Assembly: GCF_000422885.1 (NCBI RefSeq)
Contig: NZ_AUGX01000011.1
Coordinates: forward strand, 186,001 to 250,000
DNA length: 64,000 nucleotides
Source of the DNA: Ottowia thiooxydans DSM 14619
GTDB lineage: Bacteria; Pseudomonadota; Gammaproteobacteria; Burkholderiales; Burkholderiaceae_C
Direction: 5' to 3'
Shown here: one piece after another, positions 1 to 64,000 of the stretch
How positions within the stretch are numbered: the first letter of the stretch is position 1
How the letters are laid out: the number at the start of each line of letters is the position of its first letter
Translations under genes and position numbers: made by a program
The notes under the pieces: model-generated
The model's input: the letters and a program-made list of their open reading frames with translations, nothing else
What the model was told of the DNA's origin: nothing
Database searches by the model: none

Positions 1-1941
1 TATAGAGCCTTCACCGGGACGCGCCATGAGCGATAAGGCGGGCGAATAAGTCACTTCGGGCTTCGGTACCTTTTCAAGCACCCTGGGCATGGGGGAGGGG
101 ACCTTTTTCATGCCCAAGCCGGCGGCGACCCGCTGGGCTAAAGCTTCCGACGCATTGCGCAGCGAGGCCACCATGCGCTCCCGGATGGCGGGCACGGTCA
201 CCTTGGACAGCTCAAACCGGAAGGCGGCCGCAATGTGATTCTGCTCGACCTCCGTTTGGCTCTCGAAAAACAATCTCGCCTGGGTGTAGTGGTCCGCGAA
301 TTTCTCAGGTTTTGCACGGACTTTGCCTTGTTCTTCCTTCGCCTGCGCACGAGCAGGAACCGACATGAAGCCATGCCCAGAGCCTGCCTGGAAGGGGCAT
401 CCCCCTCCAAGTGAGTTGGGTTCGTAGTTCACGCGGCCACGGTGTATGGCTTGGCGGTGCATACCATCCCGTTGATTGTTGTGCACTGGGGCTAAGGGCG
501 CGTTGATAGGGATCTCATGGAAGTTAGGACCTCCCAGCCGGCTGATCTGCGTGTCTACGTAGGAATGAATGCGACCAGCCAAGAGAGGGTCATTGGAAAA
601 ATCCAGACCGGGCACTACGTGCGCTGTGCAAAACGCCACCTGTTCAGTCTCTGCGAAGAAGTTGTCTGGATTGCGATTGAGCACCATGCGGCCCACCTTT
701 CGCAAGGGGACGAGCTCTTCCGGGATGAGTTTGGTGGCGTCCAGTATGTCAAAGCTGAATGCTTCAGCCTCTTCTTCCGTGAAGACCTGGATAGCTAACT
801 CCCATTCAGGAAATGCACCTGCTTCTATCCGCTCCCATAAGTCTCGGCGGTGGTAATCCGGATCCGCGCCGGATATTTTTACTGCCTCATCCCACACCAG
901 GGAATGGGTGCCATATATCGGGTTCCAGTGGAATTTGACGAATACTGATTGACCTTGCTCATTCACCATGCGGAAGGTGTGCACACCAAAGCCTTGCATG
1001 GTGGCGTAGCTGCGCGGAATGCCTCGGTCCGACATCACCCACATCAACATGTGAGTAGACTCTGGCATAAGCGATACAAAGTCCCAAAACGTGTCATGTG
1101 CGCTTGCTGCCTGAGGCATTTGGTGGTGCGGTTCAGGCTTGACCGCGTGCACTAGGTCAGGAAATTTCATCGCGTCCTGGATGAAGAAGACGGGCATATT
1201 GTTGCCCACCAGGTCCCAATTGCCTTCATCGGTGTAGAACTTCACTGCAAAGCCACGGACGTCGCGTGCCGTGTCCTTTGAACCGCGTTCACCCTGCACG
1301 GTGGAGAATCGTACGAACACAGGGGTGATCTTCCCAGTCTCTTTGAAGGGCGCTGCGCGGGTAATGTCCGTTAAGGCTTCGTAACATTCGAAGTAGCCGT
1401 GCGCGCCAGATCCTCGCGCGTGTACGATCCGCTCAGGGATGCGCTCATGATCGAAATGCGTGAGCTTCTCGCGCAAAACGAAATCTTCCAGAAGGGCCGG
1501 GCCTCGCACTCCGAGTTTGAGCGAGTTCTGGTTGTCTGCAATCGGTACGCCCTGATTGGTGGTGAGCATCTGGCCGGAAGAATCGACTCGGACGCGATCC
1601 AAAGATTCGATGGTGCGGTTGGCGCCCTTCAATGCGCCCCGGCCGGTTTTCTCTGTAGGGTTGTCTTCCGACAACGTGCTGCCAGTCGCGAGGCGCGAAG
1701 GTTCGGCGACAGTCGCCCCCGGCTCTACAAGCAGTCCGTTGTCAAACCCATGCTCGCCTGCCTTGTTGGGGTTGAACGGCATACTTCTAACCATCTGTTC
1801 GACCTGCATGGCTTGGGCTGTAGCCGGATCGTCTGCGCCCGATGCTTTGGAAGCGGCGCTATCCGTATTCCGAGCGGTGGCTTGGGCCGTGCTTCGTTTT
1901 GGACCTGGATTACGGCGAGTTGTTTTCTTTGCGGTTGCCAT
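1..1941 (-). CDS. katE: Large-subunit (clade II, KatE/HPII-type) catalase, C-terminus cut by window edge
   Basis: Heme catalase that converts hydrogen peroxide to water and oxygen in the cytoplasm. The minus-strand frame is open from ATG at 1941 to base 1, giving 647 residues with no stop, so the 3' end lies outside. Visible motifs: the distal histidine segment [14 protein letters not shown], the distal Asn segment [13 protein letters not shown], and the proximal heme-Tyr segment [11 protein letters not shown]. The roughly 80-residue N-terminal extension rich in Lys, Thr and Ala, and a C-terminal part continuing past the catalase core, mark the large-subunit class of about 700-750 residues. 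It lies 194 bp downstream of the ferritin-like gene on the same strand, suggesting a shared oxidative-stress role. No convincing OxyR site was seen. Family is certain; the class is very likely. Confidence 0.95.
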
Positions 1942-2051
1942 GATTAGATCTTCTAGAAATGTAGGTAGCGTTGGTTCTGCCCAATTTCGCGCTGCGGCGA
2001 TTCGGTGTGGAAAGGGTGAGTGTTTCGCGCACTTTTAAGCATGGGGGCGAA

Positions 2052-2076
2052 GTGACGTCCTGACGGCTAACGTCAC
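2052..2076. repeat. Short inverted repeat between the ferritin-like gene and katE
   Basis: GTGACGT (2052-2058) is complementary to ACGTCAC (2070-2076) across an 11-base loop. It sits in the 194 bp between the ferritin-like stop and the katE start. It could be an operator or a weak hairpin; no T-tract follows on the minus strand, so it is not a convincing terminator. Confidence 0.3.
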
Positions 2077-2135
2077 CCTTCAATGCTTCGATCCCGCCTC
2101 AGTGAGTTTTTAATGCCGGCCAGGGTCTCTGGAGT

Positions 2136-2744
2136 TCAGAGCATGGCGTCGCGCTGTTGCTCGGCTCGTGATGCGCCGATAGCCGTTTCGACCTGCTTCA
2201 CTTCCTCCGGAGGGGGCAACACCGCTGGCATGCCCAAGGCTCGAATTGAAAGCTCTCGGCACCAACCCTGTGTGTGATACAGATGGTGGTCCTCATCCTT
2301 TTCTACCCGGTCGTAGGCTTCCTTGAGGATCTTGGCGGTGGCTCCTGACGCGGCTTCGGCAACCTTGCCTAGAAGCTCCCAGTTGGCGTGATCCTTGGTT
2401 TCTGCGTGCACCACGCATTCACAGGCGACGAGTTGTGCTGCTGCAGCGTCTCCACTGGATTTGGCTAATTCCATGGCCTTCACCAGAGACGCGCCGATGT
2501 GTTTCACTACCGTACGGGAGGGGGCGGCTTCATCGGCGTCAATCCCGAGTTGTTCGCACGTGGTCCGAACAACGTTCTGGTGGTTTTTTGTTTCCTTCAA
2601 ATAGCCTTGCCATTCTTCCTTCAAGTCCTCATTGATTGCGCACGAGAGCGCTGCAAGGTAGACCTGTTCACCGCCCAATTCGGTCTCCATCATTTGAAGT
2701 AATAAATCTTTTAATTGCTTCTCGTCATATCGTGGTTTGACCAT
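2136..2744 (-). CDS. Ferritin-like four-helix protein
   Basis: Predicted 202-residue all-helical protein. Acidic and histidine-bearing segments (METELGGEQVY, ECVVHAETKDHANWELL, EKDEDHHLYH) recur at the spacing expected of a ferritin-like four-helix bundle, so a di-iron or manganese site binding peroxide or iron is plausible. The ATG at 2744 was chosen because GGAG precedes it by about seven bases and the protein begins at the first helix; the open frame extends upstream, but that part is low-complexity and basic. It lies upstream of katE on the same strand. I recognise the fold by pattern only, not an exact family; YciE/YciF-type stress proteins are the closest idea. Function in peroxide or iron stress is inferred from the catalase next door. 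Confidence 0.7.
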   Translation of the reverse strand: MVKPRYDEKQLKDLLLQMMETELGGEQVYLAALSCAINEDLKEEWQGYLKETKNHQNVVRTTCEQLGIDADEAAPSRTVVKHIGASLVKAMELAKSSGDAAAAQLVACECVVHAETKDHANWELLGKVAEAASGATAKILKEAYDRVEKDEDHHLYHTQGWCRELSIRALGMPAVLPPPEEVKQVETAIGASRAEQQRDAML

Positions 2745-3232
2745 CAGGTTCTCCAAGTAATAGTCACGGCTGTCAACGATCCTGTGAGTGCACTCATGCC
2801 TCTTGGGATGTGCTCCGGGGGTCCCTTTATGAACTGCCATCCGAACGCGCTGTATTACTTTGGATCGCCCCCACATGAGCGTTGGTAGGAACGTCACCAC
2901 CCACTGTGTAGGCAGAAGTAGACGTTTTCGCAGGGAGAGTTTCTGACGATCTGCGGTTGAGCTTTGCACCCGCCGAGTTTGTGACCTCGCTCGTCTTGGG
3001 CAGCGTTTTCCCCCGCGCCCTTTGACCAAATTGCGATCTAAATTCTTGGACTTCGTGTGGGCTTTGGGTGCTCAAACCAGCGAGCCCTGGCGTCTTTTGT
3101 GCTGGCAAGCCAGGCCGAGGATTGGACGAGGGCGACAGGACCGAATTGATCGCGGATCCCTTTTTTCGAGGGTAGAACAGGCAGTAGCTGACACCGCCGT
3201 GAGCTACTGCACCTCAAGTCCTCACGGAAATC
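2745..3232. other. Stretch without a convincing gene, upstream of the ferritin-like gene
   Basis: Open frames exist on both strands, but none combines a ribosome binding site, an ATG start and protein-like composition. The minus-strand frame that continues the ferritin-like gene upstream encodes an Arg/Ser/Thr-rich sequence. The region presumably holds the promoter of the ferritin-like gene and possibly katE. No operator was recognised. Confidence 0.4.
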
Positions 3233-3481
3233 TCAGGAAGTCAACGACGAATGCATTTCTGAGCCCCGCTCGCGCTGACACCGTTTTATGGCAAGCAATG
3301 ATCGTCCATCGGCTGTGAGTCCGAGAACCACCGCGTGAGGTGGAGCACCTTCAGGGGCGTAGAGAGTCCCGGTGACAAGGCCTTGGCTAAATAAGGACGT
3401 GAACAAACTTATCTGTTCTTCATCGCGCAAGATAAGCGCGTCTGTTGCGCAATCAACGGCTTCTAGCAGATTGAGTTCCAT
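3233..3481 (-). CDS. Small hypothetical protein (82 aa)
   Basis: Short open frame starting MELNLLEAVDCATDALILRDEEQ, of ordinary mixed composition, without signal peptide or membrane segment. The ATG at 3481 was chosen over an upstream in-frame start because the sequence becomes protein-like from there; only a weak purine-rich stretch precedes it. I do not recognise a family. It sits alone between the ferritin-like gene and the Rieske cluster, pointing away from the latter. It may be a real small gene or a chance frame. Confidence 0.4.
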   Translation of the reverse strand: MELNLLEAVDCATDALILRDEEQISLFTSLFSQGLVTGTLYAPEGAPPHAVVLGLTADGRSLLAIKRCQRERGSEMHSSLTS

Positions 3482-3770
3482 GCTTTGCTTTCGTTCTCTG
3501 CGCAGAGCGCAGTGATCACTGAAAATCAAAAGCGTGTTGCTAGAGCGCTTCAGACAAGAAAATACACTCTATACCCTTGTAGTAAAAAAGGTGCAACTTA
3601 CAAGATTTAAGTGTGAAGTCAAGTAACGGATGCAAATTGTCCGGGCCCTGCGATTGGAGCAACGGTAGTGTCCCGGCGTTTCAGATGGTATTTACGATGT
3701 GTAAACGCTTCTAGCGTAAGTCCACCGCCATTTCTACAGTTCATTCTCGGATGCCGTAAAGGTGACAAGG
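3482..3770. promoter_or_regulatory. Upstream region of the Rieske oxygenase operon with nested dyads
   Basis: No gene is seen here. It carries TTTAC-N5-GTAAA (3691-3705) nested inside GCGTTT (3676-3681) and AAACGC (3703-3708), followed by ACGC-N5-GCGT (3705-3717). Such dyads upstream of a catabolic operon are candidate operators, for instance for the IclR-type gene at 7225. No -35/-10 pair could be fixed with confidence. Confidence 0.35.
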
Positions 3771-4826
3771 ATGACATTGGTAAATATGTTGGTGCGCAAT
3801 TGCTGGTACGTGGCTGCGTGGAGTCACGAAGTTGCTGAGCAGCTTTTCAGCAGAACCTTGCTTGGCGATCCGGTATGTTTTTTCCGGAACTCGCTTGGAG
3901 AAGTTGTCGCGCTTGCTGATCGATGCGCTCACAGGGGCGCTCCTTTATCGAAGGGCCGGATTGAGGGCGATTCGGTCAGATGCATGTACCACGGCTTGAA
4001 GTTCGACAGTACCGGCCGGTGCCATGAAATCCCGGGGCAGGACCGCATTCCGCCACAAGCTTGCGTTCGAAGCTATCCGGTCATTGAGCGCGACAACTGG
4101 ATCTGGATATGGATGGGCGACGCAGAAAATGCAGATCCCGCGCGGATTCCTCCCACGTGGTCTTTGGGGAGCGCCGAGTGGGCCTACAAGCCCGGCTACT
4201 ACCGCTATGCAGCGCCCCACATGCTCATATGCGACAACCTGCTGGATTTCTCGCACCTCGGCTATGTGCACCCCACAACGCTGGGCGGAACAGAGAACAT
4301 TGCGCAAAAGCGCCCAACTGTCACCCGTGGTGATGGCGTTGTTCGTGTGGAGCGATGGTTGACCAACGAGGTTCCTGCGCCGTTCCATACGAAGGTAGCC
4401 AGCTTTTCAGGCTTGGTGGATCGTTGGCACTTCTACGACTTTCATGTCCCGGGCGTTCTCGTGATGTATTCGGGTGTCCAGGCGACCGGGACAGGAGCGC
4501 CTGAAGGACATATCAAGGATGCTTTGGAATTCAGAAGCTGTCAGGCAGTGACGCCTGAATCTGAAAGCAGTTCGCATTACTTCTACGCTGTGCCTCGCAA
4601 TTTTTCTATAGAAGATCAGCACATAACAGACACCATTTTTCAAGACATTGTGGATGCCTTCGAAGAGGATCGGGTCATGATTGAAGCCCAGGCCAGGAAT
4701 CTTGAGCAGGCAGGGAAATGGACCATGGCGGCGATAGTCGCAGATGCAGCCTTGGGCCAATTTCGCTGGCTGATGAGCCAGGCATTGCAAAGGGAAGCGG
4801 CGACCAGCGTGACGGCTGCTTCGTGA
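3771..4826 (+). CDS. Rieske non-heme iron oxygenase, VanA-like (first of a pair)
   Basis: Terminal oxygenase component of a ring-hydroxylating or O-demethylating system, cytoplasmic, 351 residues. The Rieske [2Fe-2S] ligands are Cys52-x-His54 and Cys71-x2-His74; the mononuclear iron motif is DNLLDFSHLGYVH with His162 and His167. The overall pattern (NCWYVAAW start, one-subunit architecture) matches the vanillate O-demethylase oxygenase family, whose members act on methoxy- or carboxy-substituted aromatics. The ATG at 3771 follows AAGGTG; a GTG at 3762 and an ATG at 3786 are alternatives. It is followed by a second Rieske gene 86 bp downstream. No ferredoxin-reductase (VanB type) gene is nearby, so electrons must come from elsewhere. 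The substrate is unknown. Confidence 0.88.
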   Translation: MTLVNMLVRNCWYVAAWSHEVAEQLFSRTLLGDPVCFFRNSLGEVVALADRCAHRGAPLSKGRIEGDSVRCMYHGLKFDSTGRCHEIPGQDRIPPQACVRSYPVIERDNWIWIWMGDAENADPARIPPTWSLGSAEWAYKPGYYRYAAPHMLICDNLLDFSHLGYVHPTTLGGTENIAQKRPTVTRGDGVVRVERWLTNEVPAPFHTKVASFSGLVDRWHFYDFHVPGVLVMYSGVQATGTGAPEGHIKDALEFRSCQAVTPESESSSHYFYAVPRNFSIEDQHITDTIFQDIVDAFEEDRVMIEAQARNLEQAGKWTMAAIVADAALGQFRWLMSQALQREAATSVTAAS

Positions 4827-4912
4827 AATTACTGGACGTTTTGTCGGGCAAAAAATAAAACTTCAATGGCGGCTTGGTGCTGAAAAATTGTACGAGCCGA
4901 AGGAGACAGAAA

Positions 4913-5962
4913 ATGACATTTCTAAGGAATGTTTGGTATGTGGCCATGTGGTCAGAGAACCTCGGCCAAGGCAGCCTCGAACACCGAGTTCTCCTTGAAG
5001 AGCCGGTGGTTTTCTTCCGCAATGAAGAAGGCCAGCCCGTAGCACTTTTTGACCGTTGTCCTCACCGCCTCGTGCCTTTGCACATGGGCAAGCTTTGTGC
5101 GGGTGGGCGAATCGAATGCGGCTACCACGGCCTGCAGTTCGATCAAACGGGGCAATGCGTTCATAACCCGCATCGCAGCGGCCGTATTCCCTCGCAGGCG
5201 AAGGTGAAGAGCTATCCCTTGGTCGAGAAACACTCGTTGATCTGGATATGGATGGGAGACAAGCCTGCGGATGAATCCTTGATTCCGGACTTCCATGTGC
5301 TAGATGCAGATAGCTCCTTGCCGGTCAGCAAACGAGATTGCATCAAGATGGAAGTGGGGTTCGGCCTCATCATTAACAACCTCCTGGATCTGAGCCATGC
5401 CGCATTCCTTCACAAGGGGATTCTTGGCAACGAGCAAACGGCGGCTGCTGAGATCGCTGTGGAGGAGCGGGGCGACACCATTTATGTGCGTCGGGAGAAC
5501 AAGAACGTTCCGCCTCCCGCGCTGTTCGATATGCTTTTTCAGAGGAACGGAGCAGCCGTTGACTTATGGAACGAGATCCGCTGCAACGCACCAGGTAACT
5601 TCCTGAACGACGTTTCTGTCCGTTCCCCCAACGCTCCGCGTGAAAGTGGCACCGGGATTTTTGGTACTCACTTCCTGACGCCCGAAACCCAGACCAGCAC
5701 GTACTACCACTTTGCCGCGGCCCGGCAAAACCCGCTGCCCTTTCCTGCAGGACAAGAAGCGCAGATTCAACAAACTCTTGCGGACCTTCGCCGCTATGCA
5801 TTCGAGCAGCAGGACGAACCCATGATGCTGGCGCAGCAAAAGGAGATTGAACGTGCTGGCGGAGAAGAGGCTGTCAAGCCCATGTTGCTCGAGGTTGATG
5901 CCGGCCCGGTTCGGTACCAACGTGTATTTGAGCGTCTCAAGGCAAGAGACACCGCCAATTGA
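4913..5962 (+). CDS. Rieske non-heme iron oxygenase, VanA-like (second of a pair)
   Basis: 349-residue homologue of the preceding gene. Rieske ligands are Cys49-x-His51 and Cys69-x2-His72; the active-site iron motif NNLLDLSHAAFLH gives Asp159, His162 and His167. The ATG at 4913 has AAGGAGA seven bases upstream and starts with the family's usual MTFLRNVWYVAMW, so the 13-residue upstream extension is discarded. Family membership supports mono-oxygenation or demethylation of an aromatic acid. The two genes may encode enzymes for two substrates, two successive steps, or a hetero-oligomer; sequence alone does not decide. It ends 38 bp before the binding-protein gene, suggesting one operon. Confidence 0.9.
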   Translation: MTFLRNVWYVAMWSENLGQGSLEHRVLLEEPVVFFRNEEGQPVALFDRCPHRLVPLHMGKLCAGGRIECGYHGLQFDQTGQCVHNPHRSGRIPSQAKVKSYPLVEKHSLIWIWMGDKPADESLIPDFHVLDADSSLPVSKRDCIKMEVGFGLIINNLLDLSHAAFLHKGILGNEQTAAAEIAVEERGDTIYVRRENKNVPPPALFDMLFQRNGAAVDLWNEIRCNAPGNFLNDVSVRSPNAPRESGTGIFGTHFLTPETQTSTYYHFAAARQNPLPFPAGQEAQIQQTLADLRRYAFEQQDEPMMLAQQKEIERAGGEEAVKPMLLEVDAGPVRYQRVFERLKARDTAN

Positions 5963-6000
5963 CCCCCACGCGTCCTACCCACGATAAAAAGGAGACCACG

Positions 6001-7164
6001 ATGAAACACGCGAGCAACAAGTATTGGGTTCAGCTTGTCTTTGGCTTGACCTTGACCGCCACGGCCACTTTGGCTTTCTCACAGGTAAAAATTGGCGTGA
6101 CGGTATCAGAGACCGGCCCCGCAGCGTCTCTGGGAATCGTTGAGAAGAGAACTCTTCAACTTCTACCCGATACGCTGGGAGGAGAAAAGGTGGAGTACAT
6201 CATTCTTGACGATGCATCTGACACTACAGCCGCCGTGCGCAATGCCCGCAGGCTGACCAGTGAAGATAAGGTGGATGCGCTGATCGGGTCAACGACCACA
6301 CCGAACAGCCTCGCCATGCTCGACGTGGCGGCAGAATTTGGCACGCCAATGATCGCCATGGGTGCCGGAGCCGCGATTGTTGAACCTATGGATGCACGTA
6401 GACGTTGGGCCTTCAAGGCTGTGCACAACGATGGGATGATGGTCGACGCCATTGTGGAGCATATGGTCAAGAAGGGCGTCAAGACCGTTGGCTACATTGG
6501 ATTTGCAGACGCCACCGGCGAAGGCTACTGGACCAGGCTCAAATCACAGGCTGATGCCAATGGACTGAAGATTGTGGCGAACGAACGCTATGGACGGGGG
6601 GATAACAGCGTGACAGCGCAAGCGCTGAAGATCGCCAGCGCGAATCCTGATGCGGTGTTGATCGCTGCATCTGGCTCGCCCGCTGCACTCCCGCAAATCA
6701 GCCTGAAGGAAAGAGGCTACAAAGGAGTGATTTATCAAACGCACGGCGTTGCGAACAACGACTTCCTTCGAGTTGCCGGAGCCAGCGCAGAAGGTACGTA
6801 TCTTCCCGTGGGACCGCTTTTGGTCGCTGATCAACTGCCTGCCGATAGCGCAGTCGGAAAGATTGGCCGGGACGTGATCAAGCGCTACGAACAGAAGCAC
6901 GGCGAAGGCAGTCGCACAACCTTCATCTCCAACGCGTATGACCCCTATCTCTTGCTGGATTCGGCAGTTCGAATCGCCGTGAAGAAGGCCAAGCCAGGTA
7001 CGCCAGAGTTCCGTTCCGCTCTGAGAGACGCCCTGGAAAGTACAAAGGAGTTCGCAGGATCTCAGGGCTACTACAACATGACGGCCTCTGATCATGTGGG
7101 TCTCGATAAACGATCGCGCTACATCGTCCGGATCGAGAGTGGAAAATGGAAACTGGCCCCATAG
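6001..7164 (+). CDS. ABC transporter substrate-binding protein, branched-chain amino acid (Liv/Peripla_BP_6) type
   Basis: 387-residue periplasmic binding protein. It has an N-terminal signal peptide (basic start, hydrophobic core, likely cleavage near the Ala/Ser-rich LAFSQ) and the family start VKIGVTVSETGPAASLG. Members carry amino acids, amides or, in betaproteobacteria, often aromatic compounds. The ATG at 6001 is preceded by AAGGAG. No permease or ATPase genes are adjacent, so it must use subunits encoded elsewhere. Its place directly after two oxygenase genes suggests it brings in their aromatic substrate. Confidence 0.9.
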   Translation: MKHASNKYWVQLVFGLTLTATATLAFSQVKIGVTVSETGPAASLGIVEKRTLQLLPDTLGGEKVEYIILDDASDTTAAVRNARRLTSEDKVDALIGSTTTPNSLAMLDVAAEFGTPMIAMGAGAAIVEPMDARRRWAFKAVHNDGMMVDAIVEHMVKKGVKTVGYIGFADATGEGYWTRLKSQADANGLKIVANERYGRGDNSVTAQALKIASANPDAVLIAASGSPAALPQISLKERGYKGVIYQTHGVANNDFLRVAGASAEGTYLPVGPLLVADQLPADSAVGKIGRDVIKRYEQKHGEGSRTTFISNAYDPYLLLDSAVRIAVKKAKPGTPEFRSALRDALESTKEFAGSQGYYNMTASDHVGLDKRSRYIVRIESGKWKLAP

Positions 7165-7224
7165 CTGCCTCCCTGGCGGACTGACATCTCCGAGCTCAAA
7201 AACGTCTGGCATCATTGATGTTAA

Positions 7225-8043
7225 ATGTCCAAGAAACGTTCAGGAGCGCTGGGCCCGGTTACCGCTGAGCCTCAACAACGAGGCGTTGCGGCCGTGGAGA
7301 GTGCTGCCGCAATTCTCGACGTATTGCATAAAGCCCAAGTGCCCCTTGGCGTGACGTCCATCGCGAAAGCGAGCGGGTTCGCACCGGCGCGCGTACATCA
7401 TTACCTCGTGAGCCTCTTGAAGACAGGCCTCGTGCACAAGGAAGAGTCTCCCGTTCGCTACGGTTTAGGTCCGTTTGCCATTCGCCTGGGCCTCACGGCC
7501 GTGGACCGGCTTGAGATTCAGCACTTCAGCGCGCCGTTTCTGCATGAACTCAGTACTGAGACGGGAGAGGCCTCGTTCTTCAGCATTTGGTCACCGGCTG
7601 GGCCGGTTATTGTTCGTTGGGAGCAAGGTATGCGGCCGCTTACGGTCTTTGCACGCCTTGGTACGGTGATGCCCTTGCTGAGGTCAGCGACCGGGCAGGT
7701 CTATTGCGCGTGGGGGCAGGGGGCCACCGTAGCAGAGGCGGTGGAAAGAGCATTGCTTCAACTTCCACCTGAGGAACGGGCGGCTGAGCGTGTGGCGTGC
7801 AGAGTGCGGACAGAGGAGGCACGCCACATGGCATGTGGAACCACCCGTGGGAGCATGCTTGCGGAAGTAAGCGCTGTGGCTGCCCCCGTGTTTGACCGCG
7901 AAGGGAACCTGGCTGGTGTCATGACAGTGCTTGGCCTACTCCAAGGATTCGACGCTTCGCCCAAGGGCGCGATGGCCAACGCCGTCCGCAGGGTTAGCCG
8001 CAGGCTTTCCGAAAAATTGGGCTACTCCATCCGCGATGAGTGA
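7225..8043 (+). CDS. IclR-family transcriptional regulator
   Basis: 272 residues: an N-terminal winged helix-turn-helix (about 24-90, including VTSIAKASGFAPARVHHYLVSLLKTGLV) and a C-terminal IclR effector-binding domain (about 95-265). Such proteins control aromatic and short-acid catabolic operons and respond to a small-molecule ligand. It is the last gene of the run with the two Rieske oxygenases and the binding protein, and probably regulates them. No strong ribosome binding site precedes the ATG at 7225, and 60 bp separate it from the binding-protein gene. Confidence 0.92.
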   Translation: MSKKRSGALGPVTAEPQQRGVAAVESAAAILDVLHKAQVPLGVTSIAKASGFAPARVHHYLVSLLKTGLVHKEESPVRYGLGPFAIRLGLTAVDRLEIQHFSAPFLHELSTETGEASFFSIWSPAGPVIVRWEQGMRPLTVFARLGTVMPLLRSATGQVYCAWGQGATVAEAVERALLQLPPEERAAERVACRVRTEEARHMACGTTRGSMLAEVSAVAAPVFDREGNLAGVMTVLGLLQGFDASPKGAMANAVRRVSRRLSEKLGYSIRDE

Positions 8044-8072
8044 ATGAGAGTTGCTGAGATCCTGAACAGGTT

Positions 8073-9527
8073 CTATGAACCTTTTCGCTGCTGCCTTAGC
8101 TCGCTTCCGTCGTCACTCTTCAGCGTCTTAAACGCGATGGCAGACCACGCACTCAGCAGTGCTACGCTCACGAACACAATACCAAAGTCATTGGCTTGCA
8201 AGCCTTCTACCGCGGGGTGGCGCAATTGGCCGGAGAAAGAAACGGCCCATGCTCCTACGACTACGCCCAATGCAATGGCAACTTGCTGGCCCATGGAGGC
8301 CATAGCCGTGGCGTGCCCTGCACGTTCTCGAGGTACATCCGAATAGGCCACGGTATTGAGTGTCACCATGACCATGGAGGTCGCCAATCCGCCCAGGAAC
8401 AACAGGCCACAGATCAACCAGACCGGTGTGTTGGCCGCGAACAGACCATAGCTGGCGATCAGGCAAGCCATGGTCAACGATGCCGCGATGAGAAGTGTTC
8501 GAAACCCGTAGCGCTCAATCACATAGGCCATCACGGCCCGGGTGGTGAGGCTACCCAAGGCAATGCACATCGTGATGAGCCCCGATTTCAAAGGCGACAT
8601 GCCCAGGCCAATCTGAAACAGCAAGGGCAGCAGGAATGGCACCGCGCCAATGACCGCTACCCGGACAGGAAAGCCCCCCAGAACAGACACTCTAAAAATG
8701 GGAAAGCGCATCACTGAGAAGTCGAGGATCGGATTGGAATGCCGACGGCAATGGGCGGCATAGAGCCAGAGGGCAATGGTGCCCACAAGGATCATTCCAG
8801 TCACCAATGCAGGCGGTAAAAGGTGTTTGCCAGACAGCTCCAGACCACCCAACAGACCCAGCAGCGCGGTGCCGAGCATGGCAAGGCCCAGGAAATCCAT
8901 GCTGACCGCGGCTTCAGGTGGAAGCTTTTCGTCTGCCTCGATGAACATCATCGCAAGCACGACGCCCAAGATCCCGAATGGGATGTTCACCAGGAAGATC
9001 CAATGCCAAGAGGCAACCGTGACGATGGCACCCCCGAAGAAGGGCCCCATCATGCGCCCAATGGCCCCGGGTATGGTGAACCAGACCATCGCAGTGACCA
9101 TTCGGTCAGGGGGAATGCAGCGCAAGAGGATGCTTCGGCCCACCGGCACCATCATCGAACCTCCAGCGCCCTGTAGCAAGCGGAACACGATCAACTGCGT
9201 TAGCGTTTGAGCCATACCGCAAAGCGCTGATCCCAGCGAAAAGACGATGACCGCGGCGCAAAACACGCGGCGTGCGCCAAAGCGACCGGAAAGCCAGGCG
9301 CTTGCCGGCAGAAAAATGGCGAGGCTGATCACGTAGGAAGCGATGGCCAGATTGAGATCCAGTACCGGGACCTGCATCGATTCCGCGATGGAGGGAAGCG
9401 CGGTGGCCATCACCGAGGTATCCAGGTTCTGAAGGAACAAGGGACATGCCACGATTAATGGAACGATGCGATAGCGGAAGGCTTCTGAGTTCACTTGTAT
9501 TCGTGGTGTCGGCGGTGTTGGCGGCAT
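8073..9527 (-). CDS. MFS efflux transporter, DHA2 (EmrB/QacA) type
   Basis: 484-residue inner-membrane protein with about 14 hydrophobic segments. It opens with the DHA2 signature around QNLDTSVMATALPSIAESM (helix 1) and has an MFS loop motif around LSGRFGARRVF. The family exports drugs and other hydrophobic compounds in exchange for protons. The ATG at 9527 was chosen because upstream in-frame sequence is Arg/His-rich and unlike a transporter N-terminus; a weak AGGTC precedes it. It is convergent with the IclR gene (29 bp apart) and divergent from the FAN1-like gene; a 24-bp palindrome in the divergent region may control it. No adjacent membrane-fusion (EmrA) gene is seen. Confidence 0.9.
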   Translation of the reverse strand: MPPTPPTPRIQVNSEAFRYRIVPLIVACPLFLQNLDTSVMATALPSIAESMQVPVLDLNLAIASYVISLAIFLPASAWLSGRFGARRVFCAAVIVFSLGSALCGMAQTLTQLIVFRLLQGAGGSMMVPVGRSILLRCIPPDRMVTAMVWFTIPGAIGRMMGPFFGGAIVTVASWHWIFLVNIPFGILGVVLAMMFIEADEKLPPEAAVSMDFLGLAMLGTALLGLLGGLELSGKHLLPPALVTGMILVGTIALWLYAAHCRRHSNPILDFSVMRFPIFRVSVLGGFPVRVAVIGAVPFLLPLLFQIGLGMSPLKSGLITMCIALGSLTTRAVMAYVIERYGFRTLLIAASLTMACLIASYGLFAANTPVWLICGLLFLGGLATSMVMVTLNTVAYSDVPRERAGHATAMASMGQQVAIALGVVVGAWAVSFSGQLRHPAVEGLQANDFGIVFVSVALLSAWSAIAFKTLKSDDGSELRQQRKGS

Positions 9528-9564
9528 CTGACCTGCATCCCACACGCGGATCTGGCGAATGGGC

Positions 9565-9588
9565 CCAAGAACGTGAACACGTTCTTGG
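9565..9588. promoter_or_regulatory. 24-bp palindrome between efflux pump and nuclease operon, candidate operator
   Basis: CCAAGAACGTG and CACGTTCTTGG form perfect 11-base arms around a two-base centre. It lies 38 bp upstream of the MFS start and 116 bp upstream of the nuclease gene. Size and symmetry fit a TetR- or MarR-type operator, but no such regulator gene is next to it. It does not match the CTGT-N8-ACAG LexA consensus. Confidence 0.5.
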
Positions 9589-9660
9589 AGATGCGTGCTT
9601 ATACCGCATCGCTTTGCTTGTTGCACTGCATGACCTCGCCTGTGGAGGACCACGGGGATT

Positions 9661-9669
9661 TGCTATCAT
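9661..9669 (+). promoter_or_regulatory. Candidate extended -10 promoter of the nuclease/helicase operon
   Basis: TGCTATCAT matches the extended -10 form TGnTATAAT at seven of eight fixed positions. A start about seven bases downstream would fall inside the LexA-like box at 9672-9687. No good -35 is visible, which extended -10 promoters tolerate. Confidence 0.4.
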
Positions 9670-9671
9670 GG

Positions 9672-9687
9672 CTGTATAAAACATCAG
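9672..9687. promoter_or_regulatory. LexA-box-like operator
   Basis: CTGTATAAAACATCAG matches the CTG-N10-CAG core of the proteobacterial LexA box and differs from CTGT-N8-ACAG at one position. It overlaps the predicted transcription start and lies 16 bp before the GTG of the FAN1-like gene, so LexA binding would block the operon until SOS induction. Confidence 0.55.
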
Positions 9688-9703
9688 TTTCTCGGGTGTT
9701 TCT

Positions 9704-11380
9704 GTGTCCGAGCCCACACTTTCGCCCCACCGCTTCTACTACCTCCACAATTTCCAGCAAGCTTTGAGCTGGATTGGTGAGCGCTATGAAGATTTGCTGG
9801 ATGAGCGCGAGCAACAGTTCCTTTCGCAATTTTCTGAGCTGAGCCAGGCTTCGCAAGCGCTCATGGTGCGCTTGCTGATGCGCCGGGGCCCGTGGTTCCT
9901 GGCTGAGAAGCTCCGGTATGAAGAGATCCCGGAGATCAGTCGTGCGGCAGAACCGCTGCTGGCGCTCGGCTGGCTGGATGCAGGCTGTGGCATGGGTTTG
10001 GATGAGCTGTTTGCATTGCATACCAAACCAGAACTGCGGCGGATTTTTGCTGAGATCCCTGTTCGCGCAGACATCCGTAAACCCGAGCTCTTCAAGATCT
10101 TGCTGGCCCTGCACGAAGCACCGCGAACTTACGCGGATTGGAACCCGCAGACGGGGGATGCCGCTTGGCGCGTGACGGTGGGCGAGCTTTGCGAGCGCTT
10201 CAGGTTAATGTTCTTTGGCAATCTGCATCAGGATTGGTCGGAGTTTGTGCTGGCTGACCTGGGTGTATTCCGTTACGAGGCCGTGGTTTTCGATAAGACT
10301 TCTCGTGCATTCCAGTCGAGAAGTGATGTGGACCACTATCTCTTTTTGCACGAGTGTCGCGAGGCGCTAGAGAAGCGCGAGGAATTGGATGTGCTGCTTC
10401 AGGCCGTGTCCGCGCGTACAAGCGACAACCCATGGATCGAAAAGCGCCGTGCCAAACTCCTGCTTCGTATGGGCCAGTCTTGCGAACGTGCAGAGGACTG
10501 GGGCCGCGCGGAGCAAGCGTACGCACAATGCAGTTACCCCGGCGCACGCCATAGACGCATGCGGGTGTACGAACGTATGGGGCGTTTCTCCGAAGCGATG
10601 GCTTTAGCTTTGGAGTCTCAGGCTAAGCCAGAGAGCGATGAGGAGAGCCAGCGAGTTGCGCGTATGGTGCCCCGATTGCAGCGCAAGCTGGGCCAGGGGG
10701 TGAATACCCGGCCTGCGAATCCACAGGCCACAGTGGCCCAACTGCGTACAGATATCGAACTCGATCTGCCTGACGAGCCCACTTCGGTGGAGTATGTTTT
10801 GCGCGCTCATTGGCATAGTGATGAGGCGCCCGCTTTTTATGTAGAGAATGCACTGATCAACTCGCTTTTCGGGTTGCTCTGCTGGCCAGCTGTATTTGCG
10901 CCCTTACCGGGTGCGTTCTTTCATCCATTCCAAAGTGGCCCATCGGATTTCGGCGCTCCAGATTTCGTGCAGCGCCGTTTGACCTTGTTTGGCGCCTGCC
11001 TGGCACATCTGGAGGATGGCAGTTATCGAGAGGTGATCCGCCAGCGTTTTGAAGATAAGCACGGCGTGCAATCACCGTTCGTTTTTTGGGGCACTTTGAG
11101 CGAGGAGCTTCTGTCGCTGGCGCTGGATTGCATCCCTACAGCTCACTTGAAGCTGTTTTTCACGCGTTTGATGTTGGATGTACAGGCCAACCGCAGCGGA
11201 TTTCCGGATCTTGTTCGGTTTTGGCCTTCAGAACGTCGCTATGAACTGGTTGAGGTTAAAGCTCCGGGGGACAGGCTGCAAGACAACCAGATCCGCTGGT
11301 TGCAGTATTGCGCCGGACACGGATTGCCGGTGCGTGTTTGCCATGTGCATTGGCGGGTGGAATCTGAGGGCGCTCCGTGA
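9704..11380 (+). CDS. FAN1-like VRR-NUC structure-specific nuclease
   Basis: 558 residues. The C-terminal VRR-NUC domain, a PD-(D/E)xK fold, is seen in SGFPDLVRFW (about 499) and YELVEVKAPGDRLQDNQIRW (about 514-533), with Asp, Glu and Lys as metal ligands and the family's Q-x2-RW helix. The long N-terminal helical part contains a TPR-like stretch (RAEDWGRAEQAYAQC). This architecture is that of FAN1, which cuts 5' flaps and helps unhook DNA interstrand crosslinks; bacterial homologues are known in Pseudomonas. The GTG at 9704 is the only reasonable start, since the next in-frame ATG would remove over 50 residues. It overlaps the helicase gene by four bases (GTGA), so translation is coupled, and a LexA-like box lies at its start. 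Confidence 0.88.
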   Translation: MSEPTLSPHRFYYLHNFQQALSWIGERYEDLLDEREQQFLSQFSELSQASQALMVRLLMRRGPWFLAEKLRYEEIPEISRAAEPLLALGWLDAGCGMGLDELFALHTKPELRRIFAEIPVRADIRKPELFKILLALHEAPRTYADWNPQTGDAAWRVTVGELCERFRLMFFGNLHQDWSEFVLADLGVFRYEAVVFDKTSRAFQSRSDVDHYLFLHECREALEKREELDVLLQAVSARTSDNPWIEKRRAKLLLRMGQSCERAEDWGRAEQAYAQCSYPGARHRRMRVYERMGRFSEAMALALESQAKPESDEESQRVARMVPRLQRKLGQGVNTRPANPQATVAQLRTDIELDLPDEPTSVEYVLRAHWHSDEAPAFYVENALINSLFGLLCWPAVFAPLPGAFFHPFQSGPSDFGAPDFVQRRLTLFGACLAHLEDGSYREVIRQRFEDKHGVQSPFVFWGTLSEELLSLALDCIPTAHLKLFFTRLMLDVQANRSGFPDLVRFWPSERRYELVEVKAPGDRLQDNQIRWLQYCAGHGLPVRVCHVHWRVESEGAP

Positions 11381-13707
11381 GCTATAGCGTGGCGGTTCGA
11401 GCGTTGTGCGAGTTCACTGCGCGAACGGGCGATCTGGATTTGCGTTACACACCGGCGCCCAGCGCGCTGGAAGGCATGGCGGGGCACCTGCTGGTTCAAT
11501 CTCGCCGCAGCAAGGAATACGAGACCGAGGTCCAACTACTGGGGCAATACGAGGATTTGCTGGTGCGGGGCCGCGCCGACGGCTTTGATCCTCAGGCAGG
11601 GCAGTTGGAGGAGATCAAGACCTATCGCGGCAAGATCGAGGGCGTTCGTGAACACCACCGCGCGTTGCACCTGGCGCAAGCCAAGATCTACGGCCATTTG
11701 ATGTGCGAGGCGCGCGGTCTGACACAGATTCGTGTGGCGCTTGTGTACTTCAACATAGGCACTGGGGAGGAAACCGTATTCAGCGACATGCTGGAATCGG
11801 CTGAATTGCGAACGTTTTTTGAAGACCAGTGCTCGCGCTTTCTGTCATGGGCACACAGTGAGGCTGCACACCGCCAGGAACGGAACGCCGCCCTCACGGA
11901 ATTGCAGTTTCCCATGGAGCGTTTTCGCACGGGGCAACGAGAGCTGGCTGTGGCGGTGTATCGGTCAGCGCGTGCGGATGCAAGTGGGCAGTGCCTGATG
12001 GCGCAGGCCTCTACCGGCATCGGTAAGACATTGGGCACCATATTCCCCATGCTCAAGGCAGCGCCCTCGGCCGATGAAACCGAGGGGCTGGACAAGCTGT
12101 TTTTCCTGACGGCCAAGGGAACAGGGCATGCATTGGCTTTGCAGGCGCTGGACACGCTGAACAGTCAACTAGGGGGGCAGAGCCTGCCTGGCCGCTTACG
12201 TGTGCTCGATATTCAAGCGCGCGACAAGGTCTGCGAATATCCAGAGAGTGCCTGCCATGGCGATTCTTGCCCACTGGCTCGTGGCTTCTATGACCGGCTC
12301 CCGGCCGCTCGGGCGGCTGCGCTTGAGCAATCACAGCCCTGGGATGCCCAGACGCTGCGTGCAGTGGGGCTGGAGCAGCAGGTCTGCCCCTACTACCTGG
12401 CGCAGGAATTGGTGCGCTGGAGCGATGTGGTGGTGGCGGATTACCACTATTTCTATGACACCTCTGCCATGCTCTACGCATTGACTCAGGCACAGCAGTG
12501 GAAGGTGGGTGTGCTGGTAGATGAAGCACACAATTTGCTGGAGCGGGCGCGCCGTATGTACACGGCCGAACTTTCGCAGTTTGCACTGATCGATGCCCGC
12601 AAGCGGGTGGGCGCTTCTCCGCAAGAAAAGCCGGTGCGCAACGCGCTGGATCGCTTGCATCGCGTATGGAACGCCCTGAACAACTCACAGGAAGAGGACT
12701 TCAAGGCCTACGATGTCGTGCCCGCATCCTTGGTTGGTGCCTTGCAACGCACGGTGAGTGCCATTGCTGACGCTCAAGCAGACAAGCCCATGATGCCCGG
12801 AGACCCGGTGTTGGGTTTTTACTGGGAGGCACAGCATTTTGTGACGCTGGCTGAAGAGTTCGGTGTGCATGCGCTGTTCGACTTGAGCCAATCAGTTCAT
12901 CCCGGGATGGAGGGACGAGCACGCACGCCCGTTTCCACCCTGTGTATTCGTAATGTGATTCCCGCGCCGTATCTTCAGGACCGTCATGCGGCAGCTCAGT
13001 CCAGCGTGCTTTTCTCTGGAACCCTCAGCCCGCCCAATTTTTATATGGATACGCTGGGTCTGCCAGAGGACACGCGCTGGATCGATGTGGAGTCCCCTTT
13101 CAAACCCGAGCAGTTAACTGTTAGAGCAACCACTCATATTTCCACGCGCTACCACGATAGGAAGCGTTCGCTGCAGCCTATTGCAGACCTCGTGGCCGAG
13201 CAGTACTTGCGGCAACCGGGCAACTATCTGTGCTTTTTTAGTAGCTTTGACTACCTTCAACGCGTGGCGGAAAGTGTGAGGCAGGTCCATCCAGACTTGC
13301 CTATCTGGCTTCAGACCCCTTCCATGGACGATGCCAGCCGAACCGCCTTCCTCTCGCGCTTCACCGAGCAGGGGCAGGGCGTCGGTTTTGCTGTCCTGGG
13401 TGGCGCGTTCTCGGAAGGGGTGGATCTTCCCGGCCAGCGCTTGATTGGCGCCTTTGTGGCGACTTTGGGCCTGCCGCAGGTCAATGCTGTCAATGAGCAG
13501 ATGAAGCGTGTGATGGATAGGGTTTTTGGAAAAGACAAAGGCTACGACTACACCTACCTTTACCCGGGATTGCGTAAGGTGGTGCAGGCGGCAGGACGCG
13601 TGATCCGCAGTGAGGAAGACCGTGGGGTGGTGGTCTTGATCGATGATCGCTACCGAAGAAGAGAGGTGCGAGCGTTGCTTCCAGGGTGGTGGAAAGTAAG
13701 CAGTTAA
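11377..13707 (+). CDS. DinG/XPD-like Fe-S DNA helicase with N-terminal PD-(D/E)xK nuclease domain
   Basis: 776 residues. An N-terminal Cas4/RecB-like nuclease region (about 55-110) shows RGRADG, EEIKTY and a Q-x2-IYG helix. The superfamily 2 helicase core follows: Walker A ASTGIGKT (211-218), Fe-S cluster cysteines in the segment about 286-300 (CEYPESACHGDSC) and near 337 (VCPYY), DEAH at 382-385, and motif VI in VVQAAGRVIRSEEDRG near the end. This is the XPD/DinG class of 5'-3' helicases, which remove R-loops or unwind damaged DNA. Its GTG start overlaps the FAN1-like stop, so the two proteins probably act together: unwinding plus flap cutting. A phage-defence role is possible, but the neighbours do not suggest a defence island. 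Confidence 0.88.
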   Translation: MSYSVAVRALCEFTARTGDLDLRYTPAPSALEGMAGHLLVQSRRSKEYETEVQLLGQYEDLLVRGRADGFDPQAGQLEEIKTYRGKIEGVREHHRALHLAQAKIYGHLMCEARGLTQIRVALVYFNIGTGEETVFSDMLESAELRTFFEDQCSRFLSWAHSEAAHRQERNAALTELQFPMERFRTGQRELAVAVYRSARADASGQCLMAQASTGIGKTLGTIFPMLKAAPSADETEGLDKLFFLTAKGTGHALALQALDTLNSQLGGQSLPGRLRVLDIQARDKVCEYPESACHGDSCPLARGFYDRLPAARAAALEQSQPWDAQTLRAVGLEQQVCPYYLAQELVRWSDVVVADYHYFYDTSAMLYALTQAQQWKVGVLVDEAHNLLERARRMYTAELSQFALIDARKRVGASPQEKPVRNALDRLHRVWNALNNSQEEDFKAYDVVPASLVGALQRTVSAIADAQADKPMMPGDPVLGFYWEAQHFVTLAEEFGVHALFDLSQSVHPGMEGRARTPVSTLCIRNVIPAPYLQDRHAAAQSSVLFSGTLSPPNFYMDTLGLPEDTRWIDVESPFKPEQLTVRATTHISTRYHDRKRSLQPIADLVAEQYLRQPGNYLCFFSSFDYLQRVAESVRQVHPDLPIWLQTPSMDDASRTAFLSRFTEQGQGVGFAVLGGAFSEGVDLPGQRLIGAFVATLGLPQVNAVNEQMKRVMDRVFGKDKGYDYTYLYPGLRKVVQAAGRVIRSEEDRGVVVLIDDRYRRREVRALLPGWWKVSS

Positions 13708-13823
13708 CGCGCCAGGGTGCTCATCTGCCCGCAGCCGGAAGCGAATGGGCGACGGTCACAAAGTTGTCAGCGTCCAAGACCGAACCGTGGCATGCTTACT
13801 TTTTTAACGAGGGATGTGTATAG

Positions 13824-14990
13824 ATGACTATCAAGCGTAGAGCCTGCATAGCAGGGGCATTCGAACACCCCACGCGCAAGGCCCCAGATAAAACTGTTCC
13901 GCAACTTCATTTTGAAAGCGCGATGGGTGCGCTGGCAGATGCCGGGTTGAAATTGTCGGATGTCGACGGCTATTTCTGTGCGGGTGACGCTCCGGGTCTG
14001 GGCCCTATGAACATGGCTGAATACATGGGCTTGAAGCCACGCCATTTCGATGCCACGGATGTCGGCGGCTCCTCTTATCTGGCTCACGTTTCACACGCTA
14101 CACAGGCCATCATGGCTGGCAAGTGCGACATCGCTCTTATCACCCTGGCAGGTCGTCCGCGTTCGGAGGCTTCAAGCGGCCTGCAGCCGCGAAGCTATGG
14201 CGCGAACTTGCCAGATGTTCCCTTCGAACTCCCCTACGGAGGCGTGACGGTCAATAACTACGCCATGGTCGCGGCGCGCCATATGTATGAGTTTGGCACC
14301 ACGGCAGAACAACTGGCTTGGGTCAAAGTGGCTGCATCGCATCATGCTCAGCACAACCCTAATGCCATGTTGCGTGATGTGGTCACGGTAGAAGACGTGG
14401 TCAACTCACCCATGGTGTCTGATCCGCTCCACCGTATGGATTGCTGCGTTGTTTCAGACGGAGGTGGTGCGTTGATTGTGGTCAGGCCCGAGATCGCTCG
14501 ATCGCTCAATCGTCCTATCGTGAATGTGCTGGGTGCAGGTGAGGCATTGAAAAATACCAACGGAGGCAAGCACGATCTTTCGTACTCCGCTGCCAGGCAC
14601 TCGGGGGCCACGTGTTTCGCAGAGGCGGGCGTGCAACCGTCGGATATTCAGTACGCCTCCATCTATGACAGTTTTACCATCACGGTGATCATGCAGCTGG
14701 AAGACCTGGGCTTCTGCAAGAAAGGTGAGGGCGGAAAGTTTGTCGCTGATGGCAACTTGATCTCCGGCGTCGGCAAACTCCCCTTCAATACCGATGGTGG
14801 TGGGTTATGCAACAACCACCCCGCCAACCGCGGCGGCATCACTAAAATTATCGAAGCTGTTCGCCAGCTCCGCGGCGAGGCCCATCCTGCAGTTCAAGTC
14901 AAGAACTGCGGTTTGGCGCTTGCTCAGGGCACGGGTGGCGCATTGGGTTCACGGCACGCCAGCGCCACACTCATTCTCGAAAGGCAGTGA
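13824..14990 (+). CDS. Thiolase-fold protein of the SCP-x/Ltp2 group, probable CoA-ester aldolase
   Basis: 388 residues with a complete thiolase fold, but with altered catalytic positions. The nucleophilic Cys expected in the segment VGGSSYLAHVSHATQAI is missing; HDCF of SCP-x thiolases is YDSFT; the C-terminal Cys loop is QGTGGALGS. The His of the HPANRGG segment is kept. Ltp2, the steroid side-chain retro-aldolase, has similar losses and needs a DUF35 partner. That partner gene follows two bases downstream. I infer retro-aldol cleavage (or another non-thiolytic acyl-CoA reaction) in the cytoplasm. The ATG at 13824 follows GAGGGA. A paralogous pair lies at 51495-53095. Confidence 0.82.
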   Translation: MTIKRRACIAGAFEHPTRKAPDKTVPQLHFESAMGALADAGLKLSDVDGYFCAGDAPGLGPMNMAEYMGLKPRHFDATDVGGSSYLAHVSHATQAIMAGKCDIALITLAGRPRSEASSGLQPRSYGANLPDVPFELPYGGVTVNNYAMVAARHMYEFGTTAEQLAWVKVAASHHAQHNPNAMLRDVVTVEDVVNSPMVSDPLHRMDCCVVSDGGGALIVVRPEIARSLNRPIVNVLGAGEALKNTNGGKHDLSYSAARHSGATCFAEAGVQPSDIQYASIYDSFTITVIMQLEDLGFCKKGEGGKFVADGNLISGVGKLPFNTDGGGLCNNHPANRGGITKIIEAVRQLRGEAHPAVQVKNCGLALAQGTGGALGSRHASATLILERQ

Positions 14991-14991
14991 C

Positions 14992-15393
14992 ATGGCTACC
15001 CCCTATCAAGACCGCAAGATCCCGGCCCCCATTGTCTACCCAGACAACAAACCCTTCTGGGATGCAGCCGATGAAGGCCGATTCCTCGTCAAACATTGCA
15101 CTGCCTGCAATCAGCCGCATTGGTATCCACGGCCGCTATGCCCGTTTTGCGGCAGCGACAAAACCGAGTTTCGCGAGTCTCCAGGAACCGGCACCATCTA
15201 TTCACTGAGCGTGACACGTCGAGCAGGGCCCATTGCTTATGCTATTGCCTACGTTACCCTGGACGAGGGTGTGACGATGATGACCAATATCGTGGACTGC
15301 GATCTGGATTCGGTCCGCATTGGTGACAAGGTGAAGGTGGTGTTCAAGCCCAGTGATGGTGGCCCTGCCGTTCCCATGTTTACTCCGGCATGA
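14992..15393 (+). CDS. DUF35 / OB-fold zinc-ribbon partner protein
   Basis: 133 residues: an N-terminal rubredoxin-like zinc ribbon (CTACNQPHWYPRPLCPFCG, two CxxC pairs) followed by an OB-fold (about 60-133, GTGTIYSLSVTRR onward). These small proteins bind thiolase-fold enzymes; in steroid degradation the DUF35 domain of ChsH2 is required for Ltp2 aldolase activity. The ATG at 14992 comes one base after the preceding stop, so the two subunits are made together. It probably forms a hetero-oligomer with the preceding gene product. Confidence 0.87.
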   Translation: MATPYQDRKIPAPIVYPDNKPFWDAADEGRFLVKHCTACNQPHWYPRPLCPFCGSDKTEFRESPGTGTIYSLSVTRRAGPIAYAIAYVTLDEGVTMMTNIVDCDLDSVRIGDKVKVVFKPSDGGPAVPMFTPA

Positions 15394-15916
15394 AGCCTCT
15401 CTGAGAATCCTGAATACGCAAGTGCTCTGGCGCCAAGTTGATGGAGCGTGCTTAAGTTTGTGCTGATTGGGTGAAAATGCTGGCGGTTCTAGCCTCGGTT
15501 TGCAGCCTCAGCACTGGTTTCAGGCGCACTCCTGGCGCTCTCATCAATATGTGACCCGCCTTGAATCGGGCGGCGTAGACATCGCCAACGGCTGCGTGGG
15601 CCCTCTCCAAGGGTTGCCCCCGGCCTGGTCCGAAGGCGTTTATGCTGGCTTGGGTGCGGCCTTGCCAAAGCCCTAGAAGTCTGCGCGGCAGAAGGATCGC
15701 CGGCTGCAACGCGCGAGAAAACGGTCCATTGCGGCACTACCTCCTGCACCCATAGCCCTGCTATGGGCTTCTCGGTATCACCACACTGTCCTCGTTTTTC
15801 GCTCGTTTCGCTTCGGCGCCTTCTGCCGCGCAGACTCCTAGCGCTTTCCCGTGCTACTTTACCCATGGAGCATGTGCACCTGCTTGCGTGGACCCTTTCC
15901 CTTCTTGCTGTTACCC
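15394..15916. other. Intergenic stretch with a large inverted repeat
   Basis: No gene was accepted in these 523 bases; open frames on both strands lack start signals. The notable content is the inverted repeat at 15673-15841, described separately. No terminator with a T-tract was found after the DUF35 gene. Confidence 0.4.
15673..15841. repeat. Inverted repeat with 23-bp arms
   Basis: Arms 15673-15695 and 15819-15841 are complementary at 22 of 23 positions (core GTCTGCGCGGCAGAAGG) and enclose about 123 bp. Within the loop, CCATAGC and GCTATGG form a further small hairpin near 15750-15770. There is no open frame or terminal direct repeat that I can point to. It may be a dispersed, non-coding family-specific element of Comamonadaceae genomes. 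Confidence 0.6.
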
Positions 15917-16834
15917 ATGAGTGAAGTTTCCTGGATTTGGATGCCCGTCGTCCTGTTCGCCGCGATGGCTCAAACTGTGCGTAACGCGGCGCAACGTTCA
16001 TTGATTGCCGAACACGGTACCTTGCCTGCCACTTTGGCGCGATTTCTGTTTGGCTTGCCGTTCGCGCTGGTGTATCTGCTGGCGCTGTACGCGCTATTTC
16101 CGGGCAGCCACGCGATGCCTAAGTTCTCGTGGACGTATTTCGGCTGGATCGCCGTGGGCGCCGCGTTCCAGATCGCCGCGACAGCCGCTCTGCTGCTGGC
16201 TATGAAAGGGCGCAACTTTGCGGTGGCAGTCACTTTGTCGAAGACCGAAGTGCTGCAGGTGGCCTTGTTTGCCAGCATTTTTCTCCACGAGTTGCCTACT
16301 GCACTTTCTTTGCTGGCCATGGTGCTAGCCACAGTGGGGGTGCTGATCCTGTCTCTGCCTGCGAGCGGCAGCCGGGCATCGCTGGCAGCCTGGGCCAGCC
16401 GTTCTGCCATGTATGGGCTGTTGTGCGGCGCCTGCTTCGCCATCGCTTCGGTGGGATTTCGCGGCGCTGCGCTGGTTCTACAGGAGCCCTCGCCCTGGTT
16501 GTCGGGTGCCTGGGGTGTGTTGTGGGCGCAGACATTTCAGTCTATCTGCCTTGGCGCCTGGGTGGCGCTACGCAACGAGGGCGGTCTGCGCCCCTTGTTC
16601 AAGGCGTGGCGCGTTTCCTTCCTCGCCGGGAGTATGGGCGCCGCTGCATCGCTTGCCTGGTTTACCGCCTATGCCATGCAGGGCGCGGCCGAGGTGCGCA
16701 CTCTGGGGATGGTGGAGGTGGTATTTAGCTACCTGGTCTCACGTCGCTTGTTTCGTGAGCCGATGCGACGCAGTGAGAAGCTGGGGATGTTGCTGATGTT
16801 GCTGGGTTTGGTCCTGGTGTGCATTAGCCTGTAA
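15917..16834 (+). CDS. DMT-superfamily (EamA-like) transporter
   Basis: 305-residue inner-membrane protein with about ten hydrophobic helices arranged as two EamA repeats. The helices begin at WIWMPVVLFAAMAQTVRNA and end LGMLLMLLGLVLVCISL. The family exports metabolites or amino acids; the substrate cannot be predicted. The ATG at 15917 was chosen because the protein then opens with a first helix as usual; the upstream extension is Cys/Pro-rich and no good ribosome binding site is visible for either start. It is convergent with cobA, 39 bp away. Confidence 0.82.
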   Translation: MSEVSWIWMPVVLFAAMAQTVRNAAQRSLIAEHGTLPATLARFLFGLPFALVYLLALYALFPGSHAMPKFSWTYFGWIAVGAAFQIAATAALLLAMKGRNFAVAVTLSKTEVLQVALFASIFLHELPTALSLLAMVLATVGVLILSLPASGSRASLAAWASRSAMYGLLCGACFAIASVGFRGAALVLQEPSPWLSGAWGVLWAQTFQSICLGAWVALRNEGGLRPLFKAWRVSFLAGSMGAAASLAWFTAYAMQGAAEVRTLGMVEVVFSYLVSRRLFREPMRRSEKLGMLLMLLGLVLVCISL

Positions 16835-16873
16835 TGGCCAGGACATCTGATCCTGTTGGGCGAAATCTCCGGC

Positions 16874-17644
16874 TCAGGCTTGTAGCCGCAGAGGTTCCTG
16901 GCCCATGGCCGCCACCCCGCGCACCACATCTCCAATCACCATCACGGAAGGGCTGCCCAGCCCCTCTCTGACGATGGTGGCGTGCAACTCGCCCAAGGTA
17001 GTGACCGCATGGCGTTGCTGCGGCAAGCTGGCATGTTGGATGATGACTGCGGGTGTTGAGGCCGGCAGGCCTTGCAGCAAATTGGCCTGAATGTGGGCCG
17101 CGCCACGTACACCCATGTAGATCACCAATGTGAGTTTGCCGTCACGCGCTGTGGTCGCAATTTGATGCCAATCCGTGGTGTCTCTACCCGGTTTGGCGTG
17201 GCCTGTCAGGAAGATCACACCATGCGCGTGGTCACGATGGGTGAGTGGAGCGTCCAGCGCAGTGATTCCGGCTAGGCCCGCCGTGATGCCGTTGATCACC
17301 TGAACGTTTACTCCCGCAGCGCGAAGGTGCTCCATTTCCTCGCCGCCACGGCCAAAGATGAAGGGATCACCCCCTTTCAGGCGCACTACCTGCTCGCCTT
17401 CCGACACAGCTTGCAGCATCAGTTTTTCAATGAAGGCTTGCGGAGTGCTCGTGCATCCGCCCCGTTTGCCCACATGCACTACACGTGCGGTCGGTGAAGC
17501 GTAGGCCACGATGGCATCGCTCACCAAATCATCTACGAAGAGCACCGTGGCCGACTGAATAGCCTTGAACGCCTTGATGGTGAGCAATTCCGGGTCGCCT
17601 GGGCCAGCGCCCACAAGAGTGCAGGTTCCTGAAGATTTAGTCAT
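16874..17644 (-). CDS. cobA: Uroporphyrinogen-III C-methyltransferase (SUMT)
   Basis: 256 residues. Uses two S-adenosylmethionines to convert uroporphyrinogen III to precorrin-2, the first step to siroheme. Family motifs: VGAGPGDPELLT near the N-terminus, VRLKGGDPFIFGRGGEE, and the ALDAPLTHRDHAHGVIFLTGH segment. It is a single-domain enzyme without the CysG dehydrogenase/chelatase part. As the last gene of nirB-nirD-nasA-cobA it supplies siroheme for the NirB nitrite reductase. The gap to nasA is 51 bp. Confidence 0.95.
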   Translation of the reverse strand: MTKSSGTCTLVGAGPGDPELLTIKAFKAIQSATVLFVDDLVSDAIVAYASPTARVVHVGKRGGCTSTPQAFIEKLMLQAVSEGEQVVRLKGGDPFIFGRGGEEMEHLRAAGVNVQVINGITAGLAGITALDAPLTHRDHAHGVIFLTGHAKPGRDTTDWHQIATTARDGKLTLVIYMGVRGAAHIQANLLQGLPASTPAVIIQHASLPQQRHAVTTLGELHATIVREGLGSPSVMVIGDVVRGVAAMGQEPLRLQA

Positions 17645-17695
17645 GATTTCCGTGGGGAAAGTTTTTTTGGTTGGGAGTTTTTATACGCCCAGTGG

Positions 17696-20491
17696 CTATA
17701 TTGTTGCGCTTTGTTTAGCACTTTTAGTTATAAGTTGTTTTAAGGCTGGAACGCATGAGCCGCAATTGGTGCCGCAACGCAGTTGAGCTTGCAGTTGTTG
17801 CAGGCGAGCCGTGTCATCGCCTTCAATCTGGGAGAGCGCTGAAGTGATGGCGGGTTCATCCACGTTGAAGCAGGTACAGATTTGTTTTCCTCGCGAAGCC
17901 ATGGCTGCCGGTAGTTGATTCCCGGGCATGAGCAAAAGGCGCCCATACGTTTGCGCAGGCAGGCTTTCCTTGAGCAGAGTCGTGAGCCATGAGCCTGCGC
18001 TTGCGTCGCCTGCCAGCAGTAAGGCTTCCAAGGAGGCGCTTTTGCCCTGCCATGCAAGACGTACAGAACGGCTTTGCTGGCGGCGTTTGTCGGCGTACCG
18101 GAGCACCTCTGGGCCTGATAGGCCGAGCAAGGCTTCGATGCGCTGCACCAGTGCGGCGTCCGGTGCCTCATAAGCGGCCGCGCGCAGCAGCACACCATGA
18201 CGTGCCTGGTGGGCATCTTCTAAAGTGGTTTGGCTGGAAAACGGCACACAGGATGCAAAGTCAAATTGCGACATCAAGGCCGCCATCGCTTCGCGCGTGG
18301 CTTGAGCCTCCGGCAGCCACGCCATGCCTAGCAATGTCCAGGGAAGCTCAGCCTTGAGTAACTTGACGGACGTGTGCTTGAACTCAGGCTGTTTGGACTG
18401 AGGGCAAAACGCGGGCGTGGTGAGCGTGTTGACGCCTGCCAAACGCTCGCCGATGGACGATTTTCCTGAGAGATATTCGCCACCCCAGTGCATAGCCATG
18501 AACACCTGAGATAACGCCAAGCCCTCGTCGGCTTGCACAGGTGCAATGATGGCGCCACGCCGGTTGGTGATATGAACGAGATCGCCTTCGCTCAGTGCAC
18601 GGCGCGCCATGTCCTGGGGGTGCATTTGCAGGCAGGGCTCGGGCACGTGGCCAAACAGGCGGCCTATTTGGCCGGTGCGACTCATGCCGTGCCACTGATC
18701 GCGCAGGCGACCTGTGGTCAGACTGAAGGGGTGGCGGGCATCGCGGGGCTCGGCCACGGGTTGCCAGGGCAGGGCGCTGAAGCGTGCGCGGCCGTCAGGA
18801 GTGGGAAATTGGCCGTCTTCGTAGAGGCGGGCGAGGCCTGTGGGCGAACCCTCTTTTAGTGGCCATTGTTGAGGACCGCTTTCGTCCAGCATGGCCCATG
18901 AGAGTCCCGTGATGTCCAGATCGCGCCCACGGGTGGATTCGCGGTGTTCGCCCCAGATTTGCTCGGCATGTTCGTAAGGAAATAGGGTGGGGCGACCGGG
19001 GTGCAACAGCTTTTCAAGCCGCTGCGCGAACTGCATGGCGATCAGCCAATCATGCCGGGTGTCGCCTGGTGGCGGCACTGCAGGGCGAACGCGAGAAATG
19101 CGGCGTTCGCTATTGGTCACGGTGCCTTCCTTTTCTCCCCAGGTCGTGGCGGGCAGCAAGAGATCGGCAAAGGCGCAGGTGGCTGTGGTGGCGAAGGCCT
19201 CCTGTACTACGACGAACTCTGCTCGCTCCAGCGCACGGCGAACCATGGACTGATTAGGAAGGCTTTGAGCCGGGTTGGTGCAAGCAATCCACAATGCTTT
19301 GATTTCCCCGTCGGCGGCAGCCTGGAACATTTCCACTGCAGTCTTCCCGGGTTGAGCTGGCACTGACTCCAGGCCCCATAGCGCGGCGACTTCAGCGCGA
19401 TGTGTTGGACTGCTCAAGTCGCGATGAGCCGAGAGCAGATTGGCCAGGCCACCTACTTCTCGTCCGCCCATCGCATTGGGTTGCCCGGTGAGAGAGAAGG
19501 GGCCAGCACCTGGCTTGCCGATCTGGCCGGTGGCCAGATGGAGGTTGATGAGCGCGGCATTCTTGGCGGTGCCATTGACGCTTTGATTCAGGCCTTGGCA
19601 ATACAAGCTTAAGGTGGGCCCCGACTGCGCGAACCACTGTGCGGCCTGACGGATATCTTCCTTGCGCAAGCCACAGATCTGGGCCGTGTGCTCGGGGGTA
19701 GCCTCGCGTACCAAGGCCTTGAGTTCAGGAAAGCCTGTCGTGTGGCGGTCTATATATTCGGTGTTGACCCAACCTTCCCAAAGCATGGTGTGCAGCATGC
19801 CGTGAAACAGCATCACGTCCGTGCCTGGCTGCAGGGGCAGAAACAAATCGGCCATCGCCGCAGTTTCAGTGCGCCGGGGGTCAGCCACGATCACCTTCAT
19901 TGCGGGGTTGGCCGCGCGTGCTTCCTCGATACGGCGGAAAAGCACGGGGTGGGCCCACGCCGTGTTGCTGCCTGCGAAGAACAAGCAACCTGCGTGGTTC
20001 ACATCGTCGTAGCAGGTGGGTGGGGCGTCGGCACCAAGTGTGAGTTTGTAGCCCGCCACCGCGCTGCTCATGCACAGGCGGGAGTTGGTGTCGATGTTAT
20101 TAGTACCTACCAATCCCTTCGCGAGTTTGTTGAAGACATAGTAGTCTTCGGTGAGCAATTGCCCGCTCACGTAGAAGCCCACGGCATCCGGGCCGTGCTG
20201 CGTGATGATGTGGGCGAACCGGTCGGCAGCCATGTTCAAGGCGCTGTCCCATTCCACAGCTTCTGGCGATGCGCCTCGATGCGAGCGCTGTTGCGGACGC
20301 AGCAGACGAGTCTGCGCCCTTAGCGCGTCTGTCGCCGTAAGGTGCAGCGTGCTTCCTTTGGAGCACAGCCTTCCGAAGTTGGCGGGGTGCTCCGGATCTC
20401 CGCGGACATCGGTGATGCGCGTGCCCTCTGTCTTTATGAGCACGCCGCAGCCCACGCCGCAATAAGGACAGGTGGATCGCGTTTCTGCCAT
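17696..20491 (-). CDS. nasA: Assimilatory nitrate reductase catalytic subunit with C-terminal [2Fe-2S] domain
   Basis: 931-residue cytoplasmic molybdoenzyme reducing nitrate to nitrite. The N-terminal [4Fe-4S] motif is CPYCGVGC plus a fourth Cys in GRLCSKG; no Tat signal is present, as expected for the assimilatory enzyme. The Mo-bisMGD domains follow, and the last 70 residues form a BFD-like [2Fe-2S] domain (CTCFNVDEPAI and LRCGTNCGSCVPALK), as in Klebsiella NasA. It begins four bases after nirD and is probably translated with it. Electrons likely come from an NADH reductase encoded elsewhere, since no separate NasC-like gene is present here. Confidence 0.96.
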   Translation of the reverse strand: MAETRSTCPYCGVGCGVLIKTEGTRITDVRGDPEHPANFGRLCSKGSTLHLTATDALRAQTRLLRPQQRSHRGASPEAVEWDSALNMAADRFAHIITQHGPDAVGFYVSGQLLTEDYYVFNKLAKGLVGTNNIDTNSRLCMSSAVAGYKLTLGADAPPTCYDDVNHAGCLFFAGSNTAWAHPVLFRRIEEARAANPAMKVIVADPRRTETAAMADLFLPLQPGTDVMLFHGMLHTMLWEGWVNTEYIDRHTTGFPELKALVREATPEHTAQICGLRKEDIRQAAQWFAQSGPTLSLYCQGLNQSVNGTAKNAALINLHLATGQIGKPGAGPFSLTGQPNAMGGREVGGLANLLSAHRDLSSPTHRAEVAALWGLESVPAQPGKTAVEMFQAAADGEIKALWIACTNPAQSLPNQSMVRRALERAEFVVVQEAFATTATCAFADLLLPATTWGEKEGTVTNSERRISRVRPAVPPPGDTRHDWLIAMQFAQRLEKLLHPGRPTLFPYEHAEQIWGEHRESTRGRDLDITGLSWAMLDESGPQQWPLKEGSPTGLARLYEDGQFPTPDGRARFSALPWQPVAEPRDARHPFSLTTGRLRDQWHGMSRTGQIGRLFGHVPEPCLQMHPQDMARRALSEGDLVHITNRRGAIIAPVQADEGLALSQVFMAMHWGGEYLSGKSSIGERLAGVNTLTTPAFCPQSKQPEFKHTSVKLLKAELPWTLLGMAWLPEAQATREAMAALMSQFDFASCVPFSSQTTLEDAHQARHGVLLRAAAYEAPDAALVQRIEALLGLSGPEVLRYADKRRQQSRSVRLAWQGKSASLEALLLAGDASAGSWLTTLLKESLPAQTYGRLLLMPGNQLPAAMASRGKQICTCFNVDEPAITSALSQIEGDDTARLQQLQAQLRCGTNCGSCVPALKQLITKSAKQSATI

Positions 20492-20495
20492 GACT

Positions 20496-20879
20496 TTAGG
20501 AGTGGCAAGAATGGCGGCAGGGCCCTGCCGTTGGGCGGGAAAGGTCGGTCGCGTGATGCTCTAGTTCATCTGCATCCAGAAAAACTTCACCATCTTCCAC
20601 CTTCACTGAAAAGCAAGGTGTGGAGCCTTCGTCGGGAGCTGTGGCGTGGCCGTCCACCAGTTGGATGGTCCAGTTATGCAAGGGGCAGGCCACGCTGGTG
20701 CCGAACACAAGCCCTTGTGACAGCGGGCCCCCCTTGTGCGGGCAGCGATCGAGCAGCGCGTGGATGGTCCCGGCGCTGGTTCGAAACAAGGCCACATCAA
20801 GGCCGCGCTCGCGTGCGACGCGGCGAGCACCGAGTTCGGGAATCTCATCAGTGCGGCAAATAGAAGTCCATTTGGTCAT
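20496..20879 (-). CDS. nirD: Nitrite reductase (NADH) small subunit, Rieske-like
   Basis: 127 residues with a Rieske-type fold and intact cluster ligands (CPHKGG and CPLHNW), as in the subset of NirD proteins that keep the [2Fe-2S] site. Partner of NirB in reducing nitrite to ammonium. It lies three bases after nirB and four before nasA, so the operon is tightly packed. The last 20 residues, rich in His and Ser, go beyond the domain core. Confidence 0.95.
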   Translation of the reverse strand: MTKWTSICRTDEIPELGARRVARERGLDVALFRTSAGTIHALLDRCPHKGGPLSQGLVFGTSVACPLHNWTIQLVDGHATAPDEGSTPCFSVKVEDGEVFLDADELEHHATDLSRPTAGPCRHSCHS

Positions 20880-20882
20880 GAC

Positions 20883-23360
20883 TTAAGCCTCTTGCGCCAC
20901 GGTGGGCGTAGTGATGGGGGCTGCAATGGGTACGAACTGGCGTTGGTCCACGCCTGCCTTGTCGAACTCAAACCAGGGATCGGGCTCACCATCCAGCGCG
21001 TATTGCAACTGGGCCCACATGGCTTTGCGGCCTTCAGCGTCTTCGAGAATGCGCCGCTTCACATAATCCATGCCCACGCGGTTCACGTAGTGCACGGTGC
21101 GCTCCAGGTACCAAGCCTCCAGCCGATAAAGCTGCATGAACGCGCCTGTGTATTCAAGTACCTCCTCCGCCGTTTTCAGCTTGACGAAGAACTGACCCAC
21201 TTCGGTCTTGATGCCGCCGTTGCCGGCGATGTGCATTTCCCAGCCGCTGTCTACGCCTATTACGCCAACGTCCTTGATGCCGCTTTCGGCGCAATTGCGT
21301 GGGCAACCACTGACAGCGAACTTCACTTTGTGCGGCGCATTCATGCCGACGAAAGCGTGCTCAAGGTCCTTGCCCAGTTGCGTGCTGTCCTGTGTTCCCA
21401 TGCGGCACCACTCGCTGCCCACGCAGGTCTTCACCGTGCGGAGGGCTTTGGCGTAAGCATGGCCACTGGGCATGCCAATGTCGCGCCATACGGCTTGCAG
21501 GTCTTCCTTCTTCACCCCCAGCAGGTCGATACGTTGGCCGCCGGTCACTTTGACGGTGGGGATTTTGTATTTGTCTACCGCGTCGGCAATGCGCCTGAGT
21601 TCAGATGCCGTGGTTTCCCCGCCCCACATGCGAGGCACCACGCTATAGGTACCGTCTTTCTGGATGTTGGCGTGGCTGCGTTCATTGATCAGACGGCTTT
21701 GCGGATCATCCTTGGCTTCCTTGGGCCAAGTGCTGAGCAGGTAGTAGTTCAGGGCAGGGCGGCAGGTGGCGCAGCCATTGGGTGTACGCCATTCCATGAA
21801 GTGCTGGACCTGCGCCACGGTGAGCAGATGGTTCTTGGTAATGGCCTCGCGTATCGCCTGATGCCCATGTTCAGTGCAGCCACATATAGGTTTGGTTTTT
21901 GGCGTTGTCGAGAAATCACCGCCCGCAGTGAACATGATGATCTGTTCGACCAAGCCTGTGCAGGAGCCGCAGCTGGCACTGGCCTTGGTGTGTTTGCGCA
22001 CCTCGTCGAGCGTGAACAGGCCTTTTTCCTTGATGGCCTTGCAGATCGCGCCTTTGGTCACGCCATTGCATCCGCAGACTTCATCGCTGTCTTGCATGGC
22101 GGCTGCCTTGCTGTGGCCTTCATGTCCGGCGTCGCCAATATTGGATTCCCCGAACATGAGTTTGTCTCGAATGTCCTTGACGGCTCGGCCTTCGCGCAGG
22201 AGCTTGAAGTACCAGCCTCCATCCACCGTGTCGCCATACAGGCATGCACCTACCAGCTTGTCGTCCTTGAGGACGAGCTTCTTGTAGACGCCTGCAAAAG
22301 GATCGCTGAGCACAATCTCTTCTGTGTCCGCGCCGCCTTGGAAGTTTCCCGCGCTGAACAGGTCGATGCCTGTGACCTTGAGTTTGGTGGAGGTCAATGA
22401 GCCTTGATAGCGCCCTATACCGAACTCAGCCAGGTGGTTGGCGAGCACTTTGCCTTGCTCGAACAATGGGGCAACCAAGCCGTAGGCAATGCCTCGGTGT
22501 GCGGCACATTCGCCCACCGCATAGATACGAGCGTCGGTGGTGGTTTGCAAGGTGTCACTCACCACGATGCCGCGGTTGACGTGCAGGTGCATTTTTTCGG
22601 CTAACGCAGTGTTCGGGCGTATGCCCACCGCCATCACCACCAACTGAGCGGGTACCTCGCTGCCGTCTTTGAACTTCACTGCCCGAACACGGCCTATTTT
22701 TCCGTTGTCCTCCTCGCCCAGAAGCTCCTGTGTTTGCGCATTCATGAGGAATTGCATCCCCCGCTCAACCAGCGATTTCTGCAGCAGCCTTCCGGCCACA
22801 TCATCCAGTTGGCGCTCCATTAGCCATTCGCCGGCATGCACCACGGTGACTTTCATGCCGCGCTTCATCAGCCCGTTGGCAGCCTCCAACCCCAACAACC
22901 CGCCACCTATGACGACCGCGTCCTTGTATTTGGCTGCCGCATCGATCATGGCTTGCGTATCTGCGATATCGCGGTAGGCCAGCACACCGTCCAGGTCCTT
23001 GCCGGGAATTGGCAGCATGAAGGGGTTGGAACCTGTGGCGAGAATCAGCCGGTCATACTCCGCGCTGACGCCATTGACGCCATGTACCACGCGTAGTCTG
23101 CGGTCGACCTCAGTCACCATGCTGCCGGTGTGCAGTGTTATCCCGTTCTGCTCGTACCAGGCCCAATCATTGAGTACGATTTCTTCCAAGGTCTGCTCGC
23201 CCGCTAGAACGGGAGACAGAAGAATGCGGTTGTAGTTGGGATGAGGCTCCGCACCGAACACGGTGATGTCATATAAATCTGGTGCGATCTTGAGCAGCTC
23301 TTCCAGCGTGCGTACGCCGGCCATGCCGTTGCCTACCATGACGAGTCTGGGTTTTTTCAT
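20883..23360 (-). CDS. nirB: Nitrite reductase (NADH) large subunit
   Basis: 825-residue siroheme enzyme reducing nitrite to ammonium with NADH. Domains in order: FAD/NAD(P)-binding reductase (VGNGMAGVRTLEEL at the start, VVIGGGLLGLEAANGL about 150), two BFD-like [2Fe-2S] segments (CGCNGVTKGAIC, SCGSC, then a second set CGCTEHG/CATC), and the siroheme/[4Fe-4S] domain with TCVGSEWC and GCPRNC. The ATG at 23360 was chosen because AAGGAG lies seven bases upstream; a frame-extending start seven codons earlier has no such site. Expression is governed by a sigma-54 promoter and a terminator-containing leader at 23385-23498. Confidence 0.96.
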   Translation of the reverse strand: MKKPRLVMVGNGMAGVRTLEELLKIAPDLYDITVFGAEPHPNYNRILLSPVLAGEQTLEEIVLNDWAWYEQNGITLHTGSMVTEVDRRLRVVHGVNGVSAEYDRLILATGSNPFMLPIPGKDLDGVLAYRDIADTQAMIDAAAKYKDAVVIGGGLLGLEAANGLMKRGMKVTVVHAGEWLMERQLDDVAGRLLQKSLVERGMQFLMNAQTQELLGEEDNGKIGRVRAVKFKDGSEVPAQLVVMAVGIRPNTALAEKMHLHVNRGIVVSDTLQTTTDARIYAVGECAAHRGIAYGLVAPLFEQGKVLANHLAEFGIGRYQGSLTSTKLKVTGIDLFSAGNFQGGADTEEIVLSDPFAGVYKKLVLKDDKLVGACLYGDTVDGGWYFKLLREGRAVKDIRDKLMFGESNIGDAGHEGHSKAAAMQDSDEVCGCNGVTKGAICKAIKEKGLFTLDEVRKHTKASASCGSCTGLVEQIIMFTAGGDFSTTPKTKPICGCTEHGHQAIREAITKNHLLTVAQVQHFMEWRTPNGCATCRPALNYYLLSTWPKEAKDDPQSRLINERSHANIQKDGTYSVVPRMWGGETTASELRRIADAVDKYKIPTVKVTGGQRIDLLGVKKEDLQAVWRDIGMPSGHAYAKALRTVKTCVGSEWCRMGTQDSTQLGKDLEHAFVGMNAPHKVKFAVSGCPRNCAESGIKDVGVIGVDSGWEMHIAGNGGIKTEVGQFFVKLKTAEEVLEYTGAFMQLYRLEAWYLERTVHYVNRVGMDYVKRRILEDAEGRKAMWAQLQYALDGEPDPWFEFDKAGVDQRQFVPIAAPITTPTVAQEA

Positions 23361-23384
23361 CGTGGACTCCTTTTGATTCAACGC

Positions 23385-23437
23385 AAAAAGGCGTCTTCAT
23401 GCTGCGTGGCTTTGCCAACGCTCATGAAAGACGCCTT
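23385..23437 (-). terminator. Intrinsic terminator in the nirB leader
   Basis: Read on the minus strand, AAAGGCGTCTTTCATG pairs with CATGAAGACGCCTTT through a nearly perfect stem. An inner stem (GCGT/ACGC with GGC/GCC) closes on AAA, and the hairpin is followed by a T run ending at 23385. It lies between the sigma-54 start and the nirB ribosome binding site, so it must be read through for nirB expression. Confidence 0.85.
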
Positions 23438-23442
23438 TGTCT

Positions 23443-23468
23443 GGTGCGCCGCGCCTTTGCGCCGCACC
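23443..23468 (-). promoter_or_regulatory. NasR-type antiterminator hairpin, nirB leader
   Basis: A ten-base-pair stem with one G-G mismatch carries the hexaloop AAAGGC, with A at loop position 1 and G at position 4, the pattern bound by ANTAR-domain proteins. It starts about four bases after the predicted transcription start and ends just before the terminator hairpin. A second ANTAR hairpin was not found upstream, because the start site leaves no room. Confidence 0.72.
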
Positions 23469-23481
23469 CGTGCCATGGATT

Positions 23482-23498
23482 AAGCAATCAACGTGCCA
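23482..23498 (-). promoter_or_regulatory. Sigma-54 promoter of nirBD-nasA-cobA
   Basis: TGGCACGTTGATTGCTT on the minus strand matches TGGCACG-N4-TTGCW exactly, with GG and GC ten bases apart (-24/-12). The predicted start is near 23472, directly before the antiterminator hairpin. Confidence 0.85.
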
Positions 23499-23506
23499 AG
23501 CATTGC

Positions 23507-23521
23507 GCACTGGGTTGGTGC
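23507..23521. promoter_or_regulatory. NtrC-like site near the nirB promoter
   Basis: On the minus strand GCACC-AACCC-AGTGC matches the NtrC site GCACC-N5-GGTGC with one mismatch. It lies only ten bases upstream of the -24 element, closer than most NtrC enhancers, so it may be a secondary or regulatory site. Confidence 0.45.
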
Positions 23522-23556
23522 GTTTTCCCTCGGCACGGGAATTGCACAGAGAAGTC

Positions 23557-24732
23557 ATGACCTCCGCTCTGCATTTCCTTCAGCTCGCTCGTCAGTGCGA
23601 AATCACTGAACTGGAATTGCTTCAGCGCACCAGTGCACTCGTCGACACACTCGGGCGCTTGATCCATGCGCTGCAAAAAGAACGCGGTCTGAGCACGGTT
23701 TACCTGACGGGCCGCGCCGCGCCGACCGAACTGGCCGCTCAGATCAAGGAGTGCGAACAGTTGGCCGATACGGCTCGAGCGGGCTTTGACGATTTGTCTA
23801 GTCCGGCGCAAGGGGCTCGTCTTTTTAGTCGCATTGCCTATGTGCTCCAAGGATTGGATGCACTGCCGGCGTTGCGTGAGCGCATTCAGGCACGCCAGAA
23901 GACGCCCGAGACCTCAGCGGCAGCTCTCACCAAGCTGGTGACGGGTTTGCTGGCCGTGGTGTTTGAGGCCGCTGACGGTGCCGCCGACCCGAATATCTCC
24001 CGTTTGCTCGTGGCTCTGTTTCACTTCATGCAGGGAAAGGAGCTCGCGGGACAGGAGCGCGCAGCTGGCGTAGCGGCGTTTGGTGCGGGCAGTGAACAGC
24101 GTCAGCAGAATTGGTTGCATCTGATTGAGGCTCAGGAACGGTGTTTTCAGGTTTTTGCTGAGTTCGCACCACCCACGTTGTTGCCCCAGTGGCGTGCAGA
24201 GGACGCCGCACTGGAGCGCTTGCGCAGAGTTGGGTGTACTTCCGCTGCCAATAACGAGTCTGGCGCCGATCTTCGCCAGACTTGGTTTGATGTGGCCACA
24301 TCCCGGATGGACGCGCTTCATGCCATTGAAACCCAACTCGCAGCCGAAGTGCTGTACCAATGTGAATGCCGGATCGCTGAAGCGCGCCAGCCTCTGCCAG
24401 TGGCCGACGCCAATGCGGACTTCTTCGATAGTTTTCCTGCACCAGCCGCCAGTCTGGGACCGCAGTTGAACCGCTCGGTGCTGGAATTGGTCCAGGATCA
24501 ATCGCAGCGCCTGCAAGCCATGCAAGCCGAGTTGGAAACTACGCGTGCGGCGCTTCAAGAGCGCAAGTTGGTGGAGCGCGCCAAGGGCTTGTTGATGGCG
24601 AGGCGGCAATTTAGCGAGGGTGAGGCGCATAAGCTCCTTCGCCAGACGGCCATGAACCAAGGGCGCAAATTGTCTGAGGTAGCTGAGGCCGTTCTAGCCA
24701 TGGCTGATCTGCTGCCTCCTGCACCGCATTGA
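23557..24732 (+). CDS. nasR: Nitrate/nitrite-responsive antiterminator (NIT domain plus ANTAR domain)
   Basis: 391 residues. The N-terminal part (about 25-290) is the helical NIT sensor, recognised by HALQKERGLSTVYL and the conserved Arg-rich helices. The C-terminal 65 residues (ERKLVERAKGLLMARRQFSEGEAHKLLRQTAMNQGRKLSEVAEAVL) are an ANTAR RNA-binding domain. In Klebsiella NasR, nitrate or nitrite binding lets ANTAR bind a leader hairpin and prevent termination. The ATG at 23557 is preceded by AGAGAAG and begins where the sequence becomes NasR-like. It is divergent from nirB and upstream of nrtA; both have matching leaders. Soluble and cytoplasmic. Confidence 0.93.
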   Translation: MTSALHFLQLARQCEITELELLQRTSALVDTLGRLIHALQKERGLSTVYLTGRAAPTELAAQIKECEQLADTARAGFDDLSSPAQGARLFSRIAYVLQGLDALPALRERIQARQKTPETSAAALTKLVTGLLAVVFEAADGAADPNISRLLVALFHFMQGKELAGQERAAGVAAFGAGSEQRQQNWLHLIEAQERCFQVFAEFAPPTLLPQWRAEDAALERLRRVGCTSAANNESGADLRQTWFDVATSRMDALHAIETQLAAEVLYQCECRIAEARQPLPVADANADFFDSFPAPAASLGPQLNRSVLELVQDQSQRLQAMQAELETTRAALQERKLVERAKGLLMARRQFSEGEAHKLLRQTAMNQGRKLSEVAEAVLAMADLLPPAPH

Positions 24733-24751
24733 ATCTTTATGCTGCGGTGCA

Positions 24752-24766
24752 GCACCAGGCTGGTGC
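24752..24766. promoter_or_regulatory. NtrC enhancer site upstream of nrtA
   Basis: GCACC-AGGCT-GGTGC is an exact match to the NtrC dyad GCACC-N5-GGTGC. Extra GGTGC half-sites follow at 24767-24776. It lies about 200 bp upstream of the nrtA sigma-54 promoter, a usual enhancer distance, just after the nasR stop. Confidence 0.78.
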
Positions 24767-24968
24767 GGTGCGGTGCGGTAGAGCTCCAAAGTGTTGCGTC
24801 CGCTTGAGGGGAAGGACGTTCTGGATGCGTGGCGACTCGGTCGAGTTTTGACGTTCGAGGACACCAGAGGTCTTCGCGTTTCACTCTGTATAGCTGCGCT
24901 TTCCTGGTGCTTGACAACGCTGTCGATCAGTTCGCTTTGTTGGAGGCTTTTCAACCCGAACCACTAGC

Positions 24969-24984
24969 TGGCACGCTTCATGCG
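24969..24984 (+). promoter_or_regulatory. Sigma-54 promoter of nrtABD
   Basis: TGGCACGCTTCATGCG has the invariant GG (24970-24971) and GC (24982-24983) ten bases apart and the full TGGCACG -24 element. The predicted start is near 24995, giving a leader of about 116 bases before the nrtA ATG. Confidence 0.82.
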
Positions 24985-25002
24985 TTCACCTCAGGCAGCA
25001 AA

Positions 25003-25024
25003 GTCCCTCCAATGGCGGCGGGGC
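25003..25024 (+). promoter_or_regulatory. NasR-type antiterminator hairpin, nrtA leader
   Basis: GTCCCTCC pairs with GGCGGGGC (one T-C mismatch, one G-T pair) around the hexaloop AATGGC, with A at position 1 and G at position 4. The loop resembles AAAGGC of the nirB leader, and both stems have a mismatch three or four pairs from the loop. The hairpin starts about eight bases after the predicted transcription start. Confidence 0.75.
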
Positions 25025-25036
25025 GTTAGCAGACAA

Positions 25037-25092
25037 CGGTGTCCTCCTCTACGCCCACTCGTGGGTAGAGGCCGGACGCCGTTTTTGTTTTT
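25037..25092 (+). terminator. Intrinsic terminator in the nrtA leader
   Basis: CGGTGTCC pairs with GGACGCCG, CCTCTA with TAGAGG and CCCAC with GTGGG, followed by TTTTTGTTTTT (25082-25092). It ends 18 bases before the nrtA ATG and just before its ribosome binding site, so by default it would stop the transcript before the transporter genes. Confidence 0.88.
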
Positions 25093-25110
25093 ACGTTTGA
25101 AGGAGTTCAT

Positions 25111-26334
25111 ATGTCGCCCTCTACCGTTCAACGTCGCGATTTCCTTACCCTCGCTGCTGGTGCAGCATTCAGCGTTAGTGGAGGAGCTTGGGCCGCAGGG
25201 TCAGACAAGCCTGAAAAAGAGGAGGTGAAGATAGGCTTTATTCCTCTCACCGATTGCGCGAGCGTGGTCATGGCCTCCGTGCTGGGCCTGGACAAAAAGT
25301 ACGGCGTGAAGATTGTGCTCAGCAAGGAAGCCAGTTGGGCCGGCGTGCGCGACAAGCTGGTCAACGGTGAGCTGGATATGGCCCATGTGCTCTATGGGCT
25401 GATCTATGGCGTGCACCTGGGTGTGAGTGGCCCCAAGAAAGACATGGCCGTGCTCATGGGCTTGAATCACAACGGGCAGGCCATTACGCTCTCGAAGACG
25501 TTGGCCGACAAAGGCGCGGTTGATGGCCCTTCGCTCGCAGCGCTCATGGCCAAGGAAAAGCGTGAATACACATTCGCGGGTACGTTCCCCACCGGCACGC
25601 ACGCCATGTGGATGCACTACTGGTTGGCTGCCGCAGGCATAAACCCTTTGAGCGGCGCCAAGCTCATCACTGTACCGCCTCCACAAATGGTGGCGAACAT
25701 GCGTGTGGGCAATATGGACGGCTTTTGCGTCGGTGAGCCATGGAACCAACGCGCCATCATGGATGGCATAGGTATCACGGCCAACACCACGCAGGAGATC
25801 TGGAAAGATCATCCTGAGAAGGTCTTGGGCACCTCGGCGGATTTCATGAAGAAGTATCCCAACACCACGCGCGCCGTGATGATGGCCGTGATCGAGGCTG
25901 GGCAATGGATTGATGCCAGTCTTTCCAACAAGATGAAGATGGCCGAGACCATTGCAGGCAAAGCGTATGTGAACACCAGCGTGGACGCGATCAACCAGCG
26001 CATCTTGGGCCGTTACCAAAACGGTCGTGGCAAGAGCTGGGACGACGCGAATCACATGAAGTTCTTCAACGACGGCTTGGTGAATTTCCCATTCCTCTCA
26101 GACGGTATGTGGTTCCTTACTCAGCACAAACGGTGGGGCCTGCTTAAGCAGCACCCTGACTACCTGGCTGTCGCCAAGCAGGTGAACCAGATCGACCTGT
26201 ACCGCTCCGTGGCCAGCGCCATGAAGATAAGCGTGCCCAAAGATGTCATGCGCACCAGCAAGCTCATCGACGGCGTGGTGTGGGATGGCAAAGATCCAGC
26301 CAAATATGCAGACGGCTTCAAGATCAAGGCGTGA
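25111..26334 (+). CDS. nrtA: Nitrate ABC transporter substrate-binding protein
   Basis: 407-residue NrtA/NasF/CmpA-family protein binding nitrate (possibly nitrite). The N-terminus has a Tat-type signal (QRRDFLTLAAGAAF) with likely cleavage after AWA, so it is exported folded. Family segments include VKIGFIPLTDCASVVMASVLG, GTFPTGTHAMWMHYWLAAAGI and the FCVGEPWNQRAI segment. The ATG at 25111 has GAAGGAG upstream. First gene of the transport operon and target of the terminator leader. A bicarbonate or cyanate role, known for relatives, is unlikely given the neighbours. Confidence 0.94.
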   Translation: MSPSTVQRRDFLTLAAGAAFSVSGGAWAAGSDKPEKEEVKIGFIPLTDCASVVMASVLGLDKKYGVKIVLSKEASWAGVRDKLVNGELDMAHVLYGLIYGVHLGVSGPKKDMAVLMGLNHNGQAITLSKTLADKGAVDGPSLAALMAKEKREYTFAGTFPTGTHAMWMHYWLAAAGINPLSGAKLITVPPPQMVANMRVGNMDGFCVGEPWNQRAIMDGIGITANTTQEIWKDHPEKVLGTSADFMKKYPNTTRAVMMAVIEAGQWIDASLSNKMKMAETIAGKAYVNTSVDAINQRILGRYQNGRGKSWDDANHMKFFNDGLVNFPFLSDGMWFLTQHKRWGLLKQHPDYLAVAKQVNQIDLYRSVASAMKISVPKDVMRTSKLIDGVVWDGKDPAKYADGFKIKA

Positions 26335-26336
26335 CC

Positions 26337-27332
26337 ATGAATACCAGCGAACTCATTCCAGCTTTTCAAAGCACACATACGCCGAACGGGCAAGCCGCGT
26401 CTTCACATGCAGGCCTTGCGGTTTCCCATCCCTCGTCAGCGGGAGCATCACAAGCACCCCTTCTGGATACGCAGCCTGCCCCCATCCCAGCCGTCCCCTA
26501 TGCCGGGCGCCCCCAGAAGGAGACAGTCAGAGGGCGGCGCCTGGGCGCTTTGGTGGGGTCGCTGGTTTCTGCTGTGCTGCCACCGGCCTGTGGCCTGGGT
26601 TTGCTTGTATTGATTTGGGCCATCGTTTCATCTGCCACAGGCAATACCGTGCCGGGGCCTGTGGAGACGTGGCACCAGGCGGTGGAGGTGTTCCGAGATC
26701 CGTTCTATCACAACGGACCCAACGACCAAGGCGTGGGCTGGAACGTGCTGGCTTCGCTTCAGCGGGTGGCGATAGGCTTTGGACTGGCGGCCTTGGTGGG
26801 CATTCCCGCAGGTTTCGTCATCGGCAGGTTTGACTTCCTTTCTCGTATGTTCAACCCACTGATCAGCCTGCTCCGGCCCGTATCGCCGTTGGCTTGGTTG
26901 CCCATTGGTTTGTTGGTCTTCAAAGGGGCGAACCCGGCAGCCATCTGGACCATTTTTATCTGCTCTATCTGGCCCATGATCATCAACACCGCCGTGGGCG
27001 TACAGCGTGTGCCGCAGGATTACATGAACGTGGCGCGTGTGCTGAACTTAAGCGAATGGAAAATCGCCACCACCGTTCTGTTTCCGGCGGTCTTGCCCTA
27101 TATGCTGACCGGCGTGCGGCTGGCTGTGGGCACTGCATGGTTGGTCATCGTGGCTGCCGAGATGCTCACGGGGGGCGTGGGCATCGGCTTCTGGGTATGG
27201 GACGAGTGGAACAACCTGAATGTGAAGAACATCATTGTGGCCATTTTCGTGATTGGCATTGTGGGCTTGGTGCTGGAGATGGCGCTGGTCAAGATAGCCA
27301 CCGCGTTTACTTTCGAAGAGGTGAAATCATGA
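26337..27332 (+). CDS. nrtB: Nitrate ABC transporter permease
   Basis: 331 residues. After an unusually long N-terminal extension of about 70 residues rich in Ser, Ala and Pro come five or six membrane helices of the SsuC/NrtB type. The family loop EWKIATTVLFPAVLPYMLTG holds the conserved EAA-like coupling segment. The ATG at 26337 lies two bases after the nrtA stop. The homodimer forms the channel of the nitrate importer. Confidence 0.93.
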   Translation: MNTSELIPAFQSTHTPNGQAASSHAGLAVSHPSSAGASQAPLLDTQPAPIPAVPYAGRPQKETVRGRRLGALVGSLVSAVLPPACGLGLLVLIWAIVSSATGNTVPGPVETWHQAVEVFRDPFYHNGPNDQGVGWNVLASLQRVAIGFGLAALVGIPAGFVIGRFDFLSRMFNPLISLLRPVSPLAWLPIGLLVFKGANPAAIWTIFICSIWPMIINTAVGVQRVPQDYMNVARVLNLSEWKIATTVLFPAVLPYMLTGVRLAVGTAWLVIVAAEMLTGGVGIGFWVWDEWNNLNVKNIIVAIFVIGIVGLVLEMALVKIATAFTFEEVKS

Positions 27333-28132
27333 GCGATGCCAAGTTCATTGAAGTCCAAGGCGTAGAACAAACGTTCAAGACCGCCAAGGGTTTGTTCCCT
27401 GCGCTGCGCGACATTGATCTGAATATTGCCAAAGGCGAATTCGTGGCGCTCATTGGTCACTCGGGTTGCGGCAAGAGCACGTTGCTGAACTTGATCGCAG
27501 GCCTGACCACTCCAACGGCGGGAGTGCTTCTTTGTGGCAACAAGGAAATCAATGGCCCTGGTCCTGAGCGGGCCGTTGTGTTTCAGAACCATTCGCTGCT
27601 GCCTTGGCTGACCTGCGAAGGCAATGTCTACCTGGCGGTAGAGCGGGTATTTGGCGCCAAGGAAAGCAAAGCGCGCTTGAAAGAGCGCACCGCCGCAGCC
27701 CTGGACATGGTGGGCCTGAGTCACGCCGCACACAAGCGCCCTGGTGAGATATCTGGCGGGATGAAGCAGCGCGTGGGCATTGCGCGTGCGTTGTCGATGG
27801 AGCCTCAGGTGCTGTTGATGGACGAACCCTTTGGTGCACTTGATGCACTGACGCGCGCCAAGCTGCAGGACGAACTACTGGAGATCGTCGCTCGTACGCG
27901 AAGCACCGTCGTCATGGTGACCCACGATGTGGACGAGGCGGTGCTCTTGTCAGACAAGATCGTGATGATGACCAATGGCCCCGCCGCGACAATTGGCGAA
28001 GTCCTGCGTGTCGACATCGAGCGTCCGCGCAAGCGCGTGGCGCTGGCTGAAGATCCGCGCTATCTGCAAGCGCGTAAGGCGGTGATTGATTTTCTCTACA
28101 CGCGGCAGGGGCATGTGGAGAGGGTTGCTTGA
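27329..28132 (+). CDS. nrtD: Nitrate ABC transporter ATP-binding protein
   Basis: 267 residues. Walker A GHSGCGKST, Q-loop VFQNHSLLPWLTCEGN, signature SGGMKQRVGIARAL, Walker B VLLMDEPFGALD and switch His in VTHDVDEAV are all present. This is the SsuB/NrtD/TauB class. Its ATG overlaps the permease stop by four bases (ATGA). Only one ATPase gene is present, so it presumably works as a homodimer, unlike cyanobacterial NrtC/NrtD pairs. An inverted repeat follows at 28153-28185. Confidence 0.93.
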   Translation: MSDAKFIEVQGVEQTFKTAKGLFPALRDIDLNIAKGEFVALIGHSGCGKSTLLNLIAGLTTPTAGVLLCGNKEINGPGPERAVVFQNHSLLPWLTCEGNVYLAVERVFGAKESKARLKERTAAALDMVGLSHAAHKRPGEISGGMKQRVGIARALSMEPQVLLMDEPFGALDALTRAKLQDELLEIVARTRSTVVMVTHDVDEAVLLSDKIVMMTNGPAATIGEVLRVDIERPRKRVALAEDPRYLQARKAVIDFLYTRQGHVERVA

Positions 28133-28152
28133 TTTTGTGATGGATGGCTAAC

Positions 28153-28185
28153 CCCAGGTTCCTCGCCGATGCCAACGAACCTGGG
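28153..28185. terminator. Possible terminator hairpin between nrtD and the reductase operon
   Basis: CCCAGGTTC and GAACCTGGG form a perfect nine-base-pair stem around 15 bases. It sits between two converging genes. No proper T-tract follows on either strand, so termination is inferred from position and stem strength. Confidence 0.5.
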
Positions 28186-28228
28186 TAGAGGCTCCTTTAA
28201 CCCAGCCAAATCTGGGAGCTTGGAGTGA

Positions 28229-29335
28229 TCAACGGACCGGGACGTGCTTTGCCGGGTCAGGAAGAATCTTCCTGTCTGCCAAAACCGTCAGCCAGTGCTT
28301 GACGCAGGATTCCGTGTCGTAGACCTGGTGGAAGCCAGCATTCTTGATTTTTACGGTGCTCACGAAAGCTGGCGCGGGAGCGGCTTTCAACCCGTACCCG
28401 AATCTGGCGTCTGCTGAGAAGTGAGATTCACCAAGTATTTGCGCCATTGTTAACGGACGCAGATCTTGGTTCGCCACGATGTTCTGCCAGACCGCTGATT
28501 GGGAGGGCAGATACTCCGCCAGTTTTTGAGGCTGGTCAGGCCCGAGCTTCACTTGCAGGAAGTCCGCCAATGCAGGCCAGAGGTCCTTCCAGCTGAACAC
28601 TTCTCCGTTGGTTAGATTGAAATGTTCGTTCCAGGCTTGTCGGTTGCCCGCCGCCCAGACGCAGGCATCTCCAATCAAGCGCGTGTCTACAGCCTCGCGA
28701 GGGTAGGAGACATGGCCTGTGTATGAGAATACTTGACCCAGTTCCCGACACAACGCAGCGTAAACACCAATCACGGGGATGGTGTTCATGGCGACTCCTA
28801 CATTAGGGCCCACCACAATCGTTGGCCTGAAAATATTCCAACCAAAGCCGATCTCGCTTGCTTTTTCTTTGATGTAGTCTTCTTGGAACCAGTATGAGTT
28901 GGGATGGTCGTCGCGGGCGTAACGCTCCCTGGCGGGTATGCGAATGGGGTGCAAGTGAACACCGTAGGCCTTGGTTCCCTGCAACAGTGACACGTGCTGC
29001 AGCTTTGTTCCACGGCTCAGAGGCTCCACTATGTTCTGGATCATTTTCAGATTGGTATCCATCTGATCCATGTCTTGCCAACCTTGTATCAACCCCGGCT
29101 TTTCAAAAACCGCGGCATACACCAGGTGACTGACCTCGGGCAGAGCTCCGAATGCCTTGAGGCACTCATCTGCGTTTTGCAGGTCTACAGGCAAATGCCT
29201 GAAAGGCTTGGCGCTGCTGACTTCCGGCCGCCGCCGGGAGACGGCGATGACCTCCCAGCCGGCGTTGAGAAATGAATCTACAGCAGCAGTGCCAACGAGC
29301 CCGCTAGCCCCTGCGATAAGAACAGTCTGAGTCAT
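28229..29335 (-). CDS. SDR-superfamily reductase of the PRISE (progesterone 5-beta-reductase / iridoid synthase) type
   Basis: 368 residues. A Rossmann start (VLIAGASGLVG) binds NADPH, and the catalytic segment SYWFQEDYIKEKA carries the Tyr-x3-Lys-like pair of the PRISE group, which reduces enone double bonds by 1,4-addition of hydride. Length fits the group (350-390). The ATG at 29335 is preferred; a TTG at 29347 overlapping the upstream stop is possible. It is the last gene of an operon with a Bug receptor, a lactonase-like protein and AtuA, so an isoprenoid, terpenoid or cyclic enone is the likely substrate. The exact substrate is unknown. Confidence 0.8.
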   Translation of the reverse strand: MTQTVLIAGASGLVGTAAVDSFLNAGWEVIAVSRRRPEVSSAKPFRHLPVDLQNADECLKAFGALPEVSHLVYAAVFEKPGLIQGWQDMDQMDTNLKMIQNIVEPLSRGTKLQHVSLLQGTKAYGVHLHPIRIPARERYARDDHPNSYWFQEDYIKEKASEIGFGWNIFRPTIVVGPNVGVAMNTIPVIGVYAALCRELGQVFSYTGHVSYPREAVDTRLIGDACVWAAGNRQAWNEHFNLTNGEVFSWKDLWPALADFLQVKLGPDQPQKLAEYLPSQSAVWQNIVANQDLRPLTMAQILGESHFSADARFGYGLKAAPAPAFVSTVKIKNAGFHQVYDTESCVKHWLTVLADRKILPDPAKHVPVR

Positions 29336-29343
29336 TGAGGTGA

Positions 29344-30315
29344 TCAATCCATTTGCAGGTTGATGGATTTGAAGAGCTCCTTGAAACGTGCGTGTTCCGT
29401 GCTCATGCGCTTGCCAAACTCCTGGCGGCTCTCGGTGCCGGCAGCGATTCCCAAGGCGCTAAACCTCTCCTGCACTTCCGGGTTGCGCACGGCCTTGCTG
29501 ATCTCTTCGCTCAGGCGAGCAAGGATTTCTGGAGGTGTTCCTGCAGGCGCAACGAGGCCATACCAGGCCGCACTTTCAGCACCTGGCAAGCCAGCTTCCG
29601 CCACGGTAGGAACGTCTGGCAAGAGAGCGGAGCGTTTGGTGTCAGCCACGGCCAGTGCGCGCAGTTGGCCTGATTTCACGAAGGGAAGAATAGGGGGGAC
29701 GCCGCTGATGACCAACTGAGTGCGTCCGCCAAGGGTGTCAGTGATGGCTTCGCTATTACCCTTGTACGGCACATGCAGTACCTTGGCTTTGGAAAGATGC
29801 TGGAACATCTCGCCCGCAATATGCCCGCTGGTGCCCATACCTGCTGAGGCATAACTGACTTTTTCCGGATTGGCTTTGGCGTAGGCGATCAACTCTCGCA
29901 GATCTTTGAAAGGCTGTGAGGGATTTGCCAGGATCACATTAGGGCCTGTGGCGATCAGCGCCACGGGCACCAGATCCACCATGGAGTCGTACGGCATTTT
30001 CTTGCGGACATTGGGATTGACGGTGATTGGGCCTGCTGAGGCGAAACCAATCGTGTAGCCATCTTTTTCTGCCTTGGCAACGAAGTTGGTGCCCAGATCG
30101 CCGCCGGCGCCAGGCTTGTTGTCCACAATCACGGGTTGTCCGAGTTGCTCTGACAGGGGCTTGGCAATCAAGCGGGCGATGATGTCAATGGAGCTGCCAG
30201 GGCCGTAGGTGGCAATCAGTTTGATGGGCTTGCTTGGGTACGCAGCGGTTTGCGCGGTCGCCAGAACGGAGCATAGGCCCAAGCCCAAGCCCGCGATGAG
30301 GTGATGAAATTTCAT
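29344..30315 (-). CDS. Bug-family (TctC-like) periplasmic solute receptor
   Basis: 323 residues with a signal peptide (hydrophobic core LIAGLGLGLCSVLATA, cleavage near AQTA). It has the family start YPSKPIKLIATYGPGSSIDIIARLIAKPL and the usual VIVDNKPGAGGDLGTNFVAK and APAGTPPEIL segments. Bug receptors bind carboxylates and hand them to TctAB-type transporters, whose genes are not nearby. Its place between the enone reductase and the lactonase-like gene suggests it binds a carboxylic intermediate of the same pathway. It may also serve as a sensor. Confidence 0.93.
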   Translation of the reverse strand: MKFHHLIAGLGLGLCSVLATAQTAAYPSKPIKLIATYGPGSSIDIIARLIAKPLSEQLGQPVIVDNKPGAGGDLGTNFVAKAEKDGYTIGFASAGPITVNPNVRKKMPYDSMVDLVPVALIATGPNVILANPSQPFKDLRELIAYAKANPEKVSYASAGMGTSGHIAGEMFQHLSKAKVLHVPYKGNSEAITDTLGGRTQLVISGVPPILPFVKSGQLRALAVADTKRSALLPDVPTVAEAGLPGAESAAWYGLVAPAGTPPEILARLSEEISKAVRNPEVQERFSALGIAAGTESRQEFGKRMSTEHARFKELFKSINLQMD

Positions 30316-30339
30316 GTCTTTGTCTCCTGGAAAAAATGA

Positions 30340-31254
30340 TTAGGTATGAGAAAACATCACGCGGCCGGGATGAGGCAAGTGAGCTTGCAAAATGGCACCT
30401 CTTTCAGCTTCCGTGATGAAGAGCGTGCGGCGATCGGGTCCGCCAAATGCCACGTTGGTGGTGCGCAGGCCAGTACAGGATCTGATGCGGTAGAGGGGCT
30501 CACCAATGGGGCTGAAGATCCAGACAGTTCCGGCTTGCGCATGAACCACGGCGAGATTGCACGCCTCATCCATGGCCAGGCCATCGGGCCCTGCGGTGCT
30601 GCCCGAGAGTTGAATGAAGCGGCTGACCTTGCCTCTAGCCCCGTTGGGCTCTATGCGCAGGGCATAGATGGCGTTGTCATGGGTCAAGGCGACATACAAC
30701 ACGTTCTCCGCCTTGTTCATCACCAAACCATTGGGGCCAGGTAAACCGTCCATCAGGAGGTCTACTGTTTTTCCGTCCGCACGGAGCCGGAAAACCCGGC
30801 CTGTCGGGTTGTCCAGGGAGCTCTCGCCCTGGTCGGTGAAATACAAGTCGCCGTTGGACGCAAAGAAGAGGTCGTTCAAACCCCTCAGGCCTTCGCGTTT
30901 CACATGTTGAAGATAGGGCTGAATGGTTTTGGCCACTGGATCCAGCAGCATCAAGCCATGCAAGTGGTCCGCCACAAAAATTCGCCCATCACGATGGATC
31001 TTCAAACCGTTGGGCTCACCCGCGTAGCTCACCACCACCTCAAACTCGCCGGCAGGGCTTACGCGCAAGATGCGTCCGTGTGCCAGGTCGACGCACCAGA
31101 GGTTGCCACTGCGGTCAAAGGCAGGGCCCTCCAGGAAGGAATGCATCTTCGTATGGCGGGCGTCCAACCATGTGGATGACTGATCGGTTAAATGAAGTGA
31201 TTCGGGCAGTTGCGCGAAGATTTCGGTCTGCAGGATTTCGGCTGGAGGGTACAT
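30340..31254 (-). CDS. SMP-30/gluconolactonase-family protein
   Basis: 304-residue six-bladed beta-propeller. Metal-ligand positions of the family are visible: Glu in SFLEGPAFDRSGNLW, Asn in GLRGLNDLFF and LPGPNGLVMN, and Asp in GPDGLAMDE. The family hydrolyses lactones or related esters. No signal peptide is seen, so it is cytoplasmic. It may open a lactone ring formed during degradation of the operon's substrate. A gap of 24 bp separates it from the Bug gene. Confidence 0.87.
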   Translation of the reverse strand: MYPPAEILQTEIFAQLPESLHLTDQSSTWLDARHTKMHSFLEGPAFDRSGNLWCVDLAHGRILRVSPAGEFEVVVSYAGEPNGLKIHRDGRIFVADHLHGLMLLDPVAKTIQPYLQHVKREGLRGLNDLFFASNGDLYFTDQGESSLDNPTGRVFRLRADGKTVDLLMDGLPGPNGLVMNKAENVLYVALTHDNAIYALRIEPNGARGKVSRFIQLSGSTAGPDGLAMDEACNLAVVHAQAGTVWIFSPIGEPLYRIRSCTGLRTTNVAFGGPDRRTLFITEAERGAILQAHLPHPGRVMFSHT

Positions 31255-31262
31255 GCGGTGCC

Positions 31263-31577
31263 TTATTGATCAGAGAGCTCGATGCCGAGCATCAGGGCGC
31301 TGAGCGTTTTGCCGTGAGGGTCCAATCGGAGTGATCGTGTGACGCCACCGGCCAACACATTGGGAATGACGAAGTTCAAGGCTTTGAGGCTTTCAACCTC
31401 ATACCTTCGAACCGCGCCAGCGCCCAGATGAGAAAAAGCGTTTGCCACACGTTCTACCGTGAGCTCTCGGCGCAACCTTTCCCAAGCCGAATCGTTGTAG
31501 GCGAACACGGCTATGTTCGATGTATTGCCTTTGTCGCCCGCGCGGGCATGGGCCAGTTCGTGTACAAGAATTCCCAT
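31263..31577 (-). CDS. AtuA C-terminal-like small subunit
   Basis: 104 residues, opening LVHELAHARAGDKGNTSNIAVFAYN. In many bacteria this domain is fused behind the AtuA N-terminal domain; here it is a separate gene two bases downstream of that partner. The function is not established. The two proteins probably form a complex that replaces the fused version. Confidence 0.8.
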   Translation of the reverse strand: MGILVHELAHARAGDKGNTSNIAVFAYNDSAWERLRRELTVERVANAFSHLGAGAVRRYEVESLKALNFVIPNVLAGGVTRSLRLDPHGKTLSALMLGIELSDQ

Positions 31578-31579
31578 CT

Positions 31580-32938
31580 TTACGCTCCCACGGTGATGAT
31601 TTCCGGGCTAACCCAGTGGCGCGGAATCAGCAAACCATCCACGGCGATGATTTCTTTCGCACCGTGGTTGAGGGGGCCTCCAGCGCCATAGGGCCCCTGC
31701 ATGTTCAGTTGCCGAACGTGGTCTCCGATCAGGTTGGCGCTTTTCTTGTCAGGACACCTGGCGGCGACACGCAGGCGAACTTCATACGGTTCGCCGGACA
31801 TCGCTTTGGCGTGGCTGCCATGCAAGCTGTTCATCCCAATCAGGTCCACCTGGATCTCACTGGCTTGACCTCCGTCCAGCCGAAATCGTTCTTTTACGAT
31901 GTCCGCTGCGAGTTGGGCACGTGCCACCGCATTGGGGCCTGCATAAGCGACTTCTCCGCTTCCAATCCACCCATCGAAATAGCCCACCACCACCTTGTAG
32001 CTGTCAGTGCGTTTGGCGGCACTGGAAACCCGCACCGCCACGCGGTCAGGATTGACTTCCTCGAACTGCAGCCGATTCAATGAGAGAACGCAGTCCGGAG
32101 TGATGTAGGCATTGGGGTCATGGATCTCATACAGGGCTTGTTCGCTGCAGGTCATGCGATCCAATCGGCCACCCGATCCATCGGGCTTCCCTATGAACAA
32201 CTCACCGTTTGGAAAGATATCTGCGAACGGATAGGGGAGCTCTGCCAGACGGGGGACGTCTTTCTTACCGGGGTCAGCGAAGTAGCCACCTGTGATCTGT
32301 GCCGAACATTCCAGCAGATGGCCCATGATGATCCCGGAGGCCAGCTTGGGTAGATCGTCGTAGCTCCAGCCATGGTGATGCAAAGCCACCCCGAGAAACA
32401 GAGAGGGATCTGCGACACGGCCGGTCATCACCACATGCGCGCCGGTGGCCAATGCGTCTCTGACGACATCCGCCCCCAGATAGGCATTCGCGGACGCGAT
32501 TTTCGGCAGGATCTCCTCCAAGGGAAGTTGGCGATCCATTAACTGAAGTTCAGGGTGCATGCGTACGCGCTCAAGCACGTCATCGCCCACCACTGCGGCG
32601 CATTTCAAACCTTCCCATCCGAGCGAGTTCCCAATCTCCTGGGCTGCCTTTGCAGCGCCTATGGGATTGGCTGCCCCCATGTTGGAAACCAGGCGCACGC
32701 CCTTTTCCTTGCACAAAGGGAGGAAGGCGCGCATGCGCTCCCCGAGCATGGGATTGAAGCCTTTGCTTGGGTCGTTGCGAAGAGTGAGCGCTTCTCGTGC
32801 AATGGTGCGTTCAGCCAGGCATTCGCACACGAGGTAGTCCAAGTCGCATTGCTCTAGGAGTTTGAGCGCTGGGCCAATGCGGTCGTCTGCCATGCCAGCG
32901 CCAACGCCAATACGTAATCTGTTCTTTTGCCTGTCCAT
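31580..32938 (-). CDS. atuA: Acyclic terpene utilisation AtuA-family protein (N-terminal domain)
   Basis: 452 residues, matching the AtuA domain (RIGVGAGMADDRIGPALKLLEQCDLDYLVCECLAE at the start). In Pseudomonas AtuA belongs to the citronellol/geraniol gene cluster, but its reaction is not settled, and homologues occur in many catabolic operons. The ATG at 32938 was chosen over 32950 and 32992 because the family begins close to it; none has a strong ribosome binding site. First gene of a five-gene operon divergent from a LysR regulator. The label should not be read as proof of citronellol use. Confidence 0.85.
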   Translation of the reverse strand: MDRQKNRLRIGVGAGMADDRIGPALKLLEQCDLDYLVCECLAERTIAREALTLRNDPSKGFNPMLGERMRAFLPLCKEKGVRLVSNMGAANPIGAAKAAQEIGNSLGWEGLKCAAVVGDDVLERVRMHPELQLMDRQLPLEEILPKIASANAYLGADVVRDALATGAHVVMTGRVADPSLFLGVALHHHGWSYDDLPKLASGIIMGHLLECSAQITGGYFADPGKKDVPRLAELPYPFADIFPNGELFIGKPDGSGGRLDRMTCSEQALYEIHDPNAYITPDCVLSLNRLQFEEVNPDRVAVRVSSAAKRTDSYKVVVGYFDGWIGSGEVAYAGPNAVARAQLAADIVKERFRLDGGQASEIQVDLIGMNSLHGSHAKAMSGEPYEVRLRVAARCPDKKSANLIGDHVRQLNMQGPYGAGGPLNHGAKEIIAVDGLLIPRHWVSPEIITVGA

Positions 32939-33000
32939 GCTTCGTTTCATGAGTTGCGAAGCGCAGTATCGAGCGATTGTCGCAATGCTCAAAATGTTAA

Positions 33001-33024
33001 ATTTTCATCTCCGTGATAATAAAA
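33001..33024. promoter_or_regulatory. LysR-type operator candidate in the atuA/lysR divergent region
   Basis: ATTTTCATC and GATAATAAAAT form an imperfect dyad with ATC-N4-GAT near the centre. It is placed between the two divergent starts, where LysR regulators usually bind. Confidence 0.45.
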
Positions 33025-33034
33025 TCGCATTACG

Positions 33035-33955
33035 ATGACGAGCGCACAACAAACCCTGTCTATTCCAGAGCTGGAGGCCGTACTGCTGGTAGCAGAAACG
33101 CGCAACTTCCGTATGGCGGCCGAACGTGCGTTTATTTCGCAACCCGCCTTGAGCCGCCGCGTTCAAGCTGCCGAACAGAAAATCAACGCCAGGCTTTTTG
33201 ATCGCACCAAGCACAGCGTTGCATTGACCGACGCCGGGGCGGAGTTGGTTCCCATCGCGCAGCGCATGCTGTCCGAGTTCCGGCATTCGCTTAGCGATCT
33301 TTCCGAGTTCATTGCTGGGCGCCGGGGGAGCTTGACGGTGTGGGCATTGCCTTCCATTGCAGCGGCGCTGTTGCCGCCTGCAGCACGGGCTTTTCAGCGG
33401 ACCCACCCCAAGGTGAGGCTCTTGATCCAGTCAGCTTCCGCTCGCCAGGTCACGCAGGCCGTGGCGGATGGCGGGGCAGATTTCGGCCTTTCGGTGGCGG
33501 TGCCGGATTCACCAGGCGGGATTCAATTCGATCCACTCCTCACTGAGAATTTCGTGATGATCTGTCCTCGCGGTGATCCCTTGGCGAAAAGGCGGCGCGT
33601 TGATTGGAGCGTCTTCGCCAGCCGTCCATTTGTGGCGAGCGGGCCCGCCAGCAGCATCCGGCTCGTGACTGATCAGGTGTTTGTGGCTACAGGGCAAACA
33701 CTGGATGCCCAGTTCGTGGCAGACAATATTTCAGTCGTCGGCGCGATGGTCGCCGCGGGGGTGGGCATCGCAGCTGTTCCCGAGTTGGCGTTGCGCTTGA
33801 TGGATAGGGATCGCTTGCAAAGCGTGGCTCTGCATGCTCCTACGGCGACACGTGAGATTGGGGTTCTGACCCGCCAGCAGCGTTCTCTCTCCTCTGCCGC
33901 GCAGGCTTTTCTGTCAACGCTTCAAACCACAGGGGCGTCGGCGATTGATCCCTGA
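33035..33955 (+). CDS. LysR-family transcriptional regulator
   Basis: 306 residues: N-terminal winged HTH (about 9-68, FRMAAERAFISQPALSRRVQAAEQKINARLFDR) and a periplasmic-binding-protein-like effector domain (about 95-295). It is divergent from the AtuA operon with 96 bp between starts, and most likely activates it on binding a pathway intermediate. The ATG at 33035 has only a weak upstream purine stretch. Confidence 0.92.
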   Translation: MTSAQQTLSIPELEAVLLVAETRNFRMAAERAFISQPALSRRVQAAEQKINARLFDRTKHSVALTDAGAELVPIAQRMLSEFRHSLSDLSEFIAGRRGSLTVWALPSIAAALLPPAARAFQRTHPKVRLLIQSASARQVTQAVADGGADFGLSVAVPDSPGGIQFDPLLTENFVMICPRGDPLAKRRRVDWSVFASRPFVASGPASSIRLVTDQVFVATGQTLDAQFVADNISVVGAMVAAGVGIAAVPELALRLMDRDRLQSVALHAPTATREIGVLTRQQRSLSSAAQAFLSTLQTTGASAIDP

Positions 33956-34014
33956 AAGCGGGACGGACTACAACGCCATAATTCAAGCTCCGCCATGAAT
34001 CTTTTGTCCAAGTC

Positions 34015-34770
34015 ATGACCGTAAAGCAAGCAGCCCAGGTGCTCGATCTGCTTGAGTACTTTGCCAAGCGGCGCCAGCCCGCCACTTTGTCAGAAATATC
34101 TGAAGACCTTGGTTGGCCTCGTTCCAGCACCTTTAACCTGCTCACGACCTTGGCTGGGCGAGGCTTTATCTATGAACCCCGTCCTCGAGCTGGTTACTAC
34201 CCCACCCCGATGCTGGAGGACTTGACTCTCAAGATCACTTCAGGGCAGTTCGTGCCGCCAGAGACCAATGCACTCCTGGCTGAACTCTCCGAAATGTCCG
34301 GGGAGACCGCAGTGCTGGCCGCCCAATCAGGCCAGGACGTGGTTTTTCTAGCCTCTGCAGAGTCCGCCCACGCGATGCGCTATACCGCCCCAAAAGGGAA
34401 ACTGGTTCCATTGGTCAGTGCCGCCACCGGGCGGGCGCTGCTTGCACAGCGACCGCTCAAGGAGAGGTCGGTCCTGCTGAAGAAAGCTCGGTACAAAGCC
34501 TACACACCCACCTCTTTAATGAGCCCTGAGGCAGTGGAGGCCGAGATTCAAAAATCCCTGGAGCGAGGTTGGTTCGAAGGGCACCAGGAATACTCGGTGG
34601 GGATGGTGGCTGTCGCTTTTCCTGTGTTCGTGCATGGGCGAAGCTACGCGGTGCTGATTGCCGGTGCTCAGCAACGAATCGAGCACTGCCTGGCTCAGAT
34701 AGCCAGTCAGGGGAGGACCATCATTGAAAAACACCTAGGTTCTGAGGGGCTGGTGAAAACCCTCGGCTAG
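34015..34770 (+). CDS. IclR-family transcriptional regulator
   Basis: 251 residues: N-terminal winged HTH (about 5-65, PATLSEISEDLGWPRSSTFNLLTTLAGRGFI) and IclR effector domain (about 75-245). It lies 37 bp upstream of a family III CoA-transferase gene on the same strand and probably regulates that operon and itself. Closely follows the LysR gene (59 bp) but likely belongs to the next unit. Confidence 0.92.
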   Translation: MTVKQAAQVLDLLEYFAKRRQPATLSEISEDLGWPRSSTFNLLTTLAGRGFIYEPRPRAGYYPTPMLEDLTLKITSGQFVPPETNALLAELSEMSGETAVLAAQSGQDVVFLASAESAHAMRYTAPKGKLVPLVSAATGRALLAQRPLKERSVLLKKARYKAYTPTSLMSPEAVEAEIQKSLERGWFEGHQEYSVGMVAVAFPVFVHGRSYAVLIAGAQQRIEHCLAQIASQGRTIIEKHLGSEGLVKTLG

Positions 34771-34807
34771 CTTGTGTTTTTTGTTCTTGCTCATGTATAT
34801 TTAATTC

Positions 34808-36064
34808 ATGAGTGGGAAAAATGAACCGGCCCAAGCGGCACCTCGCCCGCTGGACGGAATACGGGTGGTCGATATGTCCACCGTGTTGATGGGACCGTTG
34901 GCGACCCAGATTTTTGGTGACTACGGAGCCGATGTCATCAAGGTGGAGCCGCCTGAGGGAGATGTTGCCCGACACGCCGGAACCTGCAAAGTTCCTGCGA
35001 TGGGCTCCATGTACCTGGCCAGCGGGCGCAACAAGCGGAGCATTGTTCTGGATGTCAAAGCTCCGCAAGGCAAGGAGGCCCTGCTTGATCTTTGCCGCAA
35101 TGCAGATGTTTTCATCCACAACGTCAGGCCCGAAGGGATGCGGCGCGCAGGCCTTGACTACGAGGATCTTCGTGCGATCAATCCCCGGTTAATTTATGTC
35201 GCTCTTGTGGGGTTTGGAAGCGGGGGATGCTATGCCAACCGGCCCGCGTTTGACGACATCATCCAGGGTGCCACAGGGCTTGCCGGGCTGTTCTTCGAAC
35301 AAGGTCTGCCGCAGCCGATCTTCGTGCCATGGAATGCGGCTGATCGTCTCACGGGAACCACCGCGGTTCATGCCACACTGGCTGCGCTTTTGCTCAGAGC
35401 CAGAACCGGCGAAGGGCAGTTCATTGAAGTTCCCATGTTCGAAACCGTCGCGCAAATGGTGCTGGGCGATCATCTGGGCGGGCTGGCTTATGAGCCTCAG
35501 GTAGGTCCAGCGGGGTATTCGAGGCTGCTTAGCCCGGGAAGAAAACCCTATCGCACCGCCGAGGGGTTCATTGTGGTCACGCCCTATAACGACAAGCAGT
35601 TCAGCGCCTTGTTTGACTTACTGGAGGTACCGGAGGCCACCCGGCAACTTCCCATATTTGCATCACTAGAGGTGCGCCAGAAAAACTGGCCAGCCATTTA
35701 CGAATTGCTCTCAGACGCCTTTCTTGGTAAATCAGCCAAGGATTGGGCCAAGCTTCTAAATGACGCGGCGATTCCTTCGGCTGCGGTTAGCAGCATCACG
35801 GATCTGGTTGCTGACCCGCACCTTGAGCAGGTGGAGCTTTTTGAGATTTCCGATCACCCCACGGTGGGGCGAATTCGTCAAATGCGCCCCACCACGACCT
35901 GGAGCAATGCCGATGTTTCGATCTGGCGGCATGCCCCCTTGATTGGCGAGCAAAGCGTTGAAATCCTGCAAGAGCTGGGTTATGAAGCTGAAAAAATTGA
36001 CGCGATGCTGGAAGCTGGCATCACGAAGACACCGGACACCCACTTCGTTTCAAAACCAACATGA
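34808..36064 (+). CDS. Family III (CaiB/BaiF) CoA-transferase
   Basis: 418 residues. Moves CoA between carboxylic acids through an enzyme-bound anhydride on Asp; the probable residue lies in RPAFDDIIQGATGLAG. Other family segments are DGIRVVDMSTVLMGPLATQIFGDYGADVIKVEPPEGD at the start and RTGEGQFIEVPMFETV. It probably activates the substrate taken up by the Bug receptor encoded next, for hydration by the enoyl-CoA hydratase after it. The first gene after an IclR regulator. An inverted repeat lies directly after its stop. Confidence 0.92.
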   Translation: MSGKNEPAQAAPRPLDGIRVVDMSTVLMGPLATQIFGDYGADVIKVEPPEGDVARHAGTCKVPAMGSMYLASGRNKRSIVLDVKAPQGKEALLDLCRNADVFIHNVRPEGMRRAGLDYEDLRAINPRLIYVALVGFGSGGCYANRPAFDDIIQGATGLAGLFFEQGLPQPIFVPWNAADRLTGTTAVHATLAALLLRARTGEGQFIEVPMFETVAQMVLGDHLGGLAYEPQVGPAGYSRLLSPGRKPYRTAEGFIVVTPYNDKQFSALFDLLEVPEATRQLPIFASLEVRQKNWPAIYELLSDAFLGKSAKDWAKLLNDAAIPSAAVSSITDLVADPHLEQVELFEISDHPTVGRIRQMRPTTTWSNADVSIWRHAPLIGEQSVEILQELGYEAEKIDAMLEAGITKTPDTHFVSKPT

Positions 36065-36066
36065 GT

Positions 36067-36126
36067 CCGTTCACGCTGAGCCTGTCGAAGCGCCGCGCGA
36101 GGCTTCGACAGGCTCAGCCCGAACGG
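36067..36126. repeat. Inverted repeat with 25-bp arms after a CoA-transferase gene
   Basis: Arms 36067-36091 and 36102-36126 match at 23 of 25 positions (core GCTGAGCCTGTCGAAGC) around a 10-base loop. It begins two bases after the stop. Very similar TTCGACAGGCTCAG palindromes are scattered through many proteobacterial genomes, so this is likely a dispersed repeat that may also weaken transcription; no T-tract follows. Confidence 0.72.
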
Positions 36127-36205
36127 TGTTTATCAATTGAACGCACTTCGGTACGAGCCACCACTTCACGCGGTGGAATGAATTCATCGAAAAGGAAAGC
36201 AGATC

Positions 36206-37186
36206 ATGAAAAGAGACATGTTCCTTGGCGCCATCTTCAAAATGGGGCTTGTCGCACTCGTCACGCTGGGGTCGGTCGCCGCATCGGCGCAGACTAAGGC
36301 GAGCCGTCTTGTGGTGGGCAACCAGCCAGGCGGCGCAACCGACATCGTAGCCAGACTGATTGCGCCAAAGCTGGGTGCGGCTTTGGGGCAGACCTTCATT
36401 GTGGAGAACCGCGCGGGAGCGAGTGGCAACATTGCCGCTGAAGCTGTGGCCCGGGCTGCGCCAGATGGGCAAACGATCTTGCTCGTGTTCAATTCCCATC
36501 CCATGACAAGCGCTTTGTTTCCCAAGTTATCTTTTGATCCCATCAAGGATTTCACATCGATCGGACTCATTTCAGAATCGCCTTATTTGATTGTGGCTCG
36601 ACCTGATATCGGGGCTGATAGCTTCAAATCTTTGATCGAGCAAAGTAAGAAATCCGGCAAGCCTCTGTCCATGGGATCGCCCGGGCCTGCCACGCCGCAG
36701 CACTTGATGATGGAGAAGCTAAAGAAGGAGGAGGGGGTTGATGTTCAAGTCGTGCATTTCAAAGGCACGGCTCCTGCGCTGACCGATGTCATGGGCGGTC
36801 ACGTCGATCTCACGCTGGTCACGCCTTCTGCGGCTGCGGCTTTTGTGAAGGCTGGCAAGGCCAAACTCCTGGGGGTGACTTCAAATGCCCGTCTGCCTGA
36901 TTTCCCCTCAGCACCAACTGTCAGTGAGCAGGGGATTAAAAGCCTTGCAAACTCTGGTGTATGGTTAGCCCTGTTGGCGCCTGCCAAGACACCGAAGGCG
37001 GTGATCGATAGGCTTAATCATGCTTTGACTGAAGGGCTTCGTACACCTGAGGTGACTCAGGAGCTCGCCAAGATTGGCATGACCCCTATGGGCGGGTCGC
37101 CGGAAGATCTCGACAAAAAGATGAAGGAAGAGCAGGGCATCTGGCCACCGCTGATCCGTGAATTGAATCTTGCGCCGGGAGCTTAG
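36206..37186 (+). CDS. Bug-family (TctC-like) periplasmic solute receptor
   Basis: 326 residues with a signal peptide (MGLVALVTLGSVAASAQ). Family segments: LVVGNQPGGATDIVARLIAPKL, FIVENRAGASGNIAAEAVARAAPDG and LAPAKTPKAVIDRLN. The ATG follows AAAGGAAAG. It lies between a CoA-transferase and an enoyl-CoA hydratase and probably binds their carboxylate substrate in the periplasm. It is only distantly similar to the three tandem receptors at 48-51 kb. Confidence 0.93.
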   Translation: MKRDMFLGAIFKMGLVALVTLGSVAASAQTKASRLVVGNQPGGATDIVARLIAPKLGAALGQTFIVENRAGASGNIAAEAVARAAPDGQTILLVFNSHPMTSALFPKLSFDPIKDFTSIGLISESPYLIVARPDIGADSFKSLIEQSKKSGKPLSMGSPGPATPQHLMMEKLKKEEGVDVQVVHFKGTAPALTDVMGGHVDLTLVTPSAAAAFVKAGKAKLLGVTSNARLPDFPSAPTVSEQGIKSLANSGVWLALLAPAKTPKAVIDRLNHALTEGLRTPEVTQELAKIGMTPMGGSPEDLDKKMKEEQGIWPPLIRELNLAPGA

Positions 37187-37207
37187 ATCGTCAGCGATGG
37201 AGACAAT

Positions 37208-38032
37208 ATGAATCAGGCGGATACCGTGTCCAACTTGCTGTATGAGCAGGTCGACGGCATTGGAGTCATTACGATCAATCGGCCGCATCGAATGAATGCG
37301 ATTGATATTGCTACGCGGAATGAGCTTCGCCGCCTGCTTGAGCGTTTGTGCGCGGACCTAAGCCTGAAAGTACTGATCCTTTCCGGAGCCGGCGGCAACT
37401 TTTGTTCGGGCGGTGATGTCCGTGATATGAGTGTCGTGGCTGAGACAGGAGCTGAAAACATTGAAGCGCGGCGTCAGCGCATGTTGAACCTCCATCCTAT
37501 CGTTCACATGCTTGTGAACTTCGATCGCCCGGTGATTGCGGCGGTTCAGGGGGTGGCTGCCGGAGCTGGGTTTGGCTTGGCACTGACAGCCGATCTGGTT
37601 TTGGCCGCGACCAATGCCCGCTTTTGCGCAGCGTTTGGGCGAGTCGGGGCGGTGCCTGATCTGGGGACCTTCTACACCCTGCCGAGGGCGGTGGGTTTGC
37701 AGCGAGCCAAGGAGCTCGTTTTTTCAGCGCGCGAAGTGAATGCCCAGGAAGCGCTTCAACTCGGCATTGCCCTGGAGTTGCACCCGCCTGAGCAATTGAT
37801 GGCACGCGCTCGTGCCATGGCCACCGCCATGGTGAATGCTTCCGGCACGGTTCTCAGTATTTCCAAGCGGGCTTTGAATCAGTCATTGCGTAGCGACTTG
37901 CAGGCCATGCTGAATCTGGAAGCGGAAGGCGCGGCAATCGCATTGAACACCGAGTTTCACACGGACGCGGCGAAACGTTTTGCCAGCAAGCAGCCTCCCA
38001 AGTTTCGCTGGCCCGGCAAGGACGGCACCTGA
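37208..38032 (+). CDS. Enoyl-CoA hydratase/isomerase family protein
   Basis: 274-residue crotonase-fold protein. Oxyanion-hole and CoA-binding segments: RPHRMNAIDIATRNELRRL near the N-terminus, GGNFCSGGDVRDM (about 60-75), and VAAGAGFGLALTADLVLAATNARFCAAFGRVG (about 115-147). It hydrates, isomerises or cleaves an acyl-CoA; which one cannot be read. It is the fourth gene of the IclR-linked unit and is followed 78 bp later by an NADH dehydrogenase gene. Confidence 0.9.
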   Translation: MNQADTVSNLLYEQVDGIGVITINRPHRMNAIDIATRNELRRLLERLCADLSLKVLILSGAGGNFCSGGDVRDMSVVAETGAENIEARRQRMLNLHPIVHMLVNFDRPVIAAVQGVAAGAGFGLALTADLVLAATNARFCAAFGRVGAVPDLGTFYTLPRAVGLQRAKELVFSAREVNAQEALQLGIALELHPPEQLMARARAMATAMVNASGTVLSISKRALNQSLRSDLQAMLNLEAEGAAIALNTEFHTDAAKRFASKQPPKFRWPGKDGT

Positions 38033-38110
38033 CCTCTGGAATCTGGACTCCCCTCGAGTAGCGCAGAATGGCATCATGCATTTTGATGGGGCCAACTCCA
38101 GAGGATCAGA

Positions 38111-39421
38111 ATGAAAGATGTCGAGAACGAAAGAGTCGTGATTGTGGGCGGCGGTGCGGGCGGCCTTGAACTCGCCTGCAAGCTGGGGAGAAAGCTGGGC
38201 AAAGGAAGAGTGGTTCTTGTCGAGAGGGATCTGAACCACATCTGGAAGCCCACGCTGCACGAGGTGGCTGCCGGTACGCTGGATATGAATCAAGAGGGCT
38301 TGTCATACTCCATGCTGGCCTACGAGAATAATTTCACCTTCGTATATGGGGCGTTCTCAGCTATTGATCATGAGACGAATGAAGTCGTCGTTTCTGCATC
38401 GGAAGCGATGGGCGGGCGGGTGGTTTATCCCGAACGCCGCGTTAAGTTTTCCAAGCTTTGCATAGCTGTTGGTAGCACCTCGAACTACTACAACACGCCT
38501 GGCGCCGCAGAGAACACGATTTCCTTGAACGCCACCAGTGACGCAGAGCGTTTCCGGGTGGCGATGATGAATCAGATGATCCGCGCGGAACAGAGTAAAT
38601 CAGAGGGCGGCCTTGGTGCTGTGGAGGTGGTCATCATCGGAGGCGGGGCGACCGGTGTAGAGCTGGCTGCTGAACTGCGCGAAGCCAGTGGAATCTACGC
38701 AAACTACGGGTTTGAGCACTTCCGCCCTGATACAGATTTGAAGATCACTCTGCTGGAAGGCTCCGACCGCATTCTTGCGCCTCTGAGCGAGAGGATTTCC
38801 AACGGAGCCACACATCTTCTCGGGAAAAGACATGTGGAAGTGGTGACGAATTGCCGTGTCAGCCAGATAGATCAGGACTCGCTTCAAGACAGTGAAGGCA
38901 GAAAGCACAACTTCAATATCTGCGTTTGGGCGGCAGGGATCAAGGCGCCAGCGTTTCTCTCGTCCCTGGGGTTGCCAATCAATAGGTTGGGGCAACTGGA
39001 AGTGACCGACAGGCTGAATGTCAAAGGCCATGATCATATTTATGCGATTGGCGATTGCGCTTCATGCATTCAAGCTGATGGGAAGCCGGTGCCTCCCAGA
39101 GCGCAAGCCGCGCACCAACAAGCCGATTACGTCTACGAGGCTATTGTTCGCGCCGCAGAGGGGCGGGAGCCGGCCAAAAATCCGTACCGCTATCAAGATC
39201 ATGGCTCCCTGGTTTCAATAGGCACCCAGACAAGCGTTGGGAGTTTGATGGGGTCTTTAACCGGTGGGACTTTGTTCGTTGATGGCTTGTTTGCGCGTTG
39301 GCTCTACATAAGCCTTCATTTGATGCACCACAAGGCTATTTTGGGCTTAGGCAGAACCGTGGGCTTGGCCATTGCCAGGGCGCTTGTGAAGCGCAGCACG
39401 GCTTTGGTGAAGCTGCACTGA
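38111..39421 (+). CDS. Type II NADH:quinone oxidoreductase (NDH-2)-like flavoprotein
   Basis: 436 residues with two dinucleotide-binding motifs: VVIVGGGAGGLELACKLG (FAD) near the start and VVIIGGGATGVELAAEL (NADH) about 178. A GDCA motif (HIYAIGDCASC) follows, and the C-terminal 60 residues are amphipathic (ARWLYISLHLMHHKAILGLGRTVGLAIARALVK), as in NDH-2 membrane anchors. It passes electrons from NADH to quinone without proton pumping. The start has AGAGGATCAGA upstream. Its place after CoA-pathway genes may help reoxidise NADH during degradation, but it could be an independent gene. Confidence 0.88.
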   Translation: MKDVENERVVIVGGGAGGLELACKLGRKLGKGRVVLVERDLNHIWKPTLHEVAAGTLDMNQEGLSYSMLAYENNFTFVYGAFSAIDHETNEVVVSASEAMGGRVVYPERRVKFSKLCIAVGSTSNYYNTPGAAENTISLNATSDAERFRVAMMNQMIRAEQSKSEGGLGAVEVVIIGGGATGVELAAELREASGIYANYGFEHFRPDTDLKITLLEGSDRILAPLSERISNGATHLLGKRHVEVVTNCRVSQIDQDSLQDSEGRKHNFNICVWAAGIKAPAFLSSLGLPINRLGQLEVTDRLNVKGHDHIYAIGDCASCIQADGKPVPPRAQAAHQQADYVYEAIVRAAEGREPAKNPYRYQDHGSLVSIGTQTSVGSLMGSLTGGTLFVDGLFARWLYISLHLMHHKAILGLGRTVGLAIARALVKRSTALVKLH

Positions 39422-39428
39422 TGGGGTT

Positions 39429-40361
39429 TCAGGAGCGGCTTCTGTAATACAAATTCTGAGGGTGCTGTCCTTCTGCGAAGAAGCTCCAGCGCTCAGCCAG
39501 CAATCCAATCCACTGAACGATAAACAGCAGCGCCAGCAAGATGGCGGATGACGCGCCGTGTGTGATCAACAGAACGGAAGCCGGAATGGCGAACCCGAGA
39601 ACAACAGCACTCCAGCGGATGGTCTGTACTGCCTGCGGCGTTTTACCGTGGAAAAACTCGCGGGTATTGAAAGAGCCCCCCATAGCGCCCTGCGCTTTTT
39701 GGTTGATTTTTGGGTGGCGCACGCCAATGGCGGTTTGTGTGGTCGTGGTGGGCACAAGGCGAAGATTGCGCCATAAGGTCGCCCCTCGAGTGGCGGCGCT
39801 GACAACGATGGCCCCGAGGGTGAGTTTGGCAAGCAGGGGAGTGAAGTGCGGTGCCAGCCATGCTGTCAGCGCAGTAGAGAGCAGCAAGCCGGAGGAAAGT
39901 CCGAGCAGGGCGTAGTTAACCGGTGTCATCGGGGTGGCCCATTCCTTGATGGCTTTCACCGCAGCGTAGATCATGCCGGTGCATAAATACAGCAGCAGCG
40001 CCAGTACCGCGGCGATGATCGCTGCGGCTGTACTTGGCGTACCCAGCCAATGAAGCCCGCCCCATACCGCGACTGCGGCCATGAAAGTGGGCAGCACAAT
40101 CACTTCACGCGAAAGCCAGGAAGTCCGCCACATGGCTGCGGAGCGCCAGGCGCGCATTGGCCGGCCCAGGTGGAAAGTGGCGGCCACAAGACCAATTGCC
40201 GAGAGCACCAGAATCACGGCGGCGCCCACAGTGAAGAGCGCCTGTGGCGCTTGCGCCAAACGCCATTGCACTGAAAACTGAATCCCCACCAGCACCAGCA
40301 GCAATCCCTGCGCGGCGCCCGCCAAGGTAGTGAAGAAGATCATTGAGAACGGAGGATGCAT
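39429..40361 (-). CDS. soeC: SoeC/DmsC-like membrane anchor subunit
   Basis: 310-residue integral membrane protein with eight predicted helices of the DmsC type, starting PPFSMIFFTTLAGAAQGLLLVLVG. It would anchor the SoeAB-like catalytic pair and pass electrons to quinone. It lies downstream of soeB but is separated by about 200 bp of repeat-like DNA, whereas soeA and soeB overlap. The name rests on the SoeAB genes next to it; a dimethyl sulfoxide reductase anchor is the alternative. Confidence 0.82.
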   Translation of the reverse strand: MHPPFSMIFFTTLAGAAQGLLLVLVGIQFSVQWRLAQAPQALFTVGAAVILVLSAIGLVAATFHLGRPMRAWRSAAMWRTSWLSREVIVLPTFMAAVAVWGGLHWLGTPSTAAAIIAAVLALLLYLCTGMIYAAVKAIKEWATPMTPVNYALLGLSSGLLLSTALTAWLAPHFTPLLAKLTLGAIVVSAATRGATLWRNLRLVPTTTTQTAIGVRHPKINQKAQGAMGGSFNTREFFHGKTPQAVQTIRWSAVVLGFAIPASVLLITHGASSAILLALLFIVQWIGLLAERWSFFAEGQHPQNLYYRSRS

Positions 40362-40562
40362 ATCAGTTACCCATAACGCTGCGCTCTACCCGCAGCATAC
40401 AAAAATGATGAAGGTTCAGGGGGCACCCCAGCGGACGAGGAAAGAAAAAACCGAAGGCTGCGGAGCAAGCCAAGCCAGTGCCACCGCGGAGCTGGCTTTG
40501 CCAGGCCGCCAGTGGTGTCCCCCAGGGGGAAGGCGCGCAAGCGACTCAGGGGGAGCCCCACA
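40362..40562. repeat. Repeat-like spacer between soeB and soeC
   Basis: About 200 bp of GC-rich DNA without a gene interrupts an otherwise compact operon. It contains CCCCCAGGGGG (around 40524) and short near-repeats of its arms, resembling the dispersed intergenic sequences of Comamonadaceae. No terminal repeats or target duplication were seen. Confidence 0.45.
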
Positions 40563-41291
40563 CTAGTGTTCCCAATCTGCTTCGAGTGGCCCGCCAGCGT
40601 CGTATTTGGGCTCCCTGCCTTCTACGCGCAATGGGTTTTGTTCCCGGACGATCTGCGCCGGATCTATACGCAGCTCAGCCTTACGGCGGGGCAGGTAATG
40701 ATTGGCTGGCAGGGTGCCTTGTTCCGGCATCAAAGGGTAACCCCCGCGCTCTCGGATGGCCGTGGAGACTTCCGAATCCGGGTCATGCACATCACCGAAC
40801 AAGCGTGCATTGGTGGGGCATGCCATCACGCAAGCCGGCTTGCGCTCGGCTTCGGGCAACTTCTCGTCATAGATGCGGTCCACGCACAGCGTGCACTTGG
40901 TCATGACCTGGCGCTTCTCGTCCAACTCTCGTACGCCGTAAGGACATGCCCAGGCGCAGTATTTGCAGCCTATGCATTTGTCGTAATCGACCAGAACGAT
41001 GCCGTCTTCCTTGCGCTTGTAGCTGGCACCCGTGGGGCACACCGGTACGCAGGGCGGCTCCTCGCAATGCAGGCAGCTTTTGGGGAAATGCACGGTCTGG
41101 GTGTTAGGAAACTCCCCCACCTCAAAGGTTTGCACGCGGTTGAAGAAAGTGCCGGTGGGGTCGGAGTCATAGGGGTTCTCATCCACCAAGGCACCCGCGC
41201 TACCGGAGGTGTTCCACTGCTTGCAGCTGGTTACGCAGGCATGGCAGCCCACGCACACATTCAGATCGATCACAAGGGCCAGTTGGCTCAT
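40563..41291 (-). CDS. soeB: SoeB/DmsB-like iron-sulfur electron transfer subunit
   Basis: 242 residues with four [4Fe-4S] cluster motifs: CVGCHACVTSCK, CLHCEEPPCVPVCP, CIGCKYCAWACP and a final set CTLCVDRI with CVMACP. It carries electrons from the molybdenum subunit to the membrane anchor. It has no signal peptide, consistent with a cytoplasmic enzyme. The ATG overlaps the soeA stop by four bases, so the two are coupled. Confidence 0.9.
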   Translation of the reverse strand: MSQLALVIDLNVCVGCHACVTSCKQWNTSGSAGALVDENPYDSDPTGTFFNRVQTFEVGEFPNTQTVHFPKSCLHCEEPPCVPVCPTGASYKRKEDGIVLVDYDKCIGCKYCAWACPYGVRELDEKRQVMTKCTLCVDRIYDEKLPEAERKPACVMACPTNARLFGDVHDPDSEVSTAIRERGGYPLMPEQGTLPANHYLPRRKAELRIDPAQIVREQNPLRVEGREPKYDAGGPLEADWEH

Positions 41292-44230
41292 GGCTTGTCT
41301 CCCTGTTTTTCAACTCGGCCTGCGAACCATGCACGCCATCGCGGGACGGCCGCACGCCCGGGCGGGGCTGGCACTGCATTGAATTGAGGCCAGGTCTGCT
41401 TCGGTTCATCTGCGCCCGCCTTGCGGATTCGCACACGCACGTCGTACCAGCCGGCTTGCCCGGTGACAGGGTCGGAATTCGACGAGCGCTGGCCGTTAGC
41501 GTCTGGCGGCAGCTCTTCGCTGATGAGGTGATTCAGCAGGAAGCCAAGCTGTGATTCGTTTGCCTTGTCAGAGAGTGCCCATGCCGATTTGGCCTTTCCG
41601 ATGGCGTTCCATGTCCACACGGTGCCGGGCTCAACAGCCTCACTGTGGCGGCACATGCAGCGCACCTTGCCCCACATCGATTCCACCCACATCCAATCGC
41701 CATCCTCAATGCCCTCGGCGCGAGCCGTCACGGGGTTGACGAATAGATAGTTGTGCGCGTGAATCTGCCTGAGCCATGCGTTTTGGGAGTCCCACGAGTG
41801 ATACATCGCCATCGGGCGCTGAGTGATCGCCGCGAGTGGGTAACTTTTCAAGTCGGTGGTCTGCAGCTCCAGCGGGGCATACCAGATGGGCAGAGGGTCG
41901 AAATAAGTAGCGACTCGTTTGCGCAGGCGCTCGGGTGGCTTTCTCCCTGTGCCTTTGCCCTCGGCCGCTAAGCGAAAGCGTTGCATGAATTCAGAGTAGA
42001 TGTGGATCACGATGGGATCAAGATCCCGTCGTATCCCAACTTTCTGAGCCCATTCAAGATAGCCACGGTTCCAGTTGCGCATGTACTGGTATTCCAGCGG
42101 CATGGTGACGTGGTGCACGCAATTGTTGGCAGCGTATTTTTCCCACTGATCAGCGTTGGGCTTGCCCCGCAGAGATTGCTTGCCGTCTTCGCCGCGCCAG
42201 CCAATGAGAAAGCCTATGCCGGAGCCAGGCGCGGTTTCATAGTTGACGATGAAGTCAGGGTAGTCCTTGTATTTACGGGAGCCATCGGCGTGGGTGAAGG
42301 CCGGCAGTTTCAGCCTGCCGCCCAGCTCGATAAGCACTTCCTGAAAGGGCTTGCATTCGCCTCGTGGCGGTAGCACCGGCACCCGTACGGAATCACACGG
42401 CCCGTCGAACTCGCTGATGGGGCGATCGAGCATGGACATCACATCGTGTCGCTCGAGATAAGTGGTGTCAGGCAGGATCAGATCGGCAAAGGCCGTCATT
42501 TCTGATTGGAATGCATCGCACACCACGATGAACGGAATGCGATATTCCTCAGTGCCCTCACGCTTGTCTGTCAGCATCTCCCTCACCTGGGATGTATTCA
42601 TGCTGGAATTCCAGGCCATGTTGGCCATGAACAGCATGAGCGTGTCAACAGGGTACGGCTCGCCGCGCCACGCGTTGGTGATCACGTTGTGCATCAGGCC
42701 GTGCGCAGAGAACGGGTACTCCCAGGAGAATCCCTTGTCGATGCGAATCGCTTCACCGGCTTCGTCCACGAACAGGTCTTCTGGCGATTCGATCCATCCT
42801 AGCGGCGGTGCATCAAGCGGTTTACCTGGCTGAACCGATTGTGGTCCCTTGGGTGGCCGTGCATTGGGCGGTACGGCGCGCGGATAGGGTGCCTTGTGGC
42901 GAAATCCCCCCGGCCGGTCAATCGTGCCCAGCAATGACATAAGGATGGCAAGCGAGCGAATGGAGTGAAAGCCATTGCTGTGTGCGGCCAGCCCGCGCAT
43001 GGCGTGAAAAGCCACCGGGTTGCCCTTGACGCTGGCGTGCTTGCGTCCCCACCAGTCCGTCCAGGGTATGGGCAATTCAACGGTCTGGTCCCGCGCGGTC
43101 ACGCCCATCTCATGGGCCAGGCGCCGGATGGTTTCAGGGGGAATGCCTGTGATCTCAGACGCCCATTCGGGCGTGCAATCGCGAACGCGTTCTTCTAGGA
43201 GTTGGAAGGCGGGCACTGCAGGCGTGCCGTCGGGCATGCTGTACTCACCAAAGAGGGCCGGGTCCGCACCCTCTGCATGATCGGGTACCGCCTGGTTTCC
43301 ATGGCGGTCCCACCACCAGAAGTTGTGTGGCCGCAGTGGGTTGACGACATCGCCTTCCTCGTTGCGCAGCATCATGCCGAAATCGTCGCTGGCTTCGTCG
43401 CGATTGACCAACTGCCCGGCGTTGGTGTAGCGGGCGACGAAATCCCGGTCATAAAGGCCCAGTGCGATCAGTTCGCGGATCAGGGCCATGAACAGTGCGC
43501 CATCGGTTCCTGGGCGGATAGGTATCCACTCATCGGCGATCGCCGCATAGCCCGTGCGTACCGGATTGATGGCAACAAAGCGCCCACCTGCTCGCTTGAA
43601 CTTCGAGAGCGAAGCCTTCATGGGGTTGCTGTGATGGTCTTCGGCCGTGCCAATCATCACGAAGAGCTTGGCGCGCTCCAGATCGGGGCCGCCAAACTCC
43701 CAGAATGAACCACCGATGGTGTAGATCATGCCGGCGGCCATGTTCACCGAACAGAAGCCGCCGTGAGCCGCATAGTTGGGCGTGCCGAATTGGCGTGCAA
43801 ACAGGCCTGTGAGGGCTTGCATCTGATCGCGTCCGGTAAACAGTGCGAAGCGCTTGGGATCCGTCTCGCGCAGATGGGCCAGGCGGTCTTCAAGAATCTT
43901 GAATGTTTCTTCCCATGAGATTGGTTCGAATTCGCCTGAGCCCCGCTCGCTGCCGGCCTTGCGGCGAAGTGGCTGCGTCAAGCGCGCCGGCGAGTACTGC
44001 TTCATGATGCCCGAAGAGCCTTTGGCACACAAAATGCCCTTGTTCAAGGGGTGTTCCGGGTTGCCTTCTATGTACCGGACTTCGGGGCCGTTGCCACCGT
44101 CTCGCAGATGCACGCGGATGCCGCAGCGGCAGGCGCACATATAGCAGGTGGTGGTTTTGACTTCCGTAGTGGCGCCCGGCAATGGCGGTGCCAGCGGGTT
44201 ATGTAACGGAGATGTCTCGGAACTGCTCAT
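41288..44230 (-). CDS. soeA: SoeA-like molybdopterin oxidoreductase, probable quinone-dependent sulfite dehydrogenase
   Basis: 980-residue enzyme of the DMSO reductase superfamily. The N-terminal [4Fe-4S] motif is CYMCACRC with a fourth Cys in GILCAKG; there is no Tat signal, so it is cytoplasmic. That fits SoeA, which oxidises sulfite to sulfate at the inner face of the membrane, and argues against exported DmsA-type reductases. The SoeB and SoeC genes follow. The ATG at 44230 was chosen because GAGGAG lies seven bases upstream. The divergent LysR gene resembles sulfur-metabolism regulators. Polysulfide or thiosulfate reduction is the main alternative. Confidence 0.85.
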   Translation of the reverse strand: MSSSETSPLHNPLAPPLPGATTEVKTTTCYMCACRCGIRVHLRDGGNGPEVRYIEGNPEHPLNKGILCAKGSSGIMKQYSPARLTQPLRRKAGSERGSGEFEPISWEETFKILEDRLAHLRETDPKRFALFTGRDQMQALTGLFARQFGTPNYAAHGGFCSVNMAAGMIYTIGGSFWEFGGPDLERAKLFVMIGTAEDHHSNPMKASLSKFKRAGGRFVAINPVRTGYAAIADEWIPIRPGTDGALFMALIRELIALGLYDRDFVARYTNAGQLVNRDEASDDFGMMLRNEEGDVVNPLRPHNFWWWDRHGNQAVPDHAEGADPALFGEYSMPDGTPAVPAFQLLEERVRDCTPEWASEITGIPPETIRRLAHEMGVTARDQTVELPIPWTDWWGRKHASVKGNPVAFHAMRGLAAHSNGFHSIRSLAILMSLLGTIDRPGGFRHKAPYPRAVPPNARPPKGPQSVQPGKPLDAPPLGWIESPEDLFVDEAGEAIRIDKGFSWEYPFSAHGLMHNVITNAWRGEPYPVDTLMLFMANMAWNSSMNTSQVREMLTDKREGTEEYRIPFIVVCDAFQSEMTAFADLILPDTTYLERHDVMSMLDRPISEFDGPCDSVRVPVLPPRGECKPFQEVLIELGGRLKLPAFTHADGSRKYKDYPDFIVNYETAPGSGIGFLIGWRGEDGKQSLRGKPNADQWEKYAANNCVHHVTMPLEYQYMRNWNRGYLEWAQKVGIRRDLDPIVIHIYSEFMQRFRLAAEGKGTGRKPPERLRKRVATYFDPLPIWYAPLELQTTDLKSYPLAAITQRPMAMYHSWDSQNAWLRQIHAHNYLFVNPVTARAEGIEDGDWMWVESMWGKVRCMCRHSEAVEPGTVWTWNAIGKAKSAWALSDKANESQLGFLLNHLISEELPPDANGQRSSNSDPVTGQAGWYDVRVRIRKAGADEPKQTWPQFNAVPAPPGRAAVPRWRAWFAGRVEKQGDKP

Positions 44231-44349
44231 GGCGGGGCTCCTCGTGGGCTTATAACTAATATTTTTGTACATCGTATGCCAGAGTCATAAAGAACAAAAG
44301 CGGATAATTACGCTCAAGATGATCGATAAATCAGGTCAATGAAATCGCC

Positions 44350-45246
44350 ATGACACCTCTGAAGCTCACGCTTAGGCAACTCAGCATCTTTGTGGCCATG
44401 GCTCGTACAGGCACGACCCACGCGGCTGCGGCGCAGATGTCGCGCTCCCAGTCCGCGGCGAGCGCCTCATTGGCGGAGTTGGAAGAGGCGCTCGGCGCAG
44501 CCTTGTTTGATAGGGTGGGGCGGCGGCTGGTGCTCAATGCGAATGGCCGGGCGTTGCTCGCGCCTGCGCAAGCTGTACTTGAGCAGGCAAGCGATATCCA
44601 ATCCCTTTTCACCACAGAAAGAGGCGCGCACATCCGTGTGGCGGCGAGTTTCACCATTGGCGAATACTTGCTTCCTGACAGGATTGCTGCCTGGGTTCAG
44701 GCCTGGCCCAAGAGCTTGATTCAGGTTCGCGTTGGGAACACCAAGGAAGTGATCGAAGCGGTTGCTGATCTGGATGTAGATGTCGGCTTTGTGGAGGGGC
44801 CACAAACGCACACGGAGGTCATCATTCACCCTTGGCTTGATGACGAACTGGTCATCATCGCGGCGCCTAACCATCCCCTGGCGGGGCGCATTGCCACGCA
44901 GCAGCAGTTGGCGCAATCGCACTGGGTGCTACGAGAATCGGGTTCGGGTACTCGGCAGGTCGCGGATGAGTGGCTTCTCAATCACCTTAAGCAGGTGAGG
45001 GTGGCCATGGAACTGGGGAGCACAGAGGCTATCAAGCGTGTCGTGGCCTTTGGTGATGGCATATCTTGCCTTTCCAGGTACGCTGTGGAGCAATCTCTCA
45101 AGGATGGGCGCCTGGCCCTTGTGCACGCGGATCTACCCAAAGCCAAGCGGCGCCTCAGCATCGTGCTTCACCGCCGCAAGCAACAGGGGCAGGCCATTCT
45201 CGACTTCTTGCGGCACTGCGGCGCCTCCATCGAAGCAACGGGTTGA
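44350..45246 (+). CDS. LysR-family regulator, CysL-like
   Basis: 298 residues: winged HTH (about 5-65, GTTHAAAAQMSRSQSAASASLAELEEALGAALFDR) and effector domain (about 90-295, with RESGSGTRQVADEWL as in the CysL-like group). CysL in Bacillus activates sulfite reductase genes. It is divergent from soeA with 119 bp between starts, so control of sulfite oxidation is likely. The intergenic region is AT-rich but no single operator stood out. Confidence 0.9.
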   Translation: MTPLKLTLRQLSIFVAMARTGTTHAAAAQMSRSQSAASASLAELEEALGAALFDRVGRRLVLNANGRALLAPAQAVLEQASDIQSLFTTERGAHIRVAASFTIGEYLLPDRIAAWVQAWPKSLIQVRVGNTKEVIEAVADLDVDVGFVEGPQTHTEVIIHPWLDDELVIIAAPNHPLAGRIATQQQLAQSHWVLRESGSGTRQVADEWLLNHLKQVRVAMELGSTEAIKRVVAFGDGISCLSRYAVEQSLKDGRLALVHADLPKAKRRLSIVLHRRKQQGQAILDFLRHCGASIEATG

Positions 45247-45289
45247 TCAGGAGCTTGGTAAGCAAGCTGCTGGCCTTTCCGCGAGATGC

Positions 45290-46081
45290 TCAAGCGTCGC
45301 CAACTATTTCCGATATGTTGACGGCGGCGTTGAGCACGGCCCTGCCCATTTCCTCGATATATTCATCCCCAAACCTGTCCGACAGGCCGCCCACGCCCAC
45401 GGCGATGTAAGGGGCCCCACTCCTTCGCTGGACAGGGGCGGCAACCGCAGTCATGCCCGCGACGGCTGCGTTGGTGGACACGGCAAAACCACGCTTGCGA
45501 ATGTGCGCGAACTCTTCCAGGAGCGCGGGCACATCGAGCGAATCCCGCACCGCGGCTGGCAATTGATTGAGTAACGCTGGAGGATCGGGCTGGAAGGCAA
45601 GCATGGCTTTTCCAGAGGCCGTTTTGTAGGCGGGCGCTCTTCGGCCTACGGAGACCTGCGCTACCAGTGGATAGGGCGAGTCGAGACGGTCGAGATACAG
45701 CACTTCCAGGTCGTGCAGCATGGATAGATACGGGCTTTCATTGGTCTGTTGCCGCAGTATGCGCAGTATCGGCTGGCCGGCCCGTTTGATCGGATGCCGC
45801 GCAATGATGGCTGAGCCCTGCTCCCAGAGTTTGAGGGTGGCGGAGTAGCGGCCTGTGTCGTCGTCCTTCTGTACGTACCCCAGATCCAGCAGCGTATTGA
45901 AGATGCGATGGACATTGCTCTTGTCCAGATCCAGCGCGCGCGCCACCGCACTTACCCCCACGGGCGTATCCGATCGGCTCAGGATCTCCAGCGACGCCAC
46001 GACCTTCGCGATCACCGAGTCCATTCGCGGCCGATCAGCGTCTTCTGTGTCTTCGATTTCTACCTTGCCCTTTATTCCCAT
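45290..46081 (-). CDS. IclR-family transcriptional regulator
   Basis: 263 residues: an N-terminal HTH (about 23-85, VGVSAVARALDLDKSNVHRIFNTLLDLGYV) and an IclR effector domain (about 95-260). The ATG at 46081 has GAGAAAG nearby and is preferred to one 12 codons upstream. It is divergent from the large CoA-linked catabolic run that starts at 46320, with 238 bp between, and probably controls it. Confidence 0.91.
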   Translation of the reverse strand: MGIKGKVEIEDTEDADRPRMDSVIAKVVASLEILSRSDTPVGVSAVARALDLDKSNVHRIFNTLLDLGYVQKDDDTGRYSATLKLWEQGSAIIARHPIKRAGQPILRILRQQTNESPYLSMLHDLEVLYLDRLDSPYPLVAQVSVGRRAPAYKTASGKAMLAFQPDPPALLNQLPAAVRDSLDVPALLEEFAHIRKRGFAVSTNAAVAGMTAVAAPVQRRSGAPYIAVGVGGLSDRFGDEYIEEMGRAVLNAAVNISEIVGDA

Positions 46082-46319
46082 ATTTGCTTTCTCAACTTGC
46101 GCCTCGGGGTACCGCAACAGCGTTTCATGAAGTGTTTAAGGGTGAGTCTAAGCCCTGCTCGCGTATCTGAACCCAGCGCATTTTTTGATTCCCGACTTAG
46201 ATCACCGATGGGAAGTAATTACCTTGAAGCAAGGGAAAACCCCCTCTTTCAGCGCTTGCAAGATCAGATCAAAGAATTATCATATCTTTCATTGCAACGA
46301 TGTTTCACTCAATACAACA

Positions 46320-47105
46320 ATGGATTTTGAAAATCTTCAATATTGCCGGGTTGTTCGAAACGGCCGGATCCTCGAGGTCACGCTGAATCGCCCGGAGGTT
46401 ATGAACGCGCTGTACTCACCAGCACACTTTGAGTTGAGCCGGGTGTGGGATGCTTATGCGTCCGACCCTGAGCTCTGGGTTGCCATAGTGACTGGCGCTG
46501 GCGAGCGAGCATTCAGTGCCGGAAATGATCTGAAGGCCACTGCAGCCGGCGTCAAGCGTGAATACGTGCCTGATGGATTTGGTGGTCTGGTTTCGCGCTT
46601 CAATCTCCAGAAGCCGGTGATCGCCGCGGTCAACGGTATTGCCATGGGCGGTGGCTTTGAGCTGGCGTTGGCTTGCGATCTGATCATTGCCTCCGAAAAC
46701 GCGTTCTTCGCCTTGTCTGAGCCCAAGGTGGGCCTGGCTGCGCTCGGTGGCGGCATGCATCGCCTGGTGCGACAACTGCCGTTGCAGGCCGCAATGGGAA
46801 TTTTGCTCACGGGACGCCGTGTGACGCCGCAAGAAGGCCTCCAGTTGGGCTTCGTGAACGAGGTGGTCCCAGCGGGGCAGGCTATGGAGGGCGCCAGGCG
46901 CTGGGCCGCTCAAATTCTGGAGTGCTCACCCGTTTCAATCCGGACCACCAAGACCGCTGCTTTGCAGGGTTTGTCGGCTACGGATCTCGAATCGGCCTTT
47001 CGCACCCAGTACCCGGTAGTGATGGAGTTGATGCAAAGCGAGGACTTCATCGAAGGTCCGCTTGCATTCGCTGAAAAGCGCAAGCCAGTCTGGCGTAACC
47101 GTTAA
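46320..47105 (+). CDS. Enoyl-CoA hydratase/isomerase family protein
   Basis: 261-residue crotonase-fold enzyme: RPEVMNALYSPAHFELSRVW near the start, GERAFSAGNDLKAT (about 60-73) forming the oxyanion hole, and GIAMGGGFELALACDLIIASENAFFALSEPKVGL (about 107-140) with Glu residues suited to hydration. The ATG at 46320 was chosen as the family start; no clear ribosome binding site is visible, and an upstream frame extension is Ser/Lys-rich and unlike the family. First gene of the CoA-linked run; ten bases separate it from the CoA-transferase. Confidence 0.91.
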   Translation: MDFENLQYCRVVRNGRILEVTLNRPEVMNALYSPAHFELSRVWDAYASDPELWVAIVTGAGERAFSAGNDLKATAAGVKREYVPDGFGGLVSRFNLQKPVIAAVNGIAMGGGFELALACDLIIASENAFFALSEPKVGLAALGGGMHRLVRQLPLQAAMGILLTGRRVTPQEGLQLGFVNEVVPAGQAMEGARRWAAQILECSPVSIRTTKTAALQGLSATDLESAFRTQYPVVMELMQSEDFIEGPLAFAEKRKPVWRNR

Positions 47106-47115
47106 GGAGCATCCC

Positions 47116-48330
47116 ATGGCACCAGAGAAAATGAGTCCATCGGATATGCCCTTGGCCGGCATGCGGGTGTTGGACCTGACGCAGGCTTATCTTGGCCCTT
47201 ACGCTACCTTTCTCATGGCCAAGGCTGGGGCTGAGGTGATCAAGGTCGAGCCTCCCGGTGGAGAGATCACACGGCTGCGTTCAGCTGTGAATCCTGGCGC
47301 CACCTTGCCATTCGCGCTGATCAACACGAATAAACGCAGCATGACCTTGAACCTCAAGTCTGAGGAGGGTCGCGCGCTGTTTTTAAAGCTGGTGCTAGAA
47401 GCGGATGTGGTGATAGAGAACTTCGCGCCCGGCGTGATGGATCGGCTGGGTGTGGGCTGGGAAGTATTGCGCACGATCAATCCACGGCTCGTGTACGCCA
47501 GTGGCACCGGTTTTGGATTAAGCGGGGAAGGGCGCGACCGCCAAGCGATGGACGTCTGCATTCAGGCCTTCTCCGGGGTCATGAGCATTACGGGAGCCCC
47601 TGAAGGCCCTCCGATGAAAGCCGGTCCAGCGCTGGCTGACTTTCTATCCGGCATTCACTTGTACGCGGCGACCATGACAGCGTTGTTGCGCCGTGCACGC
47701 ACGGGCGAAGGGGGGTTGGTGGAAGTGGCGATGCAGGAAGCCATGGTGCCCGCACTGGCCTCCAGCCTCGGTGTTTTATATGAGACAGGTGAGCCTCCGC
47801 CGGCTACTGGCAACCGCCACGGTGGCCTTGCTCTGTGTCCCTATTCTGTGTATCCGGCAAGCGATGGCTGGGTTGCCATCGCGGCGGTCACCGATACCCA
47901 TTGGCAGGCGCTGGCCCGTGCAATGAATCGTCCTGAGCTTGCACAGGATGAGCGCTTTCGCCACACGGCGGAGCGCTGTAAGCGGATGGAAGAAGTCGAC
48001 GGACTCGTTGGCGAATGGACTTCAGCCATCGGCAAATATGAAATAGCGGAGCGCTTGTCCCTCGCACGTGTCCCTGTGGCTCCGGTCCGCGATCTGAAGG
48101 AGGTCATGGCGGACCCGCAGATGCTGGAGCGCGGCATGCTGGAGCGTATCGAAGACCCCTTGCTTGGCACGATCACCGTACCTTCCACTCCGCTCCGATT
48201 GCATGGCGTTCCGCTTCCGCCTACGGTCCGGCGGCCGGAGGTTGGAGAGCACACGGAGCAGGTGCTGCAGGAAATACTGGGGCTTGGCGCGACTGCCGTC
48301 GGTGATTTGCGGTCAGCAGGAGCCCTCTGA
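47116..48330 (+). CDS. Family III (CaiB/BaiF) CoA-transferase
   Basis: 404 residues, with AGMRVLDLTQAYLGPYATFLMAKAGAEVIKVEPPGGE at the start. The probable catalytic Asp lies in RQAMDVCIQAFSGVMS, and the RTGEGGLVEVAMQEAM segment follows. The ATG at 47116 has AAGGAG upstream. It transfers CoA to a carboxylic acid, and the enoyl-CoA hydratase upstream acts on such an ester. Three Bug receptor genes follow, so uptake and activation of the same acid are likely linked. Confidence 0.92.
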   Translation: MAPEKMSPSDMPLAGMRVLDLTQAYLGPYATFLMAKAGAEVIKVEPPGGEITRLRSAVNPGATLPFALINTNKRSMTLNLKSEEGRALFLKLVLEADVVIENFAPGVMDRLGVGWEVLRTINPRLVYASGTGFGLSGEGRDRQAMDVCIQAFSGVMSITGAPEGPPMKAGPALADFLSGIHLYAATMTALLRRARTGEGGLVEVAMQEAMVPALASSLGVLYETGEPPPATGNRHGGLALCPYSVYPASDGWVAIAAVTDTHWQALARAMNRPELAQDERFRHTAERCKRMEEVDGLVGEWTSAIGKYEIAERLSLARVPVAPVRDLKEVMADPQMLERGMLERIEDPLLGTITVPSTPLRLHGVPLPPTVRRPEVGEHTEQVLQEILGLGATAVGDLRSAGAL

Positions 48331-48402
48331 CCATGTGGCCCCGAGCGAGCTGTAGCGTCTGAAGGCTGAGCGTCGCGACTTATCCAAAAAAACGGAGATT
48401 TC

Positions 48403-49377
48403 ATGCTCTTCAAGACTCAGACGCACGTTCCGCGCCGTGTGTTGTTGCTCGTTGCTTTGACAATGGTGGCGTTGCCGGCGGTCGCTGCTTACCCTGATCG
48501 ACCCATCAAAGTCGTGGTGCCTTTTGCAGCTGGGGGCGCTGGCGATATTTCTGCCCGGCTGGTCAGTGAGGAACTGCGCAAGATTCTTCAAGTACCGGTT
48601 GTGGTCGAGAACCGGCCAGGTGGCAACGGCCTCGTGGGCGCAGCGCAATTGGCCAAGGCTGCACCGGATGGCTACACCATCGGATTCAACGGAAACACGG
48701 TGCACGCAGGGGGCCACGCAGTGTTCAAAGCTATGCCGTTTCACCCGATCAATGACTTCGCGCCCATCGCTTTGACTTTCAGTTCTCCCTACGTGCTGGT
48801 GGCAGGGCCTCAGATGCCCGCAAGTTCTCCCAGTGAGCTTCTCGCCTGGGTGCAAGCCCATCCCAAGGAAGCTACCTATAGCTATCACAACGGTAGCAGC
48901 CGGGTGGCCGCCCATCTTTACCTGCAACGAGTTAGAACAAGCGCTCTGGCAGTGCCTTACGTGTCTCCTGTGGCAGCGCTGACGGACGTGGCGGGCGGTA
49001 CTACGGCCTTTGGTTTCTATGAGCCCATCACGGTCAAGGGGCTGATGGATGCGCAGCGCATCCGTGCGCTGGCCGTCACTTCGGACGTTCGGCTCCCGAT
49101 GCTGCCTGAAGTGCCCACCCTGAAGGAAAGTGGTGTGGATGTTCACCTGCGCGCTTGGACCGGTTGCTTCGCTCCCGCTGGCACGCCTGAAGATGTCATC
49201 GCCACGCTCAGCCAAGCGATAAAGCAAGCGCTGGAAAGAGCTGCGGTGAAAGAAAAAGCCCATTCGCTCGGGATGGCGGTTGAGTATTTGCCGCCGGATC
49301 GATTCCGCGAGTTCATCGCTGCGGAAACGCAATTCTGGAAAAAGCAATTCAGCGACGCGGGCATCGCGCCGCAGTAA
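48403..49377 (+). CDS. Bug-family solute receptor, tandem copy 1 of 3
   Basis: 324 residues with signal peptide (LLLVALTMVALPAVAA). Family segments: YPDRPIKVVVPFAAGGAGDISARLVSEEL, VVENRPGGNGLVGAAQLAKAAPDG and CFAPAGTPEDVIATL. It is most different of the three tandem copies (for example PSELLAWVQAHPKEATYSYHNGSSR in the middle), suggesting it diverged first. No transporter genes lie nearby. Confidence 0.94.
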   Translation: MLFKTQTHVPRRVLLLVALTMVALPAVAAYPDRPIKVVVPFAAGGAGDISARLVSEELRKILQVPVVVENRPGGNGLVGAAQLAKAAPDGYTIGFNGNTVHAGGHAVFKAMPFHPINDFAPIALTFSSPYVLVAGPQMPASSPSELLAWVQAHPKEATYSYHNGSSRVAAHLYLQRVRTSALAVPYVSPVAALTDVAGGTTAFGFYEPITVKGLMDAQRIRALAVTSDVRLPMLPEVPTLKESGVDVHLRAWTGCFAPAGTPEDVIATLSQAIKQALERAAVKEKAHSLGMAVEYLPPDRFREFIAAETQFWKKQFSDAGIAPQ

Positions 49378-49433
49378 CGCTCTGCATTTTCTTCTTGGCT
49401 GACCAGCCACGACTTCCCAATAAAGGAGACATC

Positions 49434-50408
49434 ATGAGATTGAAATCCGCCATCCCGGCAGCCCTTTTTGCGCTGTTCGCCGCCAGTCCAACTATGGCAC
49501 AGTCCGGCTCCGCAGCCTATCCCAATCGGCCGATCAAAGTGGTGGTTCCTTTCGCCGCTGGCGGCGCGGGGGACATCGCGGCGCGAATCATTACCGAGGA
49601 AATCGGCAAGACACTCAAGACTCCGGTGGTCATTGAAAACCGCCCTGGCGGCAATGGGCTGGTGGGGGCCAGCTACCTGGCCAAGGCGGTGCCGGATGGT
49701 TACACCATCGGATACAGCACCAACACTGTCCACGCTGGTGGCCTGGCTGTCTTCAAGACCTTGCCATTTCATCCGGTGAATGATTTCACACCGATCGCTT
49801 TGACCTTCAGCTCGCCCCAGGTCCTGGTGGTGAAAAACGACAACCCAGCCAAGACCGAAGCAGAACTTCGCAGCTGGATTCAGGCCAATCCCAAGACGGC
49901 CAGTTATAGCTATCACAACGGTGGCAGCCAGATCTCGGCGAATCTATATTTGAAACGCATTCAGGCCAGCGGCTTGGCTGTGCCCTATGTGTCTCCCGTA
50001 GCTGCGTTGACCGATGTAGTGGGCGGCGTCACGGTGTTTGGCTTCTACGAACCCGTTGCAGCGAAGCCGCTCATCGACTCGCAACGCGTGCGTGCCTTGG
50101 CGGTCACCTCCAGTGCCCGCTTGCCGCTGCTGCCTGGCGTGCCGACGCTCATCGAATCTGGTTTGCCAGACACCGAGCTGCGCACATGGGCCGGCTTCTT
50201 TGCGCCCGCGGGTACACCGCAACCCATCATCCGTGCATTGGGCGAGGCGGTTAAAAATGCGCTTGAACAAGCTTCAGTTAGAGATAAGGCCCACTCCCTT
50301 GGCATGGCGGTGGAGTACTTGCCGCCGGACCGATTCCGTGAGTTCCTTGGAACGGATGCTCAGTTCTGGAAAAAGCGATACGAAGAAGCGGGCATAGCGC
50401 CGCAGTAA
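49434..50408 (+). CDS. Bug-family solute receptor, tandem copy 2 of 3
   Basis: 324 residues, signal peptide ending near TMAQS, closely similar to copy 3 along its whole length (shared KTEAELRSWIQANPKTAS, FGFYEPVAAKPLIDSQRVR, GTPQPIIR). The ATG at 49434 lies behind AGGAGACATC, a leader repeated before copy 3. The duplication probably lets the cell bind related carboxylates. Confidence 0.94.
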   Translation: MRLKSAIPAALFALFAASPTMAQSGSAAYPNRPIKVVVPFAAGGAGDIAARIITEEIGKTLKTPVVIENRPGGNGLVGASYLAKAVPDGYTIGYSTNTVHAGGLAVFKTLPFHPVNDFTPIALTFSSPQVLVVKNDNPAKTEAELRSWIQANPKTASYSYHNGGSQISANLYLKRIQASGLAVPYVSPVAALTDVVGGVTVFGFYEPVAAKPLIDSQRVRALAVTSSARLPLLPGVPTLIESGLPDTELRTWAGFFAPAGTPQPIIRALGEAVKNALEQASVRDKAHSLGMAVEYLPPDRFREFLGTDAQFWKKRYEEAGIAPQ

Positions 50409-50461
50409 AGCGCGCGGCTCTCACGCGCAACAAGCCAAGCTTTTCCGATAGAGGAGACATC

Positions 50462-51436
50462 ATGCGATTGATATCCGCCGTTCCCGCCGCCTTGTTTGTG
50501 CTGCTCATTGCCAGTGCAGCAACGGCACAGCCTAACTCCTCAACCTACCCTAATCGTCCTATTAAAGTGTTGGTGCCCTTCGCAGCAGGAGGTGGGGGCG
50601 ACATTGCAGCACGACTCATTAGCGAGGAAATGAGCAAGACGCTCAAGACGCCGGTGGTCATTGAAAACCGCCCTGGTGGCAACGGACTCGTGGGTGCGGC
50701 GCAACTGGCCAAGGCTGCACCGGATGGCTACACCATCGGGTTCAGTGGAAGCACCGTACATGCAGGGGGGCACGCAGTCTTCAAGACCATGCCGTTTCAC
50801 CCCATCAATGATTTCGCGCCTATCGCTCTGGCATTCAGCTCACCTCAGGTTCTCGTGGTCAAGAGCGAGAGTTCCATCAAGACGGAGGCTGAACTGCGCA
50901 GCTGGATTCAGGCCAATCCCAAGACAGCCAGCCATAGCCATCACAACGGTGGCAGCCAGATCGCAGCCCACCTGTATCTGAAGCGCATCCAGGCCAGCGC
51001 TTTGGGCGTACCTTATGTGTCGCCTGTCGCCGCATTGACCGATCTGGTGGGTGGCGTCACAGCGTTTGGTTTTTATGAGCCTGTCGCGGCTAAGCCGCTC
51101 ATCGATTCGCAACGCGTTCGCCCGTTGGCGGTTTCTTCCCGCGCTCGTCTGCCTTTGCTGTCAGGCGTGCCGACGCTCATCGAGTCCGGATTGACGGACA
51201 CGGAACTGCGAACTTGGCTAGGCTTCTTTGCACCAGCAGGTACACCTCAACCCATCATCCGGGTATTGGGCGAGGCGGTGAAAAGCGCGCTTGAGCAGGC
51301 TTCGGTCAAGGAAAAAGCCCATTCACTCGGCATGGCGGAGGAGTACCTGCCTCCGGATCGATTCAGGGACTTCCTTGGCACGGACACGCAATTCTGGAAA
51401 AAACGATACGAAGAAGCGGGGATTCAACCGCAATGA
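50462..51436 (+). CDS. Bug-family solute receptor, tandem copy 3 of 3
   Basis: 324 residues, the most similar partner of copy 2 at protein and DNA level, including the preceding AGGAGACATCATG start context. Signal peptide ends near ATAQP. It differs from copy 2 in the ligand-lining mid-region (SHSHHNGGSQIAAHL for SYSYHNGGSQISANL) and in VVKSESSI for VVKNDNPA. It ends 58 bp before a thiolase-fold gene. Confidence 0.94.
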   Translation: MRLISAVPAALFVLLIASAATAQPNSSTYPNRPIKVLVPFAAGGGGDIAARLISEEMSKTLKTPVVIENRPGGNGLVGAAQLAKAAPDGYTIGFSGSTVHAGGHAVFKTMPFHPINDFAPIALAFSSPQVLVVKSESSIKTEAELRSWIQANPKTASHSHHNGGSQIAAHLYLKRIQASALGVPYVSPVAALTDLVGGVTAFGFYEPVAAKPLIDSQRVRPLAVSSRARLPLLSGVPTLIESGLTDTELRTWLGFFAPAGTPQPIIRVLGEAVKSALEQASVKEKAHSLGMAEEYLPPDRFRDFLGTDTQFWKKRYEEAGIQPQ

Positions 51437-51494
51437 CGATTCAATCTGCCGCTGATCACCTTGCCCCAACTGGGAACTATAGGGAGTTATAGAT

Positions 51495-52640
51495 ATGAAT
51501 GCTGCACTGACTGGCGTTGCCAGCACTCCCGTTGGCCGTTTGCCAGGAAGCAGTTGTAAATCGCTGCACCTGCAAGCGAGTCAGGCTGCTGTGGCGGATG
51601 CCGGGTTGTCGCTGAACGACATCGATGGCTTGCTCTGCGCCTACTCGACGACAGAGCCGCACATGATGCTGTCTTCCGTCATGGCGGAATATATGGGTAT
51701 CCGGCCTGGTTTCATGAGTTCAGTGTCTATGGGGGGCGCCACCTCCGCCATTCTCGTCATGACTGCGGCAGCGCTCGTGCAGCAGGGCTACTGCCGGCAC
51801 GTACTCGTGGTGGCGGGGGACAACCGGCTTTCCGGAATGGGCCGGGCTGCGCAGACCATGCTGGCGGGCGGTACCTTGCAGCAGTTCGAGCAACCGTATG
51901 GGTTGTCTGTGCCGGCAGCGTATGCGCTTGTTGCTCGCCGGTATATGCACGAATATGGTGTCACGGAAGAACATCTGGCAGCAGTTGCGGTGACGCAGCG
52001 GCGCTATGCCGCCGCACACCCGAACGCGCACTTCACTGCGCCGCTCAGCATGGAGCAGGCGCTGGCCGCTCGGTATGTGGCCTCGCCATTACGGCTGTAT
52101 GACTGCTGCCCGGTTTCCGATGGCGCGGCAGCCGTTATCGTTAGCAGTGCCGCCGCAATGAGGGATTGCCGCGCGCCGGGCGTGCGCTTGCTGGGGGCAG
52201 GGCAGGGCCATACACACGAGCATCTCGTAGCGGCTCCTTCGTTAACTGATTTCGGCTGCCATCAAGCGGCAGAGACCGCATTCGCCCGAGCGGGAGTTCG
52301 CCCAGGTGAGATCGATGTCGCACAGATCTATGACTCATTCACCATCACGCTGCTCGTGGAGCTGGAGTCCATGGGGTTCTTCGAACGCGGGGAAGCTGGG
52401 CCAGCTGCTCTGGCGGGCGAACTGGGGCCTACGGGGCGGCTGCCTTGCAATACCCACGGCGGCTTGTTGTCGTACGGGCATTCTGGAGCGGCCGGCGGCA
52501 TGTTCCATGTCGTGGAAGCCGTGCAGCAGCTACGCGGGCAAGCCGGGGCGCGTCAGATCGATGACGCTCGCCTTGCCTTTGTGCATGGTGACGGCGGAAT
52601 TCTCTCCGCGCACTGCTCTCTTGTCCTTGGGAGGGATTGA
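51495..52640 (+). CDS. Thiolase-fold protein of the SCP-x/Ltp2 group, probable CoA-ester aldolase
   Basis: 381 residues, paralogous to the protein at 13824-14990. The nucleophilic Cys is missing (SMGGATSAILVMTAAALVQQG), YDSFTITLL stands where SCP-x thiolases have HDCF, and the C-terminal loop lacks the usual Cys-Gly motif (VHGDGGILSAHC). The His in YGHSGAAGG is kept. This is the residue pattern of Ltp2-like retro-aldolases. Its DUF35 partner begins at or next to its stop. In this run, an acyl-CoA ligase and a hydratase would make a 3-hydroxyacyl-CoA substrate for it. Reaction inferred, not shown. Confidence 0.82.
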   Translation: MNAALTGVASTPVGRLPGSSCKSLHLQASQAAVADAGLSLNDIDGLLCAYSTTEPHMMLSSVMAEYMGIRPGFMSSVSMGGATSAILVMTAAALVQQGYCRHVLVVAGDNRLSGMGRAAQTMLAGGTLQQFEQPYGLSVPAAYALVARRYMHEYGVTEEHLAAVAVTQRRYAAAHPNAHFTAPLSMEQALAARYVASPLRLYDCCPVSDGAAAVIVSSAAAMRDCRAPGVRLLGAGQGHTHEHLVAAPSLTDFGCHQAAETAFARAGVRPGEIDVAQIYDSFTITLLVELESMGFFERGEAGPAALAGELGPTGRLPCNTHGGLLSYGHSGAAGGMFHVVEAVQQLRGQAGARQIDDARLAFVHGDGGILSAHCSLVLGRD

Positions 52641-52642
52641 TC

Positions 52643-53095
52643 GTGCAACAAGAAACTTCTACCAAACCGGTGCCGGTTCCCACCCCGGAGACTGAGGCCT
52701 TCTGGGAGGGCTGCGCGCAGGGGCTCTTTCTGCTCCAGCACTGCGATCACTGTGGGCATGTGCAGTTCTATCCACGTCCGTTGTGCACACAGTGTCATCG
52801 CACTGACCTGAGCTGGCGAGCTGCCGGTGGGGGGGGCCGTGTTCACAGCTACACCGTGGTGTATCGCGGCCCTGGTCCGGCCTTTGACACAGACGTGCCT
52901 TATAGCTTGGTCCTGGTGGACCTCGACGAGGGGCCTCGGATCATGGCCAACCTTCGCGGAGCCTCCGAGGACATTGAGATCGGCAGCCGCGTACGCCTGT
53001 ACTTCGAAGAGCGCGGCGGCGTGCATCTTCCGCAGGTCGAGTTCGAATCCGCCTCCTCAAGAATCCTGAAAACCTCTGAAGAATCTACGCCATGA
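52643..53095 (+). CDS. DUF35 / OB-fold zinc-ribbon partner protein
   Basis: 150 residues: zinc ribbon (CDHCGHVQFYPRPLCTQCH) followed by an OB-fold. The GTG at 52643 was chosen because GGGAGG lies eight bases before it; a TTG at 52637 that overlaps the preceding stop is also possible. Pairing with the preceding thiolase-fold enzyme is expected, as with the other pair at 13.8-15.4 kb. It ends overlapping the ligase gene by four bases (ATGA). Confidence 0.86.
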   Translation: MQQETSTKPVPVPTPETEAFWEGCAQGLFLLQHCDHCGHVQFYPRPLCTQCHRTDLSWRAAGGGGRVHSYTVVYRGPGPAFDTDVPYSLVLVDLDEGPRIMANLRGASEDIEIGSRVRLYFEERGGVHLPQVEFESASSRILKTSEESTP

Positions 53096-54714
53096 CGCAG
53101 ACCATTCCAGGTCTTATGACCAGCGCCCCTTTGTTGGTGTCCTCCCTGATCGACCACGCGGCGCGGCACCACCGAAATGGCGAGATCGTCTCCCGTCTGG
53201 GCGATGGCAGCTTGCATCGTTACCGATATCCCGACTGCCGGCGTCGTGCCATGCGTCTGGCTTCAGCGCTGGAACTTGCCGGAGTGCAGCAGGGCACGCG
53301 CATCGCCACCATTGCGTGGAATGGCTTCCGTCACCTTGAGCTGTACTTCGGGGTTGGAGGGATGGGCTCGGTCTGTCACACCATCAATCCCAGATTGCAC
53401 CCGGACCAGATCGCCTACATCATTCGCGATGCCGCAGACCAAATGGTCTTCTTCGATGTGGAGTTCACCGGACTGATTGCCCAGATCGCTCCTCTCTGCC
53501 CGGAAGTACGGAATTGGGTGGCGTTGTGTGGCACGCACGAGATGCCCGCCCAGTCGATGCCGTCTCTCGAAAGCTACGAAGCCCTGCTGGCAACTGGCAG
53601 CGAAGACTATGAGTGGCCGGTGTTTGATGAGTCTGCGGCCTGTGGCCTGTGCTACACGTCAGGCACTACCGGCCAACCCAAAGGGGTCCTGTATGCGAAC
53701 CGATCCACGGTCCTTCATGCCTATGCTGCATCATTGCCTAACGCTATGAACCTGGCCTCGCATAGCGTTGTGTTGCCTGTGGTACCGATGTTCCATGTCA
53801 ATGCGTGGGGCATTCCGTACGCCGCGCCACTGAACGGCGCAAAACTGGTGCTGCCGGGTCGCATGCTCGATGGTGCCTCGCTCTATAACCTCATAGAAGC
53901 TGAAGGCGTGACTTTCGCCGCTGGCGTTCCCACCATCTGGCTATCGCTTCTGGAGCATGTAGAACAGAACTCCGCGAAATTTGCGTCTTTGCAGGAAGCC
54001 GCCATTGGAGGCTCCGCGTGCCCGGCCTCCATGGTTGATCGCTTCCATGCACTTGGCGTGGACGTGGTGCATGGCTGGGGTATGACGGAGACCTCACCGC
54101 TTGGGTGCCTGTCGCGTCTGAATCCTCGCCGCACTGACCTGCCTTTGGAAGAAAGGCGGCGTATCCTGCAAAAGCAAGGCCATGCGCTTTTTGGCATTGA
54201 CATGAAAATCGTAAACGGCAACGGAACGGAGTTGCCGTGGGACGGCAGCAGCTTCGGTGATCTGATGGTTCGGGGGCCCTGGGTGCTGGAACGCTACTAC
54301 GGCGCAGACCATCCCGTGGGAGAAGATGGCTGGTTCGCGACCGGTGATGTCGCTACTATTGACTCGAACGGAGCGATGCAAATCATGGATAGAACCAAGG
54401 ACATTATCAAATCCGGCGGTGAGTGGATCAGCTCGATCGATGTCGAGAGCATTGCCATGGCGCATCCGGACCTGCTGGAAGCAGCCTGCATTGCGGCGGA
54501 GCACCCGAAGTGGGGGGAGCGTCCGCTCCTCATTGCCGTGGCGCGCCCGGGTGCCAGCGTTTCCGAGAACGATGTACTTCATTTCTTTGAAGGCAAGGCT
54601 GCCAAATGGTGGATTCCAGACAAGGTCATCTTCTCGGAGAGCTTGCCCCACAACGCGACCGGAAAGGTGCAGAAACGCGAACTGCGCGAGCGCTATGCGG
54701 GGCAACTCTCATGA
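53092..54714 (+). CDS. Acyl-CoA synthetase (AMP-forming ligase)
   Basis: 540 residues of the ANL superfamily. P-loop YTSGTTGQPKG, adenine-binding GWGMTETSPLG, hinge/nucleotide motif DGWFATGD and the C-terminal catalytic Lys segment NATGKVQKRELRERY are all present. It activates a fatty or other carboxylic acid to its CoA thioester with ATP. It overlaps both neighbours by four bases. The ligase may produce the CoA substrate for the hydratase next to it. Confidence 0.93.
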   Translation: MTQTIPGLMTSAPLLVSSLIDHAARHHRNGEIVSRLGDGSLHRYRYPDCRRRAMRLASALELAGVQQGTRIATIAWNGFRHLELYFGVGGMGSVCHTINPRLHPDQIAYIIRDAADQMVFFDVEFTGLIAQIAPLCPEVRNWVALCGTHEMPAQSMPSLESYEALLATGSEDYEWPVFDESAACGLCYTSGTTGQPKGVLYANRSTVLHAYAASLPNAMNLASHSVVLPVVPMFHVNAWGIPYAAPLNGAKLVLPGRMLDGASLYNLIEAEGVTFAAGVPTIWLSLLEHVEQNSAKFASLQEAAIGGSACPASMVDRFHALGVDVVHGWGMTETSPLGCLSRLNPRRTDLPLEERRRILQKQGHALFGIDMKIVNGNGTELPWDGSSFGDLMVRGPWVLERYYGADHPVGEDGWFATGDVATIDSNGAMQIMDRTKDIIKSGGEWISSIDVESIAMAHPDLLEAACIAAEHPKWGERPLLIAVARPGASVSENDVLHFFEGKAAKWWIPDKVIFSESLPHNATGKVQKRELRERYAGQLS

Positions 54715-55571
54715 GCCAACGTGAGACCAACCAAGTTCATGAAAGCGACGATGTCTGTGCGCTACCCCTGGTGCGGCGCCTTGGTGCGGCGCTGGATTAC
54801 GAGCCTTCCCGGTGGAAAGAAGGTGATCCGCTGCCAAGAGGATGGCATCTAGCGCTGTTCTCCCGGGACACACCGCAGTCCGTGTTGCGGACAGACGGTG
54901 TGGCCAGCTTCGATTTCGGGCTACCGGATCTTGGGCTTCCCCGCTTGGTTTTCGGTGGTCGACGCATCCACTTTCATGGCGACATTCCCATTGGTGCGCA
55001 TTTGCTTCGCCAAAGCCGGCTGGTGTCCGTAGAAGAAAAAAACGGTCGAAGCGGCCGCAGCGCTGTGGTGACTGCGCAGCACGATATTTTCTTGCAGGGT
55101 CAGCAAAGTCCCGTGGTGTCGGAGCAGCATGACCTCATCATGCGTGAGGCGGCGCCAGTCAACGGGCCGTCCTTGGCGACCACACAACCGATGCGGGAGT
55201 CCGTGCCCGCTGAATCGCTGGCACAGGTGCGACGCAGCACAGTCACCCCTGATGAATTGCTGCTCTTTCGGGTGGCTGCTGTCATGTTCAATGCGCATCG
55301 GATTCACTACGACCTGCCCTACGCAACCGTTCAGGAAGGGTATTCAGGGCTGGTGGTGAATGCCTCGGTCAGCACCTTGTTGCTCCTGGAGTTCTATAGA
55401 GCTCAATGCGAGCCCATGCTCGATTTCCTGTCCTTGCGCCATATGGGTATGGCGCTCTGTGGGCGCCCGTTGACGCTGTGCGCCACGCCGGGCGAGGAGC
55501 GTGCTTGGTCCGTATGGGCAGAAAGCGAGGCCGGCGGGCTCGTTGTGAAGGGGCAAATGGGATCCAAATAA
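54711..55571 (+). CDS. MaoC-like hot-dog hydratase (mesaconyl-CoA hydratase / HTD2 type)
   Basis: 286 residues with the C-terminal hot-dog dehydratase motif FRVAAVMFNAHRIHYDLPYATVQEGYSGLVV and an N-terminal half with the same fold. This two-hot-dog form includes mesaconyl-C4-CoA hydratase and HTD2-type hydratases, which add water to an enoyl-CoA. It could give the 3-hydroxyacyl-CoA that an Ltp2-like aldolase would cleave. The ATG at 54711 overlaps the ligase stop. Convergent with the FAH-family gene, 45 bp apart. Confidence 0.84.
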   Translation: MSQRETNQVHESDDVCALPLVRRLGAALDYEPSRWKEGDPLPRGWHLALFSRDTPQSVLRTDGVASFDFGLPDLGLPRLVFGGRRIHFHGDIPIGAHLLRQSRLVSVEEKNGRSGRSAVVTAQHDIFLQGQQSPVVSEQHDLIMREAAPVNGPSLATTQPMRESVPAESLAQVRRSTVTPDELLLFRVAAVMFNAHRIHYDLPYATVQEGYSGLVVNASVSTLLLLEFYRAQCEPMLDFLSLRHMGMALCGRPLTLCATPGEERAWSVWAESEAGGLVVKGQMGSK

Positions 55572-55616
55572 CCCCTCTGCAGACACGATGGCTTGATATT
55601 ACCTGTAGTACCGGCC

Positions 55617-56534
55617 TCAATTATTTTTCGAAGAGACGCGCACACGTAGTGTCCCGATCCCTTCAATTTCGGACTCGACAACATCACCTGGTTGGTTGTA
55701 CCCGCGGGCAGGCACCACCGGTTCACCATCCTCCGGTGGTATCCAGTTACCGCCAAGCTCCTTGTCTACGGACCACGCAGTTCCGGCCGGTGTTCCGGTG
55801 ATGATGACCATCCCTGGTCGCAAGGTCAAGTTGATCGAAAAAATGTGGATTAAGTGTGCGCAGCTCCAAAGCATGTCGCTCGTATGCCCCGATTGCCGAA
55901 GCTCGCCGTTGATGCGTGTCCTCAATCGCAGCCGCTGCGGATCTGGGATTTCGTCGGCGGTCACGACGCAAGGACCGAAGGGCGCCGACCCGTCGAAAAC
56001 CTTTCCGCGCCCCAATTCGTAGAACGCGCTTCCGTCGGAGCGGAAGCGCACCTGTCGGTCGCGCGCAGTCACGTCGTTGACAATCGAATAGCCGAAGACA
56101 TGGTCCAGTGCATGCTCCAGGGGGATGTGGCGACCAGGCTTGCCGATGACGATGGCCAACTCGGTCTCGCAATCCAGCTTCTTCGTGAGGATCGGATCGA
56201 ACGGCACTTCATCATCCGGACCAATCACGCAATCCGATGTCTTAATGAAGAACTCGGGTTCTTTTCCCGAGAGTGGGGAGGAGGCCTTCTCGCGGTTGTG
56301 TGCGTGGTAGTTGCTGCCTGAACACAGTATCGTCGTAGGCATGAAGGGCGCAAGCAGGCGAACGTCGGGCAATGCGTGTTGCGCGACGGTGGCGGCGGTC
56401 CGAGCATTGTCGGTATCCGAGATCAGCGCTGTCATATCGCCGTCCCAACCGGACAGTTCGTCGATGCGGTCATCGTGCAGGCGGCCCAGGCGTGGTGCCG
56501 TGGTTCCGGGGACTAGGAATCGAACGTATTTCAT
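55617..56534 (-). CDS. Fumarylacetoacetate hydrolase family protein
   Basis: 305 residues. The metal-binding carboxylates lie in KLDCETELAIVIGKPG and FGYSIVNDVTARD, and VKFRSDG-like and TPAGT segments follow, as in FAHD/HpaG-type enzymes. Family reactions include hydrolysis of C-C bonds next to a ketone, decarboxylation and hydration of dienoates. The ATG at 56534 was chosen because a purine-rich AGAGAGAA precedes it and the family begins MKYVRF. It lies in the same unit as a Bug receptor, 22 bp downstream of that gene. Confidence 0.9.
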   Translation of the reverse strand: MKYVRFLVPGTTAPRLGRLHDDRIDELSGWDGDMTALISDTDNARTAATVAQHALPDVRLLAPFMPTTILCSGSNYHAHNREKASSPLSGKEPEFFIKTSDCVIGPDDEVPFDPILTKKLDCETELAIVIGKPGRHIPLEHALDHVFGYSIVNDVTARDRQVRFRSDGSAFYELGRGKVFDGSAPFGPCVVTADEIPDPQRLRLRTRINGELRQSGHTSDMLWSCAHLIHIFSINLTLRPGMVIITGTPAGTAWSVDKELGGNWIPPEDGEPVVPARGYNQPGDVVESEIEGIGTLRVRVSSKNN

Positions 56535-56556
56535 GATCCGTGTTCTCTCTGTGAAG

Positions 56557-57546
56557 TTATTCGAGTTTGCCGAGCTTCTGGACCACTGCTGCAAGGCGCT
56601 GCTGGTCTAGCTCCAGGAAGCTTTCGAGCGCAGCCCCTTCGAGGTGATGGATGGGCGTGTCCATCGACGACATGGCGGCCATGAATTGCGGATCTTGCAC
56701 GCTCTTGCGCGCAGCGGAGCGAAGCTGTGTGAGCTTCGTGTCGCTCAGTCCCGCCGGTGCGAACAACCCCGTCCAGATGTAAAACTCTACGTCGTACCCT
56801 TGTTCCCGAAATGTCTTCACGTCGGGCAACGCGCTCAGCCTCTTAGCGCCCCAAGTTCCGAGAATGCGTACCGCACCTGACTTCAAATGGGGCGCCACTG
56901 TTCCTGGGGCTTGCGCCGTCAGTGCGACTTGGTTCCCGAGCAACGCCGTCAACGACGGTGCGCCCCCGTTGTAGGGGACGTGGAGGAGGTTGACGCCTGC
57001 GGCTTGCCATAACATCGATTGGCAGATGTGTGTCGTGCCGTAGATACCCGAGGAACTGAACGACACCATACCGGGGCGCGCCTTCGCATCCTTCATGACG
57101 TCATCGATCGTGCGATAGGGGCTGTCTGCACGTACTACCAGTACGGTCGGATCAGCGGTGAGTAATGCAATAGGCGAGAACTGCTTCATCGTGTAGCGTG
57201 GGGGTCGGCCGGAAACCCGGTCTGACTCAGGGATGAGCACGATGCTCGACAACGCTAGTAGCAGGTTCTGGCCGTCTGGCTTCTGACGCGCCACGTGGGC
57301 TATGCCTACTGCACCGCCGGCACCGATGCGGTTCTCCACGAGCACGGTAGATCCAAGCTCTTTCGCTAGCGGTATGGCAAACGGCCGGGCGGTGATGTCT
57401 GCAATGCCTCCCGGCGCGAGCGGCACGACTAGACTAACAGGCCGATTGCTTGTGTCGGTTTGCGCCCAGGCGGGCACTGTCGACGCAAGCGCCCCAGTTA
57501 CAAACAATCGGCGCGAAGGCCCGGCTTGCGGGCGTACTTGTGGCAT
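56557..57546 (-). CDS. Bug-family solute receptor with Tat-like signal
   Basis: 329 residues. The N-terminus GPSRRLFVTGALASTVPAWAQ has twin arginines followed by a hydrophobic stretch and an AxA-like cleavage site, suggesting Tat export, which is less usual for this family. Family segments: VSLVVPLAPGGIADITARPFAIPL, LVENRIGAGGAVGIAHVARQKPDGQ and FAPAGLSDTKL. First gene of a two-gene unit with the FAH-family hydrolase, under the GntR operator candidate. Confidence 0.92.
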   Translation of the reverse strand: MPQVRPQAGPSRRLFVTGALASTVPAWAQTDTSNRPVSLVVPLAPGGIADITARPFAIPLAKELGSTVLVENRIGAGGAVGIAHVARQKPDGQNLLLALSSIVLIPESDRVSGRPPRYTMKQFSPIALLTADPTVLVVRADSPYRTIDDVMKDAKARPGMVSFSSSGIYGTTHICQSMLWQAAGVNLLHVPYNGGAPSLTALLGNQVALTAQAPGTVAPHLKSGAVRILGTWGAKRLSALPDVKTFREQGYDVEFYIWTGLFAPAGLSDTKLTQLRSAARKSVQDPQFMAAMSSMDTPIHHLEGAALESFLELDQQRLAAVVQKLGKLE

Positions 57547-57581
57547 GGCTGTCTCCTGTTATGCTGTACCAATTAATGACC

Positions 57582-57596
57582 AATTGATGATCAATT
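57582..57596. promoter_or_regulatory. GntR-type operator candidate
   Basis: AATTGAT-G-ATCAATT is a perfect 15-bp palindrome in the 98 bp between the divergent Bug and GntR genes. FadR-like regulators bind short palindromes of about this size. Confidence 0.58.
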
Positions 57597-57644
57597 AAAC
57601 CAATACTCGCGTGCGAGGTCAACTCCTAAAATCGACTTCCTGCC

Positions 57645-58442
57645 ATGAATATTCGTAGACGATCACATGATGCCGCTGAGGCACTGCGCCAGTACATTCT
57701 GGTGCGCTTGAATTCCGGTGAACTGAGGAAGGGCGACCAACTTCCCACGGAACGCGAAATGACCGAGTTGTTCGGGAGCAGCCGCGCCACCGTGCGGCGA
57801 ACCCTGGCTCTTCTCGAGACGGAGGGCATCCTGGCGCGCGAGGTAGGACGTGGAACCTTTGTCCGTTCCCTACCCATTGGGACTGCGCCGTCAGGGGCGG
57901 ACACTGGCTCCCACGTGCCGATGCTGAAGGAACTGGCGGGATTGCCCCGGCTGGCGAGTCCTACGGACGTGATGGATCTTCGGTTGGTGCTGGAGCCTGC
58001 CGTGATCGCAGAAGCCGTTTTGCGGGCCAGTCCAGCCGACCTCGAAGAAATGGACAAATGCCTGGATCGTGCCAAGCGCGCCGCCACGTTGGAAGAGTTT
58101 GAGCACTGGGACGACATGCTGCATCGGAGCTTTGCCGCGGCCTCACGTAATCCGATGTACATCGCAATCTACGCGTTGATCGGGTCTGTGCGTCTGGAGG
58201 CCCAATGGGGCGAGTTGAAAAAGCGCACCCTCACCGACCAACTGAAGGAGGCGCATTTTCAGGAGCATGTCACCATCGTTGAAGCCGTTAGGCGCAGAGA
58301 CGGAGTTGAGGCTGCCAAGTTGATGTTTGACCACTTGTCTCACATCAGGTACAACATGTTCGGCCGCCAGTTGCCATGGCATTCTTCAGAACCCGGAAGC
58401 CAGAAGACGCACCGGAATCTCAACAAGAGTGTCGGTTCCTGA
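57645..58442 (+). CDS. GntR/FadR-family regulator with FCD effector domain
   Basis: 265 residues: a winged HTH (about 8-75, GDQLPTEREMTELFGSSRATVRRTLALLETEGIL) and an FCD helical domain (about 100-235). FCD proteins bind carboxylic acids, often through a metal; the family's Asp and His residues are visible in VMDLRLVLEPAVIAEA and the HWDDMLHRSF segment. It is divergent from the Bug receptor/FAH-family unit and probably represses it until a carboxylate binds. Confidence 0.92.
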   Translation: MNIRRRSHDAAEALRQYILVRLNSGELRKGDQLPTEREMTELFGSSRATVRRTLALLETEGILAREVGRGTFVRSLPIGTAPSGADTGSHVPMLKELAGLPRLASPTDVMDLRLVLEPAVIAEAVLRASPADLEEMDKCLDRAKRAATLEEFEHWDDMLHRSFAAASRNPMYIAIYALIGSVRLEAQWGELKKRTLTDQLKEAHFQEHVTIVEAVRRRDGVEAAKLMFDHLSHIRYNMFGRQLPWHSSEPGSQKTHRNLNKSVGS

Positions 58443-58502
58443 AGTCAATTGAATGGTGGACGCCCTTGATCGCTTAGGTCTTCAGGAACGAGGGGTCGCC
58501 TG

Positions 58503-59096
58503 CTAAGCCTTCTTTTCCTTCGGTATACGCCCCATCAGATAAAACTCCGTGTTCGGTTGCATGCCGGTGACGCTCGCCAAACGGTTGGATAAACCGAAGA
58601 ACGCCGTGATGGCGGTGATGTCCCAGATATCCTCGTCGTCGAATCCGTGGCTGTGCAGCGTTTCGAAATCCGCATCATCGACTTCATGGGAGCGCTGGCA
58701 CACCTTCATCGCGAAATCGAGCATGGCCCTCTGGCGCGGGCTGATGTCCGTCGCCTTGCGGTAGTTCACGGCTACCTGGTCAGCCACATTCGGCTTTTTC
58801 TCATAGATGCGAAGCAGCGCACCATGCGCCACCACGCAGTACAGGCACTGATTGGCCGCACTGGTGGTGGTGACGATCATTTCACGGTCCCCTTTGCTGA
58901 GGCTGCTTGAGCGGCCTGTGCTTTCCGGATCCATCAACGCATCGTGATAGGCAAAGAACGCACGCCACTCTGCGGGGCGGCGCGCCAGGCTGAGAAATAC
59001 GTTGGGTACAAAGCCCGCCTTGGCCTGGACTTCCAGCACCTTGGCCTTGAGGTCTTCGGGTAGCGTGTTGATATCGGCGAGCGGATAGCGGCTCAT
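58503..59096 (-). CDS. AhpD-like peroxidase-related protein
   Basis: 197-residue helical protein of the alkylhydroperoxidase/CMD superfamily, with the redox motif CLYCVVAHGALLR (CxxC followed by His) near residue 80. Such proteins are reductases of peroxides with an external thiol donor, although many have no tested function. The ATG at 59096 was chosen because AAAGG precedes it at good spacing; a start six codons upstream is possible. It is divergent from the CMD-family gene with 80 bp between. Confidence 0.87.
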   Translation of the reverse strand: MSRYPLADINTLPEDLKAKVLEVQAKAGFVPNVFLSLARRPAEWRAFFAYHDALMDPESTGRSSSLSKGDREMIVTTTSAANQCLYCVVAHGALLRIYEKKPNVADQVAVNYRKATDISPRQRAMLDFAMKVCQRSHEVDDADFETLHSHGFDDEDIWDITAITAFFGLSNRLASVTGMQPNTEFYLMGRIPKEKKA

Positions 59097-59176
59097 GGAT
59101 GCCTTTCGGGACAAGGGGTGGCAGGAGGGGTGTCAGACGATTATGCTGATTCCTTTTAAACAGCGGAGCAAGAACC

Positions 59177-59557
59177 ATGAATCATCCTGATGACAAAGAT
59201 TTTCAAGATGGCCTGAAGACACGCCGCGAAGTCATGGGAGATGACTTCGTGGACCGCGCTTTTGCGGGTGCCACTGAATTCAGCCTTCCCATACAGCACT
59301 TCATTACTCGAAACGCATGGGGAGATGTGTGGCAGCGGCCTGGTTTGGACATGAAAACGCGCAGTCTGATCACGGTGGCCATGCTCACGGCTTTAGGGAA
59401 GCAGCATGAACTAAAAGGCCATGTACGGGGGGCACTCAACAACGGAGCCACGGCGGCCGAAATCCAGGAGGTGTTGCTGCACGCCAGTATTTATTGCGGG
59501 CTTCCCACGGCGGTCGATGCTTTTCGCAGCGCAGCCGAGGTGATCGACGCCGCTTAG
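59177..59557 (+). CDS. Carboxymuconolactone decarboxylase family protein (PcaC-like)
   Basis: 126 residues, the length and layout of PcaC (TRREVMGDDFVDRAFAGATEF at the start, RSLITVAMLTALGKQHELKGHVRGALNNGATAAEIQEVLLHASIYCGLPTAVDAF). PcaC decarboxylates 4-carboxymuconolactone in protocatechuate degradation. There are no other pca genes here, but a succinyl-CoA transferase pair follows, as in the lower beta-ketoadipate route. A PcaC role is therefore possible but not shown. Confidence 0.87.
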   Translation: MNHPDDKDFQDGLKTRREVMGDDFVDRAFAGATEFSLPIQHFITRNAWGDVWQRPGLDMKTRSLITVAMLTALGKQHELKGHVRGALNNGATAAEIQEVLLHASIYCGLPTAVDAFRSAAEVIDAA

Positions 59558-59715
59558 GGCTCATTTGGAACTAACTTGCACATTGGCGCCATCGGATTCG
59601 GGCGGGCTGCGGCGTTGCAAATCGCTTGTGTAGCTGGGCTACACCACGCGCTTTGCGCCTCGTAGCTCATCCCGACTTCTCGGCCCCAATGCACAACCTA
59701 TTCCCGAACGAACCC
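59557..59715. repeat. Long imperfect palindrome upstream of scoA
   Basis: The two halves pair over roughly 70 bases on each side around a centre near 59637. The outer arms pair TGCACATTGGCGCC with GGCCCCAATGCAC-type sequence, and the inner arms pair GGCGTTGCAAATCGC with a GCGCTTTGCGCC-type strand. It fills most of the gap between the CMD-family gene and scoA. Size and form resemble a dispersed intergenic element rather than a terminator. Confidence 0.6.
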
Positions 59716-59757
59716 TTAGAATGTCCCGCGGTGGCAAATATTGTTGGAGGCTTTCAA

Positions 59758-60459
59758 TTGAAAAAGTTATTTCCTTCGGCCGATGAGGCCCTCAAAGGGG
59801 TCGTCAAGGACGGTCAGATGCTGGCTGTCGGCGGTTTCGGCCTTTGCGGGATCCCAGAGGCCTTGATTCAGGCGCTCCATGACTCCGGAGTCAAGGATCT
59901 CACCTGCGTGTCGAATAACGCCGGGGTAGATGGCTTTGGCTTGGGCAAGCTTCTGGAGACTCGGCAGATCAAGAAAATGATCGCCAGCTACGTGGGTGAG
60001 AACAAGGAGTTCGAGCGCCAATATCTGGCTGGCGAGCTGGAACTGGAATTTACCCCTCAAGGCACTCTGGCTGAGAAGCTTCGTGCTGGCGGCGCCGGGA
60101 TTCCAGCCTTTTTCACCAAGACGGGCGTCGGCACGCTGGTGGCCGAAGGCAAGGAATTGCGCGAATTCGATGGCGAAACCTATGTCATGGAGCGCTCTTT
60201 GGTGGTTGATGTGGCTCTGGTCAAGGCTGAAGTCGCTGACCACGCGGGTAATCTGCGTTTCAATCTGACCGCGCGCAATTTCAACCCGGCAGCTGCCATG
60301 GCAGGCAAGCTCTGCATTGTTGAGGTAGAACGCATCGTGGCCACTGGTGAATTGGCCCCAGACGACATCCACTTGCCGGGCATCTACGTGCACCGCATCG
60401 TGCACAACCCCAATCCCGAAAAACGCATTGAAAAGCGCACGCTGCGCGACAGCAAGTAG
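59758..60459 (+). CDS. scoA: Succinyl-CoA:3-oxoacid CoA-transferase subunit A
   Basis: 233 residues with family I CoA-transferase motif [13 protein letters not shown] near the N-terminus. The start is TTG at 59758, placed seven bases after GGAGG and giving the family start MKKLF; the upstream ATG/GTG candidates lie in or near the palindrome and give a non-homologous extension. Together with ScoB it moves CoA from succinyl-CoA to acetoacetate (or beta-ketoadipate for the Pca enzyme). The use of TTG probably lowers translation. Confidence 0.9.
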
Positions 60460-60470
60460 GAGCACAAGAC

Positions 60471-61112
60471 ATGGCTTGGACGCAAGATCAAATGGCTGCG
60501 CGTGCGGCGCAGGAGTTGGAAGACGGCTTTTACGTCAATCTAGGTATTGGGATTCCCACGCTGGTGGCCAATCACGTACCGGCTGACAAGGAAGTCTGGC
60601 TGCAAAGCGAGAACGGCATGCTCGGCATCGGTCCTTTCCCGACTGAGGCTGAGGTTGACGCCGATCTCATCAATGCGGGTAAGCAGACCGTCACCACCAT
60701 CAAAGGCAGCAGTATTTTCGGCAGCCACGATAGCTTTGCCATGATCCGTGGCGGCAAGATCAACCTGAGCATCCTGGGCGCTATGCAGGTGAGCGAAAGC
60801 GGCGATCTGGCCAACTGGATGATTCCCGGCAAGATGGTCAAGGGCATGGGCGGTGCGATGGATCTGGTGGCGGGCGTAAAGCGTGTCATCGTGTTGATGG
60901 AGCACGTTGCCAAGAAAAAAGACGGCACTACGGATATGAAAATCCTGGCCAAATGCAATTTGCCGCTAACGGGCGTTGGCGTCGTGGATCGCATCATCAC
61001 GGACCTGGGCGTGTTTGACGTCACCGAGCAAGGCTTGAAAGTAACCGAACTGGCCGACGGCGTGACTTTTGAAGAAGCGCAGTCCAAGACCGGAGTGACG
61101 CTGCTGAAGTAA
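60471..61112 (+). CDS. scoB: Succinyl-CoA:3-oxoacid CoA-transferase subunit B
   Basis: 213 residues. The catalytic glutamate is Glu47 in [10 protein letters not shown], the residue that carries CoA in this family. It follows scoA by 11 bp. ScoAB activates acetoacetate for entry into central metabolism; with the 3-hydroxybutyrate dehydrogenase downstream this is a ketone-body/PHB mobilisation set. The gene ends before a strong terminator. Confidence 0.95.
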
Positions 61113-61143
61113 GCAGGCGTTCACGTGTATCAAAGCATCTAAG

Positions 61144-61179
61144 AGCAGGGAGCGTTTAACCACGCTGCCCTGCTTTTTT
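61144..61179 (+). terminator. Intrinsic terminator after scoB
   Basis: AGCAGGG pairs with CCCTGCT and AGCGT with ACGCT around a six-base loop, followed by TTTTTT. It lies 31 bp after the scoB stop and before the bdhA ribosome binding site, so bdhA needs read-through or its own promoter. Confidence 0.85.
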
Positions 61180-61204
61180 CGTTTCAGTTTCAGGAGAACA
61201 AGTT

Positions 61205-61978
61205 ATGAATCTCAAAGGTAAAACCGCTCTCGTCACAGGGTCCACCAGCGGCATCGGGCTTGGCATTGCCATCGAGCTGGCCAAGCAGGGCGTCAACATC
61301 GTCATGAACGGGTTCGGCGATGTGGAGGGCCCAAAGGCCCAGATCTCGGCTACGGGCGTCAAAGTGGAGTACCACGGCGCGGACATGAGCAAGCCCGCCG
61401 AGATTGAAGCCATGATGAAGTTTGCGGCTGAAAAATTTGGCGGTGTCGACATTCTGGTCAATAACGCCGGCATCCAGTACGTCGCCAACGTGGAAGATTT
61501 TCCAACGGACCGGTGGGACGCCATCATCGCCATCAACCTGAATTCGGCTTTTCACACCACGCGCCTGGCTATTCCGTACATGCGGCAAAAGAACTGGGGC
61601 CGCATCATCAACATCGCTTCGGCACATGGTTTGGTCGCTTCGGCGGGCAAAAGCGCCTATGTGACGGCCAAGCACGGCCTCGTGGGCATGACCAAATCGG
61701 TCGCTCTGGAAACCGCCACCACGGGAATTACCGTCAACGCCATTTGCCCAGGCTGGGTACTCACTGCCCTGGTTCAAAAGCAGATTGATGACCGCGCAGC
61801 ACGCGAGAAGATCACGGTAGCGCAGGCCACCAAAGACCTGCTGCAGGAAAAAGAGCCATCGCTTCAGTTCACTACGCCCGAGCAACTGGGCGGTATGGCA
61901 GTGTTTTTCTGCTCACCCGCGGCAGACAACGTGCGTGGTCAGGCATGGGCATCGGATGGCGGCTGGACGGCCCAGTGA
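61205..61978 (+). CDS. bdhA: 3-hydroxybutyrate dehydrogenase (SDR)
   Basis: 257 residues. NAD-binding motif TGSTSGIGLG, catalytic Ser in IINIASAHGL and YVTAK (Tyr-x3-Lys), and the family C-terminus ASDGGWTAQ. It oxidises (R)-3-hydroxybutyrate to acetoacetate with NAD, which ScoAB then activates. CAGGAGAA precedes the ATG. It is separated from scoB by a terminator, so the two units may be expressed to different levels. Confidence 0.94.
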   Translation: MNLKGKTALVTGSTSGIGLGIAIELAKQGVNIVMNGFGDVEGPKAQISATGVKVEYHGADMSKPAEIEAMMKFAAEKFGGVDILVNNAGIQYVANVEDFPTDRWDAIIAINLNSAFHTTRLAIPYMRQKNWGRIINIASAHGLVASAGKSAYVTAKHGLVGMTKSVALETATTGITVNAICPGWVLTALVQKQIDDRAAREKITVAQATKDLLQEKEPSLQFTTPEQLGGMAVFFCSPAADNVRGQAWASDGGWTAQ

Positions 61979-62059
61979 TCGCCGCTGTGATCGGGTTAGG
62001 GCCTTGAGGTGAACGAGGCCTACCGGCCTCGTCTTTGAAGATAGTAGAAAATCGGGCGC

Positions 62060-62833
62060 ATGCTGTTTCTACTGTCCCCCGCGAAAGCGCTCGATTACGA
62101 TACCCCCGTGCCGGCTGATGTACCTCATACACAGCCGCTGTTTGCCCGTCAATCCGCTGAGTTGATCAAAGTGCTGCGCGAGAAAACGCCAGCTCAGATT
62201 GCTCAGTTGATGCATCTCAGCGACGCGCTGTCAACGCTGAACGTGGCCCGTTACGAGGCTTGGTCGCCCCGTTTCACGGCCCGAAACTCCAAACAAGCCG
62301 CATTGGCCTTCAATGGCGATGTATACGGCGGCCTTCAGGCAGCAAGCCTTACTACGGTTGAACTGGGCTGGGCGCAGGAGCACATTCGCATCCTGAGTGG
62401 TCTCTATGGGGTTCTACGCCCACTGGATCGCATGCAGCCCTATCGGCTGGAGATGGGCACGCGACTACTGACAGAAAAGGGTAGCAACCTGTATCAGTTC
62501 TGGGGAAGCGCAATCGCCGAGTACCTGAACGAGCAGCAAGCAGGTGAGAAATCGCCCGTCGTGGTCAATCTGGCTTCTCAAGAGTATTTCAAATCGGTCG
62601 ACCGAAAAGTTCTCAAGGCGCGTGTGATTGAGTGCGTATTTGAAGACTACAAATCCGGCCAGTACAAGATCATCAGCTTTCTGGCCAAGCGGGCACGCGG
62701 CTTGATGGCGCGTTACGCTGTGCAGCGGCGGGTGACCACCCCAAAGAAGCTGGAAGGATTCGATCTTGAAGGTTATGCTTTCGATGCATCCGTTTCCGAA
62801 CCCGATCGCCTTGTGTTTCGCCGGAAGCTCTAA
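62060..62833 (+). CDS. yaaA: Peroxide stress protein YaaA
   Basis: 257 residues, the YaaA/DUF328 family, starting MLFLLSPAKALDYDTP, with the conserved NGDVYGGL and RLEMGTRL segments and the usual length. In E. coli YaaA lowers free iron and protects DNA under hydrogen peroxide; the molecular activity is not fully known. Cytoplasmic. It lies 28 bp before the 2OG-Fe(II) dioxygenase gene, another iron-linked protein. Confidence 0.94.
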   Translation: MLFLLSPAKALDYDTPVPADVPHTQPLFARQSAELIKVLREKTPAQIAQLMHLSDALSTLNVARYEAWSPRFTARNSKQAALAFNGDVYGGLQAASLTTVELGWAQEHIRILSGLYGVLRPLDRMQPYRLEMGTRLLTEKGSNLYQFWGSAIAEYLNEQQAGEKSPVVVNLASQEYFKSVDRKVLKARVIECVFEDYKSGQYKIISFLAKRARGLMARYAVQRRVTTPKKLEGFDLEGYAFDASVSEPDRLVFRRKL

Positions 62834-62861
62834 GGTCTCCTCCTCATTTGACTGATATGCC

Positions 62862-63710
62862 ATGACTCAGCACATCACTCCCGAACTTCGACAATGGATT
62901 GTTTCCCAGGCCCAGGCAGGCCATAGCCTTGAATCGGTCCTGGAGTCAATGAAGGCTTCCGGCTGGGATGAGGACGTAGCGACTGACGCCATGGAGTCCA
63001 CGCTGCGCGATCATCTGGAGACCGAAGCCGTTGCCAAGGGGCTGCCTCCTTCTGTGCCGGTGCCCGAGCCGGCCCTGGATGATTCACCACTGTATCTCGA
63101 CGGGGGCGATCGCCGTGTGGCGGTGCTCGGTTCCATGGCACTTCCGCGCCTGGTGGTATTGGGGGGCTTGCTCTCAGACGAAGAATGCGATGAGCTGATC
63201 GCGTTAGCAACGCCGCGTTTGAGCCGTTCGCTGACGGTGGCAACCCAAACCGGTGGCGAGGAGGTGCATGCCGACCGCACCAGTCAGGGCATGTTCTTCC
63301 AGCGTGGTGAAAACGGACTCGTATCGAAGATCGAAGCCCGGCTGGCAAAGCTGCTGAACTGGCCGGTCGAGAATGGCGAGGGGCTCCAGGTGCTTCAGTA
63401 TGTGCCTGGCACCGAATACAGACCGCATTACGACTACTTCGATCCCAGCGAGCCTGGCACGCCCACCATTTTGAAGCGCGGTGGCCAGCGCGTTGGCACG
63501 GTGGTGATGTATCTCAATGAGCCCGAGAAGGGCGGCGGTACAACCTTCCCGGGGGTGCATTTCGAGGTCGCGCCAAAGCGAGGGAATGCCGTGTTTTTCA
63601 GCTATGAGCGCCCGCACCCTTCCACAGGAACGCTGCATGGCGGAGCGCCCGTGATTGAGGGGGAGAAGTGGATTGCTACGAAATGGTTGCGCGAAGGCGA
63701 GTTTCTTTGA
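62862..63710 (+). CDS. 2-oxoglutarate/Fe(II) dioxygenase, prolyl 4-hydroxylase-like
   Basis: 282 residues. After a helical N-terminal part of about 90 residues comes the double-stranded beta-helix core: iron ligands HxD in YRPHYDYFDP (about 190), the distal His in TLHGGAPVIEGEKWIATKW (about 260) and the 2-oxoglutarate-binding Lys in the same segment. This is the P4H alpha-subunit-like group; targets in bacteria are mostly unknown, though one acts on elongation factor Tu in Pseudomonas. The gene follows yaaA closely. The substrate cannot be inferred. Confidence 0.9.
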   Translation: MTQHITPELRQWIVSQAQAGHSLESVLESMKASGWDEDVATDAMESTLRDHLETEAVAKGLPPSVPVPEPALDDSPLYLDGGDRRVAVLGSMALPRLVVLGGLLSDEECDELIALATPRLSRSLTVATQTGGEEVHADRTSQGMFFQRGENGLVSKIEARLAKLLNWPVENGEGLQVLQYVPGTEYRPHYDYFDPSEPGTPTILKRGGQRVGTVVMYLNEPEKGGGTTFPGVHFEVAPKRGNAVFFSYERPHPSTGTLHGGAPVIEGEKWIATKWLREGEFL

Positions 63711-64000
63711 AGGTGCTCGGCAGCAAGCAGCACAGACTTCCGACTTCATCTTTCCCCGGAAGGGGAAAGACGAGTACCCCGAAGGCCGAGCGAAGCGATG
63801 GCCCGAGTGAGGCTCCCCACCCCTCTGGCTGTGCCGAGGAGCGCAGGGCAAAGGGCGGGCAAGAGCACTGCAAGATGCTCTTGCTTCGTGAACTAGCTTG
63901 CGGCAGCTGTTTGAACGTAGAGAGCGAAGCGAACAAAGTGAGTTCTGCCGCACCGCCCTTTGACCGAGCACCGCAGGTTGCCCGGAGCGCAGCGCAGGGA
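63711..64000. repeat. Intergenic stretch with hairpins at the right edge
   Basis: No gene is convincing in these 290 bases. CTTTCCCC-GGAA-GGGGAAAG (63750-63769) and GCAAGAGCA-N8-TGCTCTTGC (63859-63884) are perfect hairpins. GAGCGAAGCGA-like short words recur, as in other repeat-rich intergenic DNA. Neither hairpin has a clear T-tract, so termination after the dioxygenase gene is possible but unproven. Confidence 0.4.

Follow-up and report, generated by a model that had tools for sequence, protein, structure and literature searches.

Probable two-hexaloop ANTAR leaders behind sigma-54 elements precede the nirB and nrtA operons at a nitrate assimilation locus of Ottowia thiooxydans

The nasF operon of Klebsiella oxytoca has a sigma-54/NtrC promoter. 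Its leader is governed by NasR, a NIT-ANTAR protein, and, in the published sections available, shares with the locus described here two hexaloop hairpins with A at loop position 1 and G at loop position 4 (A1/G4), a C:G loop-closing pair, and the placement of the second hairpin (P2) in the base of the terminator (PMC3369931, PMC7496416). In Pseudomonas, a review, as far as its available text goes, combines sigma-54/NtrC initiation with NasT antitermination at the nirBD leader, and the NalA leader (nirBD-PA1779-cobA) resembles the present one in operon type, sigma-54/NtrC start and ANTAR antitermination within the leader (PMC12830290). NalA differs in its antiterminator, which is NasT, freed by NasS, whereas the present locus uses the one-component NasR. 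The eut leaders of Enterococcus faecalis, which are read by EutV, likewise carry P1 and P2 hexaloops with competition between P2 and the terminator, but the protein there is a two-component REC-ANTAR protein and the signal is ethanolamine. We know of no sigma-54 element in the eut leaders. In the portion of the eutP description available, the loop-to-loop distance is 24 nt (A29 to A53), compared with 20 nt for nirB and 24 nt for nrtA in the DNA analyzed here.

The window, that is, the whole 64,000-nucleotide stretch that was analyzed, differs from nasF in having two leaders for two divergent operons (nirBD-nasA-cobA and nrtABC), a P1-P2 linker of zero nucleotides in the nirB leader, and a nasR gene that is itself probably sigma-54 driven. 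By analogy, the nirB leader is a known kind of switch, expected to work like Klebsiella nasF and Pseudomonas NalA. It is a canonical two-hexaloop ANTAR antiterminator, a previously overlooked P2 included, and its parts are as follows (hexaloops in single square brackets).

23484-23498, minus strand: sigma-54 -24/-12 element of the nirB operon, TGGCACGTTGATTGC (TGGCACG-TTGA-TTGC), an exact consensus match
23472, minus strand: predicted nirB transcription start, 12 nt past the C of the -12 GC, deduced from spacing
23443-23468, minus strand: P1 hairpin, GGTGCGGCGC[AAAGGC]GCGGCGCACC, with an A1/G4 loop, a C-G closing pair and an internal G.G mismatch (folding and pattern)
23429-23442, minus strand: P2 hairpin, AGAC[AAAGGC]GTCT, A1/G4, its loop identical to that of P1 (pattern and folds of truncated transcripts)
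23385-23438, minus strand: intrinsic terminator, 5′ arm AAAGGCGTCTTT, 3′ arm GAAGACGCCTTTTT, ending in TTTTT (folding and pattern)
23358-23374, minus strand: Shine-Dalgarno sequence AAAAGGAG and the nirB ATG (ATG at 23358-23360), from the sequence

The nirB element carries the GG-N10-GC arrangement of -24/-12 promoters as an exact consensus, and RpoN is encoded in the genome. The start of a sigma-54 promoter is deduced from a spacing rule relative to the -12 GC, which places +1 at 23472 and leaves 4 nt ahead of P1. The first-pass annotation had proposed a sigma-54 promoter, a hairpin, a terminator, AAAAGGAG and the nirB ATG within a single leader, with a start about four bases ahead of the AAAGGC hairpin; all of these are present on the minus strand, and the predicted start agrees with that spacing.

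The same annotation had found room for a single hexaloop before the terminator and set this apart from the two-hairpin motif. P1 and P2 are tandem hexaloops with A1 and G4, both AAAGGC, and the P2 loop and 3′ arm form part of the 5′ arm of the terminator, the overlap being 23429-23438. Because the P2 hexaloop overlaps the base of the terminator, the leader is canonical and the supposed exception to the two-hexaloop ANTAR rule is removed. This is the arrangement given for eut, amiE and nasF, where, in the sections available, a second mini-hairpin is formed at the 5′ base of the terminator (PMC3369931). A one-hairpin ANTAR variant would lack a second hexaloop, whereas P2 at 23429-23442 is one.

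Folding predictions place P2 and the terminator in competition. In the predicted structures of transcripts cut at 44, 47 or 54 nt, both P1 and P2 form, while the complete leader favors the terminator (-49.1 kcal/mol, versus -41.0 kcal/mol with P2 forced), and by their overlap and predicted energies P2 and the terminator are mutually exclusive. The 95-nt leader, at -49.1 kcal/mol, has a z score of -4.86, with none of 200 dinucleotide shuffles equally stable, and the combination of P1, P2 and an overlapping terminator arose in 2 of 1,000 dinucleotide shuffles of the sequence behind the promoter. An unconstrained perfect-stem scan renders the nirB P1 of the window as a shifted AAAG tetraloop; energy folding tolerates the G.G mismatch and yields the hexaloop. 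It could be argued that P1 alone is recognized and that the terminator is controlled without P2, given that the minimal ANTAR binding unit is a single hexaloop in the available text of PMC8934654 and that the nirB P2 stem is merely 4 bp. We consider this extremely unlikely: at 23429-23442 there is a perfect P2 whose loop is identical to that of P1 and which folds in truncated transcripts, a P2 is present in all 46 leaders collected below (though the scan demanded one), and the same text requires the dimer to touch each hexaloop individually in order to stop termination (PMC8934654).

The nirB element is the only perfect sigma-54 match in the window. Allowing up to one mismatch gave five matches where 2.8 were expected, and a lone near-match is unremarkable since 17 of 100 shuffles also reach five. 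Three of the five lie in a single 1.5-kb island, that of the nirB leader. Besides the second hairpin, the earlier reading had overlooked a whole leader at nrtA, a sigma-54-like element at nasR and an NtrC-like palindrome. The leader at nrtA, with its sigma-54 element, occupies 24969-25086 on the plus strand and has the same anatomy as the nirB leader.

24969-24983, plus strand: sigma-54 element of the nrt operon, TGGCACGCTTCATGC, a pattern match
25003-25024, plus strand: P1 of the nrtA leader, hexaloop AATGGC (pattern)
25032-25043, plus strand: P2 of the nrtA leader, GAC[AACGGT]GTC (pattern)
25035-25086, plus strand: terminator of the nrtA leader, overlapping P2 (pattern)

Here the terminator is again predicted to be favored (-45.8 kcal/mol, versus -30.0 kcal/mol with P2 forced), and P1, P2 and terminator were found together in none of 1,000 shuffles. 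Truncated nrtA transcripts fold less cleanly than those of nirB: the P2 loop contains an A-U pair, and at 65 nt P1 adopts a different fold; forcing P2 is predicted to displace P1 as well, and the unconstrained perfect-stem scan does not draw the nrtA P1 in its hexaloop form. The two leaders precede the following genes.

20883-23360, minus strand: nirB, nitrite reductase large subunit (TIGR02374 above cut-off)
20496-20879, minus strand: nirD, nitrite reductase small subunit (TIGR02378 above cut-off)
17696-20491, minus strand: nasA-type molybdopterin nitrate reductase with a C-terminal BFD [2Fe-2S] domain (Pfam; named partly by context)
16874-17644, minus strand: cobA, uroporphyrinogen-III C-methyltransferase, for siroheme supply (TIGR01469 above cut-off)
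25111-28132, plus strand: nrtABC-type nitrate ABC transporter (nrtA, 25111-26334; permease, 26340-27332, and ATPase, 27329-28132, as searched)

The NCBIfam NasA/NasC models match the product of 17696-20491, though below cut-off. Among the transporter genes, ntrB (TIGR01183) and ntrCD (TIGR01184) matched above cut-off; the sole match of nrtA was to Pfam NMT1_2, and its name is taken from context.

Between the two leaders lies nasR, together with two further candidate elements.

23557-24732, plus strand: nasR, NIT-ANTAR nitrate-responsive antiterminator (PF08376 and PF03861; the sole ANTAR match of the genome)
23531-23545, plus strand: sigma-54-like element of nasR, CGGCACGGGAATTGC, 11 nt ahead of the nasR ATG (pattern)
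23507-23521, no strand assigned: NtrC-like palindrome, GCACTGGGTTGGTGC, a consensus match only, between the two divergent sigma-54 elements

The identification of nasR as a NIT-ANTAR gene that is divergent from and adjacent to nirB, made earlier from the letters, is borne out by its position and by the Pfam matches PF08376 and PF03861. Residues 9 to 385 of the product align to the structure of Klebsiella NasR (4akk) with an E value of 3.7e-43, and the stretches ERG, FMQGKELAGQER and LRR are common to the two. The nirB leader thus adjoins the gene for its cognate NIT-ANTAR protein. From the sigma-54-like element, nasR transcription is expected to begin at the A of its own ATG, 23557. Among 36 loci scanned for nasR promoters (locus L012 was left out, having too little upstream sequence), 23 have GGCAY-N5-YTGC no more than 150 nt ahead of nasR, the expectation being 0.015 per locus; by the expected start, five of these 23 (the window and four others) would have a nasR leader of 0 to 3 nt. 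These patterns suggest that nasR is probably itself driven from a sigma-54 promoter. A spacing of 11 to 14 nt between the element and the nasR ATG was also seen in L005, L011, L027 and L038.

Palindromes were scored against the NtrC binding consensus. The palindrome at about 23507-23521 matches it at 10 of 12 positions, and its center is 17 to 18 bp from the -24 GG of both divergent elements, which is unusually close for an enhancer site. Among the loci described below, 12 of 14 nirB leaders have a site scoring at least 10 of 12, as do 13 of 33 nrtA promoters; the background rate is 0.29 per kb. For 11 of the 14 leaders at nirB, the best NtrC-like site was 49 to 85 bp upstream. Close sites besides that of the window occur in L022 (16 bp) and L005 (about 15 bp).

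Taken together with the known systems, the locus very probably works as a canonical two-step gate, in which NtrC and sigma-54 govern initiation and NasR then governs antitermination. Under low nitrogen, NtrC would activate sigma-54 polymerase at 23484-23498 on the minus strand, and the resulting transcript would begin about 4 nt ahead of P1. With NasR free of nitrate or nitrite, the terminator, as the more stable structure, would displace the nascent P2, and transcription would yield no more than a short leader RNA. Nitrate-bound NasR would recognize both A1/G4 hexaloops, P1 first and P2 next; with P2 held by NasR, the terminator could not form and nirBD-nasA-cobA would be transcribed. The same gate would stand ahead of nrtABC. 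Nitrogen limitation would then be required for uptake, for reduction and, since nasR probably has a sigma-54 promoter, for the sensor-antiterminator too, and nitrate would be needed only by the two structural operons. Sequence and comparison document which parts the gate has, how these overlap, and that they are conserved and specific within the genome; we infer NtrC as the activator, binding by NasR and the response to nitrate. Comparison with Klebsiella nasF backs the sigma-54/NtrC and NasR gate behind the first-pass claim that nitrate reduction needs both low nitrogen and nitrate or nitrite, but the proposed gate extends beyond reduction, with a further copy ahead of nrtABC. A Comamonadaceae-type genome appears to use a two-input gate twice within one island, for uptake and for reduction.

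The window was compared with 36 NasR loci taken from other genomes, most of them Comamonadaceae, with a Thauera bin, Halomonas-type and Zobellella loci in addition. The region before nrtA could be examined in 33 loci and that before nirB in 18, the window included, while L029, L030, L037 and L039 have neither gene. A leader was present before nrtA in 32 of the 33 and, with its sigma-54 element, before nirB in 14 of the 18 (window included). The locus scan found no leader before nirB in L013, L015, L017 and L038; in L015 and L017, nirB lies closely behind nrtC. L015 was scored as the nrtA miss, yet P1- and P2-like hairpins are visible there by eye. The sigma-54 pattern occurs 161 times in 588,892 bases when both strands are counted. 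A leader accompanied 46 of these sites, all at nirB or nrtA, and none of the other 115; this count is a control at limits that were loosened after the sequences had been inspected, and a stricter initial scan had found a sigma-54 leader in 11 of the 37 loci.

The A1/G4 loops of these leaders are not independent evidence because the leader scan demanded them. The C-G loop-closing pair is present in 46 of 46 P1 and 46 of 46 P2 hairpins, rows that include close relatives; it was demanded of P2 in the 161-match control, not in the locus scan. The P1 stem pairs vary with pairing preserved among the 46 leaders (close relatives included), the third pair outward, for example, being TA in 11, GT in 9, GC in 8, CG in 6, AT in 6 and TG in 5, with 1 mismatch. 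For this stem comparison nine P1 positions were assigned manually, because in most long nirB leaders the script had mistaken the 5′ hairpin for P1; that of L007 needed no change. As sequence evidence, we regard the closing pair and the P1 stem variation as more telling than the A1/G4 loops. The consensus from in vitro selection with NasR, in the available text, comprises a C:G closing pair, A at position 1 and G at position 4 (PMC7496416).

The nirB gene is divergent from nasR in just two of the 18 loci that have it, the window and L005, and codirectional with nasR, downstream of nrtABC, in the remaining 16. A recent copying of the nrtA gate to nirB, when nirBD-nasA-cobA was flipped beside nasR, would fit this rarity but is very unlikely, in that codirectional genomes (Delftia, Comamonas) already have nirB leaders and the P2 loops start with AAAG in 14 of 14 nirB leaders and with AACG in the nrtA leaders of the same 14 genomes. 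Overall, nrtA P2 loops start with AACG in 27 of 32 leaders, the exceptions being L009, L010, L012 and L021, in which the locus has no nirB, and L013, in which nirB has no leader. Since the P2 loops of the two genes differ consistently and codirectional nirB leaders exist, the simplest reading of the sequences would have the nirB operon taking its own leader along when it moved.

The 7.05-Mb genome (78 contigs) has one ANTAR match, one RpoN and, above cut-off, one NtrC. A genome-wide search for a sigma-54 element with a P2 gave two matches, at nirB and nrtA, and its reversed control gave none; no further NasR target was found in the genome with this pattern, which would pass over a target whose P2 or promoter is built in another way. 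Among 399 genomes of the order, the pattern matched in 84 and its reversed control in 38, assessed by eye, and because of this control a good part of the 84 may be chance.

Searches with Rfam gave no match at the gathering level in the window. In a lenient search, the nirB leader matched RF03032 (narK RNA) with 34.1 bits (E = 3.3e-4), short of the gathering score of 43.2, and RF00625 (P11) with 29.3 bits (E = 4.8e-4), short of 70. The nrtA leader matched more weakly (20.2 bits, E = 0.58; 18.7 bits, E = 0.25) and was not picked up by RF03032 genome-wide at an E value of 1 or less. Two weaker RF03032 matches in the same genome, L003 (23.2 bits) and L004 (19.5 bits), were leaderless by the scan. 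The consensus lines of both families hold a sigma-54 element and a P2 hexaloop sequence, like the window, which scores below both gathering cut-offs: RF03032, as printed, has the sigma-54 element first, then an AACGGC hexaloop hairpin, and last an undrawn CGAC[AAAGAC]GUCG, while RF00625 has a sigma-54 element, GGAC[AAAGGC]GUCC and a terminator.

Using RF03032 against 150 genomes of the order, matches with an E value of 0.01 or less were found in 24, the genome of the window included, one of them over the gathering score. An ANTAR gene was present in 23 of these 24 genomes, compared with 50 of the 126 others (Fisher p = 1.3e-7), and an ANTAR domain lay no more than 10 kb away from 21 of the 24 matches and no more than 600 nt away from 14. 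A complete leader of sigma-54 element, P1, P2 and terminator was present in 19 of the 20 loci examined among these 24 RF03032 matches (18 of the 19 loci L041 to L059, and the window); the sole exception was L052, and L041, the match above the gathering score, has the leader. Because 19 of 20 examined match loci contain it, RF03032 'narK RNA' is probably an ANTAR leader with promoter DNA built into the model. No mention of narK RNA, the narK motif or RF03032 was found in a literature search that was thin in subscription papers, hence weak.

By its consensus line, P11 looks like a sigma-54 promoter with an ANTAR leader. Presumably P11 is NalA. The name 'NalA' was not found in the main text, as available, of PMC10977744 or PMC12080996. 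The available text treats P11 as a regulatory sRNA of a nitrogen assimilation operon that includes NirB and NirD (PMC12080996). The terminator at nirB might, on this model, be constitutive, or part of a riboregulator free of ANTAR control, with the short terminated RNA as its product, and the 29.3-bit match to an Rfam sRNA family agrees with this. We judge it highly improbable: the match is below the gathering score of 70, and the leader co-occurs with nasR and, within NasR loci, is confined to nrt and nir operons. As far as the available sources go, P11, an sRNA of Pseudomonas, is the reported driver of inherited pathogen avoidance in Caenorhabditis elegans, a finding whose reproducibility is debated. 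If P11 is an attenuated leader, its level should follow the supply of nitrogen and nitrate, a possible source of condition dependence. Judged by title, none of the matches listed in a search for P11 with ANTAR and C. elegans, which mostly excluded subscription papers, was on this subject.

An extra 5′ hairpin at the start site was seen by eye in 16 of the 46 leaders (11 nirB and 5 nrtA). Nine of these can be read as A1/G4 hexaloops, all in nirB leaders (L006, L008, L014, L016, L018, L019, L022, L025 and L026), although in L006, L014 and L016 the hexaloop requires the innermost A-U pair to be open. The other seven have GCAA tetraloops, GAAGCA, or A1 without G4 (L007). These extra hairpins may be plain 5′ stabilizers. 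A bolder reading, which we offer tentatively and think doubtful, has three-hexaloop (P0-P1-P2) nirB leaders in several Comamonadaceae, with P0 as an additional landing pad for NasR at the start, the window leader as a compacted descendant without P0, and nasR, in the window and four loci, transcribed leaderless or nearly so from sigma-54. Three-hexaloop leaders went unmentioned in what the literature search returned, a weak result given how few subscription papers it covered. The nirB P1 hairpins of six Comamonas loci (L014, L016, L018, L019, L025 and L026) have a G.G mismatch immediately next to the C-G pair that closes the loop; the G.G mismatch in the P1 of the window lies further out. A second TGGCAC is located inside P1 in the nirB leaders of the window and L005.
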